Origin: Haladaptatus sp. ZSTT2
GTDB lineage: Archaea > Halobacteriota > Halobacteria > Halobacteriales > Halococcaceae
Length of the DNA stretch: 64,000 nt
Assembly (NCBI RefSeq): GCF_037081775.1
Contig: NZ_JBAMHQ010000001.1
Coordinates: 2,480,001-2,544,000 of the forward strand
Reading direction: 5' to 3'
The stretch's first letter is position 1. Each line of letters opens with the position of its first letter. The translations under genes and the position numbers were made by a program. Positions 1 through 64,000 of the stretch are shown here, piece after piece. A model generated the notes under the pieces. It saw only the letters and a list, made by a program, of their open reading frames with translations. It had not been told where the DNA came from and did no database searches.

Positions 1-1
1 C

Positions 2-253
2 GGCATCACCGAGATGTACGTCCCCGTCTTGCTTGTGACCGAGACCGCACCGATGGCGAAGTTCTTCATCGCCGTCCTCGCCGTGTCCCAGCTCATCTTC
101 TTCTCCTCTGTGGGGCCGATGATTATGGACATGTTCAGCGACGTGCCGATTCGCTTTCGCGACCTCGTGGGGCTGTTCGTCATCCGGACGGTCATCCTCG
201 TCCCGGTCATCGCCGGGATGACCCATCTCGTCGCGGCATTGGGCCTGCTCTAA
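2..253 (+). CDS. YjiH-type nucleoside-recognition (GATE) membrane protein, C-terminal part
   Basis: Only the last 83 codons are in the window; the 5' end lies off the left edge. Three hydrophobic segments are visible, separated by short loops, with the sequence SSVGPMIMDMFSDVPIR between two of them. This resembles the end of YjiH-family proteins with a nucleoside-recognition/GATE fold, which are often found near haloarchaeal histidine-use genes. A transport role, perhaps histidine uptake, is inferred from position beside the hut genes and is not shown by sequence. It ends one base before the stop codon of the convergent regulator gene. Confidence 0.6.
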   Translation, partial: GITEMYVPVLLVTETAPMAKFFIAVLAVSQLIFFSSVGPMIMDMFSDVPIRFRDLVGLFVIRTVILVPVIAGMTHLVAALGLL

Positions 254-898
254 TCAGAGAAATTCAACCAGCATATCCGCAAATTTCTGTTCTGCGCGTC
301 TGAGGTGGTGTTCGACGGTTCGCCGTCCCACGCCGACTTGTTCAGCGATTTCAGTTGTCGTCGTCCCCCGAGGAATTTCGTAGTATCCACCCTCGTGTGC
401 CGCGAGGAACACCTCGCGTTGGCGAGCAGAGAGCGTCGGAAGCGCCGATTCAATCGACATGAGCGGCGTGTCCGAGGCGATGCTTTCGAGTTCCTGTTTC
501 GATTCGACCGTCACCTGCTGGTCTGCGGTAATCGCCCGATAGAAGTTGGTGAGATTCGCCGAGTCGAGGGCCAGCACGCGCACTATTTTCGCCCCCTTCT
601 CGTAGCGAAGCGGCGGCAACAGCAAGCAGTCGTGGTCGGCGAGATACGATTCGATGTAGTCTGTGCCGTGTTCTTTCAGACAGGCGTTCGTGATGATGAC
701 TTGGTCTGCGCCGTTATCGATGCGCTCGCGGACGCCCACCTCCGCTTCGACGCGCGCGAGCACGTCGTCTGTGTGCTCGCCAGTCAGGTGCAGGAGGTCG
801 CAGTGGTCGTTACACCAGAGTTCGATTTCCGTGTCGTTTCGCGCGGTTGCCCGGGCGTATGGGCCGCTTCCTGTGATACGGAACACGGCTTTGTACAT
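254..898 (-). CDS. HTH-10 (bacterioopsin-activator type) transcriptional regulator, probable hut regulator
   Basis: A 214-residue protein with a C-terminal HTH-10 domain (about residues 155-210): [22 protein letters not shown] followed by [26 protein letters not shown]. The N-terminal ~150 residues are a beta-rich sensor-like region of the type seen in haloarchaeal Bat-like regulators. It is divergent from hutU and shares an 88-base intergenic region with it, so control of histidine degradation is a reasonable inference. A TATA-like element at 920-929 is centred 27 bases upstream of its ATG, indicating a leaderless transcript. The ligand is unknown. Confidence 0.8.
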
Positions 899-919
899 GC
901 GGCCACTTCGGGGCGTCAG

Positions 920-929
920 TATAAAAATA
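920..929. promoter_or_regulatory. TATA-like element between the hut regulator and hutU
   Basis: The sequence tataaaaata lies 27 bases upstream of the regulator ATG on the minus strand, which fits an archaeal TATA box for a leaderless mRNA. On the plus strand the same AT-rich core would start transcription near 952, giving hutU a leader of about 35 bases. One element may therefore serve both genes, or hutU may use another weak box that I cannot see. Confidence 0.5.
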
Positions 930-986
930 CAGTTCCATATGGAGACTCCACCCTCTCGGCGTCTCGCCTACTTGGTATGCGTATAC

Positions 987-2729
987 ATGGGACACAAGCA
1001 ACCGACCGACCGAAAGAGCCGACTCGGTGAACCCTCCGCGCAGTGGCGCGAGTATCAGGGTGCACCAACCGGTACTGATATCGAATGTAAGGGCTGGCGA
1101 CAAGAAGCGGCCCTCCGAATGCTCAACAACAACTTAGACCCTGACGTAGGCGAAAACCCCGAAGAACTCGTCGTTTACGGTGGAACGGGCCGCGCCGCCC
1201 GCAGTTGGGACGCCTACGACGCGATTCTCGCAGAACTCCGCGAGCTCGACGACGACGAAACCCTGCTCGTCCAGTCTGGCAAGCCCGTGGGCCGATTCAC
1301 CACCCACGAGCGCGCCCCGCGTGTCCTGATTGCGAACTCGAATCTGGTGGGCAAGTGGGACAACTGGGAGCACTTCCACGAACTCGAAGCGAGGGGACTC
1401 ATCATGTACGGCCAGATGACCGCCGGGTCGTGGGCGTACATCGGCACCCAAGGCATCATTCAGGGAACCTACGAAACGCTCGCGGAAGCCGGTCGCCAGC
1501 ACTTCCCTGAAGCCAAGGGACTCACAGGAACCATCACCGTCACCGGCGGCCTCGGCGGGATGGGCGGCGCACAACCGCTTGCAGTGACGATGAACCATGG
1601 CGTGTGCATCGCCGCGGAGGTGGACGAACACCGCATCGACCGTCGCATCGAGACGCGCTACTGCATGGCGAAAACCGACGACTTGGACGAAGCCATCTCG
1701 ATGGCAGAGGAAGCCGCCGCGAAGGGCGAACCGCTCTCGATTGGCCTCCACATGAACGCCGCCGACATGTTCGACGGGATGCTCGAACGCGGCTTCGTCC
1801 CGGACATCGTCACCGACCAGACGAGTGCCCACGACGAACTTGAGGGCTACTATCCAAGCGGCTACACCGTCGAAGCAGCCGACCAACTGCGCGCCGAAAA
1901 TCCCGAGAAGTACGTCGCAGAGAGTCTCGATACGATGGTTCGCCACGTCGAAGGCATCTTAGCGATGCAGGAGCAGGGCGCTATCGCCTTCGAGTACGGG
2001 AACAACATTCGCGGGCAGGTCAAAGAACACCGTGGCATGGAGAACGCATTCGATTTCGAGGGCTTCGTCCCGGCCTACATCCGCCCGCTGTTCTGCCGCG
2101 GCAAGGGACCGTTCCGTTGGGCAGCACTCTCTGGTAACCCGGCAGATATCCACCGCACCGACGACGCTGTGAGAGAACTGTTCCCCGAGAAGGAGCACCT
2201 CCACCGTTGGATCGACCTCGCCCAAGAACAGGTCGCTTTCCAAGGGCTTCCCTCCCGCGTTTGCTGGCTCGGCTACTCGACCGATGAAGACGGCGTCACC
2301 GAGCGCGCGAAGTTCGCGCTCAAAATCAACAACCTCGTCCGCGAGGGCGAGATTTCCGCGCCGGTCGTCGTCACGCGCGACCACTTAGACGCGGGGAGCG
2401 TCGCAAGCCCGAATCGCGAGACTGAGGCTATGCGCGACGGCTCCGATGCCGTTGCCGACTGGCCAATCTTGAACGCCCTGCTCAACTGCGCGGCGGGCGC
2501 GGACATCGTGAGCGTCCACGACGGTGGCGGCGTTGGCATCGGCAACGCGCTCCACACGAACAACCACGTCGTCTTAGACGGGACGGACCTCGCAGCAGAG
2601 AAGGCCCGGCGCGTGTTCACCACGGACCCCGGCATGGGCGTCATTCGCCATGCAGACGCGGGCTACGAGGAAGCATTGGACGAGGCGGCGGTCTCGAACG
2701 TCCCGATTCCGATGCGAGACCGGACATGA
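987..2729 (+). CDS. hutU: Urocanate hydratase
   Basis: Converts urocanate to 4-imidazolone-5-propanoate, the second step of histidine degradation, using tightly bound NAD. The 580-residue protein has the full family pattern: [20 protein letters not shown] near the N-terminus, [11 protein letters not shown], the substrate loop [17 protein letters not shown], the dinucleotide motif [12 protein letters not shown] near residue 185, and [19 protein letters not shown] towards the end. ATG 987 is preferred over the in-frame ATG 939 because the protein then starts close to where other family members start. The stop overlaps hutG by four bases (ATGA), so the two are translationally coupled. Confidence 0.97.
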
Positions 2730-3640
2730 CGCTCGAAGTAGCCGAAAACTGGCAGGGCACGTCGAGCGACCCGAACGACGAGCAGTTCGGCCACGTTATC
2801 GAGACCACGTCGCTTGCCGAAGCGAGCGAATACGACGCCGTGATCGTCGGGGAACCCTACGACGGCGCGGTCATCTCGCGGAAAGGTGCGGCGGCAGGCC
2901 CTGCTGCTATCCGAAAATCCCTCGCAGGCACCAAGAGCCACCATTTCGACGCCGGACCGGTCTCAAATATCGGTGACCTCGGTGACATGGTGATTCCCGA
3001 CGGTTCCGTTGCAGCGGTGCAAGCCGCCGTCCGAGAGGTGACGAGCGAACTCCATGCACAGGACGCGCTGCCGGTGTTCCTCGGCGGCGACAACTCGCTC
3101 ACGTTCCCGAACGTGGCTCCGCTGGTCGACGATGGCTCGGTGGGCGTCATCAACTTCGACGCCCACCTCGACGTGCGCGAAGTGCCTGAGACGGGACCGA
3201 CGAGCGGAACGCCCTACCGGCAACTCCACGACGCGGGCCTTGATGGCTACGCCTGCGTTGGCGCGCGCCACTTCGAGACGAGCACGGCGTACCACGATTT
3301 CGTGCTCGAAAATGAGGGGGAAGTCGTGACCGCAGAGGAGGTCACAGACGACCCGGTGGCTGCAATCGATCGCGCACTTTCCGCGCTCGCTCACGTTGAC
3401 ACGCTCTACGTGAGCGTGGATATCGACGTGCTCGATGCCGTGTATCCGGGGTCGAGCGCCCCGACACCCGGCGGCCTCTCGCCGGGCGACCTGTTCCGCG
3501 CGGTCAGACTCGCGGCGAGCGACGACCGCGTCGCTGGCTTTGAGGTGGTGGAGTGCGCACCGCCACTCGATGAGAACAATCGAACGGTGGATGCCGCCGC
3601 ACGCACCGTCGCCCACTTCCTCGTGGGGTGGTCGGCGTGA
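2726..3640 (+). CDS. hutG: Formimidoylglutamase (arginase/agmatinase family)
   Basis: A 304-residue ureohydrolase-fold enzyme that hydrolyses N-formimidoyl-L-glutamate to glutamate and formamide, the last step of the hut pathway. The binuclear manganese site of the family is visible: [17 protein letters not shown] and VSVDIDVLD, with PGGLSPGD following. Its position between hutU and hutI identifies the substrate better than sequence alone, since arginase-family members are hard to tell apart. It overlaps hutU by ATGA and hutI by GTGA, so the three genes form one tightly coupled operon. Confidence 0.93.
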
Positions 3641-4851
3641 GTGACCTCGTCATCCACGACGCCGCAGAACTCGTGGTCGGGAAAGGCGAAGGAAAACCGC
3701 TCGAACGCTACGAAAACGCCGCGATTGCGGTGGCAGAGGGGAAAATCGTGGCCGCTGGACCGACCGACGAGGTCACCCGCGAGTACCCCGCAGAGAACGC
3801 AACGGAAGCCATCAACGCCACCGGCAAGACGGTGCTCCCGGGCTTCGTTGACCCGCACACCCACGCCTTGTTCGCGGGCGACCGCTCGGACGAGTTCGAA
3901 GCCAAACTGCGCGGGAAAACCTACCAAGAGATTCTCGCAGCCGGTGGTGGGATTCTCAAATCCGTCCGCTCGGTTCGCAAAGCGAGTGATGAAACGCTCG
4001 TCTCGAATTTGCTCGGGCATTTAGACCGGATGCTCGCCAACGGGACAACGACGGTCGAGGTGAAGTCAGGCTATGGCCTCGACACGGAAACCGAACTCCG
4101 AATGCTCGCGGCCATCCGCGAGGCCGACGAGCAACACCCCGTGGACGTGATTCCGACGTTCATGGGCGCACACGCAGTGCCACAGGGGATGGACGCTGAC
4201 GACTACACGCAAGCAGTCATCGACGAGCAACTGCCAGCCGTCGCAGAGCAGGGCATCGCCGAGTTCAACGACGTGTTCTGCGAGGAGGGCGTGTTTTCGG
4301 TCGAACAGTCTCGACGCATCCTCGAAGCCGGGATGGAGCACGGACTCACGCCAAAAGTTCACGCAGAAGAACTCGCGCACATCGGCGGGACGAAACTCGC
4401 CGCCGAAACCGGTGCGACGAGCGCAGACCATCTGCTCCACTCGACCGAAGACGACATTTCGGCGCTCGTGGAGGCCGGGGTCATCCCGGTTCTCCTGCCG
4501 GGAACCGCCTTCGGCCTCGGCGCGGAGTTCGCAGACGCGGAGATGATGCTCGACCACGGCGCACCCGTCGCCATCGCCACCGATTTCAACCCGAACTGCC
4601 ACAGCCACTCGATGGGCTTCGCCCAGTCGCTCGCGTGTGTGGAGATGCGTATGACGCCCGCACAGGCGCTCGTCGCAGCGACCGAACACGCCGCACTCGC
4701 GCTGGATAGGCAACATCTCGGTCGCCTCGACGTGGGCGCGCCAGCAGACCTCGTCGTCGTGGATGCGCCGAATCACGTCCACGTGCCCTATCAGTACGGG
4801 ACGAATCTGGTGGAGACAGTTGTTAAAAACGGCGAGCGCGTTTTTGGCTAG
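3637..4851 (+). CDS. hutI: Imidazolonepropionase
   Basis: An amidohydrolase that opens the ring of imidazolone-5-propanoate to give N-formimidoyl-glutamate. The 404-residue protein shows the metal motif [14 protein letters not shown], the substrate helix and metal ligand in [12 protein letters not shown], the following ADHLLHST, and the late acid [13 protein letters not shown]. The start chosen is GTG 3637, which overlaps the hutG stop (GTGA) and gives the N-terminus [13 protein letters not shown]; another GTG lies three codons upstream at 3628. It ends the operon, and the next gene converges one base downstream. No hutH follows. Confidence 0.95.
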
Positions 4852-4852
4852 G

Positions 4853-6421
4853 TCAGTTCACATTTCGCTCCGCGCCGTCCCAGTACTCGTCTCGTAGGTC
4901 GGTTTTCCGAACTTTCCCATACGAACTGCGCGGCAGTTCGGTGACGATGTCGATTTCTTTCGGTTTCTTGTACGCGGCCAATTCCGTATCGCAGGTCGCT
5001 TCGAGTTCTTCCCGGAGGGTTGCTTCAGCAATCTCCGCGTCCGGGCGCGGTTCGACGATGGCGACCACCTTCTCGCCCCAGTAGTCGTCGGGGACGCCGA
5101 TGACGGCGGCGTTTGAGACGGCCTCGTGGGTGGCGAGCACTTCCTCGATTTCGCGGGGGTAGACGTTCATCCCGCCGGTGATTATCATGTCCTTCTTGCG
5201 ATCTAAGATGTAGAGGAAGCCGTCTTCGTCGAAGCGTCCCACGTCGCCGGTGTGGAGCCAGCCGTCCACGATGGTTTCTGCGGTTTTATCAGGTAACTCC
5301 CAGTAGCCCGGCGTGGCGAGTGGCGACCGAACGGTGATTTCTCCGAGTTCGCCCTGCTCGACGGGTTCGTTTTTATCGTCTACGAGTCTGACTTCCGCGG
5401 TGTCCACTTCGCTGCCCGCAGATTGGAGCAGTTCTTCGTTTTCTTCTGCCGCCCGGCGGTGGGTCTCGTGGTCGAGCACGGTGATGGTCATGGGACATTC
5501 CATCTGGCCGTAGGATTGGATGAACACGTCGCCAAAGGTGTCGAGGCCTTCGCGCAGGCGGGCGGCGCTCATCGGCGCACCGGCGTAGTAGAGGTTTCGC
5601 AGCGAGGAGAGGTCGCGGCCGTCGTCTGCGTCGTAGGTGTCGAGCAGTTTGTAAATCATCGTCGGGACGACGAAGATCGAGTGGACGCCGTGGGCGTCTA
5701 CCGCGTCCAAGAACTCGTCGGGGTCGAAGCCATCGACGAGGATGTTCGTCCCGCCGACGAGCATCGTGGATTCGACGAGAAAGCCCGTGCCGTGGGTGAG
5801 CGGTGCGGCGTGGAGCGTCACGTCCCCGTCTTGCTGTGTGAGTTCGGCTTTGAGTGAGAGCGCAGTCGAGAGCCACGTGTCGTGGGTGTGGGTCACGCCC
5901 TTCGGGAGGCCCGTCGTGCCGGAGGTGTACATCAGCGCGCAGGGGTCGTCGCCGCTTCCGACCGACTGAGGGACCGCGTCAGATTCGAGGAGCGATTCGT
6001 AGGCGTGCGTCTCGCCGGGGAAGGCTGCGTCTTCGTCGCCAACAATTACGTAGTGGCCCGCTCGTGCCTCCATCTCCGTGCAGTGGGCGGCGAACTGGGA
6101 TTCTGCGACGAGCACGTCGATACCGGCGTCAGATACGAGGTGGTCGTGGTCGCCCGGCGTGAGCATCGTGTTGAGCGGGACTTTGAGCGCCCCGAGTCGG
6201 TAGGCCGCGACCGACGTTTCGATGAAGGCGGCGTGATTTTTCACCATCAGGCCGACACGATCACCGGGTGAAACGCCGAGGGCCGTGAGGCCGGCGACGA
6301 GTCGGTCCACGCGTTCATCGAGTGCTTCGTAGGTTCGCCCGTCTTCTGCCCCACGCCCGAGCAGCGCCGTTCGTTTGGGGTGGCGCCTCGCGGCCCGCCG
6401 GAGGATATGCCCTAAATTCAT
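4853..6421 (-). CDS. Acyl-CoA synthetase (AMP-forming, ANL superfamily)
   Basis: A 522-residue ligase that would activate a carboxylic acid to its acyl-CoA through an acyl-adenylate. Visible motifs in order: the P-loop-like core LMYTSGTTGLPKGVTHTH, the adenylate motif QSYGQMECP, GWLHTGDVGRFDEDGFLYILDRKKDMIITGGMNVYP, and the C-terminal catalytic lysine in RSSYGKVRKTDL. The ATG at 6421 begins MNLGHILRRAARRHPKRTALL, a normal start for the family; the 29 in-frame codons upstream read into the promoter. A TATA-like ataaaataat lies about 26 bases upstream. The substrate is not predictable; medium or long-chain fatty acids are likely. Confidence 0.9.
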   Translation of the reverse strand: MNLGHILRRAARRHPKRTALLGRGAEDGRTYEALDERVDRLVAGLTALGVSPGDRVGLMVKNHAAFIETSVAAYRLGALKVPLNTMLTPGDHDHLVSDAGIDVLVAESQFAAHCTEMEARAGHYVIVGDEDAAFPGETHAYESLLESDAVPQSVGSGDDPCALMYTSGTTGLPKGVTHTHDTWLSTALSLKAELTQQDGDVTLHAAPLTHGTGFLVESTMLVGGTNILVDGFDPDEFLDAVDAHGVHSIFVVPTMIYKLLDTYDADDGRDLSSLRNLYYAGAPMSAARLREGLDTFGDVFIQSYGQMECPMTITVLDHETHRRAAEENEELLQSAGSEVDTAEVRLVDDKNEPVEQGELGEITVRSPLATPGYWELPDKTAETIVDGWLHTGDVGRFDEDGFLYILDRKKDMIITGGMNVYPREIEEVLATHEAVSNAAVIGVPDDYWGEKVVAIVEPRPDAEIAEATLREELEATCDTELAAYKKPKEIDIVTELPRSSYGKVRKTDLRDEYWDGAERNVN

Positions 6422-6527
6422 GCGTGACAGTTTCTGACGTGGGATAAAATAATTCCGCCTGCGACAGGATGTCGGCAAGAACAGGGCAGACCCGACGATA
6501 CAAGCCACTTCGAATCCGTGTGTATCT

Positions 6528-6974
6528 ATGCCACAGACGGCGTACTTCTACGAGGATTTGGCGGTGGGCGACACGTTCGAAACGCGCGGACGAACCATCA
6601 CAGAGAGCCATCTCGTCACCCACGCGGGCAACACGGGCGACATGAACGAACTCCAGATGAACGCGGCGTTCGCCGAGAAAACACGCTTTGGCGAGCGCGC
6701 CGTCCACGCCCCGCTCACCTACTCGATGATGGAGGGGCTCATCACGAGCGACTTCCGCCACGAGGATTCGAACATCTGTTATTACGGGCTCGACAAGATG
6801 CGGATTCCACACCCCACCTTCATCGGTGACACCATCAGCGTCTCGCGGAAAATCATCGACACGGAAGACCGCGACGACGGCGGCATCGTCACGTTCCGCG
6901 ACGAAGTGACGACCGAGGAGGGAAAAGTCGTCCTCGTCTGTGAGACGCTCGAATACATCCGGACCCGCGACTGA
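6528..6974 (+). CDS. MaoC-like hot-dog dehydratase
   Basis: A 148-residue single hot-dog-fold protein of the MaoC/(R)-specific enoyl-CoA hydratase type. The N-terminal pattern YFYEDLAVGDTFETRGRTITESHLVTHAGNTGDMNELQMN matches the family's start and substrate-binding helix, with FGERAVHAPLTYSMMEGL following. Such enzymes hydrate enoyl-CoA or related thioesters, or dehydrate beta-hydroxyacyl thioesters. It is divergent from the neighbouring acyl-CoA synthetase and converges with an iron alcohol dehydrogenase, which fits an acyl-CoA catabolic cluster. The true substrate is unknown. Confidence 0.85.
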   Translation: MPQTAYFYEDLAVGDTFETRGRTITESHLVTHAGNTGDMNELQMNAAFAEKTRFGERAVHAPLTYSMMEGLITSDFRHEDSNICYYGLDKMRIPHPTFIGDTISVSRKIIDTEDRDDGGIVTFRDEVTTEEGKVVLVCETLEYIRTRD

Positions 6975-8129
6975 CTACCACGCGGCTTCGAGGAACGCGA
7001 CGAGGTCTGCTTCGGTGATATCTCGCGGATGACTGGCGAGCGACGGCTCCGCTGCAGCGATTTCCGCGATGGCATCAAAATCGGCCTTCTCGACGCCTAC
7101 GTCGCGTAGGCGGGTGGGCGTTCCAAGCGTCTCCTGGAGCGTCGTGACCGCATCGAGAACGTTGTCGAGAATCTCTTCTTCCGTCCCGGCCACGTCGACG
7201 CCCATCGCCTGCCCGATACGGCGGATGGCGTCGGGGGCCGCGGGTGCGGTGAATCGAATGCCGTGGGGGAGGAGGATGCTGTTGCCGTCGCCGTGCGAGA
7301 CGGGGTGGCGCGCACAGAGGATGTGATTCACACCGTGGTTGATGCTGACGCCACCGACGACGCCGAGTCCCGAGAGCGCCGCGCCGAGTTGTGCCTGTAC
7401 CCGGGCTTCGGGGTCGCCTGCGACCGCGCCGGGGAGGTTCTCTGTGAGCAGGCGAATCGCCTTCTCTGCGGTCGCCTGATAGAACGGATTGTCGCTTCGG
7501 CCCTCTGAGTAGAGAATTTCGACGGCGTGGTCGAGCGCGTTCATGCCCGTGCTTCCGATGACCGATTCGGGGGTTGTTTCCGCGATGGCCGGGTCGTAGA
7601 TGCTCGCTTGCGGTCGCACCTTCTCGTCTAAGAGGACGACCTTTTCTTCGGGAGTGGACACCCCACAGATGTTCGTCACCTCTGCTGCAGAGAGCGTCGT
7701 GACCACGCAGTAGAGGGGGAGTTTTGGTGCTGGCAAGTCCGGCACTTCGACCTGCCCGTCTACCGTTCTCGTTTTGAGTTGTTTGAGGTCGTCCGTCTCT
7801 TCTGCGGCGAAGATGGCGATGGCTTTCGCCGTATCGCTCGCACTGCCGCCGCCGATGCTGACGAGGGCATCTGCGCCGCAGTCGTGCAGGCGTTCGACGC
7901 CTTCGACGACGGTTTCGTGCGGGACGTTCGGCCGTGCGCCGGTGTAGGTTGCGACGAGGTGCTCGCCAAGTGCCTCGGTGACGGGTTCCATGACAGCGTC
8001 TGTCGCGCCGACGTGTTCCCCACAGACGACCATCACCTTCGCGTCTGCGTCGATGCGTTCGGTGAGTTGAGAGACGCTGTTCGGCCCCCACACGAATCGT
8101 GCCCGTTCGTATTCGTGGTCAAAAATCAT
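6975..8129 (-). CDS. Iron-containing alcohol dehydrogenase / maleylacetate-reductase-like
   Basis: A 384-residue group III alcohol dehydrogenase. The dinucleotide loop GGGSASDTAKAIAIF and the metal-binding histidines in MNALDHAVEILYS and INHGVNHILCARHPVSHGDGNS are present. N-terminal MIFDHEYERARFVWG resembles the start of the maleylacetate-reductase branch, so the enzyme may reduce a ketoacid or aldehyde rather than oxidise a simple alcohol. ATG 8129 is preferred; 13 further in-frame codons upstream read into the divergent promoter region. It abuts the maoC-like gene tail to tail with no spacing. Confidence 0.88.
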   Translation of the reverse strand: MIFDHEYERARFVWGPNSVSQLTERIDADAKVMVVCGEHVGATDAVMEPVTEALGEHLVATYTGARPNVPHETVVEGVERLHDCGADALVSIGGGSASDTAKAIAIFAAEETDDLKQLKTRTVDGQVEVPDLPAPKLPLYCVVTTLSAAEVTNICGVSTPEEKVVLLDEKVRPQASIYDPAIAETTPESVIGSTGMNALDHAVEILYSEGRSDNPFYQATAEKAIRLLTENLPGAVAGDPEARVQAQLGAALSGLGVVGGVSINHGVNHILCARHPVSHGDGNSILLPHGIRFTAPAAPDAIRRIGQAMGVDVAGTEEEILDNVLDAVTTLQETLGTPTRLRDVGVEKADFDAIAEIAAAEPSLASHPRDITEADLVAFLEAAW

Positions 8130-8153
8130 ACACAATGTAGGAATATGCAGAAA

Positions 8154-8167
8154 GTTAGCAGTTAGCA
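8154..8167. repeat. Two tandem copies of gttagca in a divergent promoter region
   Basis: The seven-base word gttagca occurs twice without a gap, between the divergently transcribed iron alcohol dehydrogenase and acyl-CoA dehydrogenase genes. It lies 25-38 bases upstream of the dehydrogenase ATG on the minus strand and about 50 bases upstream of the plus-strand gene. It may be an operator for a regulator acting on both, but nothing else supports that. Confidence 0.3.
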
Positions 8168-8216
8168 TTCAGGTGATTTGCCGCGCTGGTTGCGTTCATC
8201 CCAAACGTCTTAGGGC

Positions 8217-9452
8217 ATGATGGCCCTTGACAATGTAATGCAGTACAACGACTCTGCCCTCGCACAGGAAGTCTCCGGACGGGTGCGAGAGTTCATGGAC
8301 GACGTGGTTATTCCAGCAGAACGTGACCTTGAACCGGGCACCGTGGTCTCCGATTCCGTCCTCGCTGACCTGCGCGAGCAGGCTCGTGAGTACGACGTGT
8401 ACGCACCACAGATTTCAGAGGAGTACGGCGGGATGGGCCTCGAATTCCGCGACGTGCTCCCGGCGTTCGAGCAGGCTGGTCGCAGCATCCTCGGTGCGCC
8501 CGCGATGCGCGTAGACGCCCCCGACGAAGGCAACATGCACACCTTCGAAATGCTCGGCACCAAAGAACAGAAAGACAAGTGGCTCCGCCCGCTCGTCGCC
8601 GGAGACATCCACTCCGGGTTCGCCATGACCGAGCCGATTCAGGGCGGTGGCTCCGACCCGAAGATGCTGAAGACGAAAGCCGAGAAGGACGGCGACGAGT
8701 GGGTCGTAAACGGGCACAAGTGGTGGACGACCAACGGCAGCGACGCGAGCATCCTCATCGTGATGGCGCGCACCGACTTCGACGCCCACCCGTACCAGGG
8801 TGCCTCGCTCATTCTCGTCCCAATCGACACGCCCGGCGTGGAAGTCGTCCGCGACATCCCGCACACCGGCGGCGGCGTCATCGGAACCATCCACTCGGAA
8901 ATCAAGTTCAACGACGTGCGCGTCCCCGAAGAGAACCTGCTCGGCACCGAAAACATGGGGTTCAAACACGCCCAACAGCGCCTCGGTCCGGCCCGCCTGA
9001 CGCACTGTATGCGGTTTTCAGGGATGGCCCAGCGCTCGCTTGATGTGGCGAAAGCCTACATTTCAGAGCGTGAAGCCTTCGGTGGCCCCGTCGCAGAGAA
9101 GCAGGGCCCACGCTTTGCCATCGCCGAACACGAGACGAAACTCCACGCCGTGAAAACGATGGTACGCCACGCCGCGTGGCAGGTTTCAGAGGGCGACGAA
9201 GCCCGAATCCCCGTCTCCATGTGTAAGGTGTTCGCCGCGAACGTCGCACAGGAGGCCATCGACACGGCGCTCCAGTTCTGTGGCGCAAACGGGATGGGCA
9301 AAGACCTGCCAATCTCTGATTTCTACGAGGAGGTTCGACAGTTCCGCATCGTAGACGGGGCAGACGAGGTGCACAAGCGCGTCATCGCCCGCAACGCCTT
9401 CGACGAAATCGACCCCGAAGAGATTTCGACGGTCACTCGGTTCGACGGCTAA
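8217..9452 (+). CDS. Acyl-CoA dehydrogenase (FAD-dependent)
   Basis: A 411-residue flavoenzyme that would introduce the alpha-beta double bond into an acyl-CoA. Family patterns are visible: the middle beta domain GFAMTEPIQGGGSDP and WVVNGHKWWTTNGSDA, the C-terminal helical domain with RISEREAFGGPVAEKQGPRFAIA-like sequence, and CGANGMGKDLPISDFYEEVRQFRIVDGADEVHKRVIAR at the end. Two adjacent ATG codons (8217 and 8220) begin the frame and cannot be separated. The downstream acyl-CoA synthetase has its own promoter. Chain length and substrate are not predictable. Confidence 0.93.
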   Translation: MMALDNVMQYNDSALAQEVSGRVREFMDDVVIPAERDLEPGTVVSDSVLADLREQAREYDVYAPQISEEYGGMGLEFRDVLPAFEQAGRSILGAPAMRVDAPDEGNMHTFEMLGTKEQKDKWLRPLVAGDIHSGFAMTEPIQGGGSDPKMLKTKAEKDGDEWVVNGHKWWTTNGSDASILIVMARTDFDAHPYQGASLILVPIDTPGVEVVRDIPHTGGGVIGTIHSEIKFNDVRVPEENLLGTENMGFKHAQQRLGPARLTHCMRFSGMAQRSLDVAKAYISEREAFGGPVAEKQGPRFAIAEHETKLHAVKTMVRHAAWQVSEGDEARIPVSMCKVFAANVAQEAIDTALQFCGANGMGKDLPISDFYEEVRQFRIVDGADEVHKRVIARNAFDEIDPEEISTVTRFDG

Positions 9453-9503
9453 AACCCACAGCTACCGGCGGCAACGCACGGCGCGTTGCCAACACCCTTA
9501 TAC

Positions 9504-9518
9504 TGGTATTTCATACCA
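9504..9518. promoter_or_regulatory. Promoter and palindromic operator candidate upstream of an acyl-CoA synthetase
   Basis: A perfect six-base inverted repeat, tggtat-ttc-atacca, lies just downstream of the TATA-like cttatac (about 9497-9503). The downstream ATG at 9527 is at the distance expected for a leaderless transcript. A dyad between TATA box and start codon is a typical place for an archaeal repressor. The regulator is unknown. Confidence 0.45.
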
Positions 9519-9526
9519 CAGCACAC

Positions 9527-11056
9527 ATGCGAATCGACGACTTGCTGGAGGCGCGCGTCGAGAAGACGCCAGAGAAGACGTTTCTGAATTTTGGTGACCA
9601 GCAGTACAGCTACGCAGCCGCCGTCGCGGCCTCGAAACGCTACGCGAACGCGCTCGCAGAGTGGGGTGTCGAACAGGGGGACCGAGTGGCGCTCTTTCTC
9701 CCGAACCGACCCGAGTTCCTGTTCACGATGTTCGCAAACGCGTACCTCGACAGCATCACCGCGCCGTCGAATCCGGAGTACAAGGCAAGCGCACTCCGCC
9801 ACTCGCTCGAACTCTCACAACCTGTCGTGCTGGTGACCTCAGCAGACTTGCTCAACACGGCGGTCGAAGCCGCGCGTGGAACGAGCGTCGAAGAAATTCT
9901 CGTATGCGACGACGTTGAGGGCTATCAGTCGCTCCCCGACCTCGCCGAAAACCAGTCAACTGAGGTTACGCCACCGTCCGACGACGACCGGGCAATTGGC
10001 CTGCACATGTACACCTCGGGGACGACGGGACCGCCGAAAGCCGTAGAGTGCGAACACCGCAACTGGACGATTTCGGCCATCGACTTCCAGAAGCGGATGG
10101 GCTTTACCCACGACGACGTGCTGTTCACGGCCCTGCCGTTGTTCCACGCCAACGCCCAGATTTACTCGACGCTCGGTGCGGCAGCCGCCGGAGCCGAGGT
10201 CGTTATCTACGAAAAATTCTCCTCGTCTAACTGGTGGGACTGGTGTCGCGAACACGGCGTCACCGAGTTCAACGCGATGGGGAGCATGCTGAAGATGCTC
10301 GACAACATGCCACCGGCAGACGACGACGCCGACAACCCGGTCGAGTACGTCTTCTCTGCGGGGACGCCGAAAGACCTGTTCGAGCCGTTCGAAGCGCGAT
10401 TCGACATCCAGATTGTCGAGGGCTACTCGCTCACCGAAGACCCGTTGCTCATGCTCAATCCGACGGACAAAGACAAGCGCCGCGTCGGAAGCATTGGCCT
10501 CCCACCCGCAGAAAAGCGCGTCAAGGTCGTCGATGACGACGGCAACGAGGTGCCACGCGGCGAGAAGGGAGAACTCATCCAGAACTGCCCGGCGATGCTC
10601 GCGAGCTACTACCGCCAGCCGGACAAGACCGACGAAGCAGTCGTCGATGGGTGGTTCTACACCGGCGACTACGCGAAAATTGACGAGGACGGTTTCGTCT
10701 ACTTCTTAGACCGCAAGAAAGATATCGTCCGCCGCGGCGGGGAGAACATCTCCACCTACGAAATCGAGGGCGTCATCAAGGCGTTAGACGGCGTCGAAGA
10801 AGTCGCCATCATCCCGAGTCCGGACGAGTTCTACGACGAAGTCGTAAAGGCGCTAGTCATCAAAAAGGAGGGCTTCGACATCACACCTGAGGAGATAATT
10901 GAAGCGTGTGAAGCAGCTCTCTCGTCGTTCAAAGTGCCCCAGTACGTGGAGTTTGTAGACGAGTTCCCGTACACGCCAACTGGGAAGATTCAGAAACAGA
11001 AACTCCGCACCCGCGAGAAAGAAGAGCGCCCGAGCCACTGGTCGCGCCCGGAGTGA
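9527..11056 (+). CDS. Acyl-CoA synthetase (AMP-forming, ANL superfamily)
   Basis: A 509-residue ligase with MYTSGTTGPPKAVECEHRNW as the nucleotide-binding loop, VEGYSLTEDPLLMLNP as the adenylate motif, GWFYTGDYAKIDEDGFVYFLDRKKDIVRRGGENISTYEIE as the hinge region and PYTPTGKIQKQKLR carrying the C-terminal lysine. It resembles crotonobetaine/carnitine- or medium-chain-type CoA ligases more than acetyl-CoA synthetase. It follows an acyl-CoA dehydrogenase on the same strand, but a 74-base gap with its own TATA box and palindrome suggests a separate transcript. Confidence 0.9.
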   Translation: MRIDDLLEARVEKTPEKTFLNFGDQQYSYAAAVAASKRYANALAEWGVEQGDRVALFLPNRPEFLFTMFANAYLDSITAPSNPEYKASALRHSLELSQPVVLVTSADLLNTAVEAARGTSVEEILVCDDVEGYQSLPDLAENQSTEVTPPSDDDRAIGLHMYTSGTTGPPKAVECEHRNWTISAIDFQKRMGFTHDDVLFTALPLFHANAQIYSTLGAAAAGAEVVIYEKFSSSNWWDWCREHGVTEFNAMGSMLKMLDNMPPADDDADNPVEYVFSAGTPKDLFEPFEARFDIQIVEGYSLTEDPLLMLNPTDKDKRRVGSIGLPPAEKRVKVVDDDGNEVPRGEKGELIQNCPAMLASYYRQPDKTDEAVVDGWFYTGDYAKIDEDGFVYFLDRKKDIVRRGGENISTYEIEGVIKALDGVEEVAIIPSPDEFYDEVVKALVIKKEGFDITPEEIIEACEAALSSFKVPQYVEFVDEFPYTPTGKIQKQKLRTREKEERPSHWSRPE

Positions 11057-11057
11057 C

Positions 11058-11636
11058 TCAGCGCCCGGTGTCGTACTTGTAAGTCGCGTCGTCCGGGTCG
11101 ATGCCGAAGTCTTCGGGCGTGTCTTCTGGTTCCGGTTCGCGCTTTTTTGCTGCCTGTTTGAACCGTTCACGGAGCGTCTCTGGCATCACGAACTCCTCGG
11201 GCGAGATGGCGACGGAAATCACGTCCGGTGACTGATGCTGTCGTTTCTCTTCGAGACGTTCTTTGAGTTTCTCGGGGAGGTCGCTCGTCGAAACCGGCTC
11301 GAAGCCGAACTGCGAGAGATATTCGGGTGTGTCGGTGAGCGCATACACCGTGTCGAAGTCGTTGTCTGTCGCTTGCGTGAGCAGCCGTTCGGCGACGTGG
11401 GCAGAGACGCCCTGCCTGCGCCAGTCGGGGAGGGTGCCAATGGACGTGAGTTCACACAGCTCGCCGTCGTCGATAACGTGGATGCGGATGCGGCCGAACC
11501 CGGCGCGCTCGTTGGTGGTTTCATCGACCGCAATCACGTAATCACGAGAGCGAAAAGCCGTGCCGTCGAGCCCCATCGCCTCGATGTGGTCGAGCAACCA
11601 GACCTCATCTCGGTTCTTCGCTTCTCGGACGTACAT
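11058..11636 (-). CDS. GNAT-family N-acetyltransferase
   Basis: A 192-residue protein with a GNAT core in residues ~1-140. The acetyl-CoA-binding loop reads LPDWRRQGVSAHVAERLL, and the preceding strands include GFGRIRIHVIDDGELCELTSIG. ATG 11636 gives MYVREAKNRDEVWLLDHIEAMGLDG, a natural GNAT start; the longer frame upstream is promoter DNA. The C-terminal ~50 residues are charged and lysine/glutamate-rich, ending in an acidic tail. It converges with the upstream ligase gene, one base apart. The acetyl acceptor is unknown. Confidence 0.85.
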   Translation of the reverse strand: MYVREAKNRDEVWLLDHIEAMGLDGTAFRSRDYVIAVDETTNERAGFGRIRIHVIDDGELCELTSIGTLPDWRRQGVSAHVAERLLTQATDNDFDTVYALTDTPEYLSQFGFEPVSTSDLPEKLKERLEEKRQHQSPDVISVAISPEEFVMPETLRERFKQAAKKREPEPEDTPEDFGIDPDDATYKYDTGR

Positions 11637-11779
11637 GGCAATAGCTTGTCTCGCAATGAGCAAAAGGATTTGGCGCGACTCGATGTCCACGAGAAAAATT
11701 AGCCGGCGTGTGACACTGCGTTGGGATGTCGTGGCACAACTACTTTGTATTCGCTTGAATATCTCCATATAGGCTAATC

Positions 11780-13768
11780 ATGGAATCCCTTGAGGACTTT
11801 GACGACATCGTGTACGAACCCTCCCAGGAGTTCGTCGAATCGACGAACGTCTGGCGGTTCATGCAAGAACACGACATCGCTGATTATGACGAACTCATCG
11901 AACGCACGACCGTCGATGCGGGCGATGGCGAATCGGGCGTGGAGTGGTTCTGGGACGAGATTGTTGAGTGGATGGGCATCGACTTCTACGAGGACTATGA
12001 CTCGGTGCGCGACGACACGGACGGGCCACAGTTCTCGAAATGGTATCCGGGCGGCAAACTCAACATCGCGCACAACACGGTCGACCGCCACGCCGCGGTC
12101 GATTCACCGAACCGAAACAAGGTCGCCTGCATCTGGGAAGGCGAGCCGGGCGAGGTTCGGGAACTCACCTACCACGAACTGTACCGCCAGTCGAATCAGG
12201 TCGCAAACGCGCTCAGCGACCGTGGCATCGAGAAGGGCGACACGGTGGGCCTCTACATGCCGATGGTTCCCGAAGTCATCTCGATTCTCTACGGTTGTTT
12301 CAAAGTCGGAGCGATTGCGGTTCCCATCTTCTCCGGCTTCGGCGTTGACGCCACCGCAACCCGCATCGAGGACGCCGAGTGTCGCGTCCTGTTTACGGGC
12401 GACGGGTTCTACCGTCGGGGCAGCAAGGTGCGCCTGAAAGGACAGGCAGACGAAGCCATCGAGGAGGCCGGGCACGTCGAACATACGATTGTCTACAACC
12501 GCTTCGACGACGGCGAAGCGCCGTGGGACGACGCCCGCGACGAGTGGTGGGACGACGCCGTCGCGACCCAAGACGACGAGTTCGACACCGTCGCCATGGA
12601 TTCGGCCGACGAGTCGATGCTCCTCTACTCTTCGGGGACGACGGGCATGCCAAAGGGTATCGTCCACACCCACGCAGGCGCACAGACGATGACTGCAAAG
12701 GAGATTCACTTCGGCTTCGACCAGAAGCCGTCTGACCGCTTCTTCTGGGTGTCCGACATCGGCTGGATGATGGGGCCGTGGACGCTCATCGGGAACCACA
12801 CCTTCGGCGGGACGATTGTGATGTACGAAGGCGCGCCGGACTACCCGAACCCAGACCGCTTCTGGTCGATGATCGACCGCCACAACATCTCTACGTTCGG
12901 CATCTCGCCAACAGCCATCCGCGCGATTCGCAAGAAAGGCGACCACTGGGTTGAGGGCCACGACCTCTCGTCGCTTCGCCTCCTCGGTTCGACCGGCGAA
13001 CCGTGGGACCCCGAATCGTGGATGTGGTTCTTCAACGAAGTCGGCGGTGGCGACACGCCGATTATCAACATCTCTGGTGGCACCGAAATCTGTGGCTGTT
13101 TCCTCATGCCGATGCCGATTCAGCCGCTCAAGCCGTGTACGCTCGGCGGTCCTGGGCTCGGGATGGCCATCGACATTGTGAACGAACAGGGCGAGTCCAT
13201 CGCCGCGAACCACGAACGCGGCTACCTCGTCGCCACAGACTCCGTGCCGTCGATGACCAAGAGTCTCTGGGACGGCGACGAACACTACTTAGAAGAGTAC
13301 TGGTCTAAGTTCGGCGACATGTGGAATCACGGCGACTGGGCGCAGATTGACGACGACGGCCTCTGGTTCCTTCACGGCCGCTCTGACGACGTGCTCAACG
13401 TCGCAGGCCGCAAGGTCGGTCCCGCAGAGGTCGAAGGTGCGCTCATCGAACACGACGCCGTGAATCAGGCCGCCGCCGTCGGCGTTGATGACGACACCAC
13501 GGGCACTGCCGTCGTCGCCTACGTCATCGTAGAGGATGGTGTCGAAGAGACGGACGACCTACGTGCGGAACTCACCAACCAAGTCGGCGAGGAACTCGGC
13601 AAGCCGTTCCGCCCGCGCGAGATTCTGTTCGTAAACGAGTTCCCGAAGACGCTGAGCGGGAAAATCATCCGCCGTGCTATCGCCTCGGCGTACGACGGCG
13701 ACGCCATGGGCGACCTCTCGAGCATCGAGAACCCCGACGCCTTAGACGCCATCAAGAACGCGCGGTAA
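11780..13768 (+). CDS. Acetyl-CoA synthetase-type acyl-CoA ligase
   Basis: A 662-residue ANL ligase of the acetyl/propionyl-CoA synthetase branch, recognised by its length, the N-terminal cap (FSKWYPGGKLNIAHNTVDRHA) and the motifs LLYSSGTTGMPKGIVHTHAG, ISGGTEICGCFLMPMPIQPLKPCTLGGPGLGMAIDI, GDWAQIDDDGLWFLHGRSDDVLNVAGRKVGPAEVE and FPKTLSGKIIRRAI. It would make acetyl-CoA or another short-chain acyl-CoA from the free acid. A TATA-like catatag lies just upstream of the ATG. The short degenerate ANL gene that follows on the same strand may be its partner or a decayed paralogue. Confidence 0.92.
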   Translation: MESLEDFDDIVYEPSQEFVESTNVWRFMQEHDIADYDELIERTTVDAGDGESGVEWFWDEIVEWMGIDFYEDYDSVRDDTDGPQFSKWYPGGKLNIAHNTVDRHAAVDSPNRNKVACIWEGEPGEVRELTYHELYRQSNQVANALSDRGIEKGDTVGLYMPMVPEVISILYGCFKVGAIAVPIFSGFGVDATATRIEDAECRVLFTGDGFYRRGSKVRLKGQADEAIEEAGHVEHTIVYNRFDDGEAPWDDARDEWWDDAVATQDDEFDTVAMDSADESMLLYSSGTTGMPKGIVHTHAGAQTMTAKEIHFGFDQKPSDRFFWVSDIGWMMGPWTLIGNHTFGGTIVMYEGAPDYPNPDRFWSMIDRHNISTFGISPTAIRAIRKKGDHWVEGHDLSSLRLLGSTGEPWDPESWMWFFNEVGGGDTPIINISGGTEICGCFLMPMPIQPLKPCTLGGPGLGMAIDIVNEQGESIAANHERGYLVATDSVPSMTKSLWDGDEHYLEEYWSKFGDMWNHGDWAQIDDDGLWFLHGRSDDVLNVAGRKVGPAEVEGALIEHDAVNQAAAVGVDDDTTGTAVVAYVIVEDGVEETDDLRAELTNQVGEELGKPFRPREILFVNEFPKTLSGKIIRRAIASAYDGDAMGDLSSIENPDALDAIKNAR

Positions 13769-13822
13769 GCCTCGCGGCCCCGACTCGCACCATTTTTGCT
13801 CGCGGACTCGTTACGATCAGTC

Positions 13823-14539
13823 ATGGACACGTTCGCCGACCTGCTGGCAAGAGAGCGCCGAAGTGGTGCTCCCGCCCTTCGGACACACGGGAGTCGCATC
13901 CGGCGGTACACCTACACCCAACTGTGTACCCTCTCGTGGCAGTCGGGGAGCGTCCTTCGCCACGTCGGCGTCGCCAAGGGAAGAAAGGTCGCGCTCGCCG
14001 CCTCACAGTCTCCTGAGCCGGTGCTCACCTTCCTCGGCGCTGGCCTCCTCGGCGCAGTGGTTGAGTTCGAACCCGACACAGAGGTGGACGCTCGCGCGCT
14101 CGTCGCACCTTCTACAACCATCGCGGACTACGAACTCCCGCCGGGCGGCCAGCGAATCGCCTACGGCGAACGCCCCGACGACCCTTCCACGATGTTTTTT
14201 GAGAAGGAAGTCTGGAGCGAGAACCCGGTGATTCCACCCATCGACATTTCATCAGACGACGCAGTATTGGCGGCCGATGTCGAGGTCTACACGCAGGGAC
14301 AGTTGCTTGCAGCGGCTGAGCGAGTGATTGAGGAATACGACATCACCGACGAGGACGAAGTCATCATTCGCACGCCGCTCACCGAACCCGGAACGGTGGT
14401 CGCCGGGATTCTCGCACCGCTCGTGGTCGGTGGGACGATTGTGTTCCCCGGCGAGGATGGGGAGGGGACGGTTGCGGTCGCAGACGGTGACGCTCCCGAG
14501 TCGCGCGTGATTGAGTTAGCAGACGTGCAAGTCGACTGA
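13823..14539 (+). CDS. Degenerate ANL (AMP-binding) family protein without nucleotide-binding motif
   Basis: A 238-residue protein whose first ~100 residues follow the start of an ANL ligase: TFADLLARERRSGAPAL, YTYTQLCTLSWQSGSVLRHVGVAKGRKVALAA and VLTFLGAGLLGAVVEFEPD. The remainder keeps pieces of the ligase middle (IRTPLTEPGTVVAGILAPLVVGGTIVFPG), but the SGTTG loop, adenylate motif, hinge and catalytic lysine are all absent. It is therefore not expected to be a ligase. The frame is intact and codon use looks normal, so it is probably a maintained protein rather than a fresh pseudogene. It lies 54 bases after the acetyl-CoA synthetase-type gene. Confidence 0.7.
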   Translation: MDTFADLLARERRSGAPALRTHGSRIRRYTYTQLCTLSWQSGSVLRHVGVAKGRKVALAASQSPEPVLTFLGAGLLGAVVEFEPDTEVDARALVAPSTTIADYELPPGGQRIAYGERPDDPSTMFFEKEVWSENPVIPPIDISSDDAVLAADVEVYTQGQLLAAAERVIEEYDITDEDEVIIRTPLTEPGTVVAGILAPLVVGGTIVFPGEDGEGTVAVADGDAPESRVIELADVQVD

Positions 14540-14618
14540 GTATCTTCTAGTCGATTACTATACGAGAATAATGCGACGGACGCTCGGGCGATAACGGCGT
14601 GGAAAACCGAGTCGCTGC

Positions 14619-15767
14619 TTAGAAACTGTTTTTCAACTTCTCGAAGAAGCCTTCGCTGACTTCGACTTCCTCGCCGCCTGCTTCGGCGAACTCCTTGAGT
14701 GCCTTCTTTTGCTCTTTGTTGAGTTTCTCTGGCGTGACGACCTGCACTTGGACGAACATGCTTCCCTTGCTCCGACGGCGGAGGCGTGGCATCCCTTTGC
14801 CCTTCAGGCGGAAGGTTTCGCCCGACTGCGTCCCCTTTGGGATGTCCATCGTGACGCTTCCCTCCAGCGTCTCGATTTCAACCTTGTCACCAAAGACGGC
14901 CTGTGGGAAGGAGATTGGGTGGCGATAGTAGAGGTCGTCGCCGTCGCGTTCGAAGTCCGGGTGCGGTTCGATTTGAATGTCGATGAGGAGGTCACCGTTG
15001 GGGCCACCCTTCTCGCCGGGTGCACCCTCGCCGTCCATCCGGAGAGTCTGGCCGTCGCGGATGCCCGCGGGGACATCGACCGAAAGGGTTGCTTCGCGGC
15101 GCACGCGCCCGTCGCCGTGGCAGGTGTCACACGTCTCTGAGTAGAGCGTTCCTTCGCCGCCACAGTGGTTACACGTCTGAGTCTGCTGGATGCGCCCGAG
15201 CGGCGTCTGTTGGACGTGTGTGGTCTGGCCGCGCCCGTCACACTGCGGGCAGGTCTCTGCGTCTGCGTCTTCGGGGTAGCCCTTGCCGCCACAGTCGTCA
15301 CACGCCTCGGGTCGGGTGAGCGTGAACTGGCGCTGGAGGCCGTCGTGGGCGTCTTGGAGGGTGATGGTCATCGACGTGCGGAGGTTCTGGCCCTGTCGCG
15401 GGCCGTTGCGCTGGCTCCGACCGCCGCCGAAGAACTGCTCGAAGATGTCGTTCATCCCGCCCATGCCGCCACTTCCGCCACCGAAACCGCCGCCAAAGCC
15501 ACCGGCTCCGCCCGCACCTCCGTCGAAGCCGCCGCGCTTTTCTGCCTGCTCGAAGCGTTCGTGACCCATCCGGTCGTAGGCGCTTCGTTTTTCCTCGTCA
15601 GAGAGAACCTCCTTCGCTTTCTTCACCTGCTTGAACTTCTCTTCTGCGTCGGGTTCGTCACTGACGTCTGGGTGATACTTCGCGGCCTTCTTGCGGAAGG
15701 CACTCTTGATGTCATCTTCGTCAGCGTCACGAGAGACGCCGAGCACTTCGTAGAAGTCCTCGCTCAT
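14619..15767 (-). CDS. dnaJ: Chaperone DnaJ (Hsp40)
   Basis: A 382-residue type I J-protein that stimulates DnaK ATPase activity and presents unfolded clients. The J domain occupies residues ~3-70 with the HPD tripeptide at 32-34. A glycine- and phenylalanine-rich linker follows (GGAGGFGGGFGGGSGGMGG). The zinc domain has four CxxCxGxG repeats (CDDCGGKG, CPQCDGRG, CNHCGGEG, CDTCHGDG), and two C-terminal client-binding domains follow. It has the same orientation as dnaK-grpE but is separated from them by a 3.2-kb group of plus-strand genes. Confidence 0.97.
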   Translation of the reverse strand: MSEDFYEVLGVSRDADEDDIKSAFRKKAAKYHPDVSDEPDAEEKFKQVKKAKEVLSDEEKRSAYDRMGHERFEQAEKRGGFDGGAGGAGGFGGGFGGGSGGMGGMNDIFEQFFGGGRSQRNGPRQGQNLRTSMTITLQDAHDGLQRQFTLTRPEACDDCGGKGYPEDADAETCPQCDGRGQTTHVQQTPLGRIQQTQTCNHCGGEGTLYSETCDTCHGDGRVRREATLSVDVPAGIRDGQTLRMDGEGAPGEKGGPNGDLLIDIQIEPHPDFERDGDDLYYRHPISFPQAVFGDKVEIETLEGSVTMDIPKGTQSGETFRLKGKGMPRLRRRSKGSMFVQVQVVTPEKLNKEQKKALKEFAEAGGEEVEVSEGFFEKLKNSF

Positions 15768-15895
15768 TCGTTACCCGTGGTAAATCCCGGAAATACTTGA
15801 AAAGAACGGGTCACACCGACACATATTCGAGTCAACAATTTTACAAAAATCAGGTTCAGCGAACGGTTATGTTCGCATGACAACAACTGACGCAT

Positions 15896-17632
15896 ATGGC
15901 TACAGAAGCCGACTTCGTCCCGGTCGCCTCGCTCGCAGCCCTCAAAGCAGACGGGACGACCATCGTTTCACACCACGGCCGCTCGGTCGCGCTGTTCTAC
16001 CACGAAGACCAGGTGTATGCGGTGGACAATCGCTGTCCGCACATGGGTTTTCCGCTCTCGAAAGGCACGGTCGATGAAGGCGTCCTCACCTGCCACTGGC
16101 ACCACGCTCGCTTCGAACTCTCCTGTGGCGACACCTTCGACCCGTGGGCCGACGACGTGCAAACGTTCCCCGTCCGCGTCGAGGGTGACGACATCCTCAT
16201 CGACCCCGACCCCGAACCGACCGTCCCACCGGCCACCCACTGGCGAAATCGACTGGCAGACGGGCTGCAAGAGAATTTACGGCTCGTCATCGCCAAAGCC
16301 GTCATCGGCCTCGCAGACGAGGGTGAAGATGTCGCAGTTCCTATCAAAACCGGCGTCGATTTCGGCACCAAGTACCGCGACGCGGGCTGGGGGAGTGGCC
16401 TAACCGTCCACGCCGCGATGGCGAACATCCTCCCCGCGCTCTCAGACGTAGACCAGAAACGCGCCCTCTACACCGGGCTCAGGTACGTCGCAAACGACGC
16501 CGCAGGCGAGCCGCCGCGCTTCGAGCAACCCGGGTTCACCACCACGGACGTGTCGAAAGATCGCCTGAAGACGTGGTTCCGTGAGACAATCGAAGTCCGG
16601 GACAACGACCCCTCAGAGCGCACTCTCCGCACCGCCATCGGTACGCTCTCACCGGAGGAAGTCGCAGAAATCATGTACACCGCCGCGACCGACCACCGGT
16701 ATCTGAACGCGGGCCACTCCTTTGACTTCGTGAACAAGGCGTTCGAAGTGCTCGACCACATCGGCTGGGAGAACGCCCCAAACGTCCTCCCGACGCTCGT
16801 AGACGAACTCACGGGCGCGACGCGCAGTGAGGAACTCTCCTCGTGGCGACAGCCAATCGACGTGGCCGGCCTGCTCTCTGAGGCATACGACAATCTCGAT
16901 GAAATGGTCGCAACCGGCGCAGGAAAGACGTGGGAGGAACCCGCCGATTTCACCGAAACCCTGCTCGCGGACGACCCACACGCGATTGTCGATGCGCTCG
17001 TCGAGGCCGTCAAATCGGGCGCGACCACGACGGAACTCGCCCACGCCGTCTCCATCGCGGCGATGCGCCGAGTCGCCCACTTTGGCACGGCAAACGAGTT
17101 CACCGACTGGAACACCGTCCACCACACCTTCACCTACGCGAACGCGGTGGAGCAAGCCACCCGTCGCACCGACGCCACAGAACTGTATCGGGGAATCTTC
17201 GACGGCGCGATTTCGGTGTATCTCGACCGGTTCCTCAACATGCCTCCCGCACCACTCCCGGAACCCGGTGAGTCCGACGCCGACCCGGCCGAGATTCGCG
17301 CCCGCCTCATGGACGTGTTCGACGAGGAAGGCGAGGTGAACAAGGCAGCAACACTCGTGAGCGAGCACTTCGATGCGGACGGCGACCCAACCGAACTGAT
17401 GCAGACGCTCGGCGAAGCCCTGCTCCGCGAGGACGCGAACTTCCACACGCTCCAGAACTTAGAAGCCTGCTTCAAGCAGTTCGAGGTGGCAGAATCCGAG
17501 TCTGAAAAACGACTCGCGTTGATGACCGTCGCGCGCTACATGGCCGCTCACTTCCCGACGCGCCGGGAGGCAGAACAGACGTTCACGATCGCCTCGCGCT
17601 TGCACCGCGGCGAGAAAATTTACGAGGCGTAA
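15896..17632 (+). CDS. Rieske [2Fe-2S] domain protein fused to a long helical domain
   Basis: A 578-residue protein. Residues ~8-105 form a Rieske domain with ligands C47-x-H49 and C66-x2-H69 in CPHMGFPL and CHWH, so a [2Fe-2S] cluster is expected. The other ~460 residues are predicted mostly helical, with no membrane segment and no mononuclear-iron 2-His-1-carboxylate motif that I can identify, so it does not look like a standard ring-hydroxylating oxygenase. HWNRLADGLQEN-type sequence links the two parts. The redox partner and substrate are unknown. It starts just beyond the dnaJ promoter and is transcribed away from it. Confidence 0.85.
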   Translation: MATEADFVPVASLAALKADGTTIVSHHGRSVALFYHEDQVYAVDNRCPHMGFPLSKGTVDEGVLTCHWHHARFELSCGDTFDPWADDVQTFPVRVEGDDILIDPDPEPTVPPATHWRNRLADGLQENLRLVIAKAVIGLADEGEDVAVPIKTGVDFGTKYRDAGWGSGLTVHAAMANILPALSDVDQKRALYTGLRYVANDAAGEPPRFEQPGFTTTDVSKDRLKTWFRETIEVRDNDPSERTLRTAIGTLSPEEVAEIMYTAATDHRYLNAGHSFDFVNKAFEVLDHIGWENAPNVLPTLVDELTGATRSEELSSWRQPIDVAGLLSEAYDNLDEMVATGAGKTWEEPADFTETLLADDPHAIVDALVEAVKSGATTTELAHAVSIAAMRRVAHFGTANEFTDWNTVHHTFTYANAVEQATRRTDATELYRGIFDGAISVYLDRFLNMPPAPLPEPGESDADPAEIRARLMDVFDEEGEVNKAATLVSEHFDADGDPTELMQTLGEALLREDANFHTLQNLEACFKQFEVAESESEKRLALMTVARYMAAHFPTRREAEQTFTIASRLHRGEKIYEA

Positions 17633-17694
17633 GGACAGACAAACTCGACCCTATCTGACACCACCCTTATTATCACCCCGTTTGACGGTGGAGT

Positions 17695-17907
17695 ATGGTC
17701 CTCTCACCAGAATCACTCGCGGACCAGTTCGCGAACATCTTCGAAGACGAGTACGACGACGTGATTATCTACGGCGACGAGGAAAAATCCATGATTCTCC
17801 ACGAAGGCCCGGCTCACATCCGCGCGAACGGCTGGGTCGAAGTACCGGAAGGACGGCTGCTCTCGCCAAACGCGGTGCACCACATCGACGTGCAGGAAAA
17901 TCTGTAA
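17695..17907 (+). CDS. Small conserved haloarchaeal protein, unknown function
   Basis: A 70-residue acidic protein with no membrane segment or cysteine motif. The readable core is DVIIYGDEEKSMILHEGPAHIRANGWVEVPEGRLLSPNAVHHIDV, which looks like a small beta barrel. A TATA-like cttattat about 26 bases upstream supports ATG 17695 and a leaderless transcript. It lies between a Rieske fusion and another unknown gene on the same strand. No function is suggested. Confidence 0.65.
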   Translation: MVLSPESLADQFANIFEDEYDDVIIYGDEEKSMILHEGPAHIRANGWVEVPEGRLLSPNAVHHIDVQENL

Positions 17908-17971
17908 CACATAATACGGACTGGCGTTCCGAGGGCGGTGTGTATTTCTCACCAACCGACGAAGTTCTAGC

Positions 17972-18454
17972 ATGGCTCTTGACGTATTGATTCCAGACCC
18001 ACCATCACTCTCAGGCCCACAGTCACGGGGTGCGTACGAGGCGATTGACAACCCAGTCGAAAACCCGGAAGACGACTATCGCCGGGAAGAACTCGCGACC
18101 ATCCTTGCGAGTGGTGCGTGGGAAGACGCATTCGACGAATGGGCGGCTCATACTGGAATGTCCGAAGACAACTTCGCCGTCGTCGTCGAGTACAACCTCG
18201 TAGACGACTTCGACTTCTACTGGGATGCGGAAACGGACGAAGTGGGCTACCGGTCGCCAACGCTCCCACAGACTGCTCGCGACCAACTCGACGCAGAAAT
18301 CGTAGACGATATCGAGTTAGAACTCGACTCCCTCGGCAGGGTCGTCACTGAAATGCTCGAAAATGACTACCTCTTGCGTGACGACGAGACGTTCGGCTTC
18401 TTCGCTGATGACGTGTCCGAAAACAGGTACGGATCGCGTGACGAGGAGTTTTAA
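17972..18454 (+). CDS. Conserved hypothetical protein, 160 residues
   Basis: I do not recognise the family. The protein is very acidic (many Asp/Glu), soluble and without cysteines. The middle reads DAFDEWAAHTGMSEDNFAVVVEYNLVDDFDFYWDAETDEVGYRSPTLP, and the C-terminal part is a helical acidic segment. A TATA-like gtgtatttct about 27 bases upstream supports the ATG at 17972. It is followed by 208 bases without a gene that contain an inverted repeat before the GYD-domain gene. Confidence 0.6.
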   Translation: MALDVLIPDPPSLSGPQSRGAYEAIDNPVENPEDDYRREELATILASGAWEDAFDEWAAHTGMSEDNFAVVVEYNLVDDFDFYWDAETDEVGYRSPTLPQTARDQLDAEIVDDIELELDSLGRVVTEMLENDYLLRDDETFGFFADDVSENRYGSRDEEF

Positions 18455-18552
18455 TCATAGCCCGAACCACAGGAGAGACTCGGTTTCCTCCTGAGACCAT
18501 TGCCTCGCCGTGGGCATCGGGCTGATAAACGTGACAAACGGCCTTTCTGACG

Positions 18553-18575
18553 TATGTGTCAACAGTTAACACATA
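18553..18575. promoter_or_regulatory. Inverted repeat upstream of the GYD-domain gene
   Basis: A perfect seven-base dyad, tatgtgt ... acacata, with a nine-base spacer lies 88-110 bases upstream of the GYD gene ATG. A second, weaker dyad (gcca ... tggc) follows at 18581-18597. Both could be operator sites; no regulator is known. Confidence 0.35.
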
Positions 18576-18662
18576 TTCTCGCCAACTAGTAACTGGCGTT
18601 CATTTTGCATGCAGGTGGGGGTCCGCCGAGATGCCACAGGGACGCTATTGAAACCGAAGACT

Positions 18663-18956
18663 ATGCCAACGTACATCACACTCTGGAAGTACACCCAGAA
18701 AGGCATCGAAAACATCGATGACAGCCCCGACCGACTGGATGCGGCCACTGACCTCATTTCGTCAGTCGGCGGTGAATTGACGGCGTTCTATCTCACGATG
18801 GGGGCGTACGACATCGTGACCATCGCCGAATTCCCAGACGACGACGCAGCGGCGAAAGTACTGCTTCGAATCAGTCAGGGTGGGTCAGTCAGTCCCCACA
18901 CAATGAAGGCGTGGCCGGAGGCAGACTACCGCGACCTCATTGCGAGTCTGCCCTGA
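18663..18956 (+). CDS. GYD-domain protein
   Basis: A 97-residue protein of the GYD family, recognised by its start MPTYITLWKYTQKGIENIDDSPDRLDAA and the central TAFYLTMGAYDIVTIAEFPDDDAAAKVLLRIS. The fold is a ferredoxin-like alpha/beta dimer; the biochemical role of the family is unknown. ATG 18663 gives the standard N-terminus, whereas the upstream in-frame ATG at 18609 adds residues not seen in the family. It is a single gene, convergent with dnaK. Confidence 0.85.
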   Translation: MPTYITLWKYTQKGIENIDDSPDRLDAATDLISSVGGELTAFYLTMGAYDIVTIAEFPDDDAAAKVLLRISQGGSVSPHTMKAWPEADYRDLIASLP

Positions 18957-19141
18957 ACTCGCACACGACGTGTACTACTTTTTGCGTGCACCTGCGGGAT
19001 GTGTGACGATAGTGGGAACAGAGGCAAATTAGTCGCTGAAACTCGAACCTAGCTGAAGCGGTCGTCATCCACACGACAAAATTCGAAAAATACGGTGAAT
19101 TAGGATCCGACGTTAGTTCTCGTCCTTCTCGTCTACGTCCT

Positions 19142-19187
19142 CAGAAATCGGAGATTTCTGATGGGCTGAAGACGACTACTTGTCGTC
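19142..19187. mobile_element. Short palindromic element at the dnaK 3' end (probable insertion remnant)
   Basis: Two hairpins lie side by side: cagaaatc-gga-gatttctg (19142-19160, perfect 8-base stem, 3-base loop) and gacgac-tactt-gtcgtc (19171-19187). The second spans the dnaK stop codon. Past that stop, in the same frame, eleven codons cover the first palindrome, then the acidic run EDVDEKDEN and a second stop (19113-19115) follow. This looks like a ~36-base insertion that put a stop into the last codons of dnaK. The hairpin followed by ctgatggg recalls small palindromic relics of IS200/IS605-type elements; that assignment is inference. Confidence 0.45.
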
Positions 19188-21056
19188 GTCTTCAACGTCT
19201 TCGAAGTCGGCGTCGACGTACTCGTCGCCACCGTTGGTTTCGGCATCGGCGTCGCCGTCCATGCCACCCATGCCGCCCATACCAGCGCCGCCTGCGGCCT
19301 GTTGCTGGGCCTGCTGTTGCTGGTACATGCGCTTGCCAATCTCTTGGAGGCTCTCTGCGAGGTCTTCGGTCGCGGCTTCGAGTTCGTCCGCGTCTGCGTC
19401 CTCGTCTTCGAGGGTTGCCTCGACTTCCTCGATTGACGCTTCGATTTCCTCGCGGAGTTCGTCGTCCACGTTCTCCTCGTTTTCGTCGAGCAGGGTCTTT
19501 GCACGCTGGACGGAGCCTTCTGCCTCGTTGCGAGCCTCGATGAGGCGACGGCGTTCTTTGTCCTCTTCTGCGTGCTGTTCTGCCTCTTGGGTCATGCGGT
19601 CGATTTCATCGTCGGAGAGGCCAGCACCGCCTTCGATGGTGATGGACTCTGCGTTGCCGGAGCCTTTGTCCTCTGCTTCGACGTTCACGATACCGTTTTC
19701 GTCGATGTTGAACGTGACTTCGATCTGTGGGGTTCCGGCGGGTGCGGGTGGGATGCCCGTTAGCTGGAACTCGCCTAAGAGTTCGTTCTTGTTTGCAATC
19801 TCGCGTTCGCCCTGGAACACGCGAACCTGCACCGAGGTCTGGTTCGGCGCGGCGGTGGTGAACACCTTCGACTCCTCGGTCGGGATGGTCGTGTTCTTCT
19901 CGATGAGGCGCTCGAACAGGCCGCCTTTGACCTCGATACCGAGGCTGAGCGGCGTCACGTCGAGCAGGACGATGTCGTCCACATCTCCGGAGAGAACGCC
20001 ACCCTGAATCGCCGCGCCGAGCGCGACGGCTTCGTCCGGGTTGACGTTCTTCTTTGGCTCTTGGCCAACGACGTCTGCCACCTTTTCGGTGACCTGTGGC
20101 ATGCGCGTCGAGCCGCCGACGAGGATGACCTCGTCGATGTCGGAGGCGGAGTAGCCCGCGTCTTCGAGGGCCTGCTTCGTCGGGCCGACGGTGCGCTCGA
20201 TGAGGTCTTTCGTCAGGTTCTCGAACTTCGCACGAGAGAGGTCTTTTTCGAGATGAACCGGGCCATCGTCCGTGGCCGTGATGAACGGGAGGTTAATCTC
20301 CGTCTGCTTGCGGCTGGAGAGTTCGATTTTGGCCTCCTCTGCGGCGTCCTTCAGACGCTGGAGGGCCTGCCGGTCGTCGCGGAGGTCGATGCCGTGTTCG
20401 GCTTCGAACTCTTCTGCGAGCCAGTCGATGATAGCCTGGTCCCAATCGTCGCCACCGAGGTCGTTGTCTCCGTTCGTGGCGACCACTTCGTAGACGCCGC
20501 CGCCGAGGTCGAGGATAGAGACGTCGAACGTCCCGCCACCGAGGTCGAAGACGAGGACTGTCTGGTCTGAGTCGTCGTCTAAGCCGTACGCCATCGACGC
20601 GGCGGTTGGCTCGTTGACAATGCGCTCGACTTCGAAGCCAGCGATTTCGCCGGCGTCTTTCGTCGCTTGGCGCTGGCGGTCGTTGAAGTAGGCAGGAACG
20701 GTGATGACCGCTTTCTCCAGTTCGTCGCCGAGGTAGTCCTCGGCGTCTCGCTTGATTTTCTGGAGAATCATCGCCGAAATCTGCTCGGGCGTGTAGTCCT
20801 CGCCGTCGATATCGACGGCGTACTCATCGCCCATGTGGCGCTTGATCGATTGAATGGTCTTTTCTGGGTTCTGGATGGCCTGGTTTTTGGCCGGTTTCCC
20901 GACTAACCGTTCGCCATCGTCGGTGAACGCGACCACCGAGGGCGTGGTTCGGTCCCCTTCACTGTTGACGATAATCTCGGGGTCTCCGCCCTCCATGACC
21001 GCGAACGCGCTGTTCGTGGTACCAAGGTCGATACCGAGAATCTTGTTGCTCGCCAT
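19176..21056 (-). CDS. dnaK: Chaperone DnaK (Hsp70)
   Basis: A 626-residue Hsp70. The nucleotide-binding domain shows [13 protein letters not shown] at the start, the adenosine-phosphate motif [16 protein letters not shown] and [14 protein letters not shown]. The substrate-binding domain contains [14 protein letters not shown], followed by a helical lid and a glutamine/glycine/methionine-rich, acidic tail. ATG 21056 begins [15 protein letters not shown], the normal start; upstream in-frame codons are promoter, with a TATA-like ttaaaag near 21084. The C-terminus seems to have lost about nine acidic residues through a premature stop (see the palindromic element). grpE lies upstream, 159 bases away. 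Confidence 0.97.
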
Positions 21057-21215
21057 CTTGGTGAGCACTATCGCCTTCGTCCGGTTAAAAGTTGCTAGAT
21101 ACGTTGCCTCACACCCACGCCACACAGCGCCTCAGTCGGGCGATTTCAAAATGTGTGTCTGTCTCACATCCTGTGCTTATATGATGACCGCAATTCAACC
21201 GCCGCAGTCGCCCGG

Positions 21216-21836
21216 TTACTCAGCGTCGCTGACCGTCACCTGCGCCGGGCGCAGGACGCGGTCTGCCATCTCGTAGCCCGACTGGAACACCTCTGCGATG
21301 GTGTCTGCGGGCTGGTCGCTCTCGACACGCAACATGACTTCGTGGCGCTGGGGGTCTACCTCGCTGCCCGGCTCTGGGCGGATCTCGACTACGTTTTCGT
21401 CTTCTAGGATGCGGTCGAACTGCCGAAGCGTCGATTCGACGCCGCTCACGATGTCCGAGTCTGCAGACTCGTCGGCTTCGTCGAGCGCTCGCGCGAGGTT
21501 GTCGCGCACGTCGATGAGGCGTTCGACTAGGTCTTCGGTCGCGCGCTGTTTTTCCTGCTCGCGGCGTTTTTTCATCCGCTTTTTGTAGTTCTGGAACTCG
21601 GCTTGTTTTCGCTTCAGGCGACTTTCTAAGTCCTCGCGTTCTGCTTCGAGTTCTTCTGTAGCCGCTGCCTGCTCGCGGAGCGACTCGATTTCGCGGGCCA
21701 GTTGTTCTGGCTCCGTCTCCGCGACGCGGGCAACGAGTTCAGAAAACGCATCGTCCTCGGTGTCTGCCACGGCCTCTGGGGCGTCCTCGGGTTCTGCGTC
21801 AGGCACAGGCTCCTCTGTGCCCTGATTTTCACTCAT
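21216..21836 (-). CDS. grpE: Nucleotide exchange factor GrpE
   Basis: A 206-residue protein with an acidic, disordered N-terminus (~60 residues), a long coiled coil (LREQAAATEELEAEREDLESRLKRKQAEFQNYKKRMKKRREQ) and a small beta domain ending in ADTIAEVFQSGYEMADRVLRPAQVTV, which is the signature end of GrpE. It releases ADP from DnaK. ATG 21836 begins MSENQGTEEPVPD; nine in-frame codons upstream are less likely to be translated. It is upstream of dnaK on the same strand, with a gap large enough for a separate dnaK promoter. Confidence 0.95.
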   Translation of the reverse strand: MSENQGTEEPVPDAEPEDAPEAVADTEDDAFSELVARVAETEPEQLAREIESLREQAAATEELEAEREDLESRLKRKQAEFQNYKKRMKKRREQEKQRATEDLVERLIDVRDNLARALDEADESADSDIVSGVESTLRQFDRILEDENVVEIRPEPGSEVDPQRHEVMLRVESDQPADTIAEVFQSGYEMADRVLRPAQVTVSDAE

Positions 21837-21869
21837 GCCTAACACAGACGCGCCAGCGGCCATAAAAAT

Positions 21870-22265
21870 TCAGAAATGCGATTCGGCTGGGTGGCCCTGA
21901 GTTCCCGCTTCGAGCACAGTTCGACAGTCGCCTAAAAAGCCCACGAGCTGGCGGCCGACGGTCTGCTCCAACGAGATGAGGATGCCTTCGTGTTCTCCAC
22001 ACGGCAGGTGCATGATGAGCGCGTCTTCAAAGACGTGCAGCGACGAGGCAAGTTCACCAAGCTCGAAGGTCGTCTCGTCTGCGTTGGTGGGCGCGACGCG
22101 ACGAAACCGGTTGGTGAGACGGGCGAAGTAGGCTTCGTCGTGCTTCTGTGCAACGTCTTTTCGCAGAGTGACGACGTGGTAGGAGTGCTCGTCGTAGCAG
22201 ACGACACCACGAACAGCGCGGCCAGCAGAGCGCTGCACGAAATGGGCAAGTGCCTGTACGTGCAT
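21870..22265 (-). CDS. Conserved haloarchaeal protein, unknown function
   Basis: A 131-residue soluble protein. The readable pattern is VRGVVCYDEHSYHVVTLRKDV in the first half and a later strand-helix unit DALIMHLPCGEHEGILISLEQTVGRQLVGFL. This layout of a short sensor-like sheet is common among small haloarchaeal proteins, possibly the DUF7522 group, but I am not sure of the family. It is upstream of grpE on the same strand with a 33-base gap and may be co-transcribed. Confidence 0.6.
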   Translation of the reverse strand: MHVQALAHFVQRSAGRAVRGVVCYDEHSYHVVTLRKDVAQKHDEAYFARLTNRFRRVAPTNADETTFELGELASSLHVFEDALIMHLPCGEHEGILISLEQTVGRQLVGFLGDCRTVLEAGTQGHPAESHF

Positions 22266-22361
22266 ATATGTTTATTGCAATACTACATTTTTTCGTATTA
22301 AACTGTGCGATTCCACTGACGGGTGGCGAACGTTAAGTGTCCCCACCGCCGAGTTTCACCC

Positions 22362-23711
22362 GTGTCTGCGGTCACTCTCACTTTCGAAGACGGGACGATT
22401 CGCGTGTCCGGACTCACAGAGCGAACCGCCCGCGACCTCCCGCACGTCGAGTACGACCCTCGCTCGAAGACGGCGCGCGCACCGGCGATGCACTACCCAG
22501 AAATTCGTGACGCGCTCGCCGCAGCCGCCGACGTAGACGACTGCGTCCTCTCGCTTGCGGCCGTCCCCTCCCTTTCTTCCACGTACGACCTTCGACCCTA
22601 CCAACAGGCTGCCCTCGATGCGTGGCAAGCGGCGGGCAACCGTGGCGTCCTCGAACTGCCGACGGGAAGCGGGAAAACCGTCATCGGCCTCGGCGCAATC
22701 GAAGCCTTGCAGACCCCGACGCTCGTTGTCGTTCCGACCATCGACCTGCTCACCCAGTGGCGCGACGAACTCGAAACCGAGTTCGACTGCCCGATTGGCC
22801 AGCTCGGCGGTGGTGAGCAAACGCTCGAACCAATCACCGTCTCAACCTATCACTCGGCGTATCTCAAAGCCGATTCCATCGGCGACCGCTTCGGCCTCGT
22901 CATCTTCGACGAGGTTCACCACCTCGGCGGCGAAGGGTTTCGCCAGATTGCTCGCCTGCTCGCCGCGCCCGCTCGGCTCGGACTCACGGCGACGTTCGAG
23001 CGCGAAGACGACGCCCACGAGGTGATCGAGACGCTCGTTGGCCCGCTTTGCTACACCATCGAGATAGACGACCTCGCGGGCGAGCACCTCGCGAACTACG
23101 ACATCAAACGGCTCACCGTCGAGTTGACGCCGGAGGAACGCCGCGAGTACGAGCGCCACCAGTCGGTGTTCACCGACTACCTCGCCGCCTCGAACATCCA
23201 CCTCAGAAGCGGGAGCGACTACCAGAAACTTGTGATGCGCTCTGGCACCGACCCCCGCGCCCGCGAAGCCCTGCTCGCCAAACAACGCGCCCGTGAGGTG
23301 ATGATGAACTCACAGGCGAAACTCGACTCCCTCGCGACCATTCTCAACCGCCATCGCGGCGACCGCATCATTGTCTTCACCGCGCACAACGCCCTCGTCT
23401 ACCGCATCTCAGAGCGGTTTCTCATCCCAGCGATTACCCACCGGACGGGAACAAAAGAGCGCCGCGATGTTCTCCGAAAATTCCGAAGCGGCGAGTTCTC
23501 GCGGGTCGTCACCGCGAACGTGCTCGACGAAGGCGTGGACGTACCAGACGCGAACGTCGCCGTCGTCCTTTCGGGAAGCGGGAGCGAGCGCGAGTTCACC
23601 CAGCGCCTCGGGCGAATCCTCCGGCCGAAGGCCGACGGTGGTCGGGCGGTGTTGTACGAACTCGTGAGCAAGGAGACGGCCGAAGAAGGGGTCGCAAACA
23701 GACGGCGATAG
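22362..23711 (+). CDS. XPB/Rad25-type DNA helicase
   Basis: A superfamily 2 helicase of ~449 residues. The damage-recognition-like N-terminus is followed by YDLRPYQQAALDAW, Walker A ELPTGSGKTVIGLGA, the DEAH-variant FDEVHHLGGEGF, LGLTATFERED (with the RED-like triad of XPB) and the second RecA domain ending QRLGRILRPKADGGRAVLYELVS. The family unwinds DNA in repair and works with the nuclease Bax1, encoded 560 bases downstream. I prefer GTG 22362; a longer GTG start at 22323 adds 13 residues. The stop is one base before that of a convergent lipoprotein gene. Confidence 0.9.
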   Translation: MSAVTLTFEDGTIRVSGLTERTARDLPHVEYDPRSKTARAPAMHYPEIRDALAAAADVDDCVLSLAAVPSLSSTYDLRPYQQAALDAWQAAGNRGVLELPTGSGKTVIGLGAIEALQTPTLVVVPTIDLLTQWRDELETEFDCPIGQLGGGEQTLEPITVSTYHSAYLKADSIGDRFGLVIFDEVHHLGGEGFRQIARLLAAPARLGLTATFEREDDAHEVIETLVGPLCYTIEIDDLAGEHLANYDIKRLTVELTPEERREYERHQSVFTDYLAASNIHLRSGSDYQKLVMRSGTDPRAREALLAKQRAREVMMNSQAKLDSLATILNRHRGDRIIVFTAHNALVYRISERFLIPAITHRTGTKERRDVLRKFRSGEFSRVVTANVLDEGVDVPDANVAVVLSGSGSEREFTQRLGRILRPKADGGRAVLYELVSKETAEEGVANRRR

Positions 23712-23712
23712 C

Positions 23713-24189
23713 TTATTTTGGGAATTTAATCACGAGACTGCCTTTGGCGTCGAACGCTTCCATGGTGACGGGGAAGGGTACTTCGAACGACGCGGTTTCG
23801 CCGGGACCGAGGTCGAACATTTTGCCCGCTTGGTAGCTGTCTTCGCCAACGCTGATGTGGATGACGAGCGCCTGTTTGGCCTGCTTTTCGGTCACGTTTT
23901 TCGCGGTGCCAGTAATCACGAGGTTGCCAGCGTCGTCTGCTTTGAAATCGAACGCTTCCACTTCGATTGGCGTTGGCCCCTCGCGTTCTTCGCCGTCGTC
24001 GATGCTCTGTACGTCTCCTGTCCAATCGTTCGGGTAGTCGACAGTCGTAGTTGTGTCTCCAGAGCCCCCACCAGTTGAACTGGTTTCGGTATCATCCCCA
24101 CCATTGGAAGAAGAGCATCCTGCGGCAAAACTCAGAGACGCGACTGTCGTTGTCGCGCCAACAGTACGAAGGAAAGTCCGACGTTCCAT
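23713..24189 (-). CDS. Tat-exported lipoprotein with an Ig-like (FxLyD-type) domain
   Basis: A 158-residue protein. The N-terminus MERRTFLRTVGATTTVASLSFAAGCSSS has a twin-arginine motif and a lipobox with the Cys at residue 25, so export by Tat and lipid anchoring are expected. A Ser/Gly/Thr/Asp-rich linker follows, then a domain (IEVEAFDFKADDAGNLVITGTAKNVTEKQAKQ ... GETASFEVPFPV) that looks like an FxLyD or similar immunoglobulin fold. The function is unknown. It sits on the opposite strand between xpb and bax1, a pair normally found adjacent. Confidence 0.8.
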   Translation of the reverse strand: MERRTFLRTVGATTTVASLSFAAGCSSSNGGDDTETSSTGGGSGDTTTTVDYPNDWTGDVQSIDDGEEREGPTPIEVEAFDFKADDAGNLVITGTAKNVTEKQAKQALVIHISVGEDSYQAGKMFDLGPGETASFEVPFPVTMEAFDAKGSLVIKFPK

Positions 24190-24271
24190 ATCTATCACGT
24201 ATCCATTCTCTTGTAAGAACGTTGGGGCCATTGTCAGACGATTTTTGTGTAACCCGCACCCAATCTTACGT

Positions 24272-25768
24272 GTGCTCACGAAAGACCTCCTCCGGGTGTC
24301 GCGGGCGGGCGGTGGTTACACGCCACAGTTTGCCAGTCGCGAAGAGCGCCCACTCGCCGCGCGCGTCATCGGAACCTATCAAGGCCACGTCGGCGAGACT
24401 CGCGCCCGCTTAGAGGAGGCACTCACTCGCCTCGAAGCCGATGCCGACTTCAAACTCGTTCGCGGGCTTGCCAAACTGGTTGAACGCGAGGCCGTATTCG
24501 AGACGGACGCGCCGCTCCCGCCGGAGCGCACTCGGGCAAGCGTGTTCGCCGCCGCAGAAGCCGTCGGCGTAGTGACGGAAGCAGAACGCGCAGAAGCTCT
24601 CGAACAAGCTGCTCAGTCGCTGGCCACCACCACGGAAACCGTCTCCCAATCGCTCTACGCAGACCTCGAAGAACGACAGGTGCTCACCTCGCTGTCTGTT
24701 CGCTGGACTCCCGACGAACTACTTGCGCAGTACAATCTCTCGCTCGCCCAAACCGCTCTGTTCGACGCGACGGAACTCAGAATCCGAAGCAGCGACCCGA
24801 AGGCGCTGATCTCCGCCGTCAAGCGCCTCCGGCTGATGTACGAGATTCGCAAGACGGATGCGAGCCGTGAGGTGGTCGTCACCGGCCCGACCGGCCTGTT
24901 CCAGACGAGTCGGCGCTACGGCACGCGCTTTGCCCGCCTGCTCAGGTCGGTCGCAAAGGCTCCCGAGTGGCGCATCGAAGCCACCATCGACGACCGCGGA
25001 ACAGAACGCCTGTTGACCCTCACGCAGGACGACGTGTCCGTCCCCGGCACGGAGCCGGTCACCGACGTGACGTTCGACAGCGGCGTCGAAGCCGAGTTCG
25101 CGGCGCGTTTTACCGCCCTCGACCTCGATTGGAACCTCGTGCGCGAACCCGAACCACTCGAAGCGGGCGCGAGCGTGATGATTCCGGATTTCGCCTTCGA
25201 CTGGAAGCACGCGCCGTTTCGCATCTATTTCGAAATCATGGGCTTCTGGACGCCCGAATACGTCGCAAAGAAACTCGGGCAGATGGACGTGGTCGAAGAC
25301 GTCGAACTCCTCGTCGCCGTCGATAGCACCCTCGGCGTCGGCGAAGAAATCGCCGCCCGCGACCACCGCGCGATTCCCTACACCGGCTCCGTCCGCGTCA
25401 AAGACGTGGTGGACGTGCTCCGTGAGTACGAACAGGAGTTGGTCGAACAGAGCGCCGCAGACCTCCCAGTAGAACTCTCGCCCGACGAAGCTGTGATTAC
25501 CCTCGAAACGCTCGCCCATGACCTTGGCGTGAGCGAATCGGTGCTCTCTGACAAGATGTTTCCTGACCACGAACGTGTGGGGCGGACGCTCGTCCGTCCG
25601 CACATTCTCGATTCACTACGGAGTGAACTCCACGCTGGAATGTCGCTGAGTGAAGCCGAAACTATGTTTTCGAGGTACGAGGTGGATGACGTGAGTGCGG
25701 CGCTCTCCAGATTGGGGTTCCGGGTGGCGTGGGAAGGACTGAGCGGCGGGACGATTCGTGAGAAATAA
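24272..25768 (+). CDS. Bax1-type nuclease (DUF790 family), XPB partner
   Basis: A 498-residue protein. The N-terminus MLTKDLLRVSRAGGGYTPQFASREERPLAARVIGTYQGHVG is the hallmark start of DUF790/Bax1 proteins. A C-terminal nuclease domain carries the metal-site pattern PDFAFDWKHAPFRIYFEIMGFWTPEY, a PD-(D/E)xK-like arrangement. Archaeal Bax1 binds XPB and cuts bubble or branched DNA beside the unwound region; that is known for the family. The start is GTG 24272; the longer upstream frame runs through the promoter and signal sequence of the opposite lipoprotein gene. Confidence 0.88.
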   Translation: MLTKDLLRVSRAGGGYTPQFASREERPLAARVIGTYQGHVGETRARLEEALTRLEADADFKLVRGLAKLVEREAVFETDAPLPPERTRASVFAAAEAVGVVTEAERAEALEQAAQSLATTTETVSQSLYADLEERQVLTSLSVRWTPDELLAQYNLSLAQTALFDATELRIRSSDPKALISAVKRLRLMYEIRKTDASREVVVTGPTGLFQTSRRYGTRFARLLRSVAKAPEWRIEATIDDRGTERLLTLTQDDVSVPGTEPVTDVTFDSGVEAEFAARFTALDLDWNLVREPEPLEAGASVMIPDFAFDWKHAPFRIYFEIMGFWTPEYVAKKLGQMDVVEDVELLVAVDSTLGVGEEIAARDHRAIPYTGSVRVKDVVDVLREYEQELVEQSAADLPVELSPDEAVITLETLAHDLGVSESVLSDKMFPDHERVGRTLVRPHILDSLRSELHAGMSLSEAETMFSRYEVDDVSAALSRLGFRVAWEGLSGGTIREK

Positions 25769-25787
25769 CGTACAAGCAGTCTCTTTT

Positions 25788-25834
25788 GGGGAGGAAATGG
25801 GAGAGGTCTAGAACGGGAAAGAGGGGGGTGGGGG
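25788..25834 (+). other. Run of guanine tracts after the Bax1 gene
   Basis: Within the 260 bases without a gene after bax1, five runs of three to six G occur on the plus strand (25788-25791, 25799-25801, 25815-25817, 25823-25828, 25830-25834). Four runs with loops of up to 13 bases could form a weak G-quadruplex in DNA or RNA, or simply end the transcript. The rest of the gap is AT-rich and shows nothing else I can name. Confidence 0.3.
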
Positions 25835-26028
25835 ATTCTGATTTTCCTTGCGCTCTCCCATATACTAAAATACTCCATCCGACGATAAACCCATCGTACA
25901 CTTTATATTCACTATGCTGGATTCAACAGAGAGAACTCCCTTAAATTGCTGTTTTCGCAAACAATTGTGTGTGTTATCTGCATTTGAAGCGATTATTTTG
26001 CGGATTCCGAATCATCGTCTCGGATCAG

Positions 26029-26547
26029 TCACTTATCAGACTCAGTGACTGAGGTATTTTCAGCGTGCGCGTTGCTCTGTTCGGTTCCTTGCAAGAAGAA
26101 ATGGTTAAACGGCTGAACGTGGCGTTTTCTCATCACTTCCGAGCTCTCGATTTCGCCACCGATGTTGTGGATGGAATCAGTAATCCTTGTCAGATCTCCC
26201 GAACTCGTTCCAACCACGTCAACGTGGAGATTCCGACGACCCGTGAGCATCTCACGAACGTCGATAACGCCTTGAATCCCTCGCAATTTCGTCGAATATT
26301 CCTCCAGTACCGTCGGCGGTACGCTCACGATAAACGTCACCTGTAACGGGAGGTTTGCCGCTTCGTAGTCAATCTCTGGATGGTATCCTTTGATGATGCC
26401 GTCTGCTTCGAGTTGGTCGATGCGATTGCGAACTGTGCTCGCTGAAACGCCAGCCCTATCGGCTATCTGTTGGGCAGTCGTATTCCGAGCGTCTCGTTGT
26501 AACATATAGAGAATACTTCGATCAACATCGTCGAGGTCGCGACCCAT
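26029..26547 (-). CDS. Lrp/AsnC-family transcriptional regulator
   Basis: A 172-residue protein. The N-terminal winged HTH reads LDDVDRSILYMLQRDARNTTAQQIADRAGVSASTVRNRIDQLEADGIIKGYHPEIDYEAANLP, the Lrp/AsnC consensus. The RAM-type ligand domain follows (LQVTFIVSVPPTVLEEYSTKLRGIQGVIDVREMLTGRRNLHVDVVG) and a ~30-residue polar tail. ATG 26547 begins MGRDLDDVD. It is alone on its strand, so its target is not obvious; the divergent VOC gene is 185 bases away and is one candidate. Confidence 0.88.
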   Translation of the reverse strand: MGRDLDDVDRSILYMLQRDARNTTAQQIADRAGVSASTVRNRIDQLEADGIIKGYHPEIDYEAANLPLQVTFIVSVPPTVLEEYSTKLRGIQGVIDVREMLTGRRNLHVDVVGTSSGDLTRITDSIHNIGGEIESSEVMRKRHVQPFNHFFLQGTEQSNAHAENTSVTESDK

Positions 26548-26732
26548 GAGAGGAAGTACGGAGCGTTCGCTATTACGCTTTCTCGCTCTCACCCGCTCAA
26601 ATTGGTCTCAAACACTCGAACGCTGGACTGGCTACTACGTATCCCTGCTATAGACGATCGTACGGAGTTCCACTCATCCGGTAATGAGCGAGCGTGGTCA
26701 ATAATTATTCTACGTTCTGCCGTACACTCCGC

Positions 26733-27212
26733 ATGGCTCCGACCGACACTGAGGCGTATCCGATGCCGCTGTTTTGCCAACTTGCCGTCTCCGACATCGA
26801 AGGTTCGCTGGCGTGGTACGACGCCCTCGGCTTCACCACCATCTACGGAATGCCGGTGATGAGCCACGTCCGCTATCGCAAATACGCTGACATCATGCTC
26901 GTCGCAGACGAGATGCGCGTTGGCGAGGAACTTCCCGCGTCGCGGGGAAGCGGCCTCTCAATCTACATCAACGTCGAAAACGAGTCGGTCGATGACGTTG
27001 CTGCACGGGCCAAAGCGTACGGTGTGGACATCGAGAACGGGCCGACCGACACGCCGTGGAACACCCGCGAAGTCACCGTGCGCGACCCGGATGGCTACCG
27101 AGTCGTGTTCACCGAAGTCGCGGACAAAGCTCGCTCGTTTGCCGAAGTCATGGGTGACTCAACTTCGGAGAGCTACGAGTGGGACGAGGCCACGTCGGCC
27201 GAAAGCGAATAG
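26733..27212 (+). CDS. VOC-superfamily (glyoxalase/bleomycin resistance-like) protein
   Basis: A 159-residue protein with two beta-alpha-beta-beta-beta units. QLAVSDIEGSLAWYDALGFTTIYGMPVMSHVRYRKYADIMLVADE begins the first, and GLSIYINVENESVDDVAARAKAYGVDIENGPTDTPWNTREVTVRDPDGYRVVFTEV ends the second with the typical REVTVRDPDGYRVVF metal-ligand strand. Members include glyoxalases, dioxygenases and antibiotic-binding proteins; which applies here cannot be told. ATG 26733 gives MAPTDTEAYPMPLFCQL; the in-frame upstream ATG at 26694 is less likely. Confidence 0.85.
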   Translation: MAPTDTEAYPMPLFCQLAVSDIEGSLAWYDALGFTTIYGMPVMSHVRYRKYADIMLVADEMRVGEELPASRGSGLSIYINVENESVDDVAARAKAYGVDIENGPTDTPWNTREVTVRDPDGYRVVFTEVADKARSFAEVMGDSTSESYEWDEATSAESE

Positions 27213-27236
27213 CCATCGTCAGGCTTCTACAGCCGT

Positions 27237-27782
27237 ATGGCCGACAGACAACACTCGCTGTGCCTCCACTCGCTGGACGACGCAGCAGGCACTTCTTCGG
27301 ACGCGTACGCGTGCTTCGTCGATTACTGTAGTTCAAACGGGACGCTCCTCGCGCGGACGGCCGCCGATGCGGAGCACAACCACTGGGGCGTGTATACACG
27401 CAAACATCCACTTGACAACCCTTCGGGAAAGCGCGTCAAACGGCTCTCGATGAGCGGTGGGATGGCAGACACCATCGCCCGGTTCATGAGCCCCGAAAAC
27501 GTGCGGATTTGGGTCGATGCGGAAGAACAGCCGATTCTCGATTTGCGGAGTCGGCAGGCGGATGAGCGCGTCGTCATTTACGTCGATAGCGACCGCAACT
27601 CGCTACGTATCAACGACCTTGGCCGGAAGAAAGAACTCCTCGAAATCAGCCTCGGCGAACAGCCAAAAATCGACTTCAAGGGTCTGCCGGTCGAGGGATT
27701 AGAACTTGAGGAATACGTCTCGAAAGACCGCTACGAAGCCCTTGAGAAGCGCGTCGAAACACTCGAAAATCAGCTCAAATAG
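27237..27782 (+). CDS. Conserved hypothetical protein with C-terminal coiled coil
   Basis: A 181-residue soluble protein of unknown family. The N-terminal half has LFCLHSL-like short strands, two cysteines in CFVDYCSS, and a histidine-rich stretch ADAEHNHWGVYTRKHPLD. The middle is a repeated strand pattern (VRIWVDAEEQPILDLRSR, VVIYVDSDRNSLRINDLG), and the last ~25 residues (SKDRYEALEKRVETLENQL) form a coiled coil, so it may oligomerise. It is 24 bases downstream of the VOC gene and may be co-transcribed. It converges with the PUA-like gene, one base apart. Confidence 0.55.
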   Translation: MADRQHSLCLHSLDDAAGTSSDAYACFVDYCSSNGTLLARTAADAEHNHWGVYTRKHPLDNPSGKRVKRLSMSGGMADTIARFMSPENVRIWVDAEEQPILDLRSRQADERVVIYVDSDRNSLRINDLGRKKELLEISLGEQPKIDFKGLPVEGLELEEYVSKDRYEALEKRVETLENQLK

Positions 27783-27783
27783 C

Positions 27784-28290
27784 TCAGTCGAACTGGCGTC
27801 CCTTCGGGACGACCGAGCGCAGTTCGCCGTGGAGGTAGAGACCGACGCCGATTGGCTCGGTGACGCCCGCGAGTTCGTGGGCGGCGATGAGATAGCCCCA
27901 GTCGCCGTCCCAGTCGGGGTAGTCGATGTCCGTCCCGTGGGCGAATTTCTCGGCTTGGTCTGCGTCGAGGAGAATGACGTTCTTGGTCGCGTGGCGGCCG
28001 AAGCGCTGTGCCCCGTTCGTCGTTGGCTTCCAGTGTTCTTGGCGGGTGCGCATGAGCTTCATGCCGAGTCCTTCGATGCTGATTGGTGCGGCCACGTCGC
28101 CGCCGAAAATCCAGATTTTCCCCGCGCCCTTCTCCCAGAGCGTGAAGTCGGAGAATACGGACTTTGGGACGCCGTAACGGTCGTGCCAGAAGTTCACGAC
28201 CTGCTCGCGCGAGGCCCGACCGTCGATTTCCTGTTCGTCGAGGGTTTCTGGGAGCCGGTCGAACTGCTGGCCCACGTTTCCGTCGCTCAT
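27784..28290 (-). CDS. PUA-like RNA-binding partner of the RNA m5C methyltransferase
   Basis: A 168-residue protein that starts MSDGNVGQQFDRLPETLDEQ and contains VVNFWHDRYGVPKSVFSDFTLWEKGAGKIWIFGGD and GVGLYLHGELRSVVPKGRQFD. The order resembles the C-terminal RNA-binding part found in bacterial RsmF and eukaryotic Nop2-type methylases, here encoded as a separate gene. The ATG overlaps the stop of the methyltransferase (ATGA), so the two are made together. A role in positioning the tRNA or rRNA substrate is inferred. Confidence 0.7.
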   Translation of the reverse strand: MSDGNVGQQFDRLPETLDEQEIDGRASREQVVNFWHDRYGVPKSVFSDFTLWEKGAGKIWIFGGDVAAPISIEGLGMKLMRTRQEHWKPTTNGAQRFGRHATKNVILLDADQAEKFAHGTDIDYPDWDGDWGYLIAAHELAGVTEPIGVGLYLHGELRSVVPKGRQFD

Positions 28291-29213
28291 TGGCCCACCT
28301 CCAACTTCGCACAGAAGAAGCCGCCCGTGTCGTTGTGCTGCGGATAGACGCGCTTTGCATTGGTCACCTGCTCGTCGTACTCCTCTCCCTGCCACTCGGT
28401 GATGCCGGGGACGTGTTCGAGGCCGAGGTCGTAGTCTACGACGCGACAGTCCTCTTTGTCGAGGATGTGGTCGAGAACCGCCTCGTTCTCCTCGGGGGCG
28501 AACGTACACGTCGAGTAGACGACGGTGCCGCCGGGGCGCGTGATTTGGAGCGCTCGCCGGAGGATGCCTTTCTGAATACCTGCAATCGATTCGACGTGGT
28601 CGAGCGTCCACTCATCGATCACGTCAGGATTCTTTCGAACCGTGCCTTCGCACGAACACGGCGCGTCCACGAGCACGCGGTCGAACTGGTCGAAGCCACC
28701 GTCGTCGGGCGAGTCGAACGGCTTCATCGAGAAGTTGCGCGCGTCCTGGTTCGTGACCGCGACGCAGGTTGCGCCCAGTCGCTCGGCGTTGAACCGCAGC
28801 GCAGAGAGCCGACCGAGATTGTTGTCGTTGGCGATGAGCACGCCCTTGTCGTCCATCTGGGCGGCAATCTGCGTGGTCTTGCTCCCCGGCGCGGCGCAAG
28901 TGTCAAAGACGTGGTCGCCCGGTTGTGGGTCGAGCGCGAGCGGCGGCAGCGCAGACACTTCTTCTTGGCCGTGAATCCAGCCGTGGAAGTACGGCCACGT
29001 GTTTCCCGGGCTGCTCGTTTCGAGTTTGAGCAGGTCTGGGTTCCACGCCAGTTGCTCGTAGCCGACCCCCTCTTCGTCAAGGGCGGCACAGACCTGTTCT
29101 CGCGTTGCTTTCAGCGTGTTCACCCTGACGACGGAGGGCAGCGGGCGTTCACAGGCTGCCCGATAGGCCTCCACGTCGTCCATCAGCGGTTCGTACCGCT
29201 CAAGAGCCTCCAT
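28287..29213 (-). CDS. RsmB/NOP2/Sun-family RNA (cytosine-5) methyltransferase
   Basis: A 308-residue SAM-dependent methylase. Motif I is FDTCAAPGSKTTQIAAQM, the first catalytic cysteine is in VDAPCSCEGTVRK (motif IV), and the second is in VVYSTCTFAPEENEAVL (motif VI). The short N-terminal domain (ALERYEPLMDDVEAYRAACERPLPSVVRVNTLKATREQV) is the usual RNA-binding region. The target could be tRNA or rRNA; archaeal members of this size usually modify tRNA. It is translationally coupled to the PUA-like gene. Confidence 0.9.
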   Translation of the reverse strand: MEALERYEPLMDDVEAYRAACERPLPSVVRVNTLKATREQVCAALDEEGVGYEQLAWNPDLLKLETSSPGNTWPYFHGWIHGQEEVSALPPLALDPQPGDHVFDTCAAPGSKTTQIAAQMDDKGVLIANDNNLGRLSALRFNAERLGATCVAVTNQDARNFSMKPFDSPDDGGFDQFDRVLVDAPCSCEGTVRKNPDVIDEWTLDHVESIAGIQKGILRRALQITRPGGTVVYSTCTFAPEENEAVLDHILDKEDCRVVDYDLGLEHVPGITEWQGEEYDEQVTNAKRVYPQHNDTGGFFCAKLEVGQ

Positions 29214-29302
29214 TTACCGTCTCTATTCTCGGCGTCCGCTTGTGGGTTTCGAACGCGCACACTGCCCGGGCCCTTATGCAAGTCCGGTGAGTATGCCAAT
29301 TC

Positions 29303-30043
29303 ATGGCGCACGTCCAACTTCACGACGATTCGCTCGAACTCACAGAGCCAACGCTGGTCGAAGGACTCCCCGGCGTTGGCCTCGTCGGGAAAATCGCGGC
29401 CGACCACCTCGTCGAACAGTTCGAGATGACCCACTACGGGTCGCTCCACTGTGAGGGCATCCCCCGCGTTGCGGTGTACGGCAAAGGCGACGGAGCCGTC
29501 AAAGCCCCTGTCCGGCTCTACGCCGACGAAGCGCGCGACCTCGTCGTCCTCCAGAGCGACATTCCCGTCTCCCCCTCTCAGGCCGTCGAGTTTTCGAGTT
29601 GTCTCACCGGCTGGATCGCAGAACACGACGCAACGCCCATCTTCCTCTCCGGCCTCCCGACCGACAAAGACGCAGACGAACCCGCCCTCTACGGCGTCTC
29701 GACCGGCGACGGCGCGTCGCTCCTTGACGCCGCCGACATCTCATTTCCGACCGAAAGCGGCCTCATCTCCGGTCCGACGGGCGCGCTAATAAACCGCGCC
29801 GCCGAACTCGACATCACCGGCATCGGCCTCATCGTCGAGAGTGACAAACGCTTCCCCGACCCCGAAGCCGCCCGCATCCTCCTCCTGCACGGCATCGAAC
29901 CGCTCGCGGGCATCGACGTGGACACCAACGACCTCGTCGCTCGCGCAGAGGAGATTCGCACCGCGAAAGAACAGTTCGCAAAGCGCATGCAGGACGCAGA
30001 CGAGGAGAGCACGCAGGCGAAGCCGCTTCGGATGTTCCAATGA
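29303..30043 (+). CDS. PAC2-family proteasome assembly chaperone-like protein
   Basis: A 246-residue protein with the PAC2 fold: LVEGLPGVGLVGKIAADHLVEQFEMTHYGSLHCEGIPRVAVY, then RLYADEARDLVVLQSDIPVSPSQAVEFSSCLTGW, and a C-terminal coiled coil (VARAEEIRTAKEQFAKRMQDADEES). Archaeal members of this family are annotated as proteasome assembly chaperones, but a direct role in archaea is not well shown. The gene for the proteasome-activating ATPase PAN is 8 kb downstream. A large hairpin overlaps its stop codon. Confidence 0.85.
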   Translation: MAHVQLHDDSLELTEPTLVEGLPGVGLVGKIAADHLVEQFEMTHYGSLHCEGIPRVAVYGKGDGAVKAPVRLYADEARDLVVLQSDIPVSPSQAVEFSSCLTGWIAEHDATPIFLSGLPTDKDADEPALYGVSTGDGASLLDAADISFPTESGLISGPTGALINRAAELDITGIGLIVESDKRFPDPEAARILLLHGIEPLAGIDVDTNDLVARAEEIRTAKEQFAKRMQDADEESTQAKPLRMFQ

Positions 30044-30088
30044 AACTTTTTGAGAGCGCGGCATAAAGCCGCGCTCGAAAAACTTTCA
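30041..30088. terminator. Long hairpin overlapping the PAC2 stop codon
   Basis: The arms tgaaactttttgagagcgcggc and gccgcgctcgaaaaactttca pair over about 20 bases, with one mismatch and one bulge, around a five-base loop ataaa. The left arm contains the TGA of the PAC2 gene. Such a structure would be a stable transcript end or processing site. Confidence 0.55.
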
Positions 30089-30224
30089 TGAAAAAGGCCG
30101 CACCGAACGCGACTCTGTCGCGTTCGAGTGCTGTGCTGAGGGTTGCAGCACCGCGACCACTATCGCACAATACAGCTACCGAAAGTTTGCTGTCTTGGGT
30201 GCGTATCACCGATTTCACCTTCTC
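30089..30224. other. Non-coding region with two further stem-loops
   Basis: Directly after the long hairpin are gaacgcgac-tct-gtcgcgttc (30105-30125, perfect nine-base stem, three-base loop) and gtgctg-agggttg-cagcac (about 30134-30152, six-base stem). No open frame with convincing start or codon use is present. The region could be part of a structured 3' end, a small RNA, or debris of palindromic insertions. Confidence 0.4.
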
Positions 30225-30300
30225 GGCTCTGTTGAAACCCTCCGTTGTTGGTAGTTTTTCGAGGTTTGTGCTGAATACAGAGCGCAAGTCGGTGAATGTC
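30225..30300 (+). mobile_element. IS6-family-like left end (remnant)
   Basis: The 13 bases ggctctgttgaaa at 30225-30237 resemble the terminal inverted repeat of IS6/IS26-type elements (IS26: ggcactgttgcaaa). They are followed 43 bases later by gtgctgaatacagagcgc (30268-30285), which recurs in part at 31547 and, inverted, near 32056. No transposase frame is present. The assignment to IS6 is from memory of the family ends and needs a database check. Confidence 0.45.
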
Positions 30301-30409
30301 CGGTCAACAGCTGAATGGAGTGAGTTGGAGGATACAGACCGTAGGTCTCGCAGGTGGCGTATCGAGGCAGTCCGAACAGTTAGGACAGGTCGTCGAACCT
30401 GTGTTGCGG

Positions 30410-31339
30410 CTACAACAGGTCGAGTATCCACCGGCTCAGGTTGATGGCCAAGAGCGATGCTCCTTCAAGCCGATCCAAGTACCCCCTTGTTCCAAGGAGA
30501 ATGGCGGTGAGCACGGAGAGTCCGAGTAACCACGTCGTAGTTCCGATGGCAGTCTTGACGACTGCAATCGGCGCGACTGTCGATGTAACTCCCAGAATTA
30601 ACAATATATTGAATACGTTGCTTCCGATGAGGTTGCCGGCCGCGATGTCGCCCATCCCCTTCCGAGCGGCAGCAACAGATGCAACGATCTCTGGGGTAGA
30701 GGTACCGACCGCTACAATGGTTTCCCCGATTACCCACTCGGAGAGTCCCGCCGCCCGGGCAACGAACACTGCTGACTCCACGAGAAAGTGGGCACCGACG
30801 ATGACAGTACCGAGCCCGCCAATGAGGAAGACGACCGTGCTCCATGTGACTCCCTTTCCGTCATCCTGCACCGGTGCCGGCGTATCGGGACGAACGAACA
30901 GGATGGCGAGATAGCCAGCGAACACTGACAACAGAACGATTCCGTCGAGACGGCTCACTCGGAGGTCCCACAAAATCGCCAGCAGTAAGAGCGTGGAGGC
31001 GACCATCACGGCTCCGTCTCGACGAACCATCCGGGCCGAACTCTGAACACGGACCACAGCGGCAATACCACCGAGAACGATTCCGATATTGAAGAGGTTA
31101 GAGCCGACGACGTTCGCCACCGCGATATCACCATTTCCAACGAGTGCGGCATCGATACTAACCGCTGCCTCGGGGGCCGAGGTGCCCATTGCGACCACCG
31201 TCAAGCCGATGACGAGTTCCGATAGGCCAAAGCGTCGAGCCACCTGTGCCGCGTTGGAGACGAACGCCTCTGCCCCAATCCACAGTGCCCCGATACTGAG
31301 AACGAGCGTGCCGACAGCGACGAGTTCGCTACTCGTCAT
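30410..31339 (-). CDS. Ca2+/Na+ (cation/Ca2+ exchanger) antiporter
   Basis: A 309-residue membrane protein of the YrbG/CaCA type with about ten transmembrane segments. The two alpha repeats are clear: GLTVVAMGTSAPEAAVSIDAALVGNGDIAVANVVGSNLFNIG and GETIVAVGTSTPEIVASVAAARKGMGDIAAGNLIGSNVFNILLILG. Each holds the conserved Glu and Asn ion ligands. A hydrophilic loop (PDTPAPVQDDGKG) joins the halves. ATG 31339 (MTSSELVAVGTLVLSIG) is preferred over the longer frame. The gene lies between sequences that resemble inverted IS6 ends. Confidence 0.92.
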   Translation of the reverse strand: MTSSELVAVGTLVLSIGALWIGAEAFVSNAAQVARRFGLSELVIGLTVVAMGTSAPEAAVSIDAALVGNGDIAVANVVGSNLFNIGIVLGGIAAVVRVQSSARMVRRDGAVMVASTLLLLAILWDLRVSRLDGIVLLSVFAGYLAILFVRPDTPAPVQDDGKGVTWSTVVFLIGGLGTVIVGAHFLVESAVFVARAAGLSEWVIGETIVAVGTSTPEIVASVAAARKGMGDIAAGNLIGSNVFNILLILGVTSTVAPIAVVKTAIGTTTWLLGLSVLTAILLGTRGYLDRLEGASLLAINLSRWILDLL

Positions 31340-31643
31340 CTGACTCTCTGGCTCGTGGAGTCCTTCTCTGTCATGTCTGTCTGTATCAAAATCCACACAC
31401 AATAAACGCATGCTCTCTGGCTACACCCACCTGAGACACACCCACTCCCTTCCTGACGACTGATTCAATATCTTGGCGTCTTGCTGAATTCACCCACTGT
31501 ATCTCGCATACCTCTCCTGACAGCGACCGGGTAGCTTCCAGTGGCCGTGCTGCATACAGAGCGCGACTTGGACATGCATTTCACCCCCAAGTGCAACGGG
31601 TGAATCACAACGTCCTGAAGAACGACCGAATCTTCGGTCGAAT
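31340..31643. other. 304-base gap with a partial IS6-like subterminal copy and a terminator
   Basis: No convincing gene is present. The gap contains gtgctgcatacagagcgc at 31547-31564, which matches 17 of 18 bases of the motif at 30268-30285, but there is no terminal repeat beside it. It also contains a hairpin at the end of the small membrane protein gene. The segment 31400-31540 shows nothing else I can identify. Confidence 0.4.
31623..31640 (-). terminator. Hairpin after the small membrane protein gene
   Basis: The dyad cgaccgaa-tc-ttcggtcg is perfect (eight-base stem, two-base loop) and sits four bases beyond the stop codon of the minus-strand gene at 31644-31880. Read on the minus strand it is followed by tcgttcttcagg. 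It is probably the transcript end of that gene. Confidence 0.5.
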
Positions 31644-31880
31644 TTACCCGGAGATCCCGCTGAGACTGGTCATCGGCGTCGCTCCAGCGACGATCGCACC
31701 TGTTGCGAGAAATGCGGCAGACAGAACAACGAAGTCTCCGCTCGGTGAGTAGCCAGCCAAACCAGCCCCTACTTGCACGATGAAAACCGTCACGAAGAAG
31801 CTGAGGATGGCAAGCGCTAACATAACAATTGCCGCGACGATACTACTCGCTAACGCACCGAACGAATCAAGGAATCCCAT
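31644..31880 (-). CDS. Small membrane protein, unknown function
   Basis: A 78-residue protein with two hydrophobic segments: SSIVAAIVMLALAILSFFVTVFIVQVGAGLAG and VVLSAAFLATGAIVAGATPM. It starts MGFLDSFGALA. I do not recognise a family, though small two-helix proteins of this kind are common in haloarchaea. It lies inside the segment bounded by IS6-like inverted sequences together with the antiporter, on the same strand. Confidence 0.6.
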   Translation of the reverse strand: MGFLDSFGALASSIVAAIVMLALAILSFFVTVFIVQVGAGLAGYSPSGDFVVLSAAFLATGAIVAGATPMTSLSGISG

Positions 31881-32187
31881 TTAGTAAGCGACCTCTCTTC
31901 ATAGAGAGGTTTCTACACCTAAACCGGTTGGGTATTGGTTACATCAGCGTACTACTCTGGATCGGCAAGACGGATAGGGGGCTCACCTCCGTTTTGTCAC
32001 GGAAGGCGTGAGAGGAACGACCACAGTTTGCTGCATACAGCCTCTCTATTCAGCACCCTATCCCTGTCAACATGCAATATTTTCAACAGAGCCACATTCC
32101 TTTTTCTGTCCTATCACTGCGAACCAAACCGCTGTCCATCCAACGCATTCTGCCAGTTTGAAATACGGTCGGGTTCAACCTCTCTGT
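31881..32187. mobile_element. Intergenic region with an inverted IS6-family-like end
   Basis: The bases tttcaacagagcc at 32081-32093 are the exact reverse complement of the 13-base sequence at 30225-30237. Inside it, ctctattcagcac at 32044-32056 is the inverted counterpart of the subterminal motif at 30268. The two ends face outward 1.87 kb apart, as in a complete element, but no transposase lies between. I found no matching eight-base target duplication outside them (accttctc versus acattcct). No gene is seen in the rest of this gap. Confidence 0.45.
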
Positions 32188-32337
32188 ATGACCGAGCTAG
32201 AAGACGCCGTCTCAGAGTTCCTGCGGAATGCAAAGAGCGTCTACAACGAGTACGAACGCGGCTACACCGATGCCGACGCCGCCCTGTCAGTGCTCGAAAT
32301 GCGCATCGAGGAACTGCGCGACGAGTTCGAAAACTAA
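32188..32337 (+). CDS. Small acidic helical protein
   Basis: A 49-residue protein, MTELEDAVSEFLRNAKSVY followed by NEYERGYTDADAALSVLEMRIEELRDEFEN, that is all helical and probably a coiled-coil dimer. It is shorter than the usual gene-calling cut-off, but the codon use and the ATG following an upstream AT-rich stretch are good. Small proteins of this type are conserved in haloarchaea; the function is unknown. Confidence 0.6.
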   Translation: MTELEDAVSEFLRNAKSVYNEYERGYTDADAALSVLEMRIEELRDEFEN

Positions 32338-32427
32338 CCTAGCGGCTGGCTATCTCTCGACCCGAATCACGCACCCTGTCCACACACCACACATCAGAGT
32401 TATTCTCTCCCCCACCCGACTTCGCCT

Positions 32428-33549
32428 ATGACTGAATTTGCTCGTCGAGTCGAGCGCGTCTCGATTAGTGGCATTCGCAAGGTGTTCGAGGCCGCAGGCC
32501 CCGACGCCATCAACCTCGGCATCGGACAACCCGATTTTCCAACGCCCGCACACGTCCGCGAGGCCGCCCAGCAGGCCATCGCAGACGGCGTGGTTGACGC
32601 CTACACGCCGAACAAGGGCATCCTCCCGCTGCGTGAGGCCATCGCGGCCAAACACCAACGCGACAACGGCATCGCGGTCGACCCCGAGAACGTCATCGCC
32701 ACCTCGGGCGGCAGCGAGGCGCTCCACCTCGCCTTCCAGGCCCACGTCGACCAGGGCGACGAGGTCATCTTCCCCGACCCCGGCTTCGTCTCCTACGACG
32801 CGCTCACCCACATTGCGGGTGGTGTGCCCCGGCCGCTCGGCCTGCGCGACGACCTGACGATGGACCCGGCAGCTGTCGAAGACGCGATTACCGAAGACAC
32901 GGCGGCCTTCGTGGTCAACAGCCCCGCGAACCCGACCGGCGCGGTGCAGTCGAAAGCAGACATCAAGGAGTTTGCGCGCATCGCGGATGAACACGACGTG
33001 CTCTGTATCTCTGATGAGGTGTACGAACACATCGTCTTTGAGGGCGAGCACTACTCACCGCTCGAATTCGCCGAGACGGACAACGTCGTCGTCGTCAACG
33101 CCTGTTCGAAGGCGTACTCGATGACCGGCTGGCGGCTCGGCTGGGTCACCGGCAGCCACCGCCGCGTCGAGCGCATGCTTCGCGTCCACCAGTACGCACA
33201 GGCGTGTGCCGCCGCGCCCTCACAGTACGCCGCAGAAGCCGCGCTCTCGGGGCCACAAGACTGCATCGGAGAGATGGTGGCTGCGTTCGAACAGCGCCGC
33301 GACGTGGTGTTAGACGGCCTCGCGGACATCGGCCTCGAAACGCCGAAACCTCGCGGTGCGTTCTATGCCATGCCAAAAGTCCCCGAGGGCTTCGTCGACG
33401 AAGTCATCGAACGCGGCGTCATCCTCGTCCCCGGTGAGGCGTTCGGCGAGAACGGCGCGGGCTACGCGCGCATCTCCTATGCCACCGGCATCGAGGACCT
33501 GAAAGCCGCTCTCGAACTGATGGGTGACGCGGTCGCAGCCGTGCAGTAA
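32428..33549 (+). CDS. Class I/II PLP-dependent aminotransferase
   Basis: A 373-residue fold-type I aminotransferase. INLGIGQPDFPTPAHVREAAQQAI is the family start, TSGGSEALHLAF binds the cofactor phosphate, NSPANPTGAV and SDEVYEHIVFEGEHYSP hold the substrate and pyridine contacts, and the Schiff-base lysine is in NACSKAYSMTGWRLGW. Archaeal relatives act on aspartate, alanine, aromatic or other amino acids, and substrate choice cannot be read here. It begins a run of four plus-strand genes with short gaps. Confidence 0.92.
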   Translation: MTEFARRVERVSISGIRKVFEAAGPDAINLGIGQPDFPTPAHVREAAQQAIADGVVDAYTPNKGILPLREAIAAKHQRDNGIAVDPENVIATSGGSEALHLAFQAHVDQGDEVIFPDPGFVSYDALTHIAGGVPRPLGLRDDLTMDPAAVEDAITEDTAAFVVNSPANPTGAVQSKADIKEFARIADEHDVLCISDEVYEHIVFEGEHYSPLEFAETDNVVVVNACSKAYSMTGWRLGWVTGSHRRVERMLRVHQYAQACAAAPSQYAAEAALSGPQDCIGEMVAAFEQRRDVVLDGLADIGLETPKPRGAFYAMPKVPEGFVDEVIERGVILVPGEAFGENGAGYARISYATGIEDLKAALELMGDAVAAVQ

Positions 33550-33602
33550 CGCGTTTTTCCACCCTGCACACGTTTATCAGCTAACACGTCAATGGTACGA
33601 GT

Positions 33603-34454
33603 ATGCACGTCGCCCGCCACGGAACCGGTCTCGCCGCGGCGATTCGGGCCCTCGCCTCACAGATTCACCCGGTGTTCATGCTCCCACCCATCGCCGCGTC
33701 GTGGTTCGGTGCGGTACTCGCACGTGACCTCTCGCCCTCGCTCGCGGCGCTCCACATGACGGCCGCGTTCTTCGCGCTCTACACCGCCCACGTCAAAGAC
33801 GGCTACGTTGACTTCTACATCCGCGGTGAGGACGACGAACACCCCCTCTCGTCAGGGGGCGCGAAACTCGCACTCACCCTTTCGTCTGCCGGATTCTTCG
33901 TCTGCCTGCTCACCATCGGATACGTCGTGGACGTGTGGGCCGCCCTACTTACGCTGCCGGGCTGGCTCATCGGCTACCTCCACGCGCCCCAACTCGACAT
34001 GCACGCCCTCACGACGACGATGGGCTACCCGCTCGGGATTTCGATTTCGCTCCTCGGCGGGTTTTACGTCCAGACGCAGACGCTCACGCTCCCGGTGTTC
34101 GCCTTCGCCGCCGTCTTTCTCACCATCCTTTCAGGGGTGAAAATCATCGACGACGCACAGGACTACGACTACGACCGCTCCATCTCGAAACACACGGCCG
34201 TCGTCGTCCTCGGTACGACCCGGTCGCGGCGAGTCGCGTATCTGCTCATGACTCTCGGCCTCCTCGCTATCCTCTGCCTCTCTGCACTCTCGGTGTTCCC
34301 AAAAAGTGCAGTACTCGCTGTGCTCGGATTCGGCATCGTCGCCCTGTTCGCCCGCCGTGCTGGCCCCGAACTCGCTACGATGCTCCTGATTCGCGGCTCC
34401 TACGTCTTTCTCGCGCTGTTGCTCGTCGCCGTTTGGTTTCGGCCGCTCGGGTGA
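33603..34454 (+). CDS. UbiA-family prenyltransferase (membrane)
   Basis: A 283-residue protein with about eight to nine hydrophobic segments. Two aspartate-rich sites are visible: HVKDGYVDFYIRGEDDEHP near residue 65-80 and KIIDDAQDYDYDRSISK near residue 180, corresponding to the two polyprenyl-diphosphate/Mg2+ sites of UbiA enzymes, although the first is degenerate compared with NDxxDxxxD. Possible products include geranylgeranylated lipids or quinones; the specific acceptor is unknown. It follows the aminotransferase by 53 bases. Confidence 0.75.
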   Translation: MHVARHGTGLAAAIRALASQIHPVFMLPPIAASWFGAVLARDLSPSLAALHMTAAFFALYTAHVKDGYVDFYIRGEDDEHPLSSGGAKLALTLSSAGFFVCLLTIGYVVDVWAALLTLPGWLIGYLHAPQLDMHALTTTMGYPLGISISLLGGFYVQTQTLTLPVFAFAAVFLTILSGVKIIDDAQDYDYDRSISKHTAVVVLGTTRSRRVAYLLMTLGLLAILCLSALSVFPKSAVLAVLGFGIVALFARRAGPELATMLLIRGSYVFLALLLVAVWFRPLG

Positions 34455-34490
34455 ACAGTTTTCAGTATTCCGACCGTTTTCTAGCGTAGC

Positions 34491-35432
34491 ATGCAGACCT
34501 TCCCCATTCTCTCTGACGACGACGTACTCGCAACAATCGACACCGCAGACGTCGTCGCAACCATGGCACTCGCCATCCGCGAACACGCCTTTGGCAATCT
34601 CGTCTCGCCACCACGATTCAGCGTCGATGTCGAAGATGGGTCGCTCGTGTTCACCGCGGGGGCCGCGACGGGCGAGGTGCAGGCGCTCGGCTTCCGCGTG
34701 TACGAAACCTTCCGCGACGACTCGCCGGAACACACCCAACTCGTCGCCGTCTTCGACAGCCAGACAGGTGCGTTCAAAGGCCTCGCCCTTGGCGACCAGA
34801 TTGGCTTGCTTCGAACCGGGGGTATTGGCGGCGTCGCGGTCGAACACCTCGCCCGCGAGGATGCGGCGACGCTCGCGCTCATCGGGGCTGGAACGCAGGG
34901 TCGGATGCAGGCACGGGCCGCTGCGAGCGTTCGAAACCTCGATGAGATACGCGTCTTCTCACGAACGCGCGACAGCCGCACGGATGCGACGATGGAACTC
35001 AACGCCGAACTAGATGCCCACGTCGTCGCCGTCGAGAGCGCGAAAGCCGCCGTTGAGGAGGCTGACATCGTCATCTGCGCGACGACGAGTCGCAACCCGG
35101 TGTTCGAACACAAATGGCTCGCGCCGGGTGCGCACGTCACGACGCTCGGCCCGAAGTACGTCGGCGCTCACGAACTCCCGATGGAGACGGTCAAACGCGC
35201 TCACACCGTGGTCACCGACTCGCTCGTACAGGTCGAGGGCTACGCCGAGTACAAACAGCCGTTTTTCGTAGAAGGCGACCGACGCGCCGAGATAGTCGAA
35301 CTTTCGACGGTGGTTGCGGGCGACCACGCCGGGCGAAAGCGCGAGACCGACCTGACCGTGTTCTGCTCGGTCGGCCTCGCTGGGACAGAAGTTGTGTTGG
35401 CCGACGAAATCCTGCGGCGGGTCGGCGAGTAA
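34491..35432 (+). CDS. Ornithine cyclodeaminase / mu-crystallin family dehydrogenase
   Basis: A 313-residue protein with the substrate region PPRFSVDVEDGSLVFTAGAATGEVQALGFRVYETF, the NAD-binding loop ALIGAGTQGRMQARAAASVR and EEADIVICATTSRNPVFEHKWLAPGAHVTTLG. Family members include ornithine cyclodeaminase, archaeal alanine dehydrogenase, ketimine reductases and tauropine-type enzymes; archaeal homologues of this size are often alanine dehydrogenases. The final annotation is therefore open. It is on the same strand as the UbiA gene, 36 bases away, and converges with the ParB-like gene. Confidence 0.88.
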   Translation: MQTFPILSDDDVLATIDTADVVATMALAIREHAFGNLVSPPRFSVDVEDGSLVFTAGAATGEVQALGFRVYETFRDDSPEHTQLVAVFDSQTGAFKGLALGDQIGLLRTGGIGGVAVEHLAREDAATLALIGAGTQGRMQARAAASVRNLDEIRVFSRTRDSRTDATMELNAELDAHVVAVESAKAAVEEADIVICATTSRNPVFEHKWLAPGAHVTTLGPKYVGAHELPMETVKRAHTVVTDSLVQVEGYAEYKQPFFVEGDRRAEIVELSTVVAGDHAGRKRETDLTVFCSVGLAGTEVVLADEILRRVGE

Positions 35433-35828
35433 TCAGTCGAGTCGCGTCGCCAGTCGGTGACAGCGGTCTATCCACTCCACGTCGTAGGCTTCCGGTGAGA
35501 GCACGCGACCCGAAAGGTCGGGAATCGTTTCGACGCCCTCCTCTGCACACCAGTCAATACATTCGACGTACACCGGGAAGTCGTCGCTCGTGCGGATTTC
35601 CGGGTCGTAGGTGACCGGGAGTTTCATACACCCGGCGAGGTGCGCCACGAACGCCCGGGTGTGGCCGTCTGCGAGGTACGTCTCGCCTTCGTACTCGAAC
35701 ACCGGCAGCGGGCCGAACGTCGGCCCGTCGAAGTCGAACCAGTTCATCACGGCAGTGAGTTTCTCACTCGACAGGTAGAGTTGGCTTGGCTTCACCTCGG
35801 CCAGCTCCACCCACGCAGTGTGGCTCAT
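35433..35828 (-). CDS. ParB/sulfiredoxin-fold-like protein with DGHTR motif
   Basis: A 131-residue soluble protein that starts MSHTAWVELAEVKPSQLYLS and contains PLPVFEYEGETYLADGHTRAFVAHLAG. The ADGHTRAF sequence resembles the catalytic/nucleotide-binding DGHHR-type motif of ParB and sulfiredoxin folds. Three cysteines, one in CIDWCAEEGVE, follow. It starts inside the end of the YchF-type GTPase gene (ATGA overlap) and is therefore co-translated with it. No function is established; it could bind nucleotide or act as a small nuclease-like protein. Confidence 0.65.
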   Translation of the reverse strand: MSHTAWVELAEVKPSQLYLSSEKLTAVMNWFDFDGPTFGPLPVFEYEGETYLADGHTRAFVAHLAGCMKLPVTYDPEIRTSDDFPVYVECIDWCAEEGVETIPDLSGRVLSPEAYDVEWIDRCHRLATRLD

Positions 35829-37006
35829 TTGGCCGACGAGACGATTTTGATGACGTCGCCTTCGTCGAGTTCGTGGTTCTCTGCGATGCGTCGATTCGAC
35901 TTTGCATCGACGGCGTGGAGGTACGCGTCGCCGATGTCCGAGTGGACCGCGTAGGCGAGGTCGTGGGGCGTCGACCCCCGCGGCAGGAGGAAGGCGTCGG
36001 GGAGAACGTTTCCTTGGCCGTCGGTCCACTTGCCCTCGTTCTGGACGGGGTAGGCGGTAAAGTGGTCGAGCAGGTCGTAAACGGCGATGTTCAGCGCCTT
36101 TTGGACGCCCGTGCCGCCGAACTCGGCCATCACGTCGCGAATTTTCTCTAAGCCTTTTTTCTGCGGTCCAGAAAGGTCACCGAGAATATCGAAGTCCTCG
36201 TCGCCGGGGTCGTAGGCGATGAGTCCGGATTTTGTGCCCTGGCGCAGCGCGAGTTCGCCGTCTGCGGTGGTCGGGATGACAAGGTCTGCGGCCTCCCGGA
36301 GGCGTTCTACGTTCTCCAGCGGCGCAATGTCCGCCTTGTTTGCGACGATGACGATTGGCTTCGTCTGGGCGCGGATGTCGCGCGCGAGGCGCTCGCGGTC
36401 TGCGTCGGTCCACTCCTGTGGGTTGTCCGGATAGTCGAGGTCGCGCAGAATCGTGGTCACGTCGTGTTCGGTCGCACCGACGCCCGTGAGCAGTTCGGTG
36501 AGCGCCTCGTCGATGTCGAAGCCGGGCGAGCGCGACTGGCGCGTGACCGACTCCCAATTCTTGTTCAAAATACCGGCGAGCCAGAGGTCCATCTCCTCTT
36601 GGATGAACGTCACGTCTTCGACGGGGTCGTGGTCACCGATTTCGACGGGTTCGCCCTCGGCGTTCGTCCCGCCAGAGGCGTCCACGACGTTCAGAATCAC
36701 GTCGGCGTTCGTGAGCGCGTCCAAAAACTGGTTGCCGAGGCCACGTCCCTCGTGTGCGCCCGGAACGAGGCCAGCCACGTCGAGCAACTCGATGGCGACG
36801 TAGCGCTTGCCATCGTGGCAGTGTTCGTTGTTACAGCGTTCCTCGCGGGTGAGACACGGACATTCCGTTCGCACATAGCTCACCCCGCGATTCGGGTCGA
36901 TGGTCGTAAACGGGTAGTTGGCTACGTCCACCTCGGCGAGGGTAGCGGCTTTGTAGAAGGTTGACTTGCCGGCGTTTGGCTTCCCGGCAAGCGCGATAGA
37001 GAGCAT
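35825..37006 (-). CDS. YchF/OBG-type translation-associated GTPase
   Basis: A 393-residue P-loop GTPase. G1 is GKPNAGKSTFYKA, G3 is ELLDVAGLVPGAHEGRGLGNQFLDAL, and the NKAD in VIVANKADIAP is G4. A cysteine-rich insert near residue 54-62 (CPCLTREERCNNEHC) probably binds zinc and is common in archaeal members. The C-terminal TGS domain ends RGSTPHDLAYAVHSDIGDAYLHAVDAKSNRRI and would contact the ribosome or RNA. The family regulates translation and stress responses; an exact archaeal role is not known. It is coupled to the ParB-like gene. Confidence 0.9.
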   Translation of the reverse strand: MLSIALAGKPNAGKSTFYKAATLAEVDVANYPFTTIDPNRGVSYVRTECPCLTREERCNNEHCHDGKRYVAIELLDVAGLVPGAHEGRGLGNQFLDALTNADVILNVVDASGGTNAEGEPVEIGDHDPVEDVTFIQEEMDLWLAGILNKNWESVTRQSRSPGFDIDEALTELLTGVGATEHDVTTILRDLDYPDNPQEWTDADRERLARDIRAQTKPIVIVANKADIAPLENVERLREAADLVIPTTADGELALRQGTKSGLIAYDPGDEDFDILGDLSGPQKKGLEKIRDVMAEFGGTGVQKALNIAVYDLLDHFTAYPVQNEGKWTDGQGNVLPDAFLLPRGSTPHDLAYAVHSDIGDAYLHAVDAKSNRRIAENHELDEGDVIKIVSSAK

Positions 37007-37045
37007 GTGCTCACATACCGTGGTTACCCAAAATTGCCTTTCGGT

Positions 37046-37903
37046 CTATTCGGTGGCTTCGTCTTCGGTGTCGCGGACCTGCGTAATCTCGCCGCGGGCG
37101 CGAATCGAGCCGTCGATGACCGCGCCATCGTGGAGCAAGAGGTCTTCACAGGCAACATCGCCGAGGATGCGGCTTCCCTCCGTCACCGAGACGGTTCCTC
37201 TACGCGTCGTCACGTCGCCGTGAATCTGCGTTCCCTTGCCAATCGAAATGTCACCGCGACCGCGGAGGCTGCCGAAGATGTTGTTGTCATCCCCGACTTC
37301 GATGGATTCTGCGCGGATGTTCCCGTGCAGGCGACACTCGTTGCCGATGGTTGCGGGCGTCGAAACCCGCCACGCGTCGTCGCTGACGTGGGCGTTTCGT
37401 GGGATGACGACCGGTTCGTCCTCCGGTTCGCCGCCGTCTGCGAGTTCGGTGAGGACGGACTCTGCAGCCTCTTCTTCACCGAGCCGGAGGAGCTGTGAAA
37501 GGTAGATGAACAGGAAGACAATGGTCGGCACCGGATTGCGAATCACGATCCAGCCGTTCGCTTCGAAGCCGTTTTCGATGTTCACGTCGTCGCCGATGTC
37601 CAAGTCTCCAGAGACGATGAGTTGGCCTTCGATGTGGACGCGCTCGCCGAGGTAGGCGTCCTGGCCGACGAGGACGTTTCCGGCGATGTCAGACCACATG
37701 TCGATACGACAGTCGCCCTCCGCTTCGATATCGCCGCCGAAGGTGACGCCCTCACCGGCGATGACGTTGCGTCCGCGAACCCCAAACTCGACCGTGCTGC
37801 GCGCGCCGACGAAAACGTCGCCGTCGGTCACGAGGTCGTGTTCTTCAACCGTCGTCCCGTCTGGGATGGCTAATTTGTCGAGAGGGTCCGAACGCAGTGG
37901 CAC
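37046..37903 (-). CDS. Polymer-forming (bactofilin-like) beta-helix protein
   Basis: A 285-residue protein with two stretches of short repeated strands (VRGRNVIAGEGVTFGGDIEAEGDCRIDMWSDIAGNVLVGQDAYLGERVHIEGQLIVSGDLDIG and VGDDNNIFGSLRGRGDISIGKGTQIHGDVTTRRGTVSVTEGSRILGDV), the pattern of a right-handed beta helix. Between them, residues ~125-150 (NPVPTIVFLFIYLSQLLRLG) form a single hydrophobic segment, so it may be membrane-tethered with one helix on each side. Haloarchaeal polymer-forming proteins help define cell shape; that role is inferred. Confidence 0.8.
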   Translation of the reverse strand: MPLRSDPLDKLAIPDGTTVEEHDLVTDGDVFVGARSTVEFGVRGRNVIAGEGVTFGGDIEAEGDCRIDMWSDIAGNVLVGQDAYLGERVHIEGQLIVSGDLDIGDDVNIENGFEANGWIVIRNPVPTIVFLFIYLSQLLRLGEEEAAESVLTELADGGEPEDEPVVIPRNAHVSDDAWRVSTPATIGNECRLHGNIRAESIEVGDDNNIFGSLRGRGDISIGKGTQIHGDVTTRRGTVSVTEGSRILGDVACEDLLLHDGAVIDGSIRARGEITQVRDTEDEATE

Positions 37904-38005
37904 GAAACAAACTCGTCTCTCTGCTCGTATTAATCCTCCGTGAATGTCTGACGAGTGGCTGACGAGGTCGGTTGGTTTTTACTCTGCAAGATAGTACCCT
38001 TCCCT

Positions 38006-38206
38006 ATGACGGTTCTTTCCTTTGATAAGCAGGGTGTTGATGTCGTCTACGAGGGGTCTGAGTTTCGCTTAGAGCGTGCGTTCGTCGAAGAAGCAATCGG
38101 GAAATCCTACCCCGACATCACCGACCACGAAATCCTCAAAATCATCGAGAAAAACCCCTCGCTCAACGGCCCGGCCCGCCGCATCGAAGACATCCTTCGC
38201 ACGTAA
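38006..38206 (+). CDS. Small conserved haloarchaeal protein (DUF5800-like)
   Basis: A 66-residue protein, MTVLSFDKQGVDVVYEGSEF ... EEAIGKSYPDITDHEILKIIEKNPSLNGPARRIEDIL. The pattern agrees with the small haloarchaeal family I know as DUF5800; the name is from memory. ATG 38006 gives the standard N-terminus; the longer frame starting at 37955 overlaps the promoter. The function is unknown. It is divergent from the bactofilin-like gene. Confidence 0.75.
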   Translation: MTVLSFDKQGVDVVYEGSEFRLERAFVEEAIGKSYPDITDHEILKIIEKNPSLNGPARRIEDILRT

Positions 38207-38246
38207 CGGCAAAAGACTCAAGAGACGACCGAGCAACGGTTTGCGT

Positions 38247-38381
38247 ATGAACCTTCCCGCGCAGTTCGACCACGACTCGTTTACGGCCGCGATTGGCGCG
38301 TTTCTCGGCTACGGCGTCATCCTCGCGGCGATGACACTGTTGTTGTTCGCCATTCCGTACCTCGCCTTCCTCGCCCTGTAG
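38247..38381 (+). CDS. Small single-helix membrane protein
   Basis: A 44-residue protein with one hydrophobic segment (FTAAIGAFLGYGVILAAMTLLLFAIPYLAFLAL) preceded by MNLPAQFDHDS. It is 40 bases after the DUF5800-like gene on the same strand and may be in the same transcript. Short haloarchaeal one-helix proteins are common and unstudied. It converges with pan. Confidence 0.6.
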   Translation: MNLPAQFDHDSFTAAIGAFLGYGVILAAMTLLLFAIPYLAFLAL

Positions 38382-38489
38382 CTACGCGACTGCGCTTTTC
38401 TGCCATCTGACCACACGCCGCGCTCATCAATTCATAACGAGGCAGAGCACAAGCGCTCGAATCGAGCGCCAAACAGAAAAACAGCGGTT

Positions 38490-39701
38490 TCAGGCGAACG
38501 TCTTCGAGACGTCCTCGTCTTCTTCTTCGGCCTGAATTTTCGCCCACGCGTCCTGGAAATCTTTCATCGCAACGTTGGTGCGCCCATCGCGGATGGCGAA
38601 CATCCCGGCTTCCGTGCAAATCGCGCGAATGTCCGCACCGGAGGCGTTGTTCGTCACTTCTGCGAGGTTCGAGAAGTCCACGTCGTCATCGACGTTCATT
38701 TTGCGCGTGTGAATCTCGAAGATTTTCTCGCGGCCTTCAGGGCCGGGCTTTGGCACTTCGATGAGGCGGTCGAACCGGCCCGGACGAAGGATGGCGCGGT
38801 CGAGCATGTCGAAGCGGTTCGTGGCCGCGATGATGCGGATTTCCCCGCGCTCTTCGAAGCCATCCATCTCGGAGAGCAACTGCATCATGGTGCGCTGGAC
38901 TTCAGCGTCACCCGAGGTTTTCGAGTCCGTGCGCTTGCTCGCGATGGCGTCGATTTCGTCGATGAAGATGACCGCAGGCTCGTGGTCGCGGGCGACCTGG
39001 AACAGGTCGCGCACCAGCTTTGCACCCTCACCGATGAACTTGTGGACGAGTTCCGAGCCAGCCATCTTGATGAAGGTGGCGTTGGTCTGGTTGGCGACGG
39101 CTTTCGCGAGCAGCGTTTTCCCCGTGCCCGGTGGGCCGTAGAGCAGCACGCCGGACGGTGGCTGAATCCCGACCTGTTCGAACATCTCGGGGCTTTCGAG
39201 CGGCATCTCGACGGTTTCGCGCACTTCGTTGAGCTGCTCTTCGAGTCCCCCAATGTCCTCGTAGGTCACGTCGGGTTTGTGTTCGACCTGCATCACCCGA
39301 GCGCGGACGTCCGTCTCGTCGTCTAGCGTTTTGACGATGGAAAGAGAGTTGTTGACGGCGACGCGCGTGCCCGGTTCGATCTGATCGAGCATCTCGTCTG
39401 TGACCTCGGTGAGCGCCTCCTGGTTGTTCCCGTGCTGTTTGATGACGACACCTTTCTCGGTGATTTCCTGAATCGTCGCAATAAACAGCGGAGACTGCTT
39501 TAATTTCTTGTTCTCGTGGGTCAGTCGTTCGAGTTTCTGTTGATACTTGTTGTTCTCTGCGTTGGCGTCGAGGAGCTTGTCGCGCATCTCCTCGTTTTGT
39601 GATTCGACCACCTGCAAGCGCTGGCGCAAAGCCTCAATTTTCTCCTGCTGTGACGCGTCCTCATCGTAGGGAAGGTCCACGTCGTCAACAGTATCAGTCA
39701 T
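38490..39701 (-). CDS. pan: Proteasome-activating nucleotidase (PAN)
   Basis: A 403-residue AAA+ ATPase that unfolds substrates and feeds them into the 20S proteasome. The N-terminal coiled coil is QQEKIEALRQRLQVVESQNEEMRDKLLDANAENNKYQQKLERLTHENKKLKQSP; an OB-like domain follows. Walker A is GPPGTGKTLLAKAVANQ, Walker B VIFIDEIDAI, and the second region of homology is IRIIAATNRFDMLDRAILRPGRFDR. The C-terminus ends KTFA, so the expected gate-opening HbYX motif is not canonical here. It is single-copy in the window and divergent from a small HTH gene. Confidence 0.95.
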   Translation of the reverse strand: MTDTVDDVDLPYDEDASQQEKIEALRQRLQVVESQNEEMRDKLLDANAENNKYQQKLERLTHENKKLKQSPLFIATIQEITEKGVVIKQHGNNQEALTEVTDEMLDQIEPGTRVAVNNSLSIVKTLDDETDVRARVMQVEHKPDVTYEDIGGLEEQLNEVRETVEMPLESPEMFEQVGIQPPSGVLLYGPPGTGKTLLAKAVANQTNATFIKMAGSELVHKFIGEGAKLVRDLFQVARDHEPAVIFIDEIDAIASKRTDSKTSGDAEVQRTMMQLLSEMDGFEERGEIRIIAATNRFDMLDRAILRPGRFDRLIEVPKPGPEGREKIFEIHTRKMNVDDDVDFSNLAEVTNNASGADIRAICTEAGMFAIRDGRTNVAMKDFQDAWAKIQAEEEDEDVSKTFA

Positions 39702-39830
39702 TACACCGGCTTAGGTCGCAAGTTCATAAGAGGCTTCGGGTAATCCCCGCCAACATATGACACATATGACGGCCGGATTGACTCTCCAGAAACGCAGGCA
39801 ATATGCTCTAAAGTAATAATCACTATCCGG

Positions 39831-39840
39831 AATTATTAAT
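39831..39840 (+). promoter_or_regulatory. TATA-like promoter element of the small HTH gene
   Basis: aattattaat lies about 30 bases upstream of ATG 39866, the expected place for a leaderless haloarchaeal transcript. The 164-base divergent region to pan has further AT-rich blocks, but I cannot assign a second box with confidence. Confidence 0.5.
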
Positions 39841-39865
39841 ATCGAGTATCTGCACACCTCTGATA

Positions 39866-40129
39866 ATGAGTACACAAGAGCCAGTCGTGGCGGACGAAGA
39901 GCAAGATCGGTGGGAACTGGTACGCGAACTTCCCCCAAGTGCGAAACTCGTCGCGAAAATCCTCGATTACAACGACACGCTCACCCAGAGCGAACTCGTC
40001 GAAGAGACGCTGTTGCCACCGCGGACGGTGCGCTATGCGCTCAACCGGCTCGAAGACGCGGGCGCTGTCTCCTCTCGCTTCTCGTTTACCGATGCCCGAA
40101 AGCGCCTCTACTCGCTCGACCTCGAATAG
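39866..40129 (+). CDS. Small winged-helix (MarR/TrmB-like) protein
   Basis: An 87-residue protein that is nearly all wHTH: LPPSAKLVAKILDYNDTLTQSELVEETLLPPRTVRYALNRLEDAGAVSSRFSFTDARKRLYSL. There is no ligand-binding extension, so it may act as a repressor by itself or respond through dimerisation. It lies upstream of the unknown gene and mre11-rad50 on the same strand (27-base gap), so it could be part of that transcript, but no target site is visible. Confidence 0.8.
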   Translation: MSTQEPVVADEEQDRWELVRELPPSAKLVAKILDYNDTLTQSELVEETLLPPRTVRYALNRLEDAGAVSSRFSFTDARKRLYSLDLE

Positions 40130-40156
40130 ATATAGGAAGCCGAACCAGCGGGGACT

Positions 40157-40507
40157 GTGCCCGACACAGACCCATCGACCGTCACGGTAAAACGTGCGCT
40201 CAGACGGCTCGCTTTTTCCGTTTCAGCTCCCCAGTCAGCCAGTCGTGACCCGGCTGCATGCCCGGATTCGACTCAAATTATCACTCGCGCTGTCGCGGCG
40301 ATAGACGACATCGAACAGGCGGCGGACTTTCTCACACACGTTGGCATCGACCGGTTCGAGCAGGCACTCACAGAGTGCGAACGCGCAGGGACGACCTCGC
40401 TCGTCCAATCGGGACGCGAGGCTGCAGCGGCGTACCGGGCGTATCGTCGCGCGGCCAATCACTTCCGCTCTGGTCGCGGAACCCCTTTACGTCGAGACGC
40501 GAAATAG
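40157..40507 (+). CDS. Conserved haloarchaeal protein upstream of mre11, unknown function
   Basis: A 116-residue protein starting at GTG 40157. It is helical and charged (DIEQAADFLTHVGIDRFEQALTECERAGTTSLVQSGREAAAAYRAYRRAANHF), with no recognised domain. Its stop is seven bases before mre11, so the two are likely co-transcribed. I have no function to propose beyond possible association with the repair genes. Confidence 0.6.
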   Translation: MPDTDPSTVTVKRALRRLAFSVSAPQSASRDPAACPDSTQIITRAVAAIDDIEQAADFLTHVGIDRFEQALTECERAGTTSLVQSGREAAAAYRAYRRAANHFRSGRGTPLRRDAK

Positions 40508-40514
40508 CTTCGAC

Positions 40515-41981
40515 ATGACTCGGGTGATTCACACGGGGGACACCCACATCGGCTATCAGCAGTACCATGCTGCAGAGCGCCGAGAGGATTTCCTCGCTGC
40601 CTTTCGACAGGTCGTAGACGACGCGGTGGCGGCGGACGTTGACGCCGTCATCCACGCTGGCGACCTCTTTCACGACCGCAGACCGGATTTACAAGATTTG
40701 CTCGGGACGCTCTCTGTCCTGCGAACGCTCGACGACGCCGACATCCCGTTTCTCGCCATCGTCGGCAACCACGAGGGGAAACGCAACGGCCAGTGGCTCG
40801 ACCTCTATGAGAACCTCGGCCTCGCCACCCGTCTCGGCAGTGAACCATACCTTCTCGGAAACACCGCCTTCTACGGCCTTGACTTCGTCCCGCAGTCACA
40901 GCGCGACCAACTCGCGTACGACTTCGCTCCACACGACGCTGCGCACGCCGCACTCGTCACCCACGGCCTGTTCACGCCCTTCGACTTCGGGGATTGGGAC
41001 ACCGAAGTCCTCCTCGAAACGGCGTCAATCGACTTCGACGCGATGTTGCTCGGGGACAACCACAAGCCTGGCAAGACGCAGGTCGGCGAGACGTGGGTCA
41101 CCTACTGTGGCTCAACCGAGCGCGCGAGTGCCACCGAGCGCGACGACCGCGGCTACAACATCGTCACCTTCGATAATGGCGTAGACATCACTCGTCGAGG
41201 ACTGCTGACCCGCCAGTTCCACTTTATCGACATCGAACTCGGTGAGGGCGAAGGCATCGACCACGTGCGCGACCGCATCCGCGAATACGACCTCGACGAC
41301 GCCGTCGCGCTCATCACCATCACCGGCGACGGGGAGTCCCTCTCCCAAGCCACGGTCGAAGAATTCGCAACCGACCGCGGCGCGCTCGTCGCGCGCGTGA
41401 CCGACAAACGCGAGTACGACGCCCCGGAAACCGTCTCGAACGTCTCGTTTGCAGACCCGGACGAAGCCGTTCGCGAGCGCGTGCGCGAACTCGGCCTGAG
41501 CGGGGCCGCCATCGAACTCGACGAGGTGGTTCGCGCGAGCAAACTTGCGAACGCGAACGTGCGAGACGAGGTCGAAACGCGCGTCCGCGAACTGCTCGAA
41601 GACGACGACTTCGCGGCATTTTCGCCCGCGCAACGCGAGGAGCCAAACGAAGCGAGCCAGCAACCTGCCGATGCGGACGACGACGTGACCGATGGCGAGA
41701 CTGACGGAGATGCGCCCGAAGCAGCGACAACGGAAGCAGCCGCTGCCGCGAGCGAAGATGCCGACGACACCGACGAGACGGACGACGCGACCGCTGAATC
41801 AGCGCCTGAGTCTGAGGCGGGAATGGAAGCTACACCTGACGCTGTAGGCGACACAGATACAGCCGAAGAGTCGGATTCAGCAGCGACAGAAGAGACAGCC
41901 GAAGACTCACCTGATGACTCGCCTGCGACGAGTGACACATCCGGCGGTGCCTCCCAACGTTCCATGGAGGAGTACCTATGA
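40515..41981 (+). CDS. mre11: DNA double-strand-break repair nuclease Mre11
   Basis: A 488-residue calcineurin-like phosphodiesterase. Metal-site motifs: [18 protein letters not shown] (residues ~1-18), [30 protein letters not shown] and [10 protein letters not shown]. The last is canonically GHxH, so the first histidine here is replaced by Asp, as is seen in some haloarchaeal homologues. About 110 C-terminal residues are an acidic, Asp/Glu/Ala/Thr-rich tail typical of halophiles, ending RSMEEYL. The stop overlaps rad50 by ATGA. It processes broken DNA ends with Rad50. Confidence 0.95.
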
Positions 41982-44647
41982 GATTCGAGCAGATTCGCTT
42001 GGAGAACTTCAAGTGCTACGACGACGCCCACCTCGGCCTCGAACATGGCGTGACGGTCATCCACGGCGTCAACGGGAGCGGCAAATCCTCGCTGCTCGAA
42101 GCGTGCTTCTTCGCACTCTACGGCCCCAGTGGCTTCGACCGCAGCTTAGACGAGTTCATCACCATCGGCGCAGAGGAGGCCGCGGTCGAACTCTGGTTCG
42201 CACACGCTGGCGCAGAGTACCGCATCGAGCGCCGTATCAAACTGCGCGGCGAGCGCGCCCAGACGACAGCCTGCGTGCTCGACACTCCCGAGGGAACCAT
42301 CGACGGCGTAAACGACGTGGAAGCGCACATCCGCAACCTGCTCCGGATGGACGCGGATGCGTTCGTCAACTGCGCCTACGTCCGCCAAGGCGAGGTGAAC
42401 AAACTCATCAACGCCTCCGCACGCGAACGCCAGTCGATGATAGACGACCTCCTCCAGCTCGGGAAGCTAGAGGAGTACCGCGAACGCGCGAGCGACGCAC
42501 GTCTTGGGGTCAAAAGCGTCCTCGACGACCGCCACGGGAGTCTCACGCAACTCGACGACCAGATTGCAGAAAAAGAGGCGAAGAACTTCCACGAGCAACT
42601 GAACGAGGCCGAGACCAAACTGTCGAAGACCGAATCGAACATCTCGCGACTTGAAACGTCGCTCGAAACAGCAGAGAACACGCGCGATGAGGCCACAGAA
42701 ATCCTTGACGCGTACGAGGAGAAACGGGAGAAACTCAGCGAGATTGCAGACGAGATATCGGACGTTCGCGAGAGTATTCGAAAAGATGAGAGCGAACGCG
42801 ACGCGCTAAAAGAACGTATTCGTAATCTCCGAGAGGCCACAGACGAACTTAGAGACGACCTCAACGAACAGGTCGCAACGAGCGACTTAGCAGAAGCGAC
42901 TGAGGAGGCAGTCGAATCGGCGCTCACCGAACTTGAAGCCAAAGACGACGACTTGCACGACCAGATTCGTGAGAAGAGCGTCGAGGCCCAGTCGCACACG
43001 AGCGAGGCAGAATCGCATGAAGAGCGCTCCGCAGAACTGGCGGCTGAAGCAAAACAGAAGCGCGAGGAAGCGACGGAAACCGCTGAAGCCGTTGAATCCG
43101 ACGAGCAGACGCTCACCGAGCGCCGGGAGAAGGTCACCGAAATCGAAGACCAGATTGCCGACGTGCGAGCGACCTTCGACGACGCCCCAATCGACTTTGG
43201 CGAGGCTGCCACGTTCCGCGAGCAGTTAGCCGAGGAACGAACAGAATTGGCCTCGACGGAGACCGACCTGCGCGCCCGAATCGAAACTCTACGCTCGAAA
43301 ATAGAAGAGGCAGAGCAACTGCTCGCCGAAGGTAAATGTCCAGAGTGTGGTCAGCCAGTCGAGGGCTCACCTCACGTCGATTCACTGGAGGATGACCGCG
43401 AGACCCTTGCAGAACTCGAAGTGGAACTCGAAACGCTCATCGAGGAGAAGGAAGCTCTCGAAACGCGAATCGAGACGGCCGAGTCGCTCCGCGAAGCCGA
43501 GCGAACGGTTACCGACCTCGAAAGCCAGAAGGAAAACTTCGAGCAACTCGCTAAAGAGCGCGAATCGACGCTCGAAGAACGGAGAGAAGCAGTCTCGATG
43601 CTTCGAAAAGACGCAGAAGAGTTGGACGAACGAGCCGAGAAAAAGCGTGAGGCAACGACGGCCGCAGAAGCAAAAGCAACCGAGGCCCGTCAATCCATTG
43701 CCAAACTCAATCAACAGCGGACGGCGCTCAGAGAGAAGAAGACCCGGCTCTCTGAGATTCAGGCACTCCTCGCTGACATCGTAGACAACGAGACGCAGAT
43801 GGAACAGAAGCGCGACCGGCGGTCACATCTGAAAGAGATAAACGAAGAGCGTCGGGAACGAGTAGCCGACCTCACGTCGCGAAAATCCGAACTCGAAGAG
43901 GCATTCGACGAGGCAGCCATCGAGAACGCCAAGAACCAGAAAGCTCGCGCCGAGAAGTATCTGGAGGAGAACACACCGAAACTCGATGCCTTTACCGAGC
44001 AACGTGATTCGCTCAAAGGGCAGATTGGCGCACTCGAAAACGCCATCGAGGAACTCGAAAACCTCCGCGAACGGCGCGACCGCGTCGCAGACGCCGTCTC
44101 GCATTTAGAGTCGCTCTACGACGAGGCAGAAGACCTCCAGAACATGTACGGTGACCTTCGCGGCGAGCTTCGCCAGCGCAACGTCGAGACGTTAGAACGC
44201 ATGCTAAACGAGGTGTTCGACCTCGTCTACCAGAACGACTCGTACTCGCGCATTGAACTCGACGGCGACTACGAACTCACCGTGTACCAGAAAGACGGCG
44301 AGGCACTCGCCCCAGAGCAGCTATCGGGTGGCGAACGCGCCATCTTCAACCTCAGTCTGCGGTGTGCCATCTACCGACTGCTCTCTGAGGGTATCGACGG
44401 GGCCGCACCGATGCCGCCGCTCATCCTCGATGAGCCGACGGTGTTCTTAGACGACGGGCACGTCACCCAACTCATCGAACTCATCGACTCGATGCGAACG
44501 CTCGGCGTCGAGCAAATCGTGGTCGTCTCGCACGACGAGGAACTGGTCGGGGCGGCAGACGACCTCGTCGTGGTGGAAAAAGATTCGACGAGCAACCGGT
44601 CGCACGCGGAGCGAGAAACCCGTGAGTTACCCGCGGAGTTGCTGTAG
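41978..44647 (+). CDS. rad50: DNA double-strand-break repair ATPase Rad50
   Basis: An 889-residue SMC-like ATPase. Walker A is [21 protein letters not shown] near residue 30, and the Q-loop follows. Two long coiled coils surround the zinc hook CPECG near residue 454 ([10 protein letters not shown]). The signature is [18 protein letters not shown], and Walker B is [17 protein letters not shown]. Its length fits archaeal Rad50. It is coupled to mre11 and ends 21 bases inside the convergent HTH gene. Codon use is ordinary throughout. Confidence 0.97.
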
Positions 44648-45049
44648 CGCCTCGGTTGCGCGAGCAGTTGTTTTGTAGCCGCGCTCGCCAAACACGTCCG
44701 TTTCTTCGACGAGGCCAGCCGCGCGAAACTCGCTCATCGTTCCATACAGCGTGCTCTCGCACTTGTCGTCCGTTTCCATGAGTTCGCGGGCGGCGAGCGG
44801 GCCGGTTTCTTCGAGATGGATGAGCAGGCCAAGCGCCCAGTCGTCACGGGTCGCAGAGAGGAGTTTTCTTGTGGGTTCGGGGACCGTTCGCGCGAGGGTT
44901 TCGAAGGTGGATTCGCCAGAAGCGTGCGTGAGACGGTCGTTTTCGACGTAGAACTCCTCGCCGGTTTCTGGGTCGCGGACGCGGCTTGCGTCGCTCGATT
45001 CGCTGATGAGTACGAGGTGGCGTCCTGTGTCGTCGGTGACCGTCCGCAT
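44627..45049 (-). CDS. Winged-helix domain protein convergent with rad50
   Basis: A 140-residue protein. The first half is a small beta domain ([40 protein letters not shown]), and the second half contains an HTH ([70 protein letters not shown]). It is conserved in haloarchaea next to mre11-rad50 in some genomes, to the best of my memory. The 3' end overlaps the 3' end of rad50 by 21 bases. ATG 45049 is chosen; three in-frame residues precede it. Confidence 0.75.
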
Positions 45050-45074
45050 GGGTAGCAACAGGTGTCCGCGAGGG

Positions 45075-45389
45075 TTATCGGTTCTGGTGGGCGCGGTACT
45101 TTGCGAGCCCGTAGACGAGCGAGAGCGCGCCGATGGCGAACACGGGGCCGCCGGTCCAGTAATCGGCTCTGAAGTACATCAACATCGCACCGAGGCTGAG
45201 GGCGAACAGGGCGACGTTGAACGTGAGGACGAGCGACCAGAACGTGCGAAAAACGTCGTCAGGAATGTCAGAGACGTCCGAGCTCGGCATTTTGACCGAG
45301 GGGATTTCCGGGCCGATGTCCGTATCGGGGTTGAACTCCTTTGGCTCATCCGGCCAGGCGTCGGATTGCTCTTCCTCTAGGTCAATCAC
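45075..45389 (-). CDS. Small membrane protein with acidic N-terminus (DUF7322-like)
   Basis: A 104-residue protein from GTG 45389: MIDLEEEQSDAWPDEPKEFN, then two hydrophobic segments (VFRTFWSLVLTFNVALFALSLGAMLMYF and WTGGPVFAIGALSLVYGLAKY). The acidic start faces the cytoplasm. I recall this family as DUF7322, with low confidence. It is 26 bases upstream of the HTH gene on the same strand and likely shares its transcript. The longer frame upstream has unlikely, basic codons. Confidence 0.65.
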   Translation of the reverse strand: MIDLEEEQSDAWPDEPKEFNPDTDIGPEIPSVKMPSSDVSDIPDDVFRTFWSLVLTFNVALFALSLGAMLMYFRADYWTGGPVFAIGALSLVYGLAKYRAHQNR

Positions 45390-45459
45390 ACTTGCCCTAC
45401 GATGTCGGTAAAAAAGTATTCTCCGACGTGTGTTTTCGCTTCGGTACCCCAAACCCCTC

Positions 45460-45645
45460 TTATGCCACGTCGCGGAGTAGAACTGCGTGCGTGGCCTGTA
45501 CCCACGCAAGTGGATTCTCTGCGTCATAGAGCACGATTCCGTCCTCTGTCTCATAGACCTCTGTGGTCTCGACTCCGTCTGGAACGGCTGGCTCTGGTCT
45601 GTCAGCGCTATCTGGCTGCCGACGCGGACTTGCGTGGTTTGACAT
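45460..45645 (-). CDS. Small haloarchaeal protein (DUF7331-like)
   Basis: A 61-residue acidic protein, with VETTEVYETEDGIVLYDAENPLAWVQATHAVLL as its conserved C-terminal half. The family is small and restricted to haloarchaea; I recall it as DUF7331. It has no membrane helix. It is divergent from polB with a promoter region of about 117 bases. Confidence 0.7.
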   Translation of the reverse strand: MSNHASPRRQPDSADRPEPAVPDGVETTEVYETEDGIVLYDAENPLAWVQATHAVLLRDVA

Positions 45646-45762
45646 TAGGCCATTTCACCTCGAAGTATGGTATGTGTTATCATATTATATGTTTTGTGGA
45701 TGAAGCAAGCGCGGGCGACAGACCGCTGGTGTTTTTATCAGCCGAACGACTTTGATGAGACA

Positions 45763-48456
45763 ATGACGCAGACGGGGCTCAACCAGTTTGCCGCCGACGA
45801 GCAGGACGAAGACCGGCTCGCCGCAGAGGCACGAGCAGTCGCAGGCGACGACGGGAGGGGTGCGGTCGTCGTCGATTCGGCGGCGAAAAAATACCCGGAT
45901 GCGACGGGCACCGTCGAACTAACGGTCTCGCAAGTCGATTACACGCTCGTCGGGAGTGGCGACCAAGAAGCGCCCATGTTGCACGTGTTCGGGCGCACCA
46001 CCGAAAACGAGTTAGAACACGTCATCGTCTCTGGCTTCCGCCCCTACTTCTACGCGCCGACAGCGTCGCTATCGGATGATAAACTCGACCTCGACACCAT
46101 CACCGGCTGGGAGGAGGGCTACGAGAGCATCCGCGGCGAGAAACTGACGAAAATTTACGGGCGCACCCCCCGCGACGTGGGCCAGATGCGCGACCGCTTT
46201 GACCACTTCGAGGCGGACATCTTGTTCCCGAATCGCTTGCTCATCGACAAGGACATCACGAGCGGGATTTCCGTGCCTGAGCGTCGTGGCAACGACGGGG
46301 CGATTCACGTCCCCCACACCGAAATTGAAGCCGTCGATGTGGACGCAGACCTCCGCATCAACACCTTCGACATTGAGGTCGAAGACCGAAACGGCTTCCC
46401 GGAAGACGGCGAGGAGCCGATTATCTGCCTCACCAGCCACGACTCGTTCGACGACGAGTACATCATGTGGCTCTACGAGGCTCCCGGCGGCGAGCGTGGC
46501 CCCGATGAACTCCCCGACTACGACCCAATCGAGGGCGACATCACCTTCGACATTCGTCGTTTCGAGGCCGAAGACGAGATGCTCGCCGCATTTCTCGACT
46601 ACCTCATCGAAACCGACCCGGATGTCCTGACCGGGTGGAATTTCGCGGATTTCGACGCGCCGTATCTCTTAGACCGCCTCGAAGAACTCGAACGCGGCTC
46701 TGAGTACGACCTGAACTACAACCGCCTCTCGCGCGTAGACGAAGTCTGGCGCTCTGACTGGCAAGGGCCGAACATCAAAGGACGCGTCGTGTTCGACCTG
46801 CTGTACGGCTACAAACGCACGCAGTTCACCGAACTCGACTCCTACCGACTCGACGCGGTTGGTGAAGTCGAACTCGGCATCGGGAAAGAACGCTATGCGG
46901 GCAGCATTGGCGATCTTTGGGAGGAAAACCCGTCGAAGCTCCTAGAGTACAACCTGCGCGACGTGGAACTCTGTGTCGAACTCGACCGCAAGCAAGGCAT
47001 CATCCCCTTCTGGCGCGAGGTGGCGTCGTTCGTCGGGTGTAAACTCGAAGACGCGCCGACGCCGGGCGACGCGGTCGACCTCTACGTGCTCCACAAGGTA
47101 CACGGGAGTTTCGCGCTACCCTCGAAGGGACGCGCAGAGAGCGAAGACTACGAAGGCGGAGCGGTGTTCGACCCAATCTCGGGCGTCCGCGAGAACGTGA
47201 CGGTGCTCGACTTGAAGTCGCTGTACCCGATGTGCATGGTCACCATCAACGCCTCGCCCGACTCCAAGGTTGATTCCGACTACGACGGTGAGACGTTCGT
47301 CGCACCGAACGGGACGCACTTCCGGAAACAACCGGACGGCATCATCCGGGAGATGGTGGACGAACTGCTCACCGAGCGCGAGCAGAAGAAAGAACTCCGG
47401 AACCAGAACGACCCCGATTCTGCGGAGTACGACCGCTTCGACCGCCAGCAGGCGGCGGTCAAGGTCATCATGAACTCGCTATACGGGGTGCTGGGTTGGG
47501 AACGTTTCCGCCTCTACGACAAGGAGATGGGCGCGGCGGTGACGGCGACGGGCCGTGAGGTTATCAACTTCACCGAACAGTCCGCGAACGACCTTGGCTA
47601 CAACGTTATCTACGGCGACACGGACTCCATCATGCTCTCGCTTGGGCCGGACGTGGACAAGGAGACGGCCATCGAACAGTCGTTCGAGATTGAGAGCCAC
47701 ATCAACGAGGCGTACGACGCCTTCGCACGCGAGAAACTGAACGCCGACGAACACCGCTTCCAAATCGAGTTCGAGAAGCTCTATCGCCGGTTCTTCCAGG
47801 CGGGCAAGAAAAAGCGGTACGCGGGCCACATCATCTGGAAGGAAGGCAAGGACGTAGACGACATCGACATCACCGGCTTCGAGTACAAGCGTTCTGACAT
47901 CGCGCCGATTACGAAGGAAGTCCAGCTTCGAGTTATCGAGATGATCGTCCACGGCGAACCGTTAGAGGAGGTCAAAACCTACGTCCACGACATCATCGCA
48001 GATTTCAAAGAAGGGAACGTAAATTTCGACGACGTGGCGATTCCCGGTGGTATCGGCAAGCAGTTGGACAACTACGACACCGACACCGCACAGGTGCGCG
48101 GGGCGAAGTACGCCAATCTCTTACTCGGCACGAACTTCCAGCGCGGGAGCAAGCCAAAGCGCCTCTACCTCGCAAAGGTCCATCCGTCCTTTTTCCGGCA
48201 AATCGAGGAAGAGAGAGGGCTTGACCCAGCGGGAATGAGCGCCGACGAACTCCTCTATGGCGAGTTCAAGCGCGACCCGGACGTCATCTGCTTCGAGTAC
48301 GAAGACCAAGTTCCCCCAGAGTTCCACGTCGATTGGGATAAGATGCTAGAGAAGACGCTTCAAGGACCTATCGAGCGCATCTTAGAAGCGCTCGACATCT
48401 CGTGGGAAGAGGTCAAATCCGGGCAGGAGCAGACTGGGCTTGGCAGCTTCATGTAA
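45763..48456 (+). CDS. polB: Family B replicative DNA polymerase
   Basis: An 897-residue polymerase. The 3'-5' exonuclease starts at INTFDIEVED near residue 201 and continues through GWNFADFDAPYLLDRL. The polymerase A motif is VLDLKSLYPMCM near residue 482, motif B is AAVKVIMNSLYGVLGW, and motif C is YGDTDSIML near residue 617. The uracil-reading N-terminal domain precedes these. No intein interrupts any of these motifs, although inteins are frequent at these sites in haloarchaeal polB. A TATA-like gtttttatca lies 27 bases upstream of ATG 45763. Confidence 0.96.
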   Translation: MTQTGLNQFAADEQDEDRLAAEARAVAGDDGRGAVVVDSAAKKYPDATGTVELTVSQVDYTLVGSGDQEAPMLHVFGRTTENELEHVIVSGFRPYFYAPTASLSDDKLDLDTITGWEEGYESIRGEKLTKIYGRTPRDVGQMRDRFDHFEADILFPNRLLIDKDITSGISVPERRGNDGAIHVPHTEIEAVDVDADLRINTFDIEVEDRNGFPEDGEEPIICLTSHDSFDDEYIMWLYEAPGGERGPDELPDYDPIEGDITFDIRRFEAEDEMLAAFLDYLIETDPDVLTGWNFADFDAPYLLDRLEELERGSEYDLNYNRLSRVDEVWRSDWQGPNIKGRVVFDLLYGYKRTQFTELDSYRLDAVGEVELGIGKERYAGSIGDLWEENPSKLLEYNLRDVELCVELDRKQGIIPFWREVASFVGCKLEDAPTPGDAVDLYVLHKVHGSFALPSKGRAESEDYEGGAVFDPISGVRENVTVLDLKSLYPMCMVTINASPDSKVDSDYDGETFVAPNGTHFRKQPDGIIREMVDELLTEREQKKELRNQNDPDSAEYDRFDRQQAAVKVIMNSLYGVLGWERFRLYDKEMGAAVTATGREVINFTEQSANDLGYNVIYGDTDSIMLSLGPDVDKETAIEQSFEIESHINEAYDAFAREKLNADEHRFQIEFEKLYRRFFQAGKKKRYAGHIIWKEGKDVDDIDITGFEYKRSDIAPITKEVQLRVIEMIVHGEPLEEVKTYVHDIIADFKEGNVNFDDVAIPGGIGKQLDNYDTDTAQVRGAKYANLLLGTNFQRGSKPKRLYLAKVHPSFFRQIEEERGLDPAGMSADELLYGEFKRDPDVICFEYEDQVPPEFHVDWDKMLEKTLQGPIERILEALDISWEEVKSGQEQTGLGSFM

Positions 48457-48746
48457 CTGTCTGTGATGTGATGGGTAGTCTGGTTCGTAATGCGAAATCA
48501 CGGTGCAGACGGTCGATTTTCTCTGGGTTTCCATCCGTGATTGAGTATCTCTAGCAAAAATCGACACACTGAGACTGTGTTATTGGGAACACCGTTCCGT
48601 TACCAACAACAACTGTTTCTGAATATGCACAATTGCTTTTCTGAAGCGAAAACTTCTGTTTGCTCAAATCGAAAACCTTTGCGCAAGATTGCGAAAGGAT
48701 TATGGGCGCGACGTACCCATCTCAGGACGACTTAGGTGTCTCCAGA
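48457..48746. promoter_or_regulatory. Region upstream of sufC with an inverted repeat
   Basis: Nearly 290 bases without a gene between polB and sufC. A perfect dyad ggaac-acc-gttcc lies at 48586-48598; extended by one base it reads gggaac, which is also the half-site of the dyad at 52355-52373 in front of the ferritin-like/SirR operon. Closer to the ATG, aaaggattatg (about 48696-48706) could be the TATA region of a short-leader suf transcript. A metal- or redox-responsive site is possible but unproven. Confidence 0.4.
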
Positions 48747-49667
48747 ATGGCTAGGCTAGAAATCAAAAACCTACACGCAGAAGTAGCAGAAGAGGACGGC
48801 GAGCAGATTCTCCGCGGTGTGAATCTCGAAGTTAAATCCGGCGAGATTCACGCGCTGATGGGACCAAACGGCTCCGGGAAGTCGACGATGGCGAAGATTA
48901 TCGCCGGTCACCCGGCCTACGAGGTCACCGACGGTGAGATTCTGCTCCACCTCGAAGCAGACGAATACGCCGACTTAGAAGAGGCAATTCCAGAGGCCCG
49001 TCGCACCTGGAACCTCCTCGAACTCGAACCACCAGAGCGTGCCGCACTCGGCATCTTCCTCGGCTTCCAGTACCCAGCCGAGATCGAGGGCGTCACGATG
49101 GTCAACTTCCTTCGCACCGCACTCAACGCGAAACTCGAAGAGCGCGAACACCTCCTGTTCGGTGAGGACGACGAGGAAGCAGCCGAAGAAGAAGAAGAAT
49201 CCGGCTACTCCACCTCCCCGATGGAAGGACCAGCAGACGACGGCGAAGTCGGCGTCGCTGAGTTCCAGCAGATCCTCAAAGAAAAGATGGAACTCCTCGA
49301 CATGGACGAGAAGTTCGCCATGCGCTACCTGAACGCCGGGTTCTCCGGCGGCGAGAAAAAGCAGAACGAAGTGCTTCAGGCAGCCATCCTCGAACCGTCC
49401 ATCGCCGTGCTCGACGAAATCGACTCCGGGCTGGACATCGACCGCCTGCAGGACGTCTCGAAGGGCATCAACGCGCTCCGTGACGAGGTCGGGACGGGCA
49501 TCCTCCAGATTACCCACTACCAGCGCATCCTCGACTACGTCGAGCCTGACCACGTCCACATCATGATGGACGGGAAGGTCGTAAAGAGCGGCGACGCGTC
49601 GCTCGCAGAGGAACTCGAAGACAAAGGGTACGACTGGATTCGCGAAGAAGTCTACGAGACAGCGTAA
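48747..49667 (+). CDS. sufC: Fe-S cluster assembly ATPase SufC
   Basis: A 306-residue ABC ATPase. Walker A is [18 protein letters not shown], the signature is [17 protein letters not shown], and Walker B is [15 protein letters not shown] highly acidic insert ([29 protein letters not shown]) between the two is a haloarchaeal addition. SufC powers cluster assembly on the SufBD scaffold. ATG 48747 ([13 protein letters not shown]) is the normal start; the 29 earlier in-frame codons are not. sufB follows 32 bases later on the same strand. Confidence 0.96.
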
Positions 49668-49699
49668 AGGGACTGTAAGACAAACACCCACACAAGATT

Positions 49700-51130
49700 A
49701 TGAGTTCACAAGAAGACCACCTCAAGAAAACCGACACCGAGGCCCGCTTCGAGTTCAAAAAGGAGCAGAAGTCGGCGTTCAAAACGGAAAAAGGCCTCAA
49801 TGAAGAGACAATTCGTCTCATCAGCGAAGACAAAGACGAGCCCGAATGGATGTTCGAGCGTCGTCTGCGCGCGCTGAAGCAGTTCCAGAAGATGCCGATG
49901 CCGACCGACTGGCCGGGCCAGCCCGACCTGACGGAGCTCGACATCAACGAGATTGTCCCGTACATCCGCCCGGACGTGGAGACACGCGGCGGTGTCGACA
50001 ACTGGGACGAACTGCCAGAGGAGATTCGAGACACGTTCGACAAACTCGGCATTCCGGAAGCTGAACGCAAGGCGCTCTCGGGCGTCGGTGCGCAGTACGA
50101 ATCCGAGATTGTCTACCAGAACATGCAAGAGCAGTGGGAGGAAAAGGGCGTCATCTTCTGCAACATGGACCAAGCGGTCCGTGAACACCCAGAGATCGTC
50201 AAAGAGTACTTCATGACCAAATGCGTGCCGCCAAGCGACAACAAGTTCGCGGCACTCCACGGTGCGGTCTGGTCCGGTGGCTCGTTCGTTTACGTCCCAG
50301 AGGACGTAACCGTCGAGATGCCAGTCCAGGCGTACTTCCGCATGAACTCGGAGGGGATGGGCCAGTTCGAACACACGCTCATCATCGCAGAGAAGAACTC
50401 CGAAGTCCACTACATCGAAGGCTGTTCGGCACCGAAGTACGGTGTCCACAACCTCCACTCCGGTGGCGTCGAAGTGTTCGTCAAAGAGGGCGCACACGTC
50501 CAGTACTCGACCGTCCAGAACTGGTCGAAGAACACGTTCAACCTCAACACGAAACGCGCCATCGTCGAGAAGAACGGGACGATGGAGTGGGTCTCCGGGT
50601 CGATGGGGTCAAAAGCAACGATGCTCTACCCCGCGACCATCCTCAAAGGCCCCGGTGCGCGTGACAACCACATCACGATTGCATTCGCTGGCAAGGGCCA
50701 GAACATCGACACCGGCGCGAAGGTGTACCACAATGCGCCAAACACGAAGTCCACCATCGAGTCCAAGTCCATCAGCAAGGACGGCGGCCGCACGAACTAC
50801 CGTGGCCTCGTCCACATCTCTCGGGGAGCAACCGGCTCCTCTACGAGTGTCGAGTGTGACGCGCTGATGTTCGACAACCAGTCCACCTCGGACACGATGC
50901 CATACATGGAGATTCAAGAGTCCCAAGTCGACGTTGCCCACGAGGCAACCGTCGGGAAAATCGGCGACGAGGACATCTTCTACCTCCAGAGCCGTGGGCT
51001 CGATGATGACGAAGCAAAGCAGATGATTGTCGCCGGGTTCATCGAACCCATCACGGAAGAACTGCCAATCGAGTACGCCGTTGAGCTGAACCGGCTCATC
51101 GAACTCGAAATGGAGGGCAGCCTCGGATAA
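49700..51130 (+). CDS. sufB: Fe-S cluster assembly protein SufB
   Basis: A 476-residue scaffold protein of the SUF machinery. The N-terminal region (SEDKDEPEWMFERRLRALKQFQKMPMPTDWP) is followed by the beta-helix core (HGAVWSGGSFVYVPEDVTVEMPVQAYFRMNSEGMGQFEHTLIIAEKNSEVHYIEGCSAP). The end reads DDDEAKQMIVAGFIEPITEELPIEYAVELNRLIELEMEGS. Cys in EGCSAP is a candidate cluster-related residue. It assembles [2Fe-2S] or [4Fe-4S] clusters with SufC and SufD, and is followed by sufD one base later. Confidence 0.97.
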   Translation: MSSQEDHLKKTDTEARFEFKKEQKSAFKTEKGLNEETIRLISEDKDEPEWMFERRLRALKQFQKMPMPTDWPGQPDLTELDINEIVPYIRPDVETRGGVDNWDELPEEIRDTFDKLGIPEAERKALSGVGAQYESEIVYQNMQEQWEEKGVIFCNMDQAVREHPEIVKEYFMTKCVPPSDNKFAALHGAVWSGGSFVYVPEDVTVEMPVQAYFRMNSEGMGQFEHTLIIAEKNSEVHYIEGCSAPKYGVHNLHSGGVEVFVKEGAHVQYSTVQNWSKNTFNLNTKRAIVEKNGTMEWVSGSMGSKATMLYPATILKGPGARDNHITIAFAGKGQNIDTGAKVYHNAPNTKSTIESKSISKDGGRTNYRGLVHISRGATGSSTSVECDALMFDNQSTSDTMPYMEIQESQVDVAHEATVGKIGDEDIFYLQSRGLDDDEAKQMIVAGFIEPITEELPIEYAVELNRLIELEMEGSLG

Positions 51131-51131
51131 C

Positions 51132-52343
51132 ATGAGTGCGCAAGTACACGCCAACCTCAGCGAAGAACAGGTTCGCCAGATCAGCGAGCAACTCGACGAA
51201 CCCGAGTGGATGCTCGACACGCGTCTTTCCGCCCTCGCGGCGCTCGAAGACGCCGAGATGCCCCACGTCATCCGGACGCCCGGGCGCAACTGGACCAACC
51301 TCGCAGACTTAGACTTCGAGTCGTTCGTCGATCCGCTCAACGCGGCCGAAGACAAAGACCAGGTTGGCCCTGACAACGTCGAAGTCCTCTCCTTTGCGGA
51401 GGCACTGGCCGAACACGAAGACCTCGTCAAAGAGCACTTCGGTTCGGTCATCCCGACCCAGGAGAACTACCTCACGGCCCTCTCTACGGCCCTGTTCACT
51501 ACGGGCACCGTCGTCTACGTCCCCGAGGGCGTCGACGCAGAGGACGTGAAGATTCGCACTACGATGAACTCCCGGTCGCTGTTCAACTACACGCTCGTCA
51601 TCACGGAGGACTCCTCCTCGGTGACCATCCTCGAACGCCAGTCCACGGGCGAGGCAGTCGAGGGCGAGCGCTACTACAGCGGTATCGTCGAAATCGTCGC
51701 GGGCGAGAACAGCCACGTCCAGTACGGCTCGCTCCAGAACCTCGACGAGGAAACGTACAACTACCAGCTCAAGCGCGGCCAGACTGACACCTACTCGACT
51801 ATCAACTTCATCGAGGGCAACATCGGCTCTCGCATGACGAAGTCCTCGGTCGAGACGCAGCTCAACGGAGACACCTCGGAGACGAAAATTGTCGGTGCGT
51901 TCTTCGGTCACGACGACCAGCACATCGACATCGCCTCGCGCGTCTGGCACAACGCAGAGCACACGACCGCAGACCTCGTCACGCGTGGCGTCCTTGACGA
52001 CGCCGCACGCTCTGTGTACGAGGGTGTCCAAGACGTTGGCCGCGAGGCCTGGGACACGAGTTCCTACCAGCGTGAGAGCACGCTGATGCTCTCAGACCAG
52101 AGCGAAGCGGACGCGAGTCCGAAGCTCATCATCAACAACCACGACACAGAGGCAAGTCACTCCGCCTCCGTCGGACAGGTTGATAAAGAAGACCTTCTCT
52201 ACATGACCTCACGGTCGATTCCAGAGCAGGTTGCCAAAAATATGCTCGTCGAAGGCTTCTTCGTCCCCGTCTTAGACGAAATCGAAGTCGACGAGTTCCG
52301 CACGGACTTAGAATCGCTCATCGTAGAGCGTCTTTCTCCCTAA
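51132..52343 (+). CDS. sufD: Fe-S cluster assembly protein SufD
   Basis: A 403-residue paralogue of SufB with the same end (SIPEQVAKNMLVEGFFVPVLDEIEVDEFRTDLESLIVERLSP) and a shorter beta-helix. Its N-terminus keeps QLDEPEWMLDTRLSALAALEDAEMPHVIRTPG. SufD forms a heterocomplex with SufB and C and is needed for iron acquisition. It follows sufB by one base, so sufCBD is a single operon. The stop is followed by a hairpin that also overlaps the next promoter. Confidence 0.95.
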   Translation: MSAQVHANLSEEQVRQISEQLDEPEWMLDTRLSALAALEDAEMPHVIRTPGRNWTNLADLDFESFVDPLNAAEDKDQVGPDNVEVLSFAEALAEHEDLVKEHFGSVIPTQENYLTALSTALFTTGTVVYVPEGVDAEDVKIRTTMNSRSLFNYTLVITEDSSSVTILERQSTGEAVEGERYYSGIVEIVAGENSHVQYGSLQNLDEETYNYQLKRGQTDTYSTINFIEGNIGSRMTKSSVETQLNGDTSETKIVGAFFGHDDQHIDIASRVWHNAEHTTADLVTRGVLDDAARSVYEGVQDVGREAWDTSSYQRESTLMLSDQSEADASPKLIINNHDTEASHSASVGQVDKEDLLYMTSRSIPEQVAKNMLVEGFFVPVLDEIEVDEFRTDLESLIVERLSP

Positions 52344-52354
52344 ACGGGTGAGTA

Positions 52355-52373
52355 GGGAACTGCTTAAGTTCCC
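52355..52373. promoter_or_regulatory. Palindrome over the promoter of the ferritin-like/SirR operon
   Basis: gggaact-gctta-agttccc is a perfect seven-base dyad. Its AT centre (cttaagtt) lies 27 bases before the ATG of the 18-codon leader at 52393, so it is probably the TATA box of a leaderless transcript covered by an operator. Because a DtxR-type regulator is encoded downstream, autoregulation through this site is an attractive inference. It could also serve as the sufCBD terminator. Confidence 0.5.
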
Positions 52374-52392
52374 CTCGCTCTGAACTACCCTT

Positions 52393-52449
52393 ATGCGAAT
52401 GGTCACGACGGCGACGGTCTCTGGTCGTCATGCGGGGTGCGCGCTATGA
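52393..52449 (+). CDS. Possible 18-residue leader peptide
   Basis: ATG 52393 reads MRMVTTATVSGRHAGCAL and stops at TGA 52447-52449, which overlaps the ATG of the ferritin-like gene (52446) in an ATGA arrangement. The putative TATA centre lies 27 bases before this ATG, so a leaderless mRNA would begin exactly here. Ribosomes finishing the peptide would then start the next gene. It contains a single His and a Cys near the end. Whether it is translated is unknown. Confidence 0.45.
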   Translation: MRMVTTATVSGRHAGCAL

Positions 52450-52937
52450 GCCTTGGCCAGCGCGTCTCGTCGGACCACCAACTCGCCAGACTGCTCCAGA
52501 TTGGAGTCGTCTTAGAAGAAGTGGTCGAAGCGAGAGCCCACCACCACTACGAATCGCTCGGCAAAGATGAACTGGACGACGAGATCGTCCACCTGCTCGA
52601 ACACGCAGCAGAGGAGTCAGCCGAGCACCGCGAACGACTCTCTGCGCTCATCGACGAACTCGACGCTGAGGTCATCGGCTACGAAGAAATCGAGATGCTC
52701 GTCTCAGAGCGCTACGGGCGCACCAAACCAGAGGACTTCGACGGCCTGCTCTACGACCAACTGTGCAACGAGGAGACGGCCTACAAGTTCTACGACGACC
52801 TCATTGACGCCATCGAAGCGAGCGACACCGCCTTTACCATCGACCGGAATCGCCTCATCGAAACCCTAGCTTCTATCCGTGAGGAGGAAGCAGAGGGCGT
52901 AGAAGCAGTGACGAAACTCATGGAGACGCGCGAATGA
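52446..52937 (+). CDS. Ferritin-like diiron domain protein
   Basis: A 163-residue helical protein with several Glu/His pairs spaced as in rubrerythrin/ferritin-like bundles (GVVLEEVVEARAHHHYESLGKDELDDEIVHLLEHAAEESAEHRERLSALIDEL and LCNEETAYKFYDDLIDAIEA). It probably holds a diiron or metal centre and may handle iron or peroxide. It overlaps the upstream leader (ATGA) and the SirR gene (ATGA), so it is co-translated with the metal regulator, which supports an iron or manganese role. ATG 52446 begins MSLGQRVSSDHQLARLL. Confidence 0.75.
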   Translation: MSLGQRVSSDHQLARLLQIGVVLEEVVEARAHHHYESLGKDELDDEIVHLLEHAAEESAEHRERLSALIDELDAEVIGYEEIEMLVSERYGRTKPEDFDGLLYDQLCNEETAYKFYDDLIDAIEASDTAFTIDRNRLIETLASIREEEAEGVEAVTKLMETRE

Positions 52938-53392
52938 ACACCGCCGACCAATACCTGAAAGCAATCTACCTCGTCCAACAGATGGAAGACGGCCCGGCCG
53001 CCACGGGCAAACTCGCAGATATGCTCGAAGTGAGTCCCGCGAGCGTCAACGAAATGGTCGGGAAACTCGAATCCCGCGACCTGCTCATCCACGAGAAGTA
53101 CAAGGGCGCGTCGCTCACCGACGAGGGCATCATGCGCGCACGCGACTCGCTGCAGACCTACTGCATCATCGAGCGCTTCCTCATCGAAGTGCTCGGCGTA
53201 GAGGAGTTTAACGCCGAGGCGAAAGCGCTCGAAAGCGTCATCGACGAGACGGTGGCAGACCGCCTCGATACGATTATCGACCGTGACTCACAGTGTCCAG
53301 ACTGCTTCTCAGCAGAGGACGACGTGTGTTCGTTGCTCGTCTCCGAACTCGAATTCTCCCAGTCGTCTTCGCAGTCGAGTCCGGCGAAGTAA
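52934..53392 (+). CDS. sirR: DtxR/MntR-family metal-dependent transcriptional regulator (SirR-like)
   Basis: A 152-residue protein. The N-terminal wHTH reads ADQYLKAIYLVQQMEDGPAATGKLADMLEVSPASVNEMVGKLESRDLLIHEKYKGASLTDEG, the DtxR consensus. The dimerisation/metal domain follows (ARDSLQTYCIIERFLIEVLGVEEFNAEAKALESVIDETVADRL). A C-terminal CPDCFSAEDDVC triplet of cysteines may bind a further metal ion. It represses or activates iron or manganese genes when loaded. The suf and ferritin-like genes upstream are likely targets. Confidence 0.9.
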   Translation: MNTADQYLKAIYLVQQMEDGPAATGKLADMLEVSPASVNEMVGKLESRDLLIHEKYKGASLTDEGIMRARDSLQTYCIIERFLIEVLGVEEFNAEAKALESVIDETVADRLDTIIDRDSQCPDCFSAEDDVCSLLVSELEFSQSSSQSSPAK

Positions 53393-53441
53393 CCCGGTTC
53401 CGTCGGCATCTTTTATCACACTTCCTTGAGTAGCCACTGGC

Positions 53442-53900
53442 ATGGACACTGGATTGGTTGTCGTCGAACCCATCGACAGCACACGAGAACTCGTCCGCGA
53501 AGCCGGTGCGCTCGCCAAAGGGAGCGACGGTCGGCTCATCCTTCTCTCTATCCTCCCCGAAGAGGAGTACGACGAGCGCCACGAGGCCCGCAGACAGGGT
53601 TCTGACTTCGAGACCACCTACACGTTAGAAGAGGCAGAAGACGAAGCCCTACGCCTTGCACGCAAGATTGGCCTCGAGGAACTGAAGCCCCTCGACGTGC
53701 CCTACGAGACGATTGGTGTCGTCGGGCAGCTCACAAAGCGCATTCTCGCCACCGCAGCGGAACGCGACGTAGACCACATCTTCCTCGTCGGAACGCGCCG
53801 GTCGCCCTCTGGGAAGGCGCTGTTTGGCGACGTTGCGCAGTCTATCCTCCTCAACTTCGACAACGGGCCGGTCACTGTGTTGATGCAAGACCGAGAGTGA
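53442..53900 (+). CDS. Universal stress protein (UspA family)
   Basis: A 152-residue Usp-fold protein. The first strand reads TGLVVVEPIDSTRELVREAGALAKGSDGRLILLSIL. The ATP-binding pattern GTRRSPSGKALFGDVAQSILLNFDNGPVTVLMQ near the end has the family's G-x2-G-x9-G-S/T spacing approximately. It is 49 bases after sirR and on the same strand, but has a TATA-like ttttatcac in front, so it is probably a separate gene. Confidence 0.88.
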   Translation: MDTGLVVVEPIDSTRELVREAGALAKGSDGRLILLSILPEEEYDERHEARRQGSDFETTYTLEEAEDEALRLARKIGLEELKPLDVPYETIGVVGQLTKRILATAAERDVDHIFLVGTRRSPSGKALFGDVAQSILLNFDNGPVTVLMQDRE

Positions 53901-53988
53901 CACACCTTCACGGGCTTGCGGATTCTCGAAGCGTTCAAGTATCCTGCAAAGATACGTCGAAGTAAGTCGCGTACGAAGGCGTGACAGA

Positions 53989-54042
53989 AGTCCCATGGTG
54001 TCTTCACGCCGCGCGTGAAGGCTGATGGGGCAAACGAAGTGC
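53989..54042. repeat. 54-base unit duplicating the tRNA 5' end, with a palindrome
   Basis: agtcccatggtgt at 53989-54001 is an exact copy of the first 13 bases of tRNA-Gln (54043-54055). Between them lies the perfect hairpin cttcacgc-cgc-gcgtgaag (54002-54020), followed by gctgatggggcaaacg. The unit places the tRNA 54 bases from whatever promoter drove the first copy. The hairpin followed by ctgatggg matches the arrangement at the dnaK 3' end, so a shared palindromic element is possible. Confidence 0.5.
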
Positions 54043-54115
54043 AGTCCCATGGTGTAGTGGCCAATCATAGCGGCCTTTGGAGCCGTTGACTCCGGTTCGA
54101 ATCCGGGTGGGACTA
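54043..54115 (+). tRNA. tRNA-Gln (anticodon UUG)
   Basis: A 73-base cloverleaf. The acceptor stem agtccca pairs with tgggact, followed by discriminator a. The anticodon stem gcggc/gccgt encloses the loop ctttgga, giving anticodon ttg, which reads CAA. The T arm ctccggttcgaatccggg has the standard ttcgaat loop. No intron is present and CCA is not encoded. The gene is preceded by a partial copy of its own 5' end. Confidence 0.93.
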
Positions 54116-54171
54116 CTTTTCCCGAAGCACAACCCTGAGCCGTTTCTGTGAGAAAAACTCCACCATTCACG

Positions 54172-54822
54172 TCACCGACTCAGGAAAATCCCCAAACTCA
54201 GCGTTATCAGGAGTAAGCCGCCAACGAGGCCGAAGAACACTTTGATGAGCGGGTAGCTCTCCTGCAGTTGTCCGACGTAGGCGTAGCCAAGGGCGGCGAT
54301 GACGACCGTGACGAAGGCGAGCACCATCCACGGTTCGAGGACGGGCCTCAGGGATGTGCGATTGCGAGTGTGTGCGACACGCGTGTACGGTCTACGGTGA
54401 AACGAGAGTCCTTGCAAACCGTATCGACTTGCTACGTTTCGTTGCTCTGCGATGCGTCGGACGTCTGCGTTTCCGTCGGAGATGTCCCACCAGTAGATGG
54501 CGATGTAGTTGAACTGCTTGCCGAGTGCCTTGAGCTGGAACTGAAAGGCCTTCATGCCGGAGGCGCGGGTGTCGCCGATGATTGCGATACCAGTCTCACC
54601 GTTTACCACCACGTCTGCAGAGAGGCTGCCGCGGCGGCGTTCGATGATATCTTGTTCCCAAATGGGTCGGTCGTCGGTGTTGAGACTCGCATCGAGGTAG
54701 TTGCTCAGTCGTTGCCCCAGCGTGTCGGTCTGTTGTGCACCCTCCGGATTCCAGCTATCCAGGAGGGTGCAGACGGCGTCAAACGTTTTCGCTGAACCTC
54801 CTGAACCGAGGTTATCGGCCAT
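54172..54822 (-). CDS. Membrane protein with N-terminal nuclease-like domain, unknown function
   Basis: A 216-residue protein. The N-terminal ~150 residues are soluble (LGQRLSNYLDASLNTDDRPIWEQDIIERRRGSLSADVVVNGETGIAIIGDTRASGMKAFQFQLKALGKQFNYIAIYWW). The order E ... D-V-V-V-N ... G-D-T-R resembles a degenerate PD-(D/E)xK fold with an incomplete catalytic motif, so activity is doubtful. Two transmembrane helices follow (MVLAFVTVVIAALGYAYVGQL, VFFGLVGGLLLITLSLGIFL). It overlaps the DUF7504-type gene by 11 bases, so it is part of a three-gene signalling operon. Confidence 0.6.
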   Translation of the reverse strand: MADNLGSGGSAKTFDAVCTLLDSWNPEGAQQTDTLGQRLSNYLDASLNTDDRPIWEQDIIERRRGSLSADVVVNGETGIAIIGDTRASGMKAFQFQLKALGKQFNYIAIYWWDISDGNADVRRIAEQRNVASRYGLQGLSFHRRPYTRVAHTRNRTSLRPVLEPWMVLAFVTVVIAALGYAYVGQLQESYPLIKVFFGLVGGLLLITLSLGIFLSR

Positions 54823-55414
54823 CGTTCGTGGTTCCAGTGGCTGACTTGAGCGGTTGAATCGATGGTGAGTCAGTTGCGTCGAACGTTACGCAGAAATCCA
54901 TCGGCTGTTGGAGGATTCGTCTCGTTTTCTGGTCAACGGTGTCAGAAATCACGTACAGTGCGGTTTTTTGGGTCGATGTGACACGCTTTGAGACCAGATA
55001 GAGGAGTCGATAAATCGATTGGGCGGGTTCGTGTTTGAGCAGCGCATTGATGTTCGTGATGTAGAGGATATCACAGCGTGGAGTCGCGTCGAGTGCTTCG
55101 AACAGTTGCTTCCCGAGTTCTGGAATGGGGATGTGTGTCGCAGGGTCGTTTGAGCCGTCGCCAGAAAACCCGATTTTGGTGAGTGGCAGGTTGAACGATG
55201 CGTCGGTGAGCTTTTCGGTGTAAAACGGCTGGTCACAGCTCGAAATGGCGATGCCAAGACCGCTGTTCGCGTCTTCTATATGGCTGTGAAAGTAGTCCCA
55301 ACTTTGGTCTGGTTCACCAACGACGAGGATGTTTGCTCGGGGGAGGCTCGACTCCTCGTGTGGAACCCCGCGCGCGTCTTGTGCGTTGTTCTCAGTGGGC
55401 GTAGAAGTAGTCAT
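54812..55414 (-). CDS. KaiC-like, DUF7504-type protein without Walker A
   Basis: A 200-residue protein resembling the small RecA/KaiC-like haloarchaeal proteins I recall as DUF7504. The first strand ANILVVGEPDQSWDYF has no GKT/S loop, so ATP hydrolysis is unlikely. The later strand is DILYITNINALLKHEP and the last VTFDATDSPSIQPL. Such proteins often accompany HalX regulators and histidine kinases. It overlaps the response regulator by ATGA. Confidence 0.65.
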   Translation of the reverse strand: MTTSTPTENNAQDARGVPHEESSLPRANILVVGEPDQSWDYFHSHIEDANSGLGIAISSCDQPFYTEKLTDASFNLPLTKIGFSGDGSNDPATHIPIPELGKQLFEALDATPRCDILYITNINALLKHEPAQSIYRLLYLVSKRVTSTQKTALYVISDTVDQKTRRILQQPMDFCVTFDATDSPSIQPLKSATGTTNDGR

Positions 55415-55980
55415 TCTCGAAGGATTGCAAAGACGTCATCGTTCGGAAGCTGATAGAGTGCGGCACCGGCTTGTTGGTCTAATCGCTCCCACTCTTGTTT
55501 GAGCGAGTGGTACACCTCACTATGTGCAAGCTCCGCACTAGATTTGTGCGTTTCAAGCAACGCCAGCTTTGAGCTGACGGAGAACAGCTGTTTGAGGCGG
55601 TCGTCGTACTCAGCGCGCGACAACATGCGATTGATGATGTTCTCGAGGTCGTCTTTTCCGACGGGTTTGACGAGATAGTCGTCGAACCCCATTTCGTAGA
55701 TATCGAAGTCTGGCTCTATCGCAGAGATGATGGCGACGGTGCAGTCGAATCCTTGGTCGCGAATCCAAGCGAGCACCTCGTCACCACCCATCTGTGGAAG
55801 ATTCCTATCAAGGAGAATAACATCGAAAGAGTCGTCGAGGATGTCGAGTGCTTCCCGACCCGTGTATGCAATTTCGATGTCGTATGTCGACCCTATCCAC
55901 TTGGCATAGAGCTCTGCAATATCTTTCTCGTCTTCCACGACCAAGACGCGATGCGTACTGGAACCGCTCGTATCGTTCAT
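55411..55980 (-). CDS. Response regulator with HalX domain
   Basis: A 189-residue protein. The receiver domain (residues ~10-120) has the phosphoacceptor Asp in DVILLDRNLPQMGG, preceded by the acid pair VLVVEDEKD, and the lysine in FDDYLVKPVGKDDL. The C-terminal ~65 residues (LENIINRMLSRAEYDDRLKQLFSVSSKLALLETHKSSAELAHSEVYHSLKQEWERL) form a HalX domain, a coiled-coil output typical of haloarchaea. A TATA-like ctattatag lies about 45 bases upstream. No kinase gene is in the window. Confidence 0.9.
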   Translation of the reverse strand: MNDTSGSSTHRVLVVEDEKDIAELYAKWIGSTYDIEIAYTGREALDILDDSFDVILLDRNLPQMGGDEVLAWIRDQGFDCTVAIISAIEPDFDIYEMGFDDYLVKPVGKDDLENIINRMLSRAEYDDRLKQLFSVSSKLALLETHKSSAELAHSEVYHSLKQEWERLDQQAGAALYQLPNDDVFAILRE

Positions 55981-56720
55981 GTCTTTCCCACCAACTATCA
56001 ATATGGTTACTGTTGGAACTATAATAGGTCACACGGATTTGACAAATGCGGATAGCATGATTTAAAACATTTTATGCCGACATTTCCCCGGCGATCCGCC
56101 CAGAGATTGGAGTGTGGCAGTCACAGTTCCTGATGAGTCGGCAAGTATATAATAATCAATCATTCACAATCTGGGGCGCGCGCAACACCCGACCGACAAA
56201 TTTTTGTGGCGAATATTGCCAGAAATGATTATCCAATTGATATTATTTTTCGTCAGTCTCACAGTGACACATCATGTCAGTGTTCATTCAATCCTGTGGT
56301 ATGAAAACCCTAAAAATCGGAGGTTATGACCTCTCTAAACGTGACTGGACGAGGAACCACTACAATTGTTGATAAGTGTGTGAAATCGTGATGGATTCGG
56401 ATAATTGCGGAATGTCCATAATCCGAAATCTAGGTTTTCGGGCCTTGAAACCGCTGAAAAACACAAATGCAACGGTGTGAAACGATTCGTTAAGCACTGC
56501 CTAGTATCACCTATGGAATCGGACATAATTCAGTCCATGTCAGGATATTACTGAAAGCATAACAATTTTATATCCTTGTAAGAATGTTAATATTAGAAAG
56601 TAATTCAAACGGGAATTACTATCACGAGAATAAGAAAATACGGCTTGGCGATAGCTACGGGTATAGTCCCAACTCCACTCATACGGCATTCGACGTGCCC
56701 GAGAATCGCTACAGAAAAAC
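55981..56720. other. 740-base AT-rich non-coding region
   Basis: No gene with believable start and codon use is present. It contains a strong TATA-like agtatataataatc (56144-56157) that has no matching CDS downstream, which could mark a small RNA. The segment 56260-56560 has lower GC than the flanks. A second TATA-like attttatatc at 56565-56574 probably serves the beta-helix gene, giving it an untranslated leader of about 120 bases. The palindrome at 56599-56620 lies in that leader. Confidence 0.4.
56599..56620. promoter_or_regulatory. Palindrome near the transcription start of the beta-helix gene
   Basis: agtaattc-aaacgg-gaattact is a perfect eight-base dyad with a six-base loop. It is centred 40 bases downstream of the TATA-like attttatatc at 56565-56574 and ~110 bases before the ATG. 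It could be an operator or a 5' UTR hairpin. Confidence 0.4.
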
Positions 56721-58292
56721 ATGGAACACTTCGACAACATCTCTCAATCGGCAGCACAGGACGACTCTACTTCGCACATCGGGCGACGCAAATTCATGGG
56801 CGCAGTTGGGGCAACTGCCGCGGGCGCAACACTGTTCTCTTCGCAGAACGCGAAAGCAGCGACCACGACCAGCATTGAAGACGGCTACAGTCGTGTCATC
56901 GACATCGTCGAGGACGCAGGGGCTGACAACACTGGCACGGAGTCAATCACGCCAATTCTCCGCAAGTACGCGGGCGATGATACGCTCATCAAGTTCCCAC
57001 CGGGCCGATACTACATGGACTCACAGTTCCGATTTACGGGCTTCCGGAACTTCGGGCTGGTTGGCGACGACGCCACGCTCGTCCCCGCGAACTACGACGA
57101 GTTCGACGGCCCGCAGTACCGTCTGTTCCGACTTGGCATCTACTACAACCCCGGCGTCGACCTCCGTGTCCAGGGGTTCACCGTTGACCTCACCGCAGAA
57201 CGCACCGGGATTCGCGCAATCGACGCGATGGTCGATGACGGCCTGTTCGTAGACGACATCACCATCGTTGGCCGCCACGACACGGGCACGTTCGGGCCAG
57301 CGCTGTTCTCGATTACGTCTCCAGACGGCAAGGGCATGGTCAAGCGCTTCCGCGCCAACGACGGTGGTGCGTGGGACGAAAACACGCCTGGCGACCTCTG
57401 GCGGGGGCCAACGGGCATCCTTTGCAGCCAGTACCACACGGGCCAAATCGAGTTCAAAAACTGCGAACTCGACGACTGGCCGGACAACGGCCTCTACGCG
57501 GTGACCAACGGTCGCGTCATCGTGAACGGTGGGCGCTACGCCAACAGCGAGGCAGCGAGCATCCGCCTCGGTGGCCACGACTGCATCGTCACGGGCGCAG
57601 AAGTCGTCGTCGACAAGCAGAACCCACAGAATCAGAACCAGCGGGGCATCCGGCTCGACGCAGGCCCCAACATGGCGGTCGTCGATACGACGATCCGATT
57701 GGAAAAACCCAACGGACACGCGCTCACCGTGATGAACGACTGTGAAAGCGCGTACCTCCGCGGCCTCGATATCTCTATCGGCGACGAAGTCTGCCACGGT
57801 ATTGTTGTCCAGTCGCAGGCCGGCCCAACCGAGATTGTTGACACGAACATCGACATCCAGCGCGGCGGCAACGCCATCCAAATCAACGGCACCGACGCGG
57901 GCAAAGTACACTGTGAGTACGTCGACATCACGGGTAACGCAGACGGCGACTCGTGGCGCCACGCTATTCGCTGCAACCGCAACGACTGCGAGTTTCGCGT
58001 CGTGAACGTCAACCAGCCGGGCGACTACTTCCGACGCGCACTCGTGCTCAACGGCGACAACGTGCTCGTCTACCGTGGCAAGCAGGCCGCAACCCACGTC
58101 CCAATCGTGGTCAACAGTGCGGGCGCATGGATCGAACGCATCGAAGCGGAGTCGTTCAGCGGGCGCGAAGGCATCAAGCTCAACAGCACGAGCTCTGACG
58201 TAACCATCAAGCGCAGCACCATCGCAAACGGCATCTGGGACAAGAGCACTGACGGACCGCGGATGTACGGCAACGAGTTCGAATTAAGTTAA
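56721..58292 (+). CDS. Tat-exported beta-helix (pectate-lyase-fold) surface protein
   Basis: A 523-residue protein. GRRKFMGAVGATAAGATLFSSQNAKAATTT at residues ~21-50 is a twin-arginine signal peptide with an AKA-A-like cleavage site. The mature part begins VIDIVEDAGADNTGTESITPILRKYAGDDTLIKFPPGRYYM, as in beta-helix enzymes and tailspike-like proteins, and continues with many repeats of short strands (VRVQGFTVDLTAERTGIRAID, DDWPDNGLYAVTNGRVIVNGGRYANSEAASIRLGGHDCIVTG, DTNIDIQRGGNAIQINGTDAGKVHCEYVDITG). A polysaccharide substrate is likely but not identifiable. It lies directly upstream of the repeat-bounded segment. Confidence 0.8.
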   Translation: MEHFDNISQSAAQDDSTSHIGRRKFMGAVGATAAGATLFSSQNAKAATTTSIEDGYSRVIDIVEDAGADNTGTESITPILRKYAGDDTLIKFPPGRYYMDSQFRFTGFRNFGLVGDDATLVPANYDEFDGPQYRLFRLGIYYNPGVDLRVQGFTVDLTAERTGIRAIDAMVDDGLFVDDITIVGRHDTGTFGPALFSITSPDGKGMVKRFRANDGGAWDENTPGDLWRGPTGILCSQYHTGQIEFKNCELDDWPDNGLYAVTNGRVIVNGGRYANSEAASIRLGGHDCIVTGAEVVVDKQNPQNQNQRGIRLDAGPNMAVVDTTIRLEKPNGHALTVMNDCESAYLRGLDISIGDEVCHGIVVQSQAGPTEIVDTNIDIQRGGNAIQINGTDAGKVHCEYVDITGNADGDSWRHAIRCNRNDCEFRVVNVNQPGDYFRRALVLNGDNVLVYRGKQAATHVPIVVNSAGAWIERIEAESFSGREGIKLNSTSSDVTIKRSTIANGIWDKSTDGPRMYGNEFELS

Positions 58293-58322
58293 TTAACTCT
58301 TCTGGCCGTTTCGGTGTCCACG

Positions 58323-58419
58323 ATTGGCCCACACACCTTTCTGTGTCTGGCGGTGTGTGCCTGTATGGTCGAACACGACCTCGGTCAGGCGACCATCGTG
58401 TATGACAGTCCCGACGGCA
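58323..58419 (+). repeat. Left copy of a 97-base direct repeat
   Basis: Matches 60291-60387 at 93 of 97 positions. It covers the leader and first 18 codons of the small gene at 60333, including an eight-base stem (cacacacc ... ggtgtgtg) just before the ATG. The identity stops abruptly at gacggca; from there the left copy runs into unrelated sequence. Confidence 0.9.
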
Positions 58420-58451
58420 ATTTGATTAACAGGTTGATAACACCTTGTTAG
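58365..58451 (+). pseudogene. Truncated copy of the small haloarchaeal gene at 60333
   Basis: ATG 58365 starts MVEHDLGQATIVYDSPDGN, which equals the first 18 codons of the intact gene (MVENDLGQATIVYDSPDGT) with one substitution. It then runs into LINRLITPC and a TAG at 58449-58451. The break coincides with the end of the 97-base repeat, so this is a fragment left by the rearrangement. Confidence 0.75.
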
Positions 58452-58511
58452 GTCATTCCTTCTTTAATTCGTCTCATATTTACAAAGTCGTCAGAATCCG
58501 ACTGGGAACCA

Positions 58512-59483
58512 ATGAGTGGCGTGGTTACAATTAGTATCGAAGTAGAACTTGGATGGGGATTCCACGATATTGGCGGTCCAAAGCGGCTGAGCGATCGATG
58601 TGAAGAGGAACGAAAGTATCTCCAAAACCTTCTCCTCAAATGCGACGAGGTGGGCATTCCTATCTCGTTCGACATCGTCGGTCACCTCACCCTCAGTGAA
58701 TGTGATGGGACACACGAGGGTCACTACCCAGCAGACTGGTTTGCGAACGATCCTGGTACGAACCTTGAGACAAATCCAGACTTTTACGCGCCGGATATGA
58801 TAGCAGCCATCGAGGCGTCGAAAGTAAGTCACGAACTCTGTACGCACACCTTCTCGCATGTTCTTTGCGACCGAATGGGAGACGACTGTGTCAACGACGA
58901 TATCGCTCACGCACAACGAATTCACGAGACTCAATTCGGGAAGAAATCGGTCTCATTCGTTCCCCCTCGACACTTCGAACCGTCAGCGACCGTTCTACGA
59001 GAAAACGGAATCGAAATCGTTCGAAAATCGGTTCATACCGATACGAGTAACAAAGTGACCCGCTTTTTCGAGCTGCTAGTCTCTCCCCCGTTGCTCGATG
59101 AGCCACAGATAGTAGACGGGATTGTCGAAACGTACTGTACGAGCTACCAGTCGCTCACTGCAAGTTCACTTCCAATAGGTCAGCGAGAAAGCCATGCGGT
59201 GTTCAAACCAATCCCGCGCAGCCTCAGACAGCAGCTTCACCTCCGCCGTATGGAAACCGAGCTTAAAGCTGTCGTCGAGAAGGATGGCTATGCTCACTTC
59301 TGGTGTCACCTCTGGGATCTCTCGAACGAACACCAGTGGGGAGTTGTTGAGCCGTTCCTTGACATGCTTGCGACGTACCGTGATATGGAGGGGCTACAGG
59401 TGTTGACAATGTCTGAACTGAATAACCACGTCAGGACGCAACGCGCAACGGGCGTCGAGCTCGTGGAGGGAATCAATGGCTGA
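58512..59483 (+). CDS. Polysaccharide deacetylase-like (NodB-fold) protein
   Basis: A 323-residue protein. The start MSGVVTISIEVELGWGFHDIGG corresponds to the first strand of NodB-type esterases, although the usual TFDD pair is ISIEVE, so one metal-ligand Asp is Glu. A later ASKVSHELCTHTFSHVLCDRMG contains the HxxxH-type metal pair. The remainder (FVPPRHFEPSATVLRENGIEIVRKS and HFWCHLWDLSNEHQWG) fits the family. It would remove acetyl or related groups from a glycan or sugar. GC content is lower than its neighbours. It overlaps the formyltransferase gene by eight bases and lies within the repeat-bounded module. Confidence 0.78.
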   Translation: MSGVVTISIEVELGWGFHDIGGPKRLSDRCEEERKYLQNLLLKCDEVGIPISFDIVGHLTLSECDGTHEGHYPADWFANDPGTNLETNPDFYAPDMIAAIEASKVSHELCTHTFSHVLCDRMGDDCVNDDIAHAQRIHETQFGKKSVSFVPPRHFEPSATVLRENGIEIVRKSVHTDTSNKVTRFFELLVSPPLLDEPQIVDGIVETYCTSYQSLTASSLPIGQRESHAVFKPIPRSLRQQLHLRRMETELKAVVEKDGYAHFWCHLWDLSNEHQWGVVEPFLDMLATYRDMEGLQVLTMSELNNHVRTQRATGVELVEGING

Positions 59484-60276
59484 ACCGCTTCGTCTCTGTC
59501 TACTCACAGAATCGTCGATGAGTCGGTGGCAACTCGAAGCGGTCAGAAAATTGCTCAACGAACAAGATGTCGTCATCAGTCTGGTCGTGGTTCACCACCC
59601 ACGCAGCCGCACGCGTAAAGAAAAGCTCGATCGCGCAATTCAGCTTCGTGAGTGGACACTCGTCGCTGGCGGACTTGCCCTCATGCGCAAGCTACGAGGA
59701 ACCCATCCATTGACCGAATCGATTCCCCTCCACGAAATCTCGGAACTCAATGGTATCGAACAGGTCGCGTGTACGCCTGACATCATCAATGGCTGGAAGT
59801 ACCAAATACAACCAGAAATCGCTGACGAAGTTGCAGCGAAGGCTGACATCGCGCTTCTGTGCGGGTTCGGATTCATCATAGGTTCGATTCTAACTGCCCC
59901 AAAACACGGCGTATTGAGCTTCCATCACGGCGACTTACGAAAGTACCGAGGGCAGCCCATGGGCTTCTGGGAGTATCTCCGCGGCGAAGAGACAGCAGGC
60001 GTAACGCTCCAGAGACTTACCGAAAAACTCGATGGTGGAGAAATCATCTATCTGAAAGAAGTTGACATCAGTAACGCCCGGTATCTGCGCGAAGTGAAAA
60101 CCCTCCTCCTTGCAGAGTCGGTTAATATGCTCTCTGAGGGTGTGCGACGAGTTCGTGACGAATCGTTCACACCGGAGACGCCAACCGAACTCGGACAGAT
60201 ATATCGCATCCCGAAAGGCAAGCCAGTCCTAAAGTACCTCGCTAAATCCATCTTGGCAGCGGCTCGGCTGTCCTGA
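59476..60276 (+). CDS. Formyltransferase-family protein (methionyl-tRNA formyltransferase fold)
   Basis: A 266-residue protein with the formyltransferase N-terminal fold. LRLCLLTESSMSRWQLEAVRKLL is the first strand and IALLCGFGFIIGSILTAPKHGVLSFHHGDLRKYRGQPMGFWEYLRGEETAGVTLQRLTEKLDGGEIIYLKEV is the catalytic core. The normal N-x-H-x-S-L-L-P-x-Y-R-G motif is here FHHGDLRKYRGQPMGFW, so the catalytic His and YRG are kept while the preceding part differs. No C-terminal tRNA-binding domain is evident. A sugar N-formyltransferase is therefore more likely than a tRNA enzyme. The gene is lower in GC than surrounding ones. Confidence 0.78.
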   Translation: MAEPLRLCLLTESSMSRWQLEAVRKLLNEQDVVISLVVVHHPRSRTRKEKLDRAIQLREWTLVAGGLALMRKLRGTHPLTESIPLHEISELNGIEQVACTPDIINGWKYQIQPEIADEVAAKADIALLCGFGFIIGSILTAPKHGVLSFHHGDLRKYRGQPMGFWEYLRGEETAGVTLQRLTEKLDGGEIIYLKEVDISNARYLREVKTLLLAESVNMLSEGVRRVRDESFTPETPTELGQIYRIPKGKPVLKYLAKSILAAARLS

Positions 60277-60290
60277 TTTTCGCGAACATA

Positions 60291-60387
60291 ATTGGCCCAC
60301 ACACCTTTCTGTGTCTGGGGGTGTGTGCCTGTATGGTTGAAAACGACCTCGGTCAGGCGACCATCGTGTATGACAGCCCCGACGGCA
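60291..60387 (+). repeat. Right copy of the 97-base direct repeat
   Basis: The second copy of the repeat described at 58323-58419; the four differences are single-base substitutions. It holds the promoter, leader and start of the intact gene 60333-60686. The repeat pair, 1,968 bases apart, bounds the deacetylase-formyltransferase pair exactly. Confidence 0.9.
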
Positions 60388-60686
60388 CCATCGAACAGAC
60401 GGTCGATAACGAGCATGTCGCGTATTTTCAGGACCACTGGATCGTCAAAACCGGCGAAGACGACCACGGCAACGACACCATCCGACGCATTCCGCACCAG
60501 CGTGTCCACTACGTCGAACGGAACGTAGAGCAGTTCGAAAACGAAGTTGAGACGCTGAAAGACCGCGTCCAGTCGTTCACCGACGACCTTAGAACGCGAA
60601 TCATGGGCGACGAACAGTCACAGTCTCAAGAACAGACCCAAGAGTCGATTCACGTCGATATCGAAGACGAAGACCGGTCGCAGTAA
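60333..60686 (+). CDS. Small haloarchaeal protein, unknown function
   Basis: A 117-residue acidic protein, MVENDLGQATIVYDSPDGTI ... EQTVDNEHVAYFQDHWIVKTGEDDHGNDTIRRIPHQRVHYVERNVEQFENEVETLKDRVQSF. The first ~70 residues form a small beta domain and the remainder a coiled coil with a polar, glutamine-rich tail. It is intact, while the first 18 codons recur as a fragment at 58365. I do not know a function. The start ATG sits five bases after a stem (cacacacc/ggtgtgtg). Confidence 0.75.
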   Translation: MVENDLGQATIVYDSPDGTIEQTVDNEHVAYFQDHWIVKTGEDDHGNDTIRRIPHQRVHYVERNVEQFENEVETLKDRVQSFTDDLRTRIMGDEQSQSQEQTQESIHVDIEDEDRSQ

Positions 60687-60700
60687 CCCCAGCGCATTGT

Positions 60701-62263
60701 TTACTCCTCGCGCGCGAACACCGGATACGTGCGAGCGAGCGTCGGTCTGTCCGCTCGGTCGAGCGCTACACCCGCATTTTGAATCGCGCGCACGACATCT
60801 TCGATGTCAGTGAGCGTCGTCCGGTGTGAGCAAATCGAGAAGCGCAACACGGTGCGGCCATGGATGGCGCTCGTGCCGAAAAACGCGAGACCGCTTTCTT
60901 GGATTGCGTCGGTTATTTTCTGATTTAACGTATCGAGATACGAGTCGAGGGCGTCTTGTTGCTCGGCCGTGAGCGACTCGATTGTGCCGAGGTCTGCAGG
61001 CACGTACCGGAACGAATAGATGTAGAGGTTCGGCTCTTGAATCGCCGCTAAGTCGGGTTCCCGTCGCACGAGCGTGTCGAGATGGTGGGCACACTCGATG
61101 TTCTGGCGAAGTAGATCGCGGTAGCCCTGTACGCCGTAGTGTTTGAGGCTCATCCAGACTTTGAGCGCCCGGAAGCCGCGTGACATCTGTGGGCCGTGTT
61201 GGTAGAAGTCGTGGCCTTCGTACGCAGTGGGGAGCGTGCCGTGGAGATACGGCGCGTCCATGTCGAACGACCGGCGGAGGCGGTCTGGCTCGCGCACGAG
61301 AATCGCGCCACACTCGTAGGGGACGTAGAGCCACTTGTGCGGGTCGAGCGTTATCGAGTCTGCGCGGTCTAATCCCTCGTACTTGGTGGCGAATTCGGGA
61401 AGCATCGCGCCGACTGCGCCACACGCGCCGTCAGCGTGGAACCACAGGCCGCGTTCGTCGCAGATGCGCGCGATGTCTGGAAGTGGGTCGATGGCGCTCA
61501 CGTTAATTGAGCCGACCTGTCCGATGACACAGAAGGGGATATCGCCGTTTTCGATGTCTGCGTCGAGCAGTGTTTCGAGTGCGTCCGTGTCCATCGTCAA
61601 ATCGTCGTGACTCGGGACGAGACGCACGGCGTCGCGGCCGAGGTTGAGCATATCGGCCACGCGGAAGATGGAGGAGTGACCCTCGTGGTCGGCCATGTAG
61701 AGCGTATAGCGCCCGGTTCGGGTGGGCGATTGGAGACCCCCTGCGGTGGTGTCGTACTCGGCGGTGTTCCTGAGCGCGGTGAGAATGGCGACGAAGTTCG
61801 CCATCGTCCCGCCGCTGGTCAAGAGGCCGCCACAGTCCGGGTCGTACCCAATAAGCTCTGCGAGCCATGAGAGGACCGTGCGCTCTACTTCCGTCGCGGC
61901 GGGTGCGGGCTTCCACCCGCCGGTGTTCATATTCACCGCCGCAGCGAGCGCCTCTGCGAGCGTTCCCATCATGGTTCCAGACCCCATCACATAGCCGAAG
62001 TAGCGCGGCGAGGTGTTGTGGGTCGCGTTCGGGAGGATTTTTGTCTCCCACTCGCGGAGAATCGTCTCCGGGTTCTGCCCTCGTTCCGGAAGCGGTTCGT
62101 CGAACAGTGCTTCGACCGTCTGCTCTGACTTTGCTGGGAAGACGGGACGAGTCTCAATGTCCTCGTAGAACGCCGTAAGCATGTCCACGGTTTGGTACCC
62201 AAGCTTGCGGAACTCTGCGGGTGTCAGGTCGTGGGTCGAAAATTGGTGGCCGCGCGATGCCAT
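60701..62263 (-). CDS. PLP-dependent group II decarboxylase
   Basis: A 520-residue enzyme. TNMNTGGWKPAPAATEVERTVLSWLAELIGY and CGGLLTSGGTMANFVAILTAL hold the cofactor-phosphate site, and the Schiff-base lysine is K310 in ITLDPHKWLYVPYECGAILVR. It belongs to the aromatic-amino-acid/glutamate/tyrosine decarboxylase family; haloarchaeal members may act on tyrosine, aspartate or glutamate. ATG 62263 begins MASRGHQFSTHDLTPAEFRKL, agreeing with family starts; a much longer in-frame extension upstream is not plausible. Confidence 0.9.
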   Translation of the reverse strand: MASRGHQFSTHDLTPAEFRKLGYQTVDMLTAFYEDIETRPVFPAKSEQTVEALFDEPLPERGQNPETILREWETKILPNATHNTSPRYFGYVMGSGTMMGTLAEALAAAVNMNTGGWKPAPAATEVERTVLSWLAELIGYDPDCGGLLTSGGTMANFVAILTALRNTAEYDTTAGGLQSPTRTGRYTLYMADHEGHSSIFRVADMLNLGRDAVRLVPSHDDLTMDTDALETLLDADIENGDIPFCVIGQVGSINVSAIDPLPDIARICDERGLWFHADGACGAVGAMLPEFATKYEGLDRADSITLDPHKWLYVPYECGAILVREPDRLRRSFDMDAPYLHGTLPTAYEGHDFYQHGPQMSRGFRALKVWMSLKHYGVQGYRDLLRQNIECAHHLDTLVRREPDLAAIQEPNLYIYSFRYVPADLGTIESLTAEQQDALDSYLDTLNQKITDAIQESGLAFFGTSAIHGRTVLRFSICSHRTTLTDIEDVVRAIQNAGVALDRADRPTLARTYPVFAREE

Positions 62264-62458
62264 AGCTGAGGTTGGCTGTGCGATTCGATAAGTAAGCACC
62301 GCGACACTCTTGAAATAGCGATACACCTGCTGCTGGGGTGTTCTCGCGGCGCTGAGTCTCCCGATTTCGTGGCTACCGCAGAGGGCGTGCGGGTTGTGTG
62401 TCATGCTAGCACCGGTTAAGAAAGCATTAAGCCACTCCCCTTGCTTGTCCAGCCACGA
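62264..62458. promoter_or_regulatory. Divergent promoter region of the decarboxylase and zinc-finger genes
   Basis: 195 bases without a gene. The AT-rich block near 62290-62296 (gataagta) could be the TATA region of the decarboxylase on the minus strand, and gcattaagcc (62423-62432) that of the zinc-finger gene, about 30 bases before its ATG. I see no other sites. Confidence 0.35.
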
Positions 62459-62686
62459 ATGCTTCGCTGTCCCCACGACGATTGCGGCTGGCACGCCGTT
62501 GCGCCGACGACACAGGCCGCACAGGACAGGCTCGCAGAACACATCGCCGTCGAACACGCAGTCGAGGTCGATACGACAATCCCTGCGGGGATGGTACAGG
62601 TATGCTTCGGTGACGGTGAGTGGAAAACCGTCACCCCGGAAGAGGCGCTCGAACTCCACCGCGAACAGCGTGACGACGAAGCTTAA
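62459..62686 (+). CDS. Small zinc-finger protein (C2H2-like)
   Basis: A 75-residue protein. MLRCPHDDCGWHAVAPTTQA ... AQDRLAEHIAVEHAVEV keeps Cys-x4-Cys and His-x4-His spaced as in a C2H2-type zinc site, although the family is one of the small haloarchaeal zinc-binding groups rather than a DNA-binding finger. The rest is acidic (GDGEWKTVTPEEALELHREQRDDEA). The function is unknown. ATG 62459 is preferred over in-frame codons before it. Confidence 0.7.
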   Translation: MLRCPHDDCGWHAVAPTTQAAQDRLAEHIAVEHAVEVDTTIPAGMVQVCFGDGEWKTVTPEEALELHREQRDDEA

Positions 62687-62769
62687 TACGCCACATTTCC
62701 TGACTACGCGGCTGCAAGCGACGAATAACTACGTGAAACGCTCGCCATTCTCTGTGGGAGGCTACACCA

Positions 62770-62934
62770 ATGGCTCACCAAGTAATCTGCCGCGACGCTG
62801 GCAACGACTGCGACTTCATGGTTCGCTCTGAGAACCAAGACGAGCTCATCGAGATGGTCAAAATGCACGCAAAAGAGACCCACGCTCTCGACTACTCCAC
62901 AGACGACGTCAAAGGCGTCATGAAGTCGGCCTAA
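62770..62934 (+). CDS. DUF1059-domain small protein
   Basis: A 54-residue protein, MAHQVICRDAGNDCDFMVRS ... ENQDELIEMVKMHAKETHALDYSTDDVKGVMKSA. The Cys-x5-Cys pattern CRDAGNDCDFMV and the His of VKMHAKETH match the DUF1059 family, small proteins in bacteria and archaea of unknown role that probably bind zinc. It is too short for many gene finders but has good codon use and a clean ATG. It lies 83 bases after the zinc-finger gene. Confidence 0.8.
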   Translation: MAHQVICRDAGNDCDFMVRSENQDELIEMVKMHAKETHALDYSTDDVKGVMKSA

Positions 62935-63009
62935 ATCACCCGTTCAACTCGTCCTTTTTCAGGTTGCCACAACCCGTAGCGTAAAGCCGGGGCTTTCACA
63001 AGAACGAGC

Positions 63010-63495
63010 ATGTCACTCGAAGGCACACCAGCACCGGAGTTTACGGTCACCGGCACTGACGGAAGCACGCTCTCGCTCGCAGACGCGGTCGAAAACGGCC
63101 CCGTTGTCGTGCTCACGCTCCGCGGTCACTGGTGTTCGTACTGCGCAGAACAGCTCCAGACGTTCAGTAACCACGCTTACGACCTCTGGCGAAATCACGA
63201 CACGACCATCATTCCGGTCAGCCACGACCCCGTCTCGAAACTCACAGAGATGCGCGACCGATTTGGCCTGAAGCTGCAACTCTACTCAGACCCCGACTTC
63301 GAGATGGTGTCTGCTTACTCGGGCACCGAACAGTCGAAAAAACACGGAAAGATTCCGCTCTCGGGGACGTTTATCGTAGACGAAGAGGGTATCGTGCAGT
63401 ACGAACAGGTCGCTGAAAACGCCGCAGACCGGACGTACGCGAACTACGCGCGACATTTCATTAACCTCGGCTTCGAGCGACCGTACACCGACTAG
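63010..63495 (+). CDS. Peroxiredoxin-like (AhpC/TSA, redoxin) protein
   Basis: A 161-residue thioredoxin-fold protein. VVVLTLRGHWCSYCAEQLQTFSNHAYDLWRNHDTTIIPVSHDP carries the active-site Cys-x-x-Cys in WCSYC, and FGLKLQLYSDPDFEMVSAYSG continues the family pattern. A start at ATG 63010 gives MSLEGTPAPEFTVTGTDGSTLSLADAV, the normal peroxiredoxin N-terminus. It would reduce peroxides, using an electron donor that is not encoded here. The small zinc protein gene converges two bases after it. Confidence 0.88.
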   Translation: MSLEGTPAPEFTVTGTDGSTLSLADAVENGPVVVLTLRGHWCSYCAEQLQTFSNHAYDLWRNHDTTIIPVSHDPVSKLTEMRDRFGLKLQLYSDPDFEMVSAYSGTEQSKKHGKIPLSGTFIVDEEGIVQYEQVAENAADRTYANYARHFINLGFERPYTD

Positions 63496-63497
63496 GC

Positions 63498-63695
63498 TTA
63501 GCCACCCCACTCGCTGCCGATGTCGTCTGCGACCTGCTGGCGCCACAGACTGAATCCTTGATTACACGATTGACTCGTCTCGATGTGGTCGATGAAGCCG
63601 GAGCCACCATCGACCAACGCTGCCTCACAGAACGGACAGTGTTCCGGGTCACTCCACACCGGGGAAGTATGCATATGTTCAGCTGATTGCGCCAT
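63498..63695 (-). CDS. Small cysteine-rich zinc-binding protein
   Basis: A 65-residue protein with DPEHCPFCEAALVDGGSGFIDHIETSQSCNQGFSLW. The Cys-Pro-Phe-Cys pair, the His in FIDHI and the later Cys in SCNQGF are candidate zinc ligands. I do not recognise a named family with certainty. It converges with the peroxiredoxin gene and starts 106 bases before the end of the AlaX-type gene. Confidence 0.65.
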   Translation of the reverse strand: MAQSAEHMHTSPVWSDPEHCPFCEAALVDGGSGFIDHIETSQSCNQGFSLWRQQVADDIGSEWGG

Positions 63696-63801
63696 ATGGA
63701 CTGTGTTTCGATGTGTTACTAGATAATTCTTTGGCCGTTAACGCAGATAATTCGCGCATTCTCGTAGACAAACGTCCAAAAATAAGGGGTTTTCTGGATG
63801 G

Positions 63802-64000
63802 TTAGTCGTGGAGCACGAATCGCACCCGCTCGAAGCCCTTGCCCCGCGACTCTCTGCCTTGCATCTCGAATTCGCCTAGCTCCTCGGTGTTGGCGACGTG
63901 CGTGCCCGCACACGCGGTGCGGTCGTAGCCCTCAATCTCCACGATACGGAGCTGGTCGATGGATTTCGGCAGCAGGTCGATGCGCGTGCGCTCGGGGTCA
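63802..64000 (-). CDS. Alanyl-tRNA editing protein (AlaX-type), C-terminal part
   Basis: Only the last 65 codons are in the window; the 5' end lies off the right edge. DPERTRIDLLPKSIDQLRIVEIEGYDRTACAGTHVANTEELGEFEMQGRESRGKGFERVRFVLHD matches the end of the trans-editing AlaX family, with the zinc ligand Cys-x-x-x-His in TACAGTHV. It hydrolyses Ser-tRNA-Ala or Gly-tRNA-Ala. The frame is open to the edge. Confidence 0.88.
   Translation of the reverse strand, partial: DPERTRIDLLPKSIDQLRIVEIEGYDRTACAGTHVANTEELGEFEMQGRESRGKGFERVRFVLHD

Follow-up and report, generated by a model that had tools for sequence, protein, structure and literature searches.

How did two genes of lower GC content come to lie between two copies of the start of a third gene in a haloarchaeal chromosome? 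The arrangement occurs in the 64-kb stretch of Haladaptatus DNA analyzed here, hereafter the window, and its features are collected in Table 1. Across the genus, the site is filled in two species and empty in a third; since the two filled lineages split, the pair has been inherited vertically and has been under purifying selection. The sections below describe the repeats, the comparison of filled and empty sites, the genes involved, and the explanations that may account for the insertion.

Two copies of a gene start bound the gene pair

The two direct repeats are 97 nt long, differ at four positions (93 of 97 identical), and have a spacing of 1968; together they form the sole direct-repeat family of at least 40 nt in the window (minimum length 40, seed 14). 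The right copy starts 42 bp upstream of the ATG of an intact gene, referred to here as the resident gene, and extends through its codon 18. The left copy retains the promoter, the ATG, and 18 codons, and parts from the resident gene after the first base of codon 19. This direct-repeat comparison agrees with the original prediction, which had described the copies as the 5' end of a small haloarchaeal gene, the left one being broken off where the repeat ends. When the resident gene and its upstream region were used as a query, only two places in the genome matched, and a third copy was absent genome-wide. The truncated reading frame that starts in the left copy is not expected, from its sequence, to have a function.

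Table 1. Features of the repeat-bounded locus, in window coordinates
Feature	Coordinates	Strand	Remarks
Left neighbor, right-handed beta-helix protein, predicted Tat-exported	56721..58292	+	Pfam Beta_helix 4.8e-05, just below the gathering score
Left repeat copy	58323..58419	+	Remnant; holds the resident promoter and codons 1-18
Truncated frame that begins in the left copy	58365..58451	+	28 codons in G000, 21 in G017
Insert DNA, left copy to deacetylase gene	58420..58511	+	16% divergence, G000 versus G017
Deacetylase-type gene (NodB/CE4-like fold), first of the insert	58512..59483	+	Pfam Polysacc_deac_1 5.6e-05
Formyltransferase-type gene, second of the insert	59476..60276	+	Pfam Formyl_trans_N 8.8e-13
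Right repeat copy	60291..60387	+	Start of the intact resident gene (promoter, codons 1-18)
Resident gene, intact	60333..60686	+	117-aa haloarchaeal protein; small six-stranded beta domain and C-terminal helix
Right neighbor, PLP-dependent decarboxylase	60701..62263	-	Same place in G000, G017, and G016

Filled and empty sites in the genus

Three Haladaptatus genomes were compared: that of the window (G000), in which the window spans C1:2480001-2544000, that of a sister species (G017), and G016, which was matched to Haladaptatus sp. QDMS2 and contains a 3,150-bp stretch 100% identical to plasmid NZ_CP119793.1 of that organism. The G017 site is filled, with the left copy, the deacetylase, the formyltransferase, the right copy, and the intact resident gene following one another with the same junctions and neighbors as in G000. 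The G016 site is empty: one intact resident gene, with a single copy of the repeat, comes immediately after the beta-helix gene, as the original prediction had anticipated for a strain without the module. Window positions 56534-58420 and 60293-62264 align to adjoining G016 sequence and overlap on this single copy, which itself aligns with both G000 repeat copies, and no homologue of the insert genes was found anywhere in the G016 genome. The flanks are ordered alike in all three genomes, with the beta-helix gene, which has orthologues in both G017 and G016, on the left, and the decarboxylase, an 81-aa gene, and a peroxiredoxin-type gene on the right.

Beyond these genomes, both repeats together with the pair at the same place in distant haloarchaea were searched for and not found. 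The arrangement is absent from 14 other loci of the family and from 80 named haloarchaeal loci, but the beta-helix flank does not occur at any locus outside the genus. At the 80 named loci, the start of the resident gene is single throughout, and no close homologue of the pair adjoins it; a recurrent hotspot at the resident gene is rejected on the same count (0 of 80).

A second variable block lies beside the insert. Downstream of tRNA-Gln (54043-54116), three genes at 54172-55983, two of them unknown and one a HalX response regulator, are absent from the same place in G016, and the gene adjoining the tRNA is largely missing in G017. Several degenerate tRNA 3'-end fragments, spaced by about 106-114 bp, are located downstream of tRNA-Gln in G016 (L032:11084-11431) and resemble the remains of repeated tandem duplication or of successive integrations at the tRNA. 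The non-coding stretch upstream of the beta-helix gene (about 56534-56710) is nearly identical to G017 and 89% identical to G016, a level that exceeds that of most neighboring genes; it is possibly a long regulatory leader or an RNA.

Age, selection, and composition of the insert

Between G000 and G017, the synonymous divergence (dS) of the two insert genes is 0.51 and 0.58, and that of the resident, beta-helix, decarboxylase, 81-aa, and peroxiredoxin-type genes is 0.45-0.62 (0.45, 0.55, and 0.62 for the first three). Because the dS of the insert equals that of its flanks, the insert was in place before the G000/G017 split, with no later transfer between the two species. Both insert proteins are 89% identical in amino acid sequence to their G017 counterparts, and each gene has a dN/dS of about 0.1, which indicates that both are in use and under purifying selection.

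The two genes between the repeats had been described as lower in GC, and their third codon positions confirm this, with a GC3 of 0.57 for each versus 0.72-0.78 for the beta-helix, decarboxylase, peroxiredoxin, and resident genes. The deacetylase GC3 is higher in G017 (0.66), as expected for foreign DNA adapting. The insertion had also been called dateable. This holds only in the form of an interval, before the G000/G017 split and probably after the split of G016, because the repeats appear partly homogenized.

The deacetylase-type and formyltransferase-type pair

The first protein of the insert is a predicted member of the NodB/CE4 polysaccharide deacetylase superfamily: its Polysacc_deac_1 score of 23.5 bits lies just above the gathering cut-off of 23.1, and the paired metal-histidine motif HxxxH, present as HTFSH, is conserved in the alignment of the protein with its homologues. 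A low-confidence structure model (mean pLDDT 56) has polysaccharide deacetylases as its best PDB matches and gives weak support to this assignment. The first motif of the family, SxExELGWG, is conserved with a Glu where distant Natrialbaceae homologues have an Asp (SLDAELGWG), and because of this replacement the predicted deacetylase activity is not assured. A gene for such a distant deacetylase, about 29% identical, is found on the opposite strand about 2 kb upstream of the resident-gene homologue in 20 of the 80 loci (L118, L123, L126, L129, and 16 other Natrialbaceae-type loci); it probably represents a separate subfamily.

The second protein has Fmt and ArnA as PDB sequence relatives. N10-formyl-THF-dependent formyltransferases use an Asn-His-Asp catalytic triad. 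In the alignment of haloarchaeal homologues, the His and Asp of this triad are present. In nearly all of the aligned sequences, Ser stands in for Asn, giving Ser-x-His (SFHHGD) in place of the expected Asn-x-His.

The two genes overlap by 8 bases, stop codon included. A TATA-like stretch, catatttacaaag, identical in G000 and G017, lies about 25-37 bp upstream of the deacetylase ATG, at about 58475-58487, and is probably the insert's own promoter. As far as family names can indicate, the pair probably changes the acyl substituent of an amino sugar by taking off an acetyl or a formyl group and attaching a formyl group. By analogy with ArnA and ArnD, an alternative chemistry would be the installation and removal of a formyl group.

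Among 392 genomes searched, the deacetylase and formyltransferase genes occur side by side, on the same strand and in the same order, in at least 21 further genomes of this archaeal order, with roughly 36-52% identity to the insert genes. Three relatives were checked for gene context, and the neighbors of the pair include transporters, genes of acyl-CoA and NAD synthesis, GDPD, TFIIB, an epimerase, and an LPG_synthase_TM membrane protein; two of the pairs are beside unrelated metabolic genes and one is a few kb from the epimerase. Since its contexts differ where checked, the pair moves as a unit. Glycosyltransferase and nucleotide-sugar genes are absent beside the window pair, and no glycan operon is evident beside the pair in the three relatives. 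The surface-glycan role suggested in the original prediction is a conjecture, since the surroundings of the pair in the relatives that were checked are mostly unrelated genes of housekeeping or metabolism. The other pair loci show no comparable flanking repeats, only matches of at most 43 nt at chance-level scores, which assigns the 97-bp repeat to the target and not to the cassette; on the same grounds, we rejected the idea that the repeats are the ends of a transposon or att sites that came with the cassette.

The resident gene and its promoter

The resident gene has widespread haloarchaeal orthologues with a conserved promoter and core. Despite this wide spread, its product has no match in Pfam or NCBIfam and no clear one in the PDB, and its structure model, in which the beta domain has a pLDDT of about 95, gave no PDB fold match at E <=0.001. 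The promoters of 32 orthologues were aligned, restricted to named haloarchaeal sequences with a placeable start codon. Within 40 bp upstream of the ATG they share a GGCCACAG-type block, and their A/T content peaks at -27/-28, reaching 94% at -27. In leaderless transcription, the TATA box is positioned at about -27/-28 relative to the start codon. Scans for sigma-70 promoters and terminators stayed at chance level and are not meaningful for an archaeon.

On its left side, the repeat ends where this conserved promoter ends, so the position of that edge may be owed to selection acting on the promoter of the resident gene. On its right side, the repeat ends after the first base of codon 19, which is probably where the break really occurred. 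The stop codon of the formyltransferase gene lies 14 bp upstream of the right copy, which implies that the original duplication was not much longer than the present repeat. It could be supposed that the duplicated promoter and gene start were kept by selection, the left copy driving the pair and the right copy the resident gene, and that the repeats would allow harmless, reversible excision and regain without a recombinase; we give this idea little credence.

Divergence between the two copies

Over the 97 columns of the repeat, the left and right copies differ at 4 positions in G000 and 11 in G017, and between the species the left copies differ at 10 and the right copies at 9. In none of the 97 columns do the two left copies share one base and the two right copies another. 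At two columns (22 and 54), the copies instead match within each genome and differ between genomes, and both columns are derived in G017 relative to G016. In simulations in which the copies had been separate since before the split and exchanged nothing, this pattern together with only 4 differences in G000 had a probability of at most 0.0006. From the two columns and the low left-right distance in G000, we infer gene conversion between the repeats; gene conversion between genome copies is well documented in polyploid haloarchaea (PMC12186497). Either the duplication would have taken place just before the G000/G017 split, with exchange after it, or exchange would have wiped out older differences. 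Between the species, the left copy has diverged by 10%, the spacer next to it by 16%, and two longer stretches of intergenic DNA by about 18-20%; constraint on the left copy may contribute to the pattern. The divergence of the repeats cannot simply date such scars: copies within a genome are more alike than their age should allow.

These counts also bear on a diverged donor allele arriving with the cassette by homology-facilitated illegitimate recombination. It predicted shared left-versus-right differences, of which none was seen, and was rejected, with the qualification that gene conversion could erase such differences.

How the pair may have entered the chromosome

We consider it likely that the pair is a cassette captured in the ancestor of G000 and G017 together with a duplication of its target, with illegitimate or break-repair joining favored, the copies later converted, and apparently no dedicated recombinase involved. 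A horizontally acquired two-gene cassette would have been joined to codon 19 of the resident gene in that ancestor, and the resident promoter and first 18 codons would have been duplicated simultaneously, leaving the whole gene on the right and a truncated copy on the left. Such a scar would be expected if foreign DNA was captured at a break in codon 19 and about 100 bp of the target was copied before joining, through a repair-type process or illegitimate recombination; a circle that bore this short segment could also have been integrated, as a less likely way of joining. The copies would afterwards have exchanged sequence by gene conversion. The joining mechanism is read from the scar, because no donor locus came to light in which the cassette adjoins a homologue of the resident gene. 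The insertion or duplication event itself, put forward in the original prediction, stands on the empty G016 site and the filled G017 site; the circular piece that it named would be one candidate route beside break-repair or illegitimate joining, and the loss by recombination that it envisaged would be a possibility for the present day.

Integration of a small circle of the Campbell type is possible but unlikely. In this explanation, a circle carrying the cassette and a 5' segment of the resident gene would have entered the chromosome by a single crossover, and could pop out again. Direct repeats with an intact gene on one side and a truncated copy on the other have the exact pop-in geometry, homologous recombination routinely gives pop-in/pop-out in Haloferax (PMC12186497), and a circle from a near relative would also leave no left-versus-right sites at the G000/G017 split. 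However, a circle bearing only about 97 bp of the resident gene itself needs an earlier event at the same place. Moreover, the resident protein occurs in no viral contig, no plasmid record holds the insert with its flanks, plasmids carry only distant deacetylase homologues (below 40% identity), and phages carry only partial, weak formyltransferase matches. On these grounds, viral carriage and a plasmid origin of the insert were both rejected.

Loss from G016 has to be considered because repeat-bounded indels in haloarchaea are often deletions (PMC3119063). The filled site would then be ancestral in the genus, and G016 would have lost the cassette cleanly through recombination between the copies, which would leave an identical empty site. 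Most of the Haloquadratum repeat-bounded indels whose direction can be assigned are deletions, a few of them with repeats of 139 and 734 bp (PMC3119063). However, a duplication that preceded the G016 split predicts old left-right differences shared by both species, and zero exist, an outcome with a chance of 0.003-0.015 in simulations that added half a tip branch of extra time and allowed no conversion. This argument is weakened because gene conversion could mask old differences. Neither G016 nor the other resident-gene loci of the family showed any trace of the cassette. Insertion after the G016 split thus appears more likely than deletion in G016, because shared left-right differences are lacking and the pair is absent at the other resident-gene loci, and we regard the loss as improbable.

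Site-specific integration, in which the 97 bp would be the attachment site of a tyrosine recombinase element since decayed to two cargo genes, would explain why the long direct repeats restore the target gene, as att sites typically do, but is very improbable: the insert consists of its two genes only, neither of them a recombinase by open reading frames and Pfam, with no integrase or transposase; the insert sits in the start of a protein-coding gene, not at a tRNA 3' end; and neither comparable flanking repeats at the other pair loci checked nor another duplicated start in the 80 loci was found.

Comparison with known systems

The nearest biochemical parallel to such a pair lies in the lipid A aminoarabinose pathway, where the ArnA formyltransferase and the NodB-fold ArnD deformylase act on one amino sugar. 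The ArnA formyltransferase domain is a Formyl_trans_N enzyme related in sequence to the insert formyltransferase, with a similarity that is only weak, and, unlike ArnA and ArnD, the insert pair has no Arn pathway neighbors. As a widely distributed and uncharacterized combination, the deacetylase-formyltransferase pair merits biochemical work.

As genomic events, the indels of Haloquadratum walsbyi and Halobacterium resemble the present case in their haloarchaeal hosts, in a strain-specific segment that lies between direct repeats where the relative, lacking the segment, has one copy, and in requiring no recombinase (PMC3119063). Their repeats are mostly shorter than 20 bp; apart from one mobile element, only four exceed 20 bp, at 22, 43, 139, and 734 bp (PMC3119063). 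In contrast to those short repeats and predominant deletions, the repeat here is 97 bp long and derived from a host gene, and insertion is favored. Bacterial variable segments attributed to homology-facilitated illegitimate recombination are likewise small, non-mobile gene blocks that a genome either has or lacks at a given locus; repeats flank 10-18% of these blocks, and 66-94% of those repeats are shorter than 30 bp (PMC2884548). Unlike those short repeats, the one described here comprises a promoter and gene start, and the resident gene is preserved. Insertion with target duplication is an already known kind of event, an instance of ordinary horizontal gene gain, and the two filled sites and one empty site offer an unusually clean view of a non-mobile gene pair entering a haloarchaeal chromosome while leaving its target intact.
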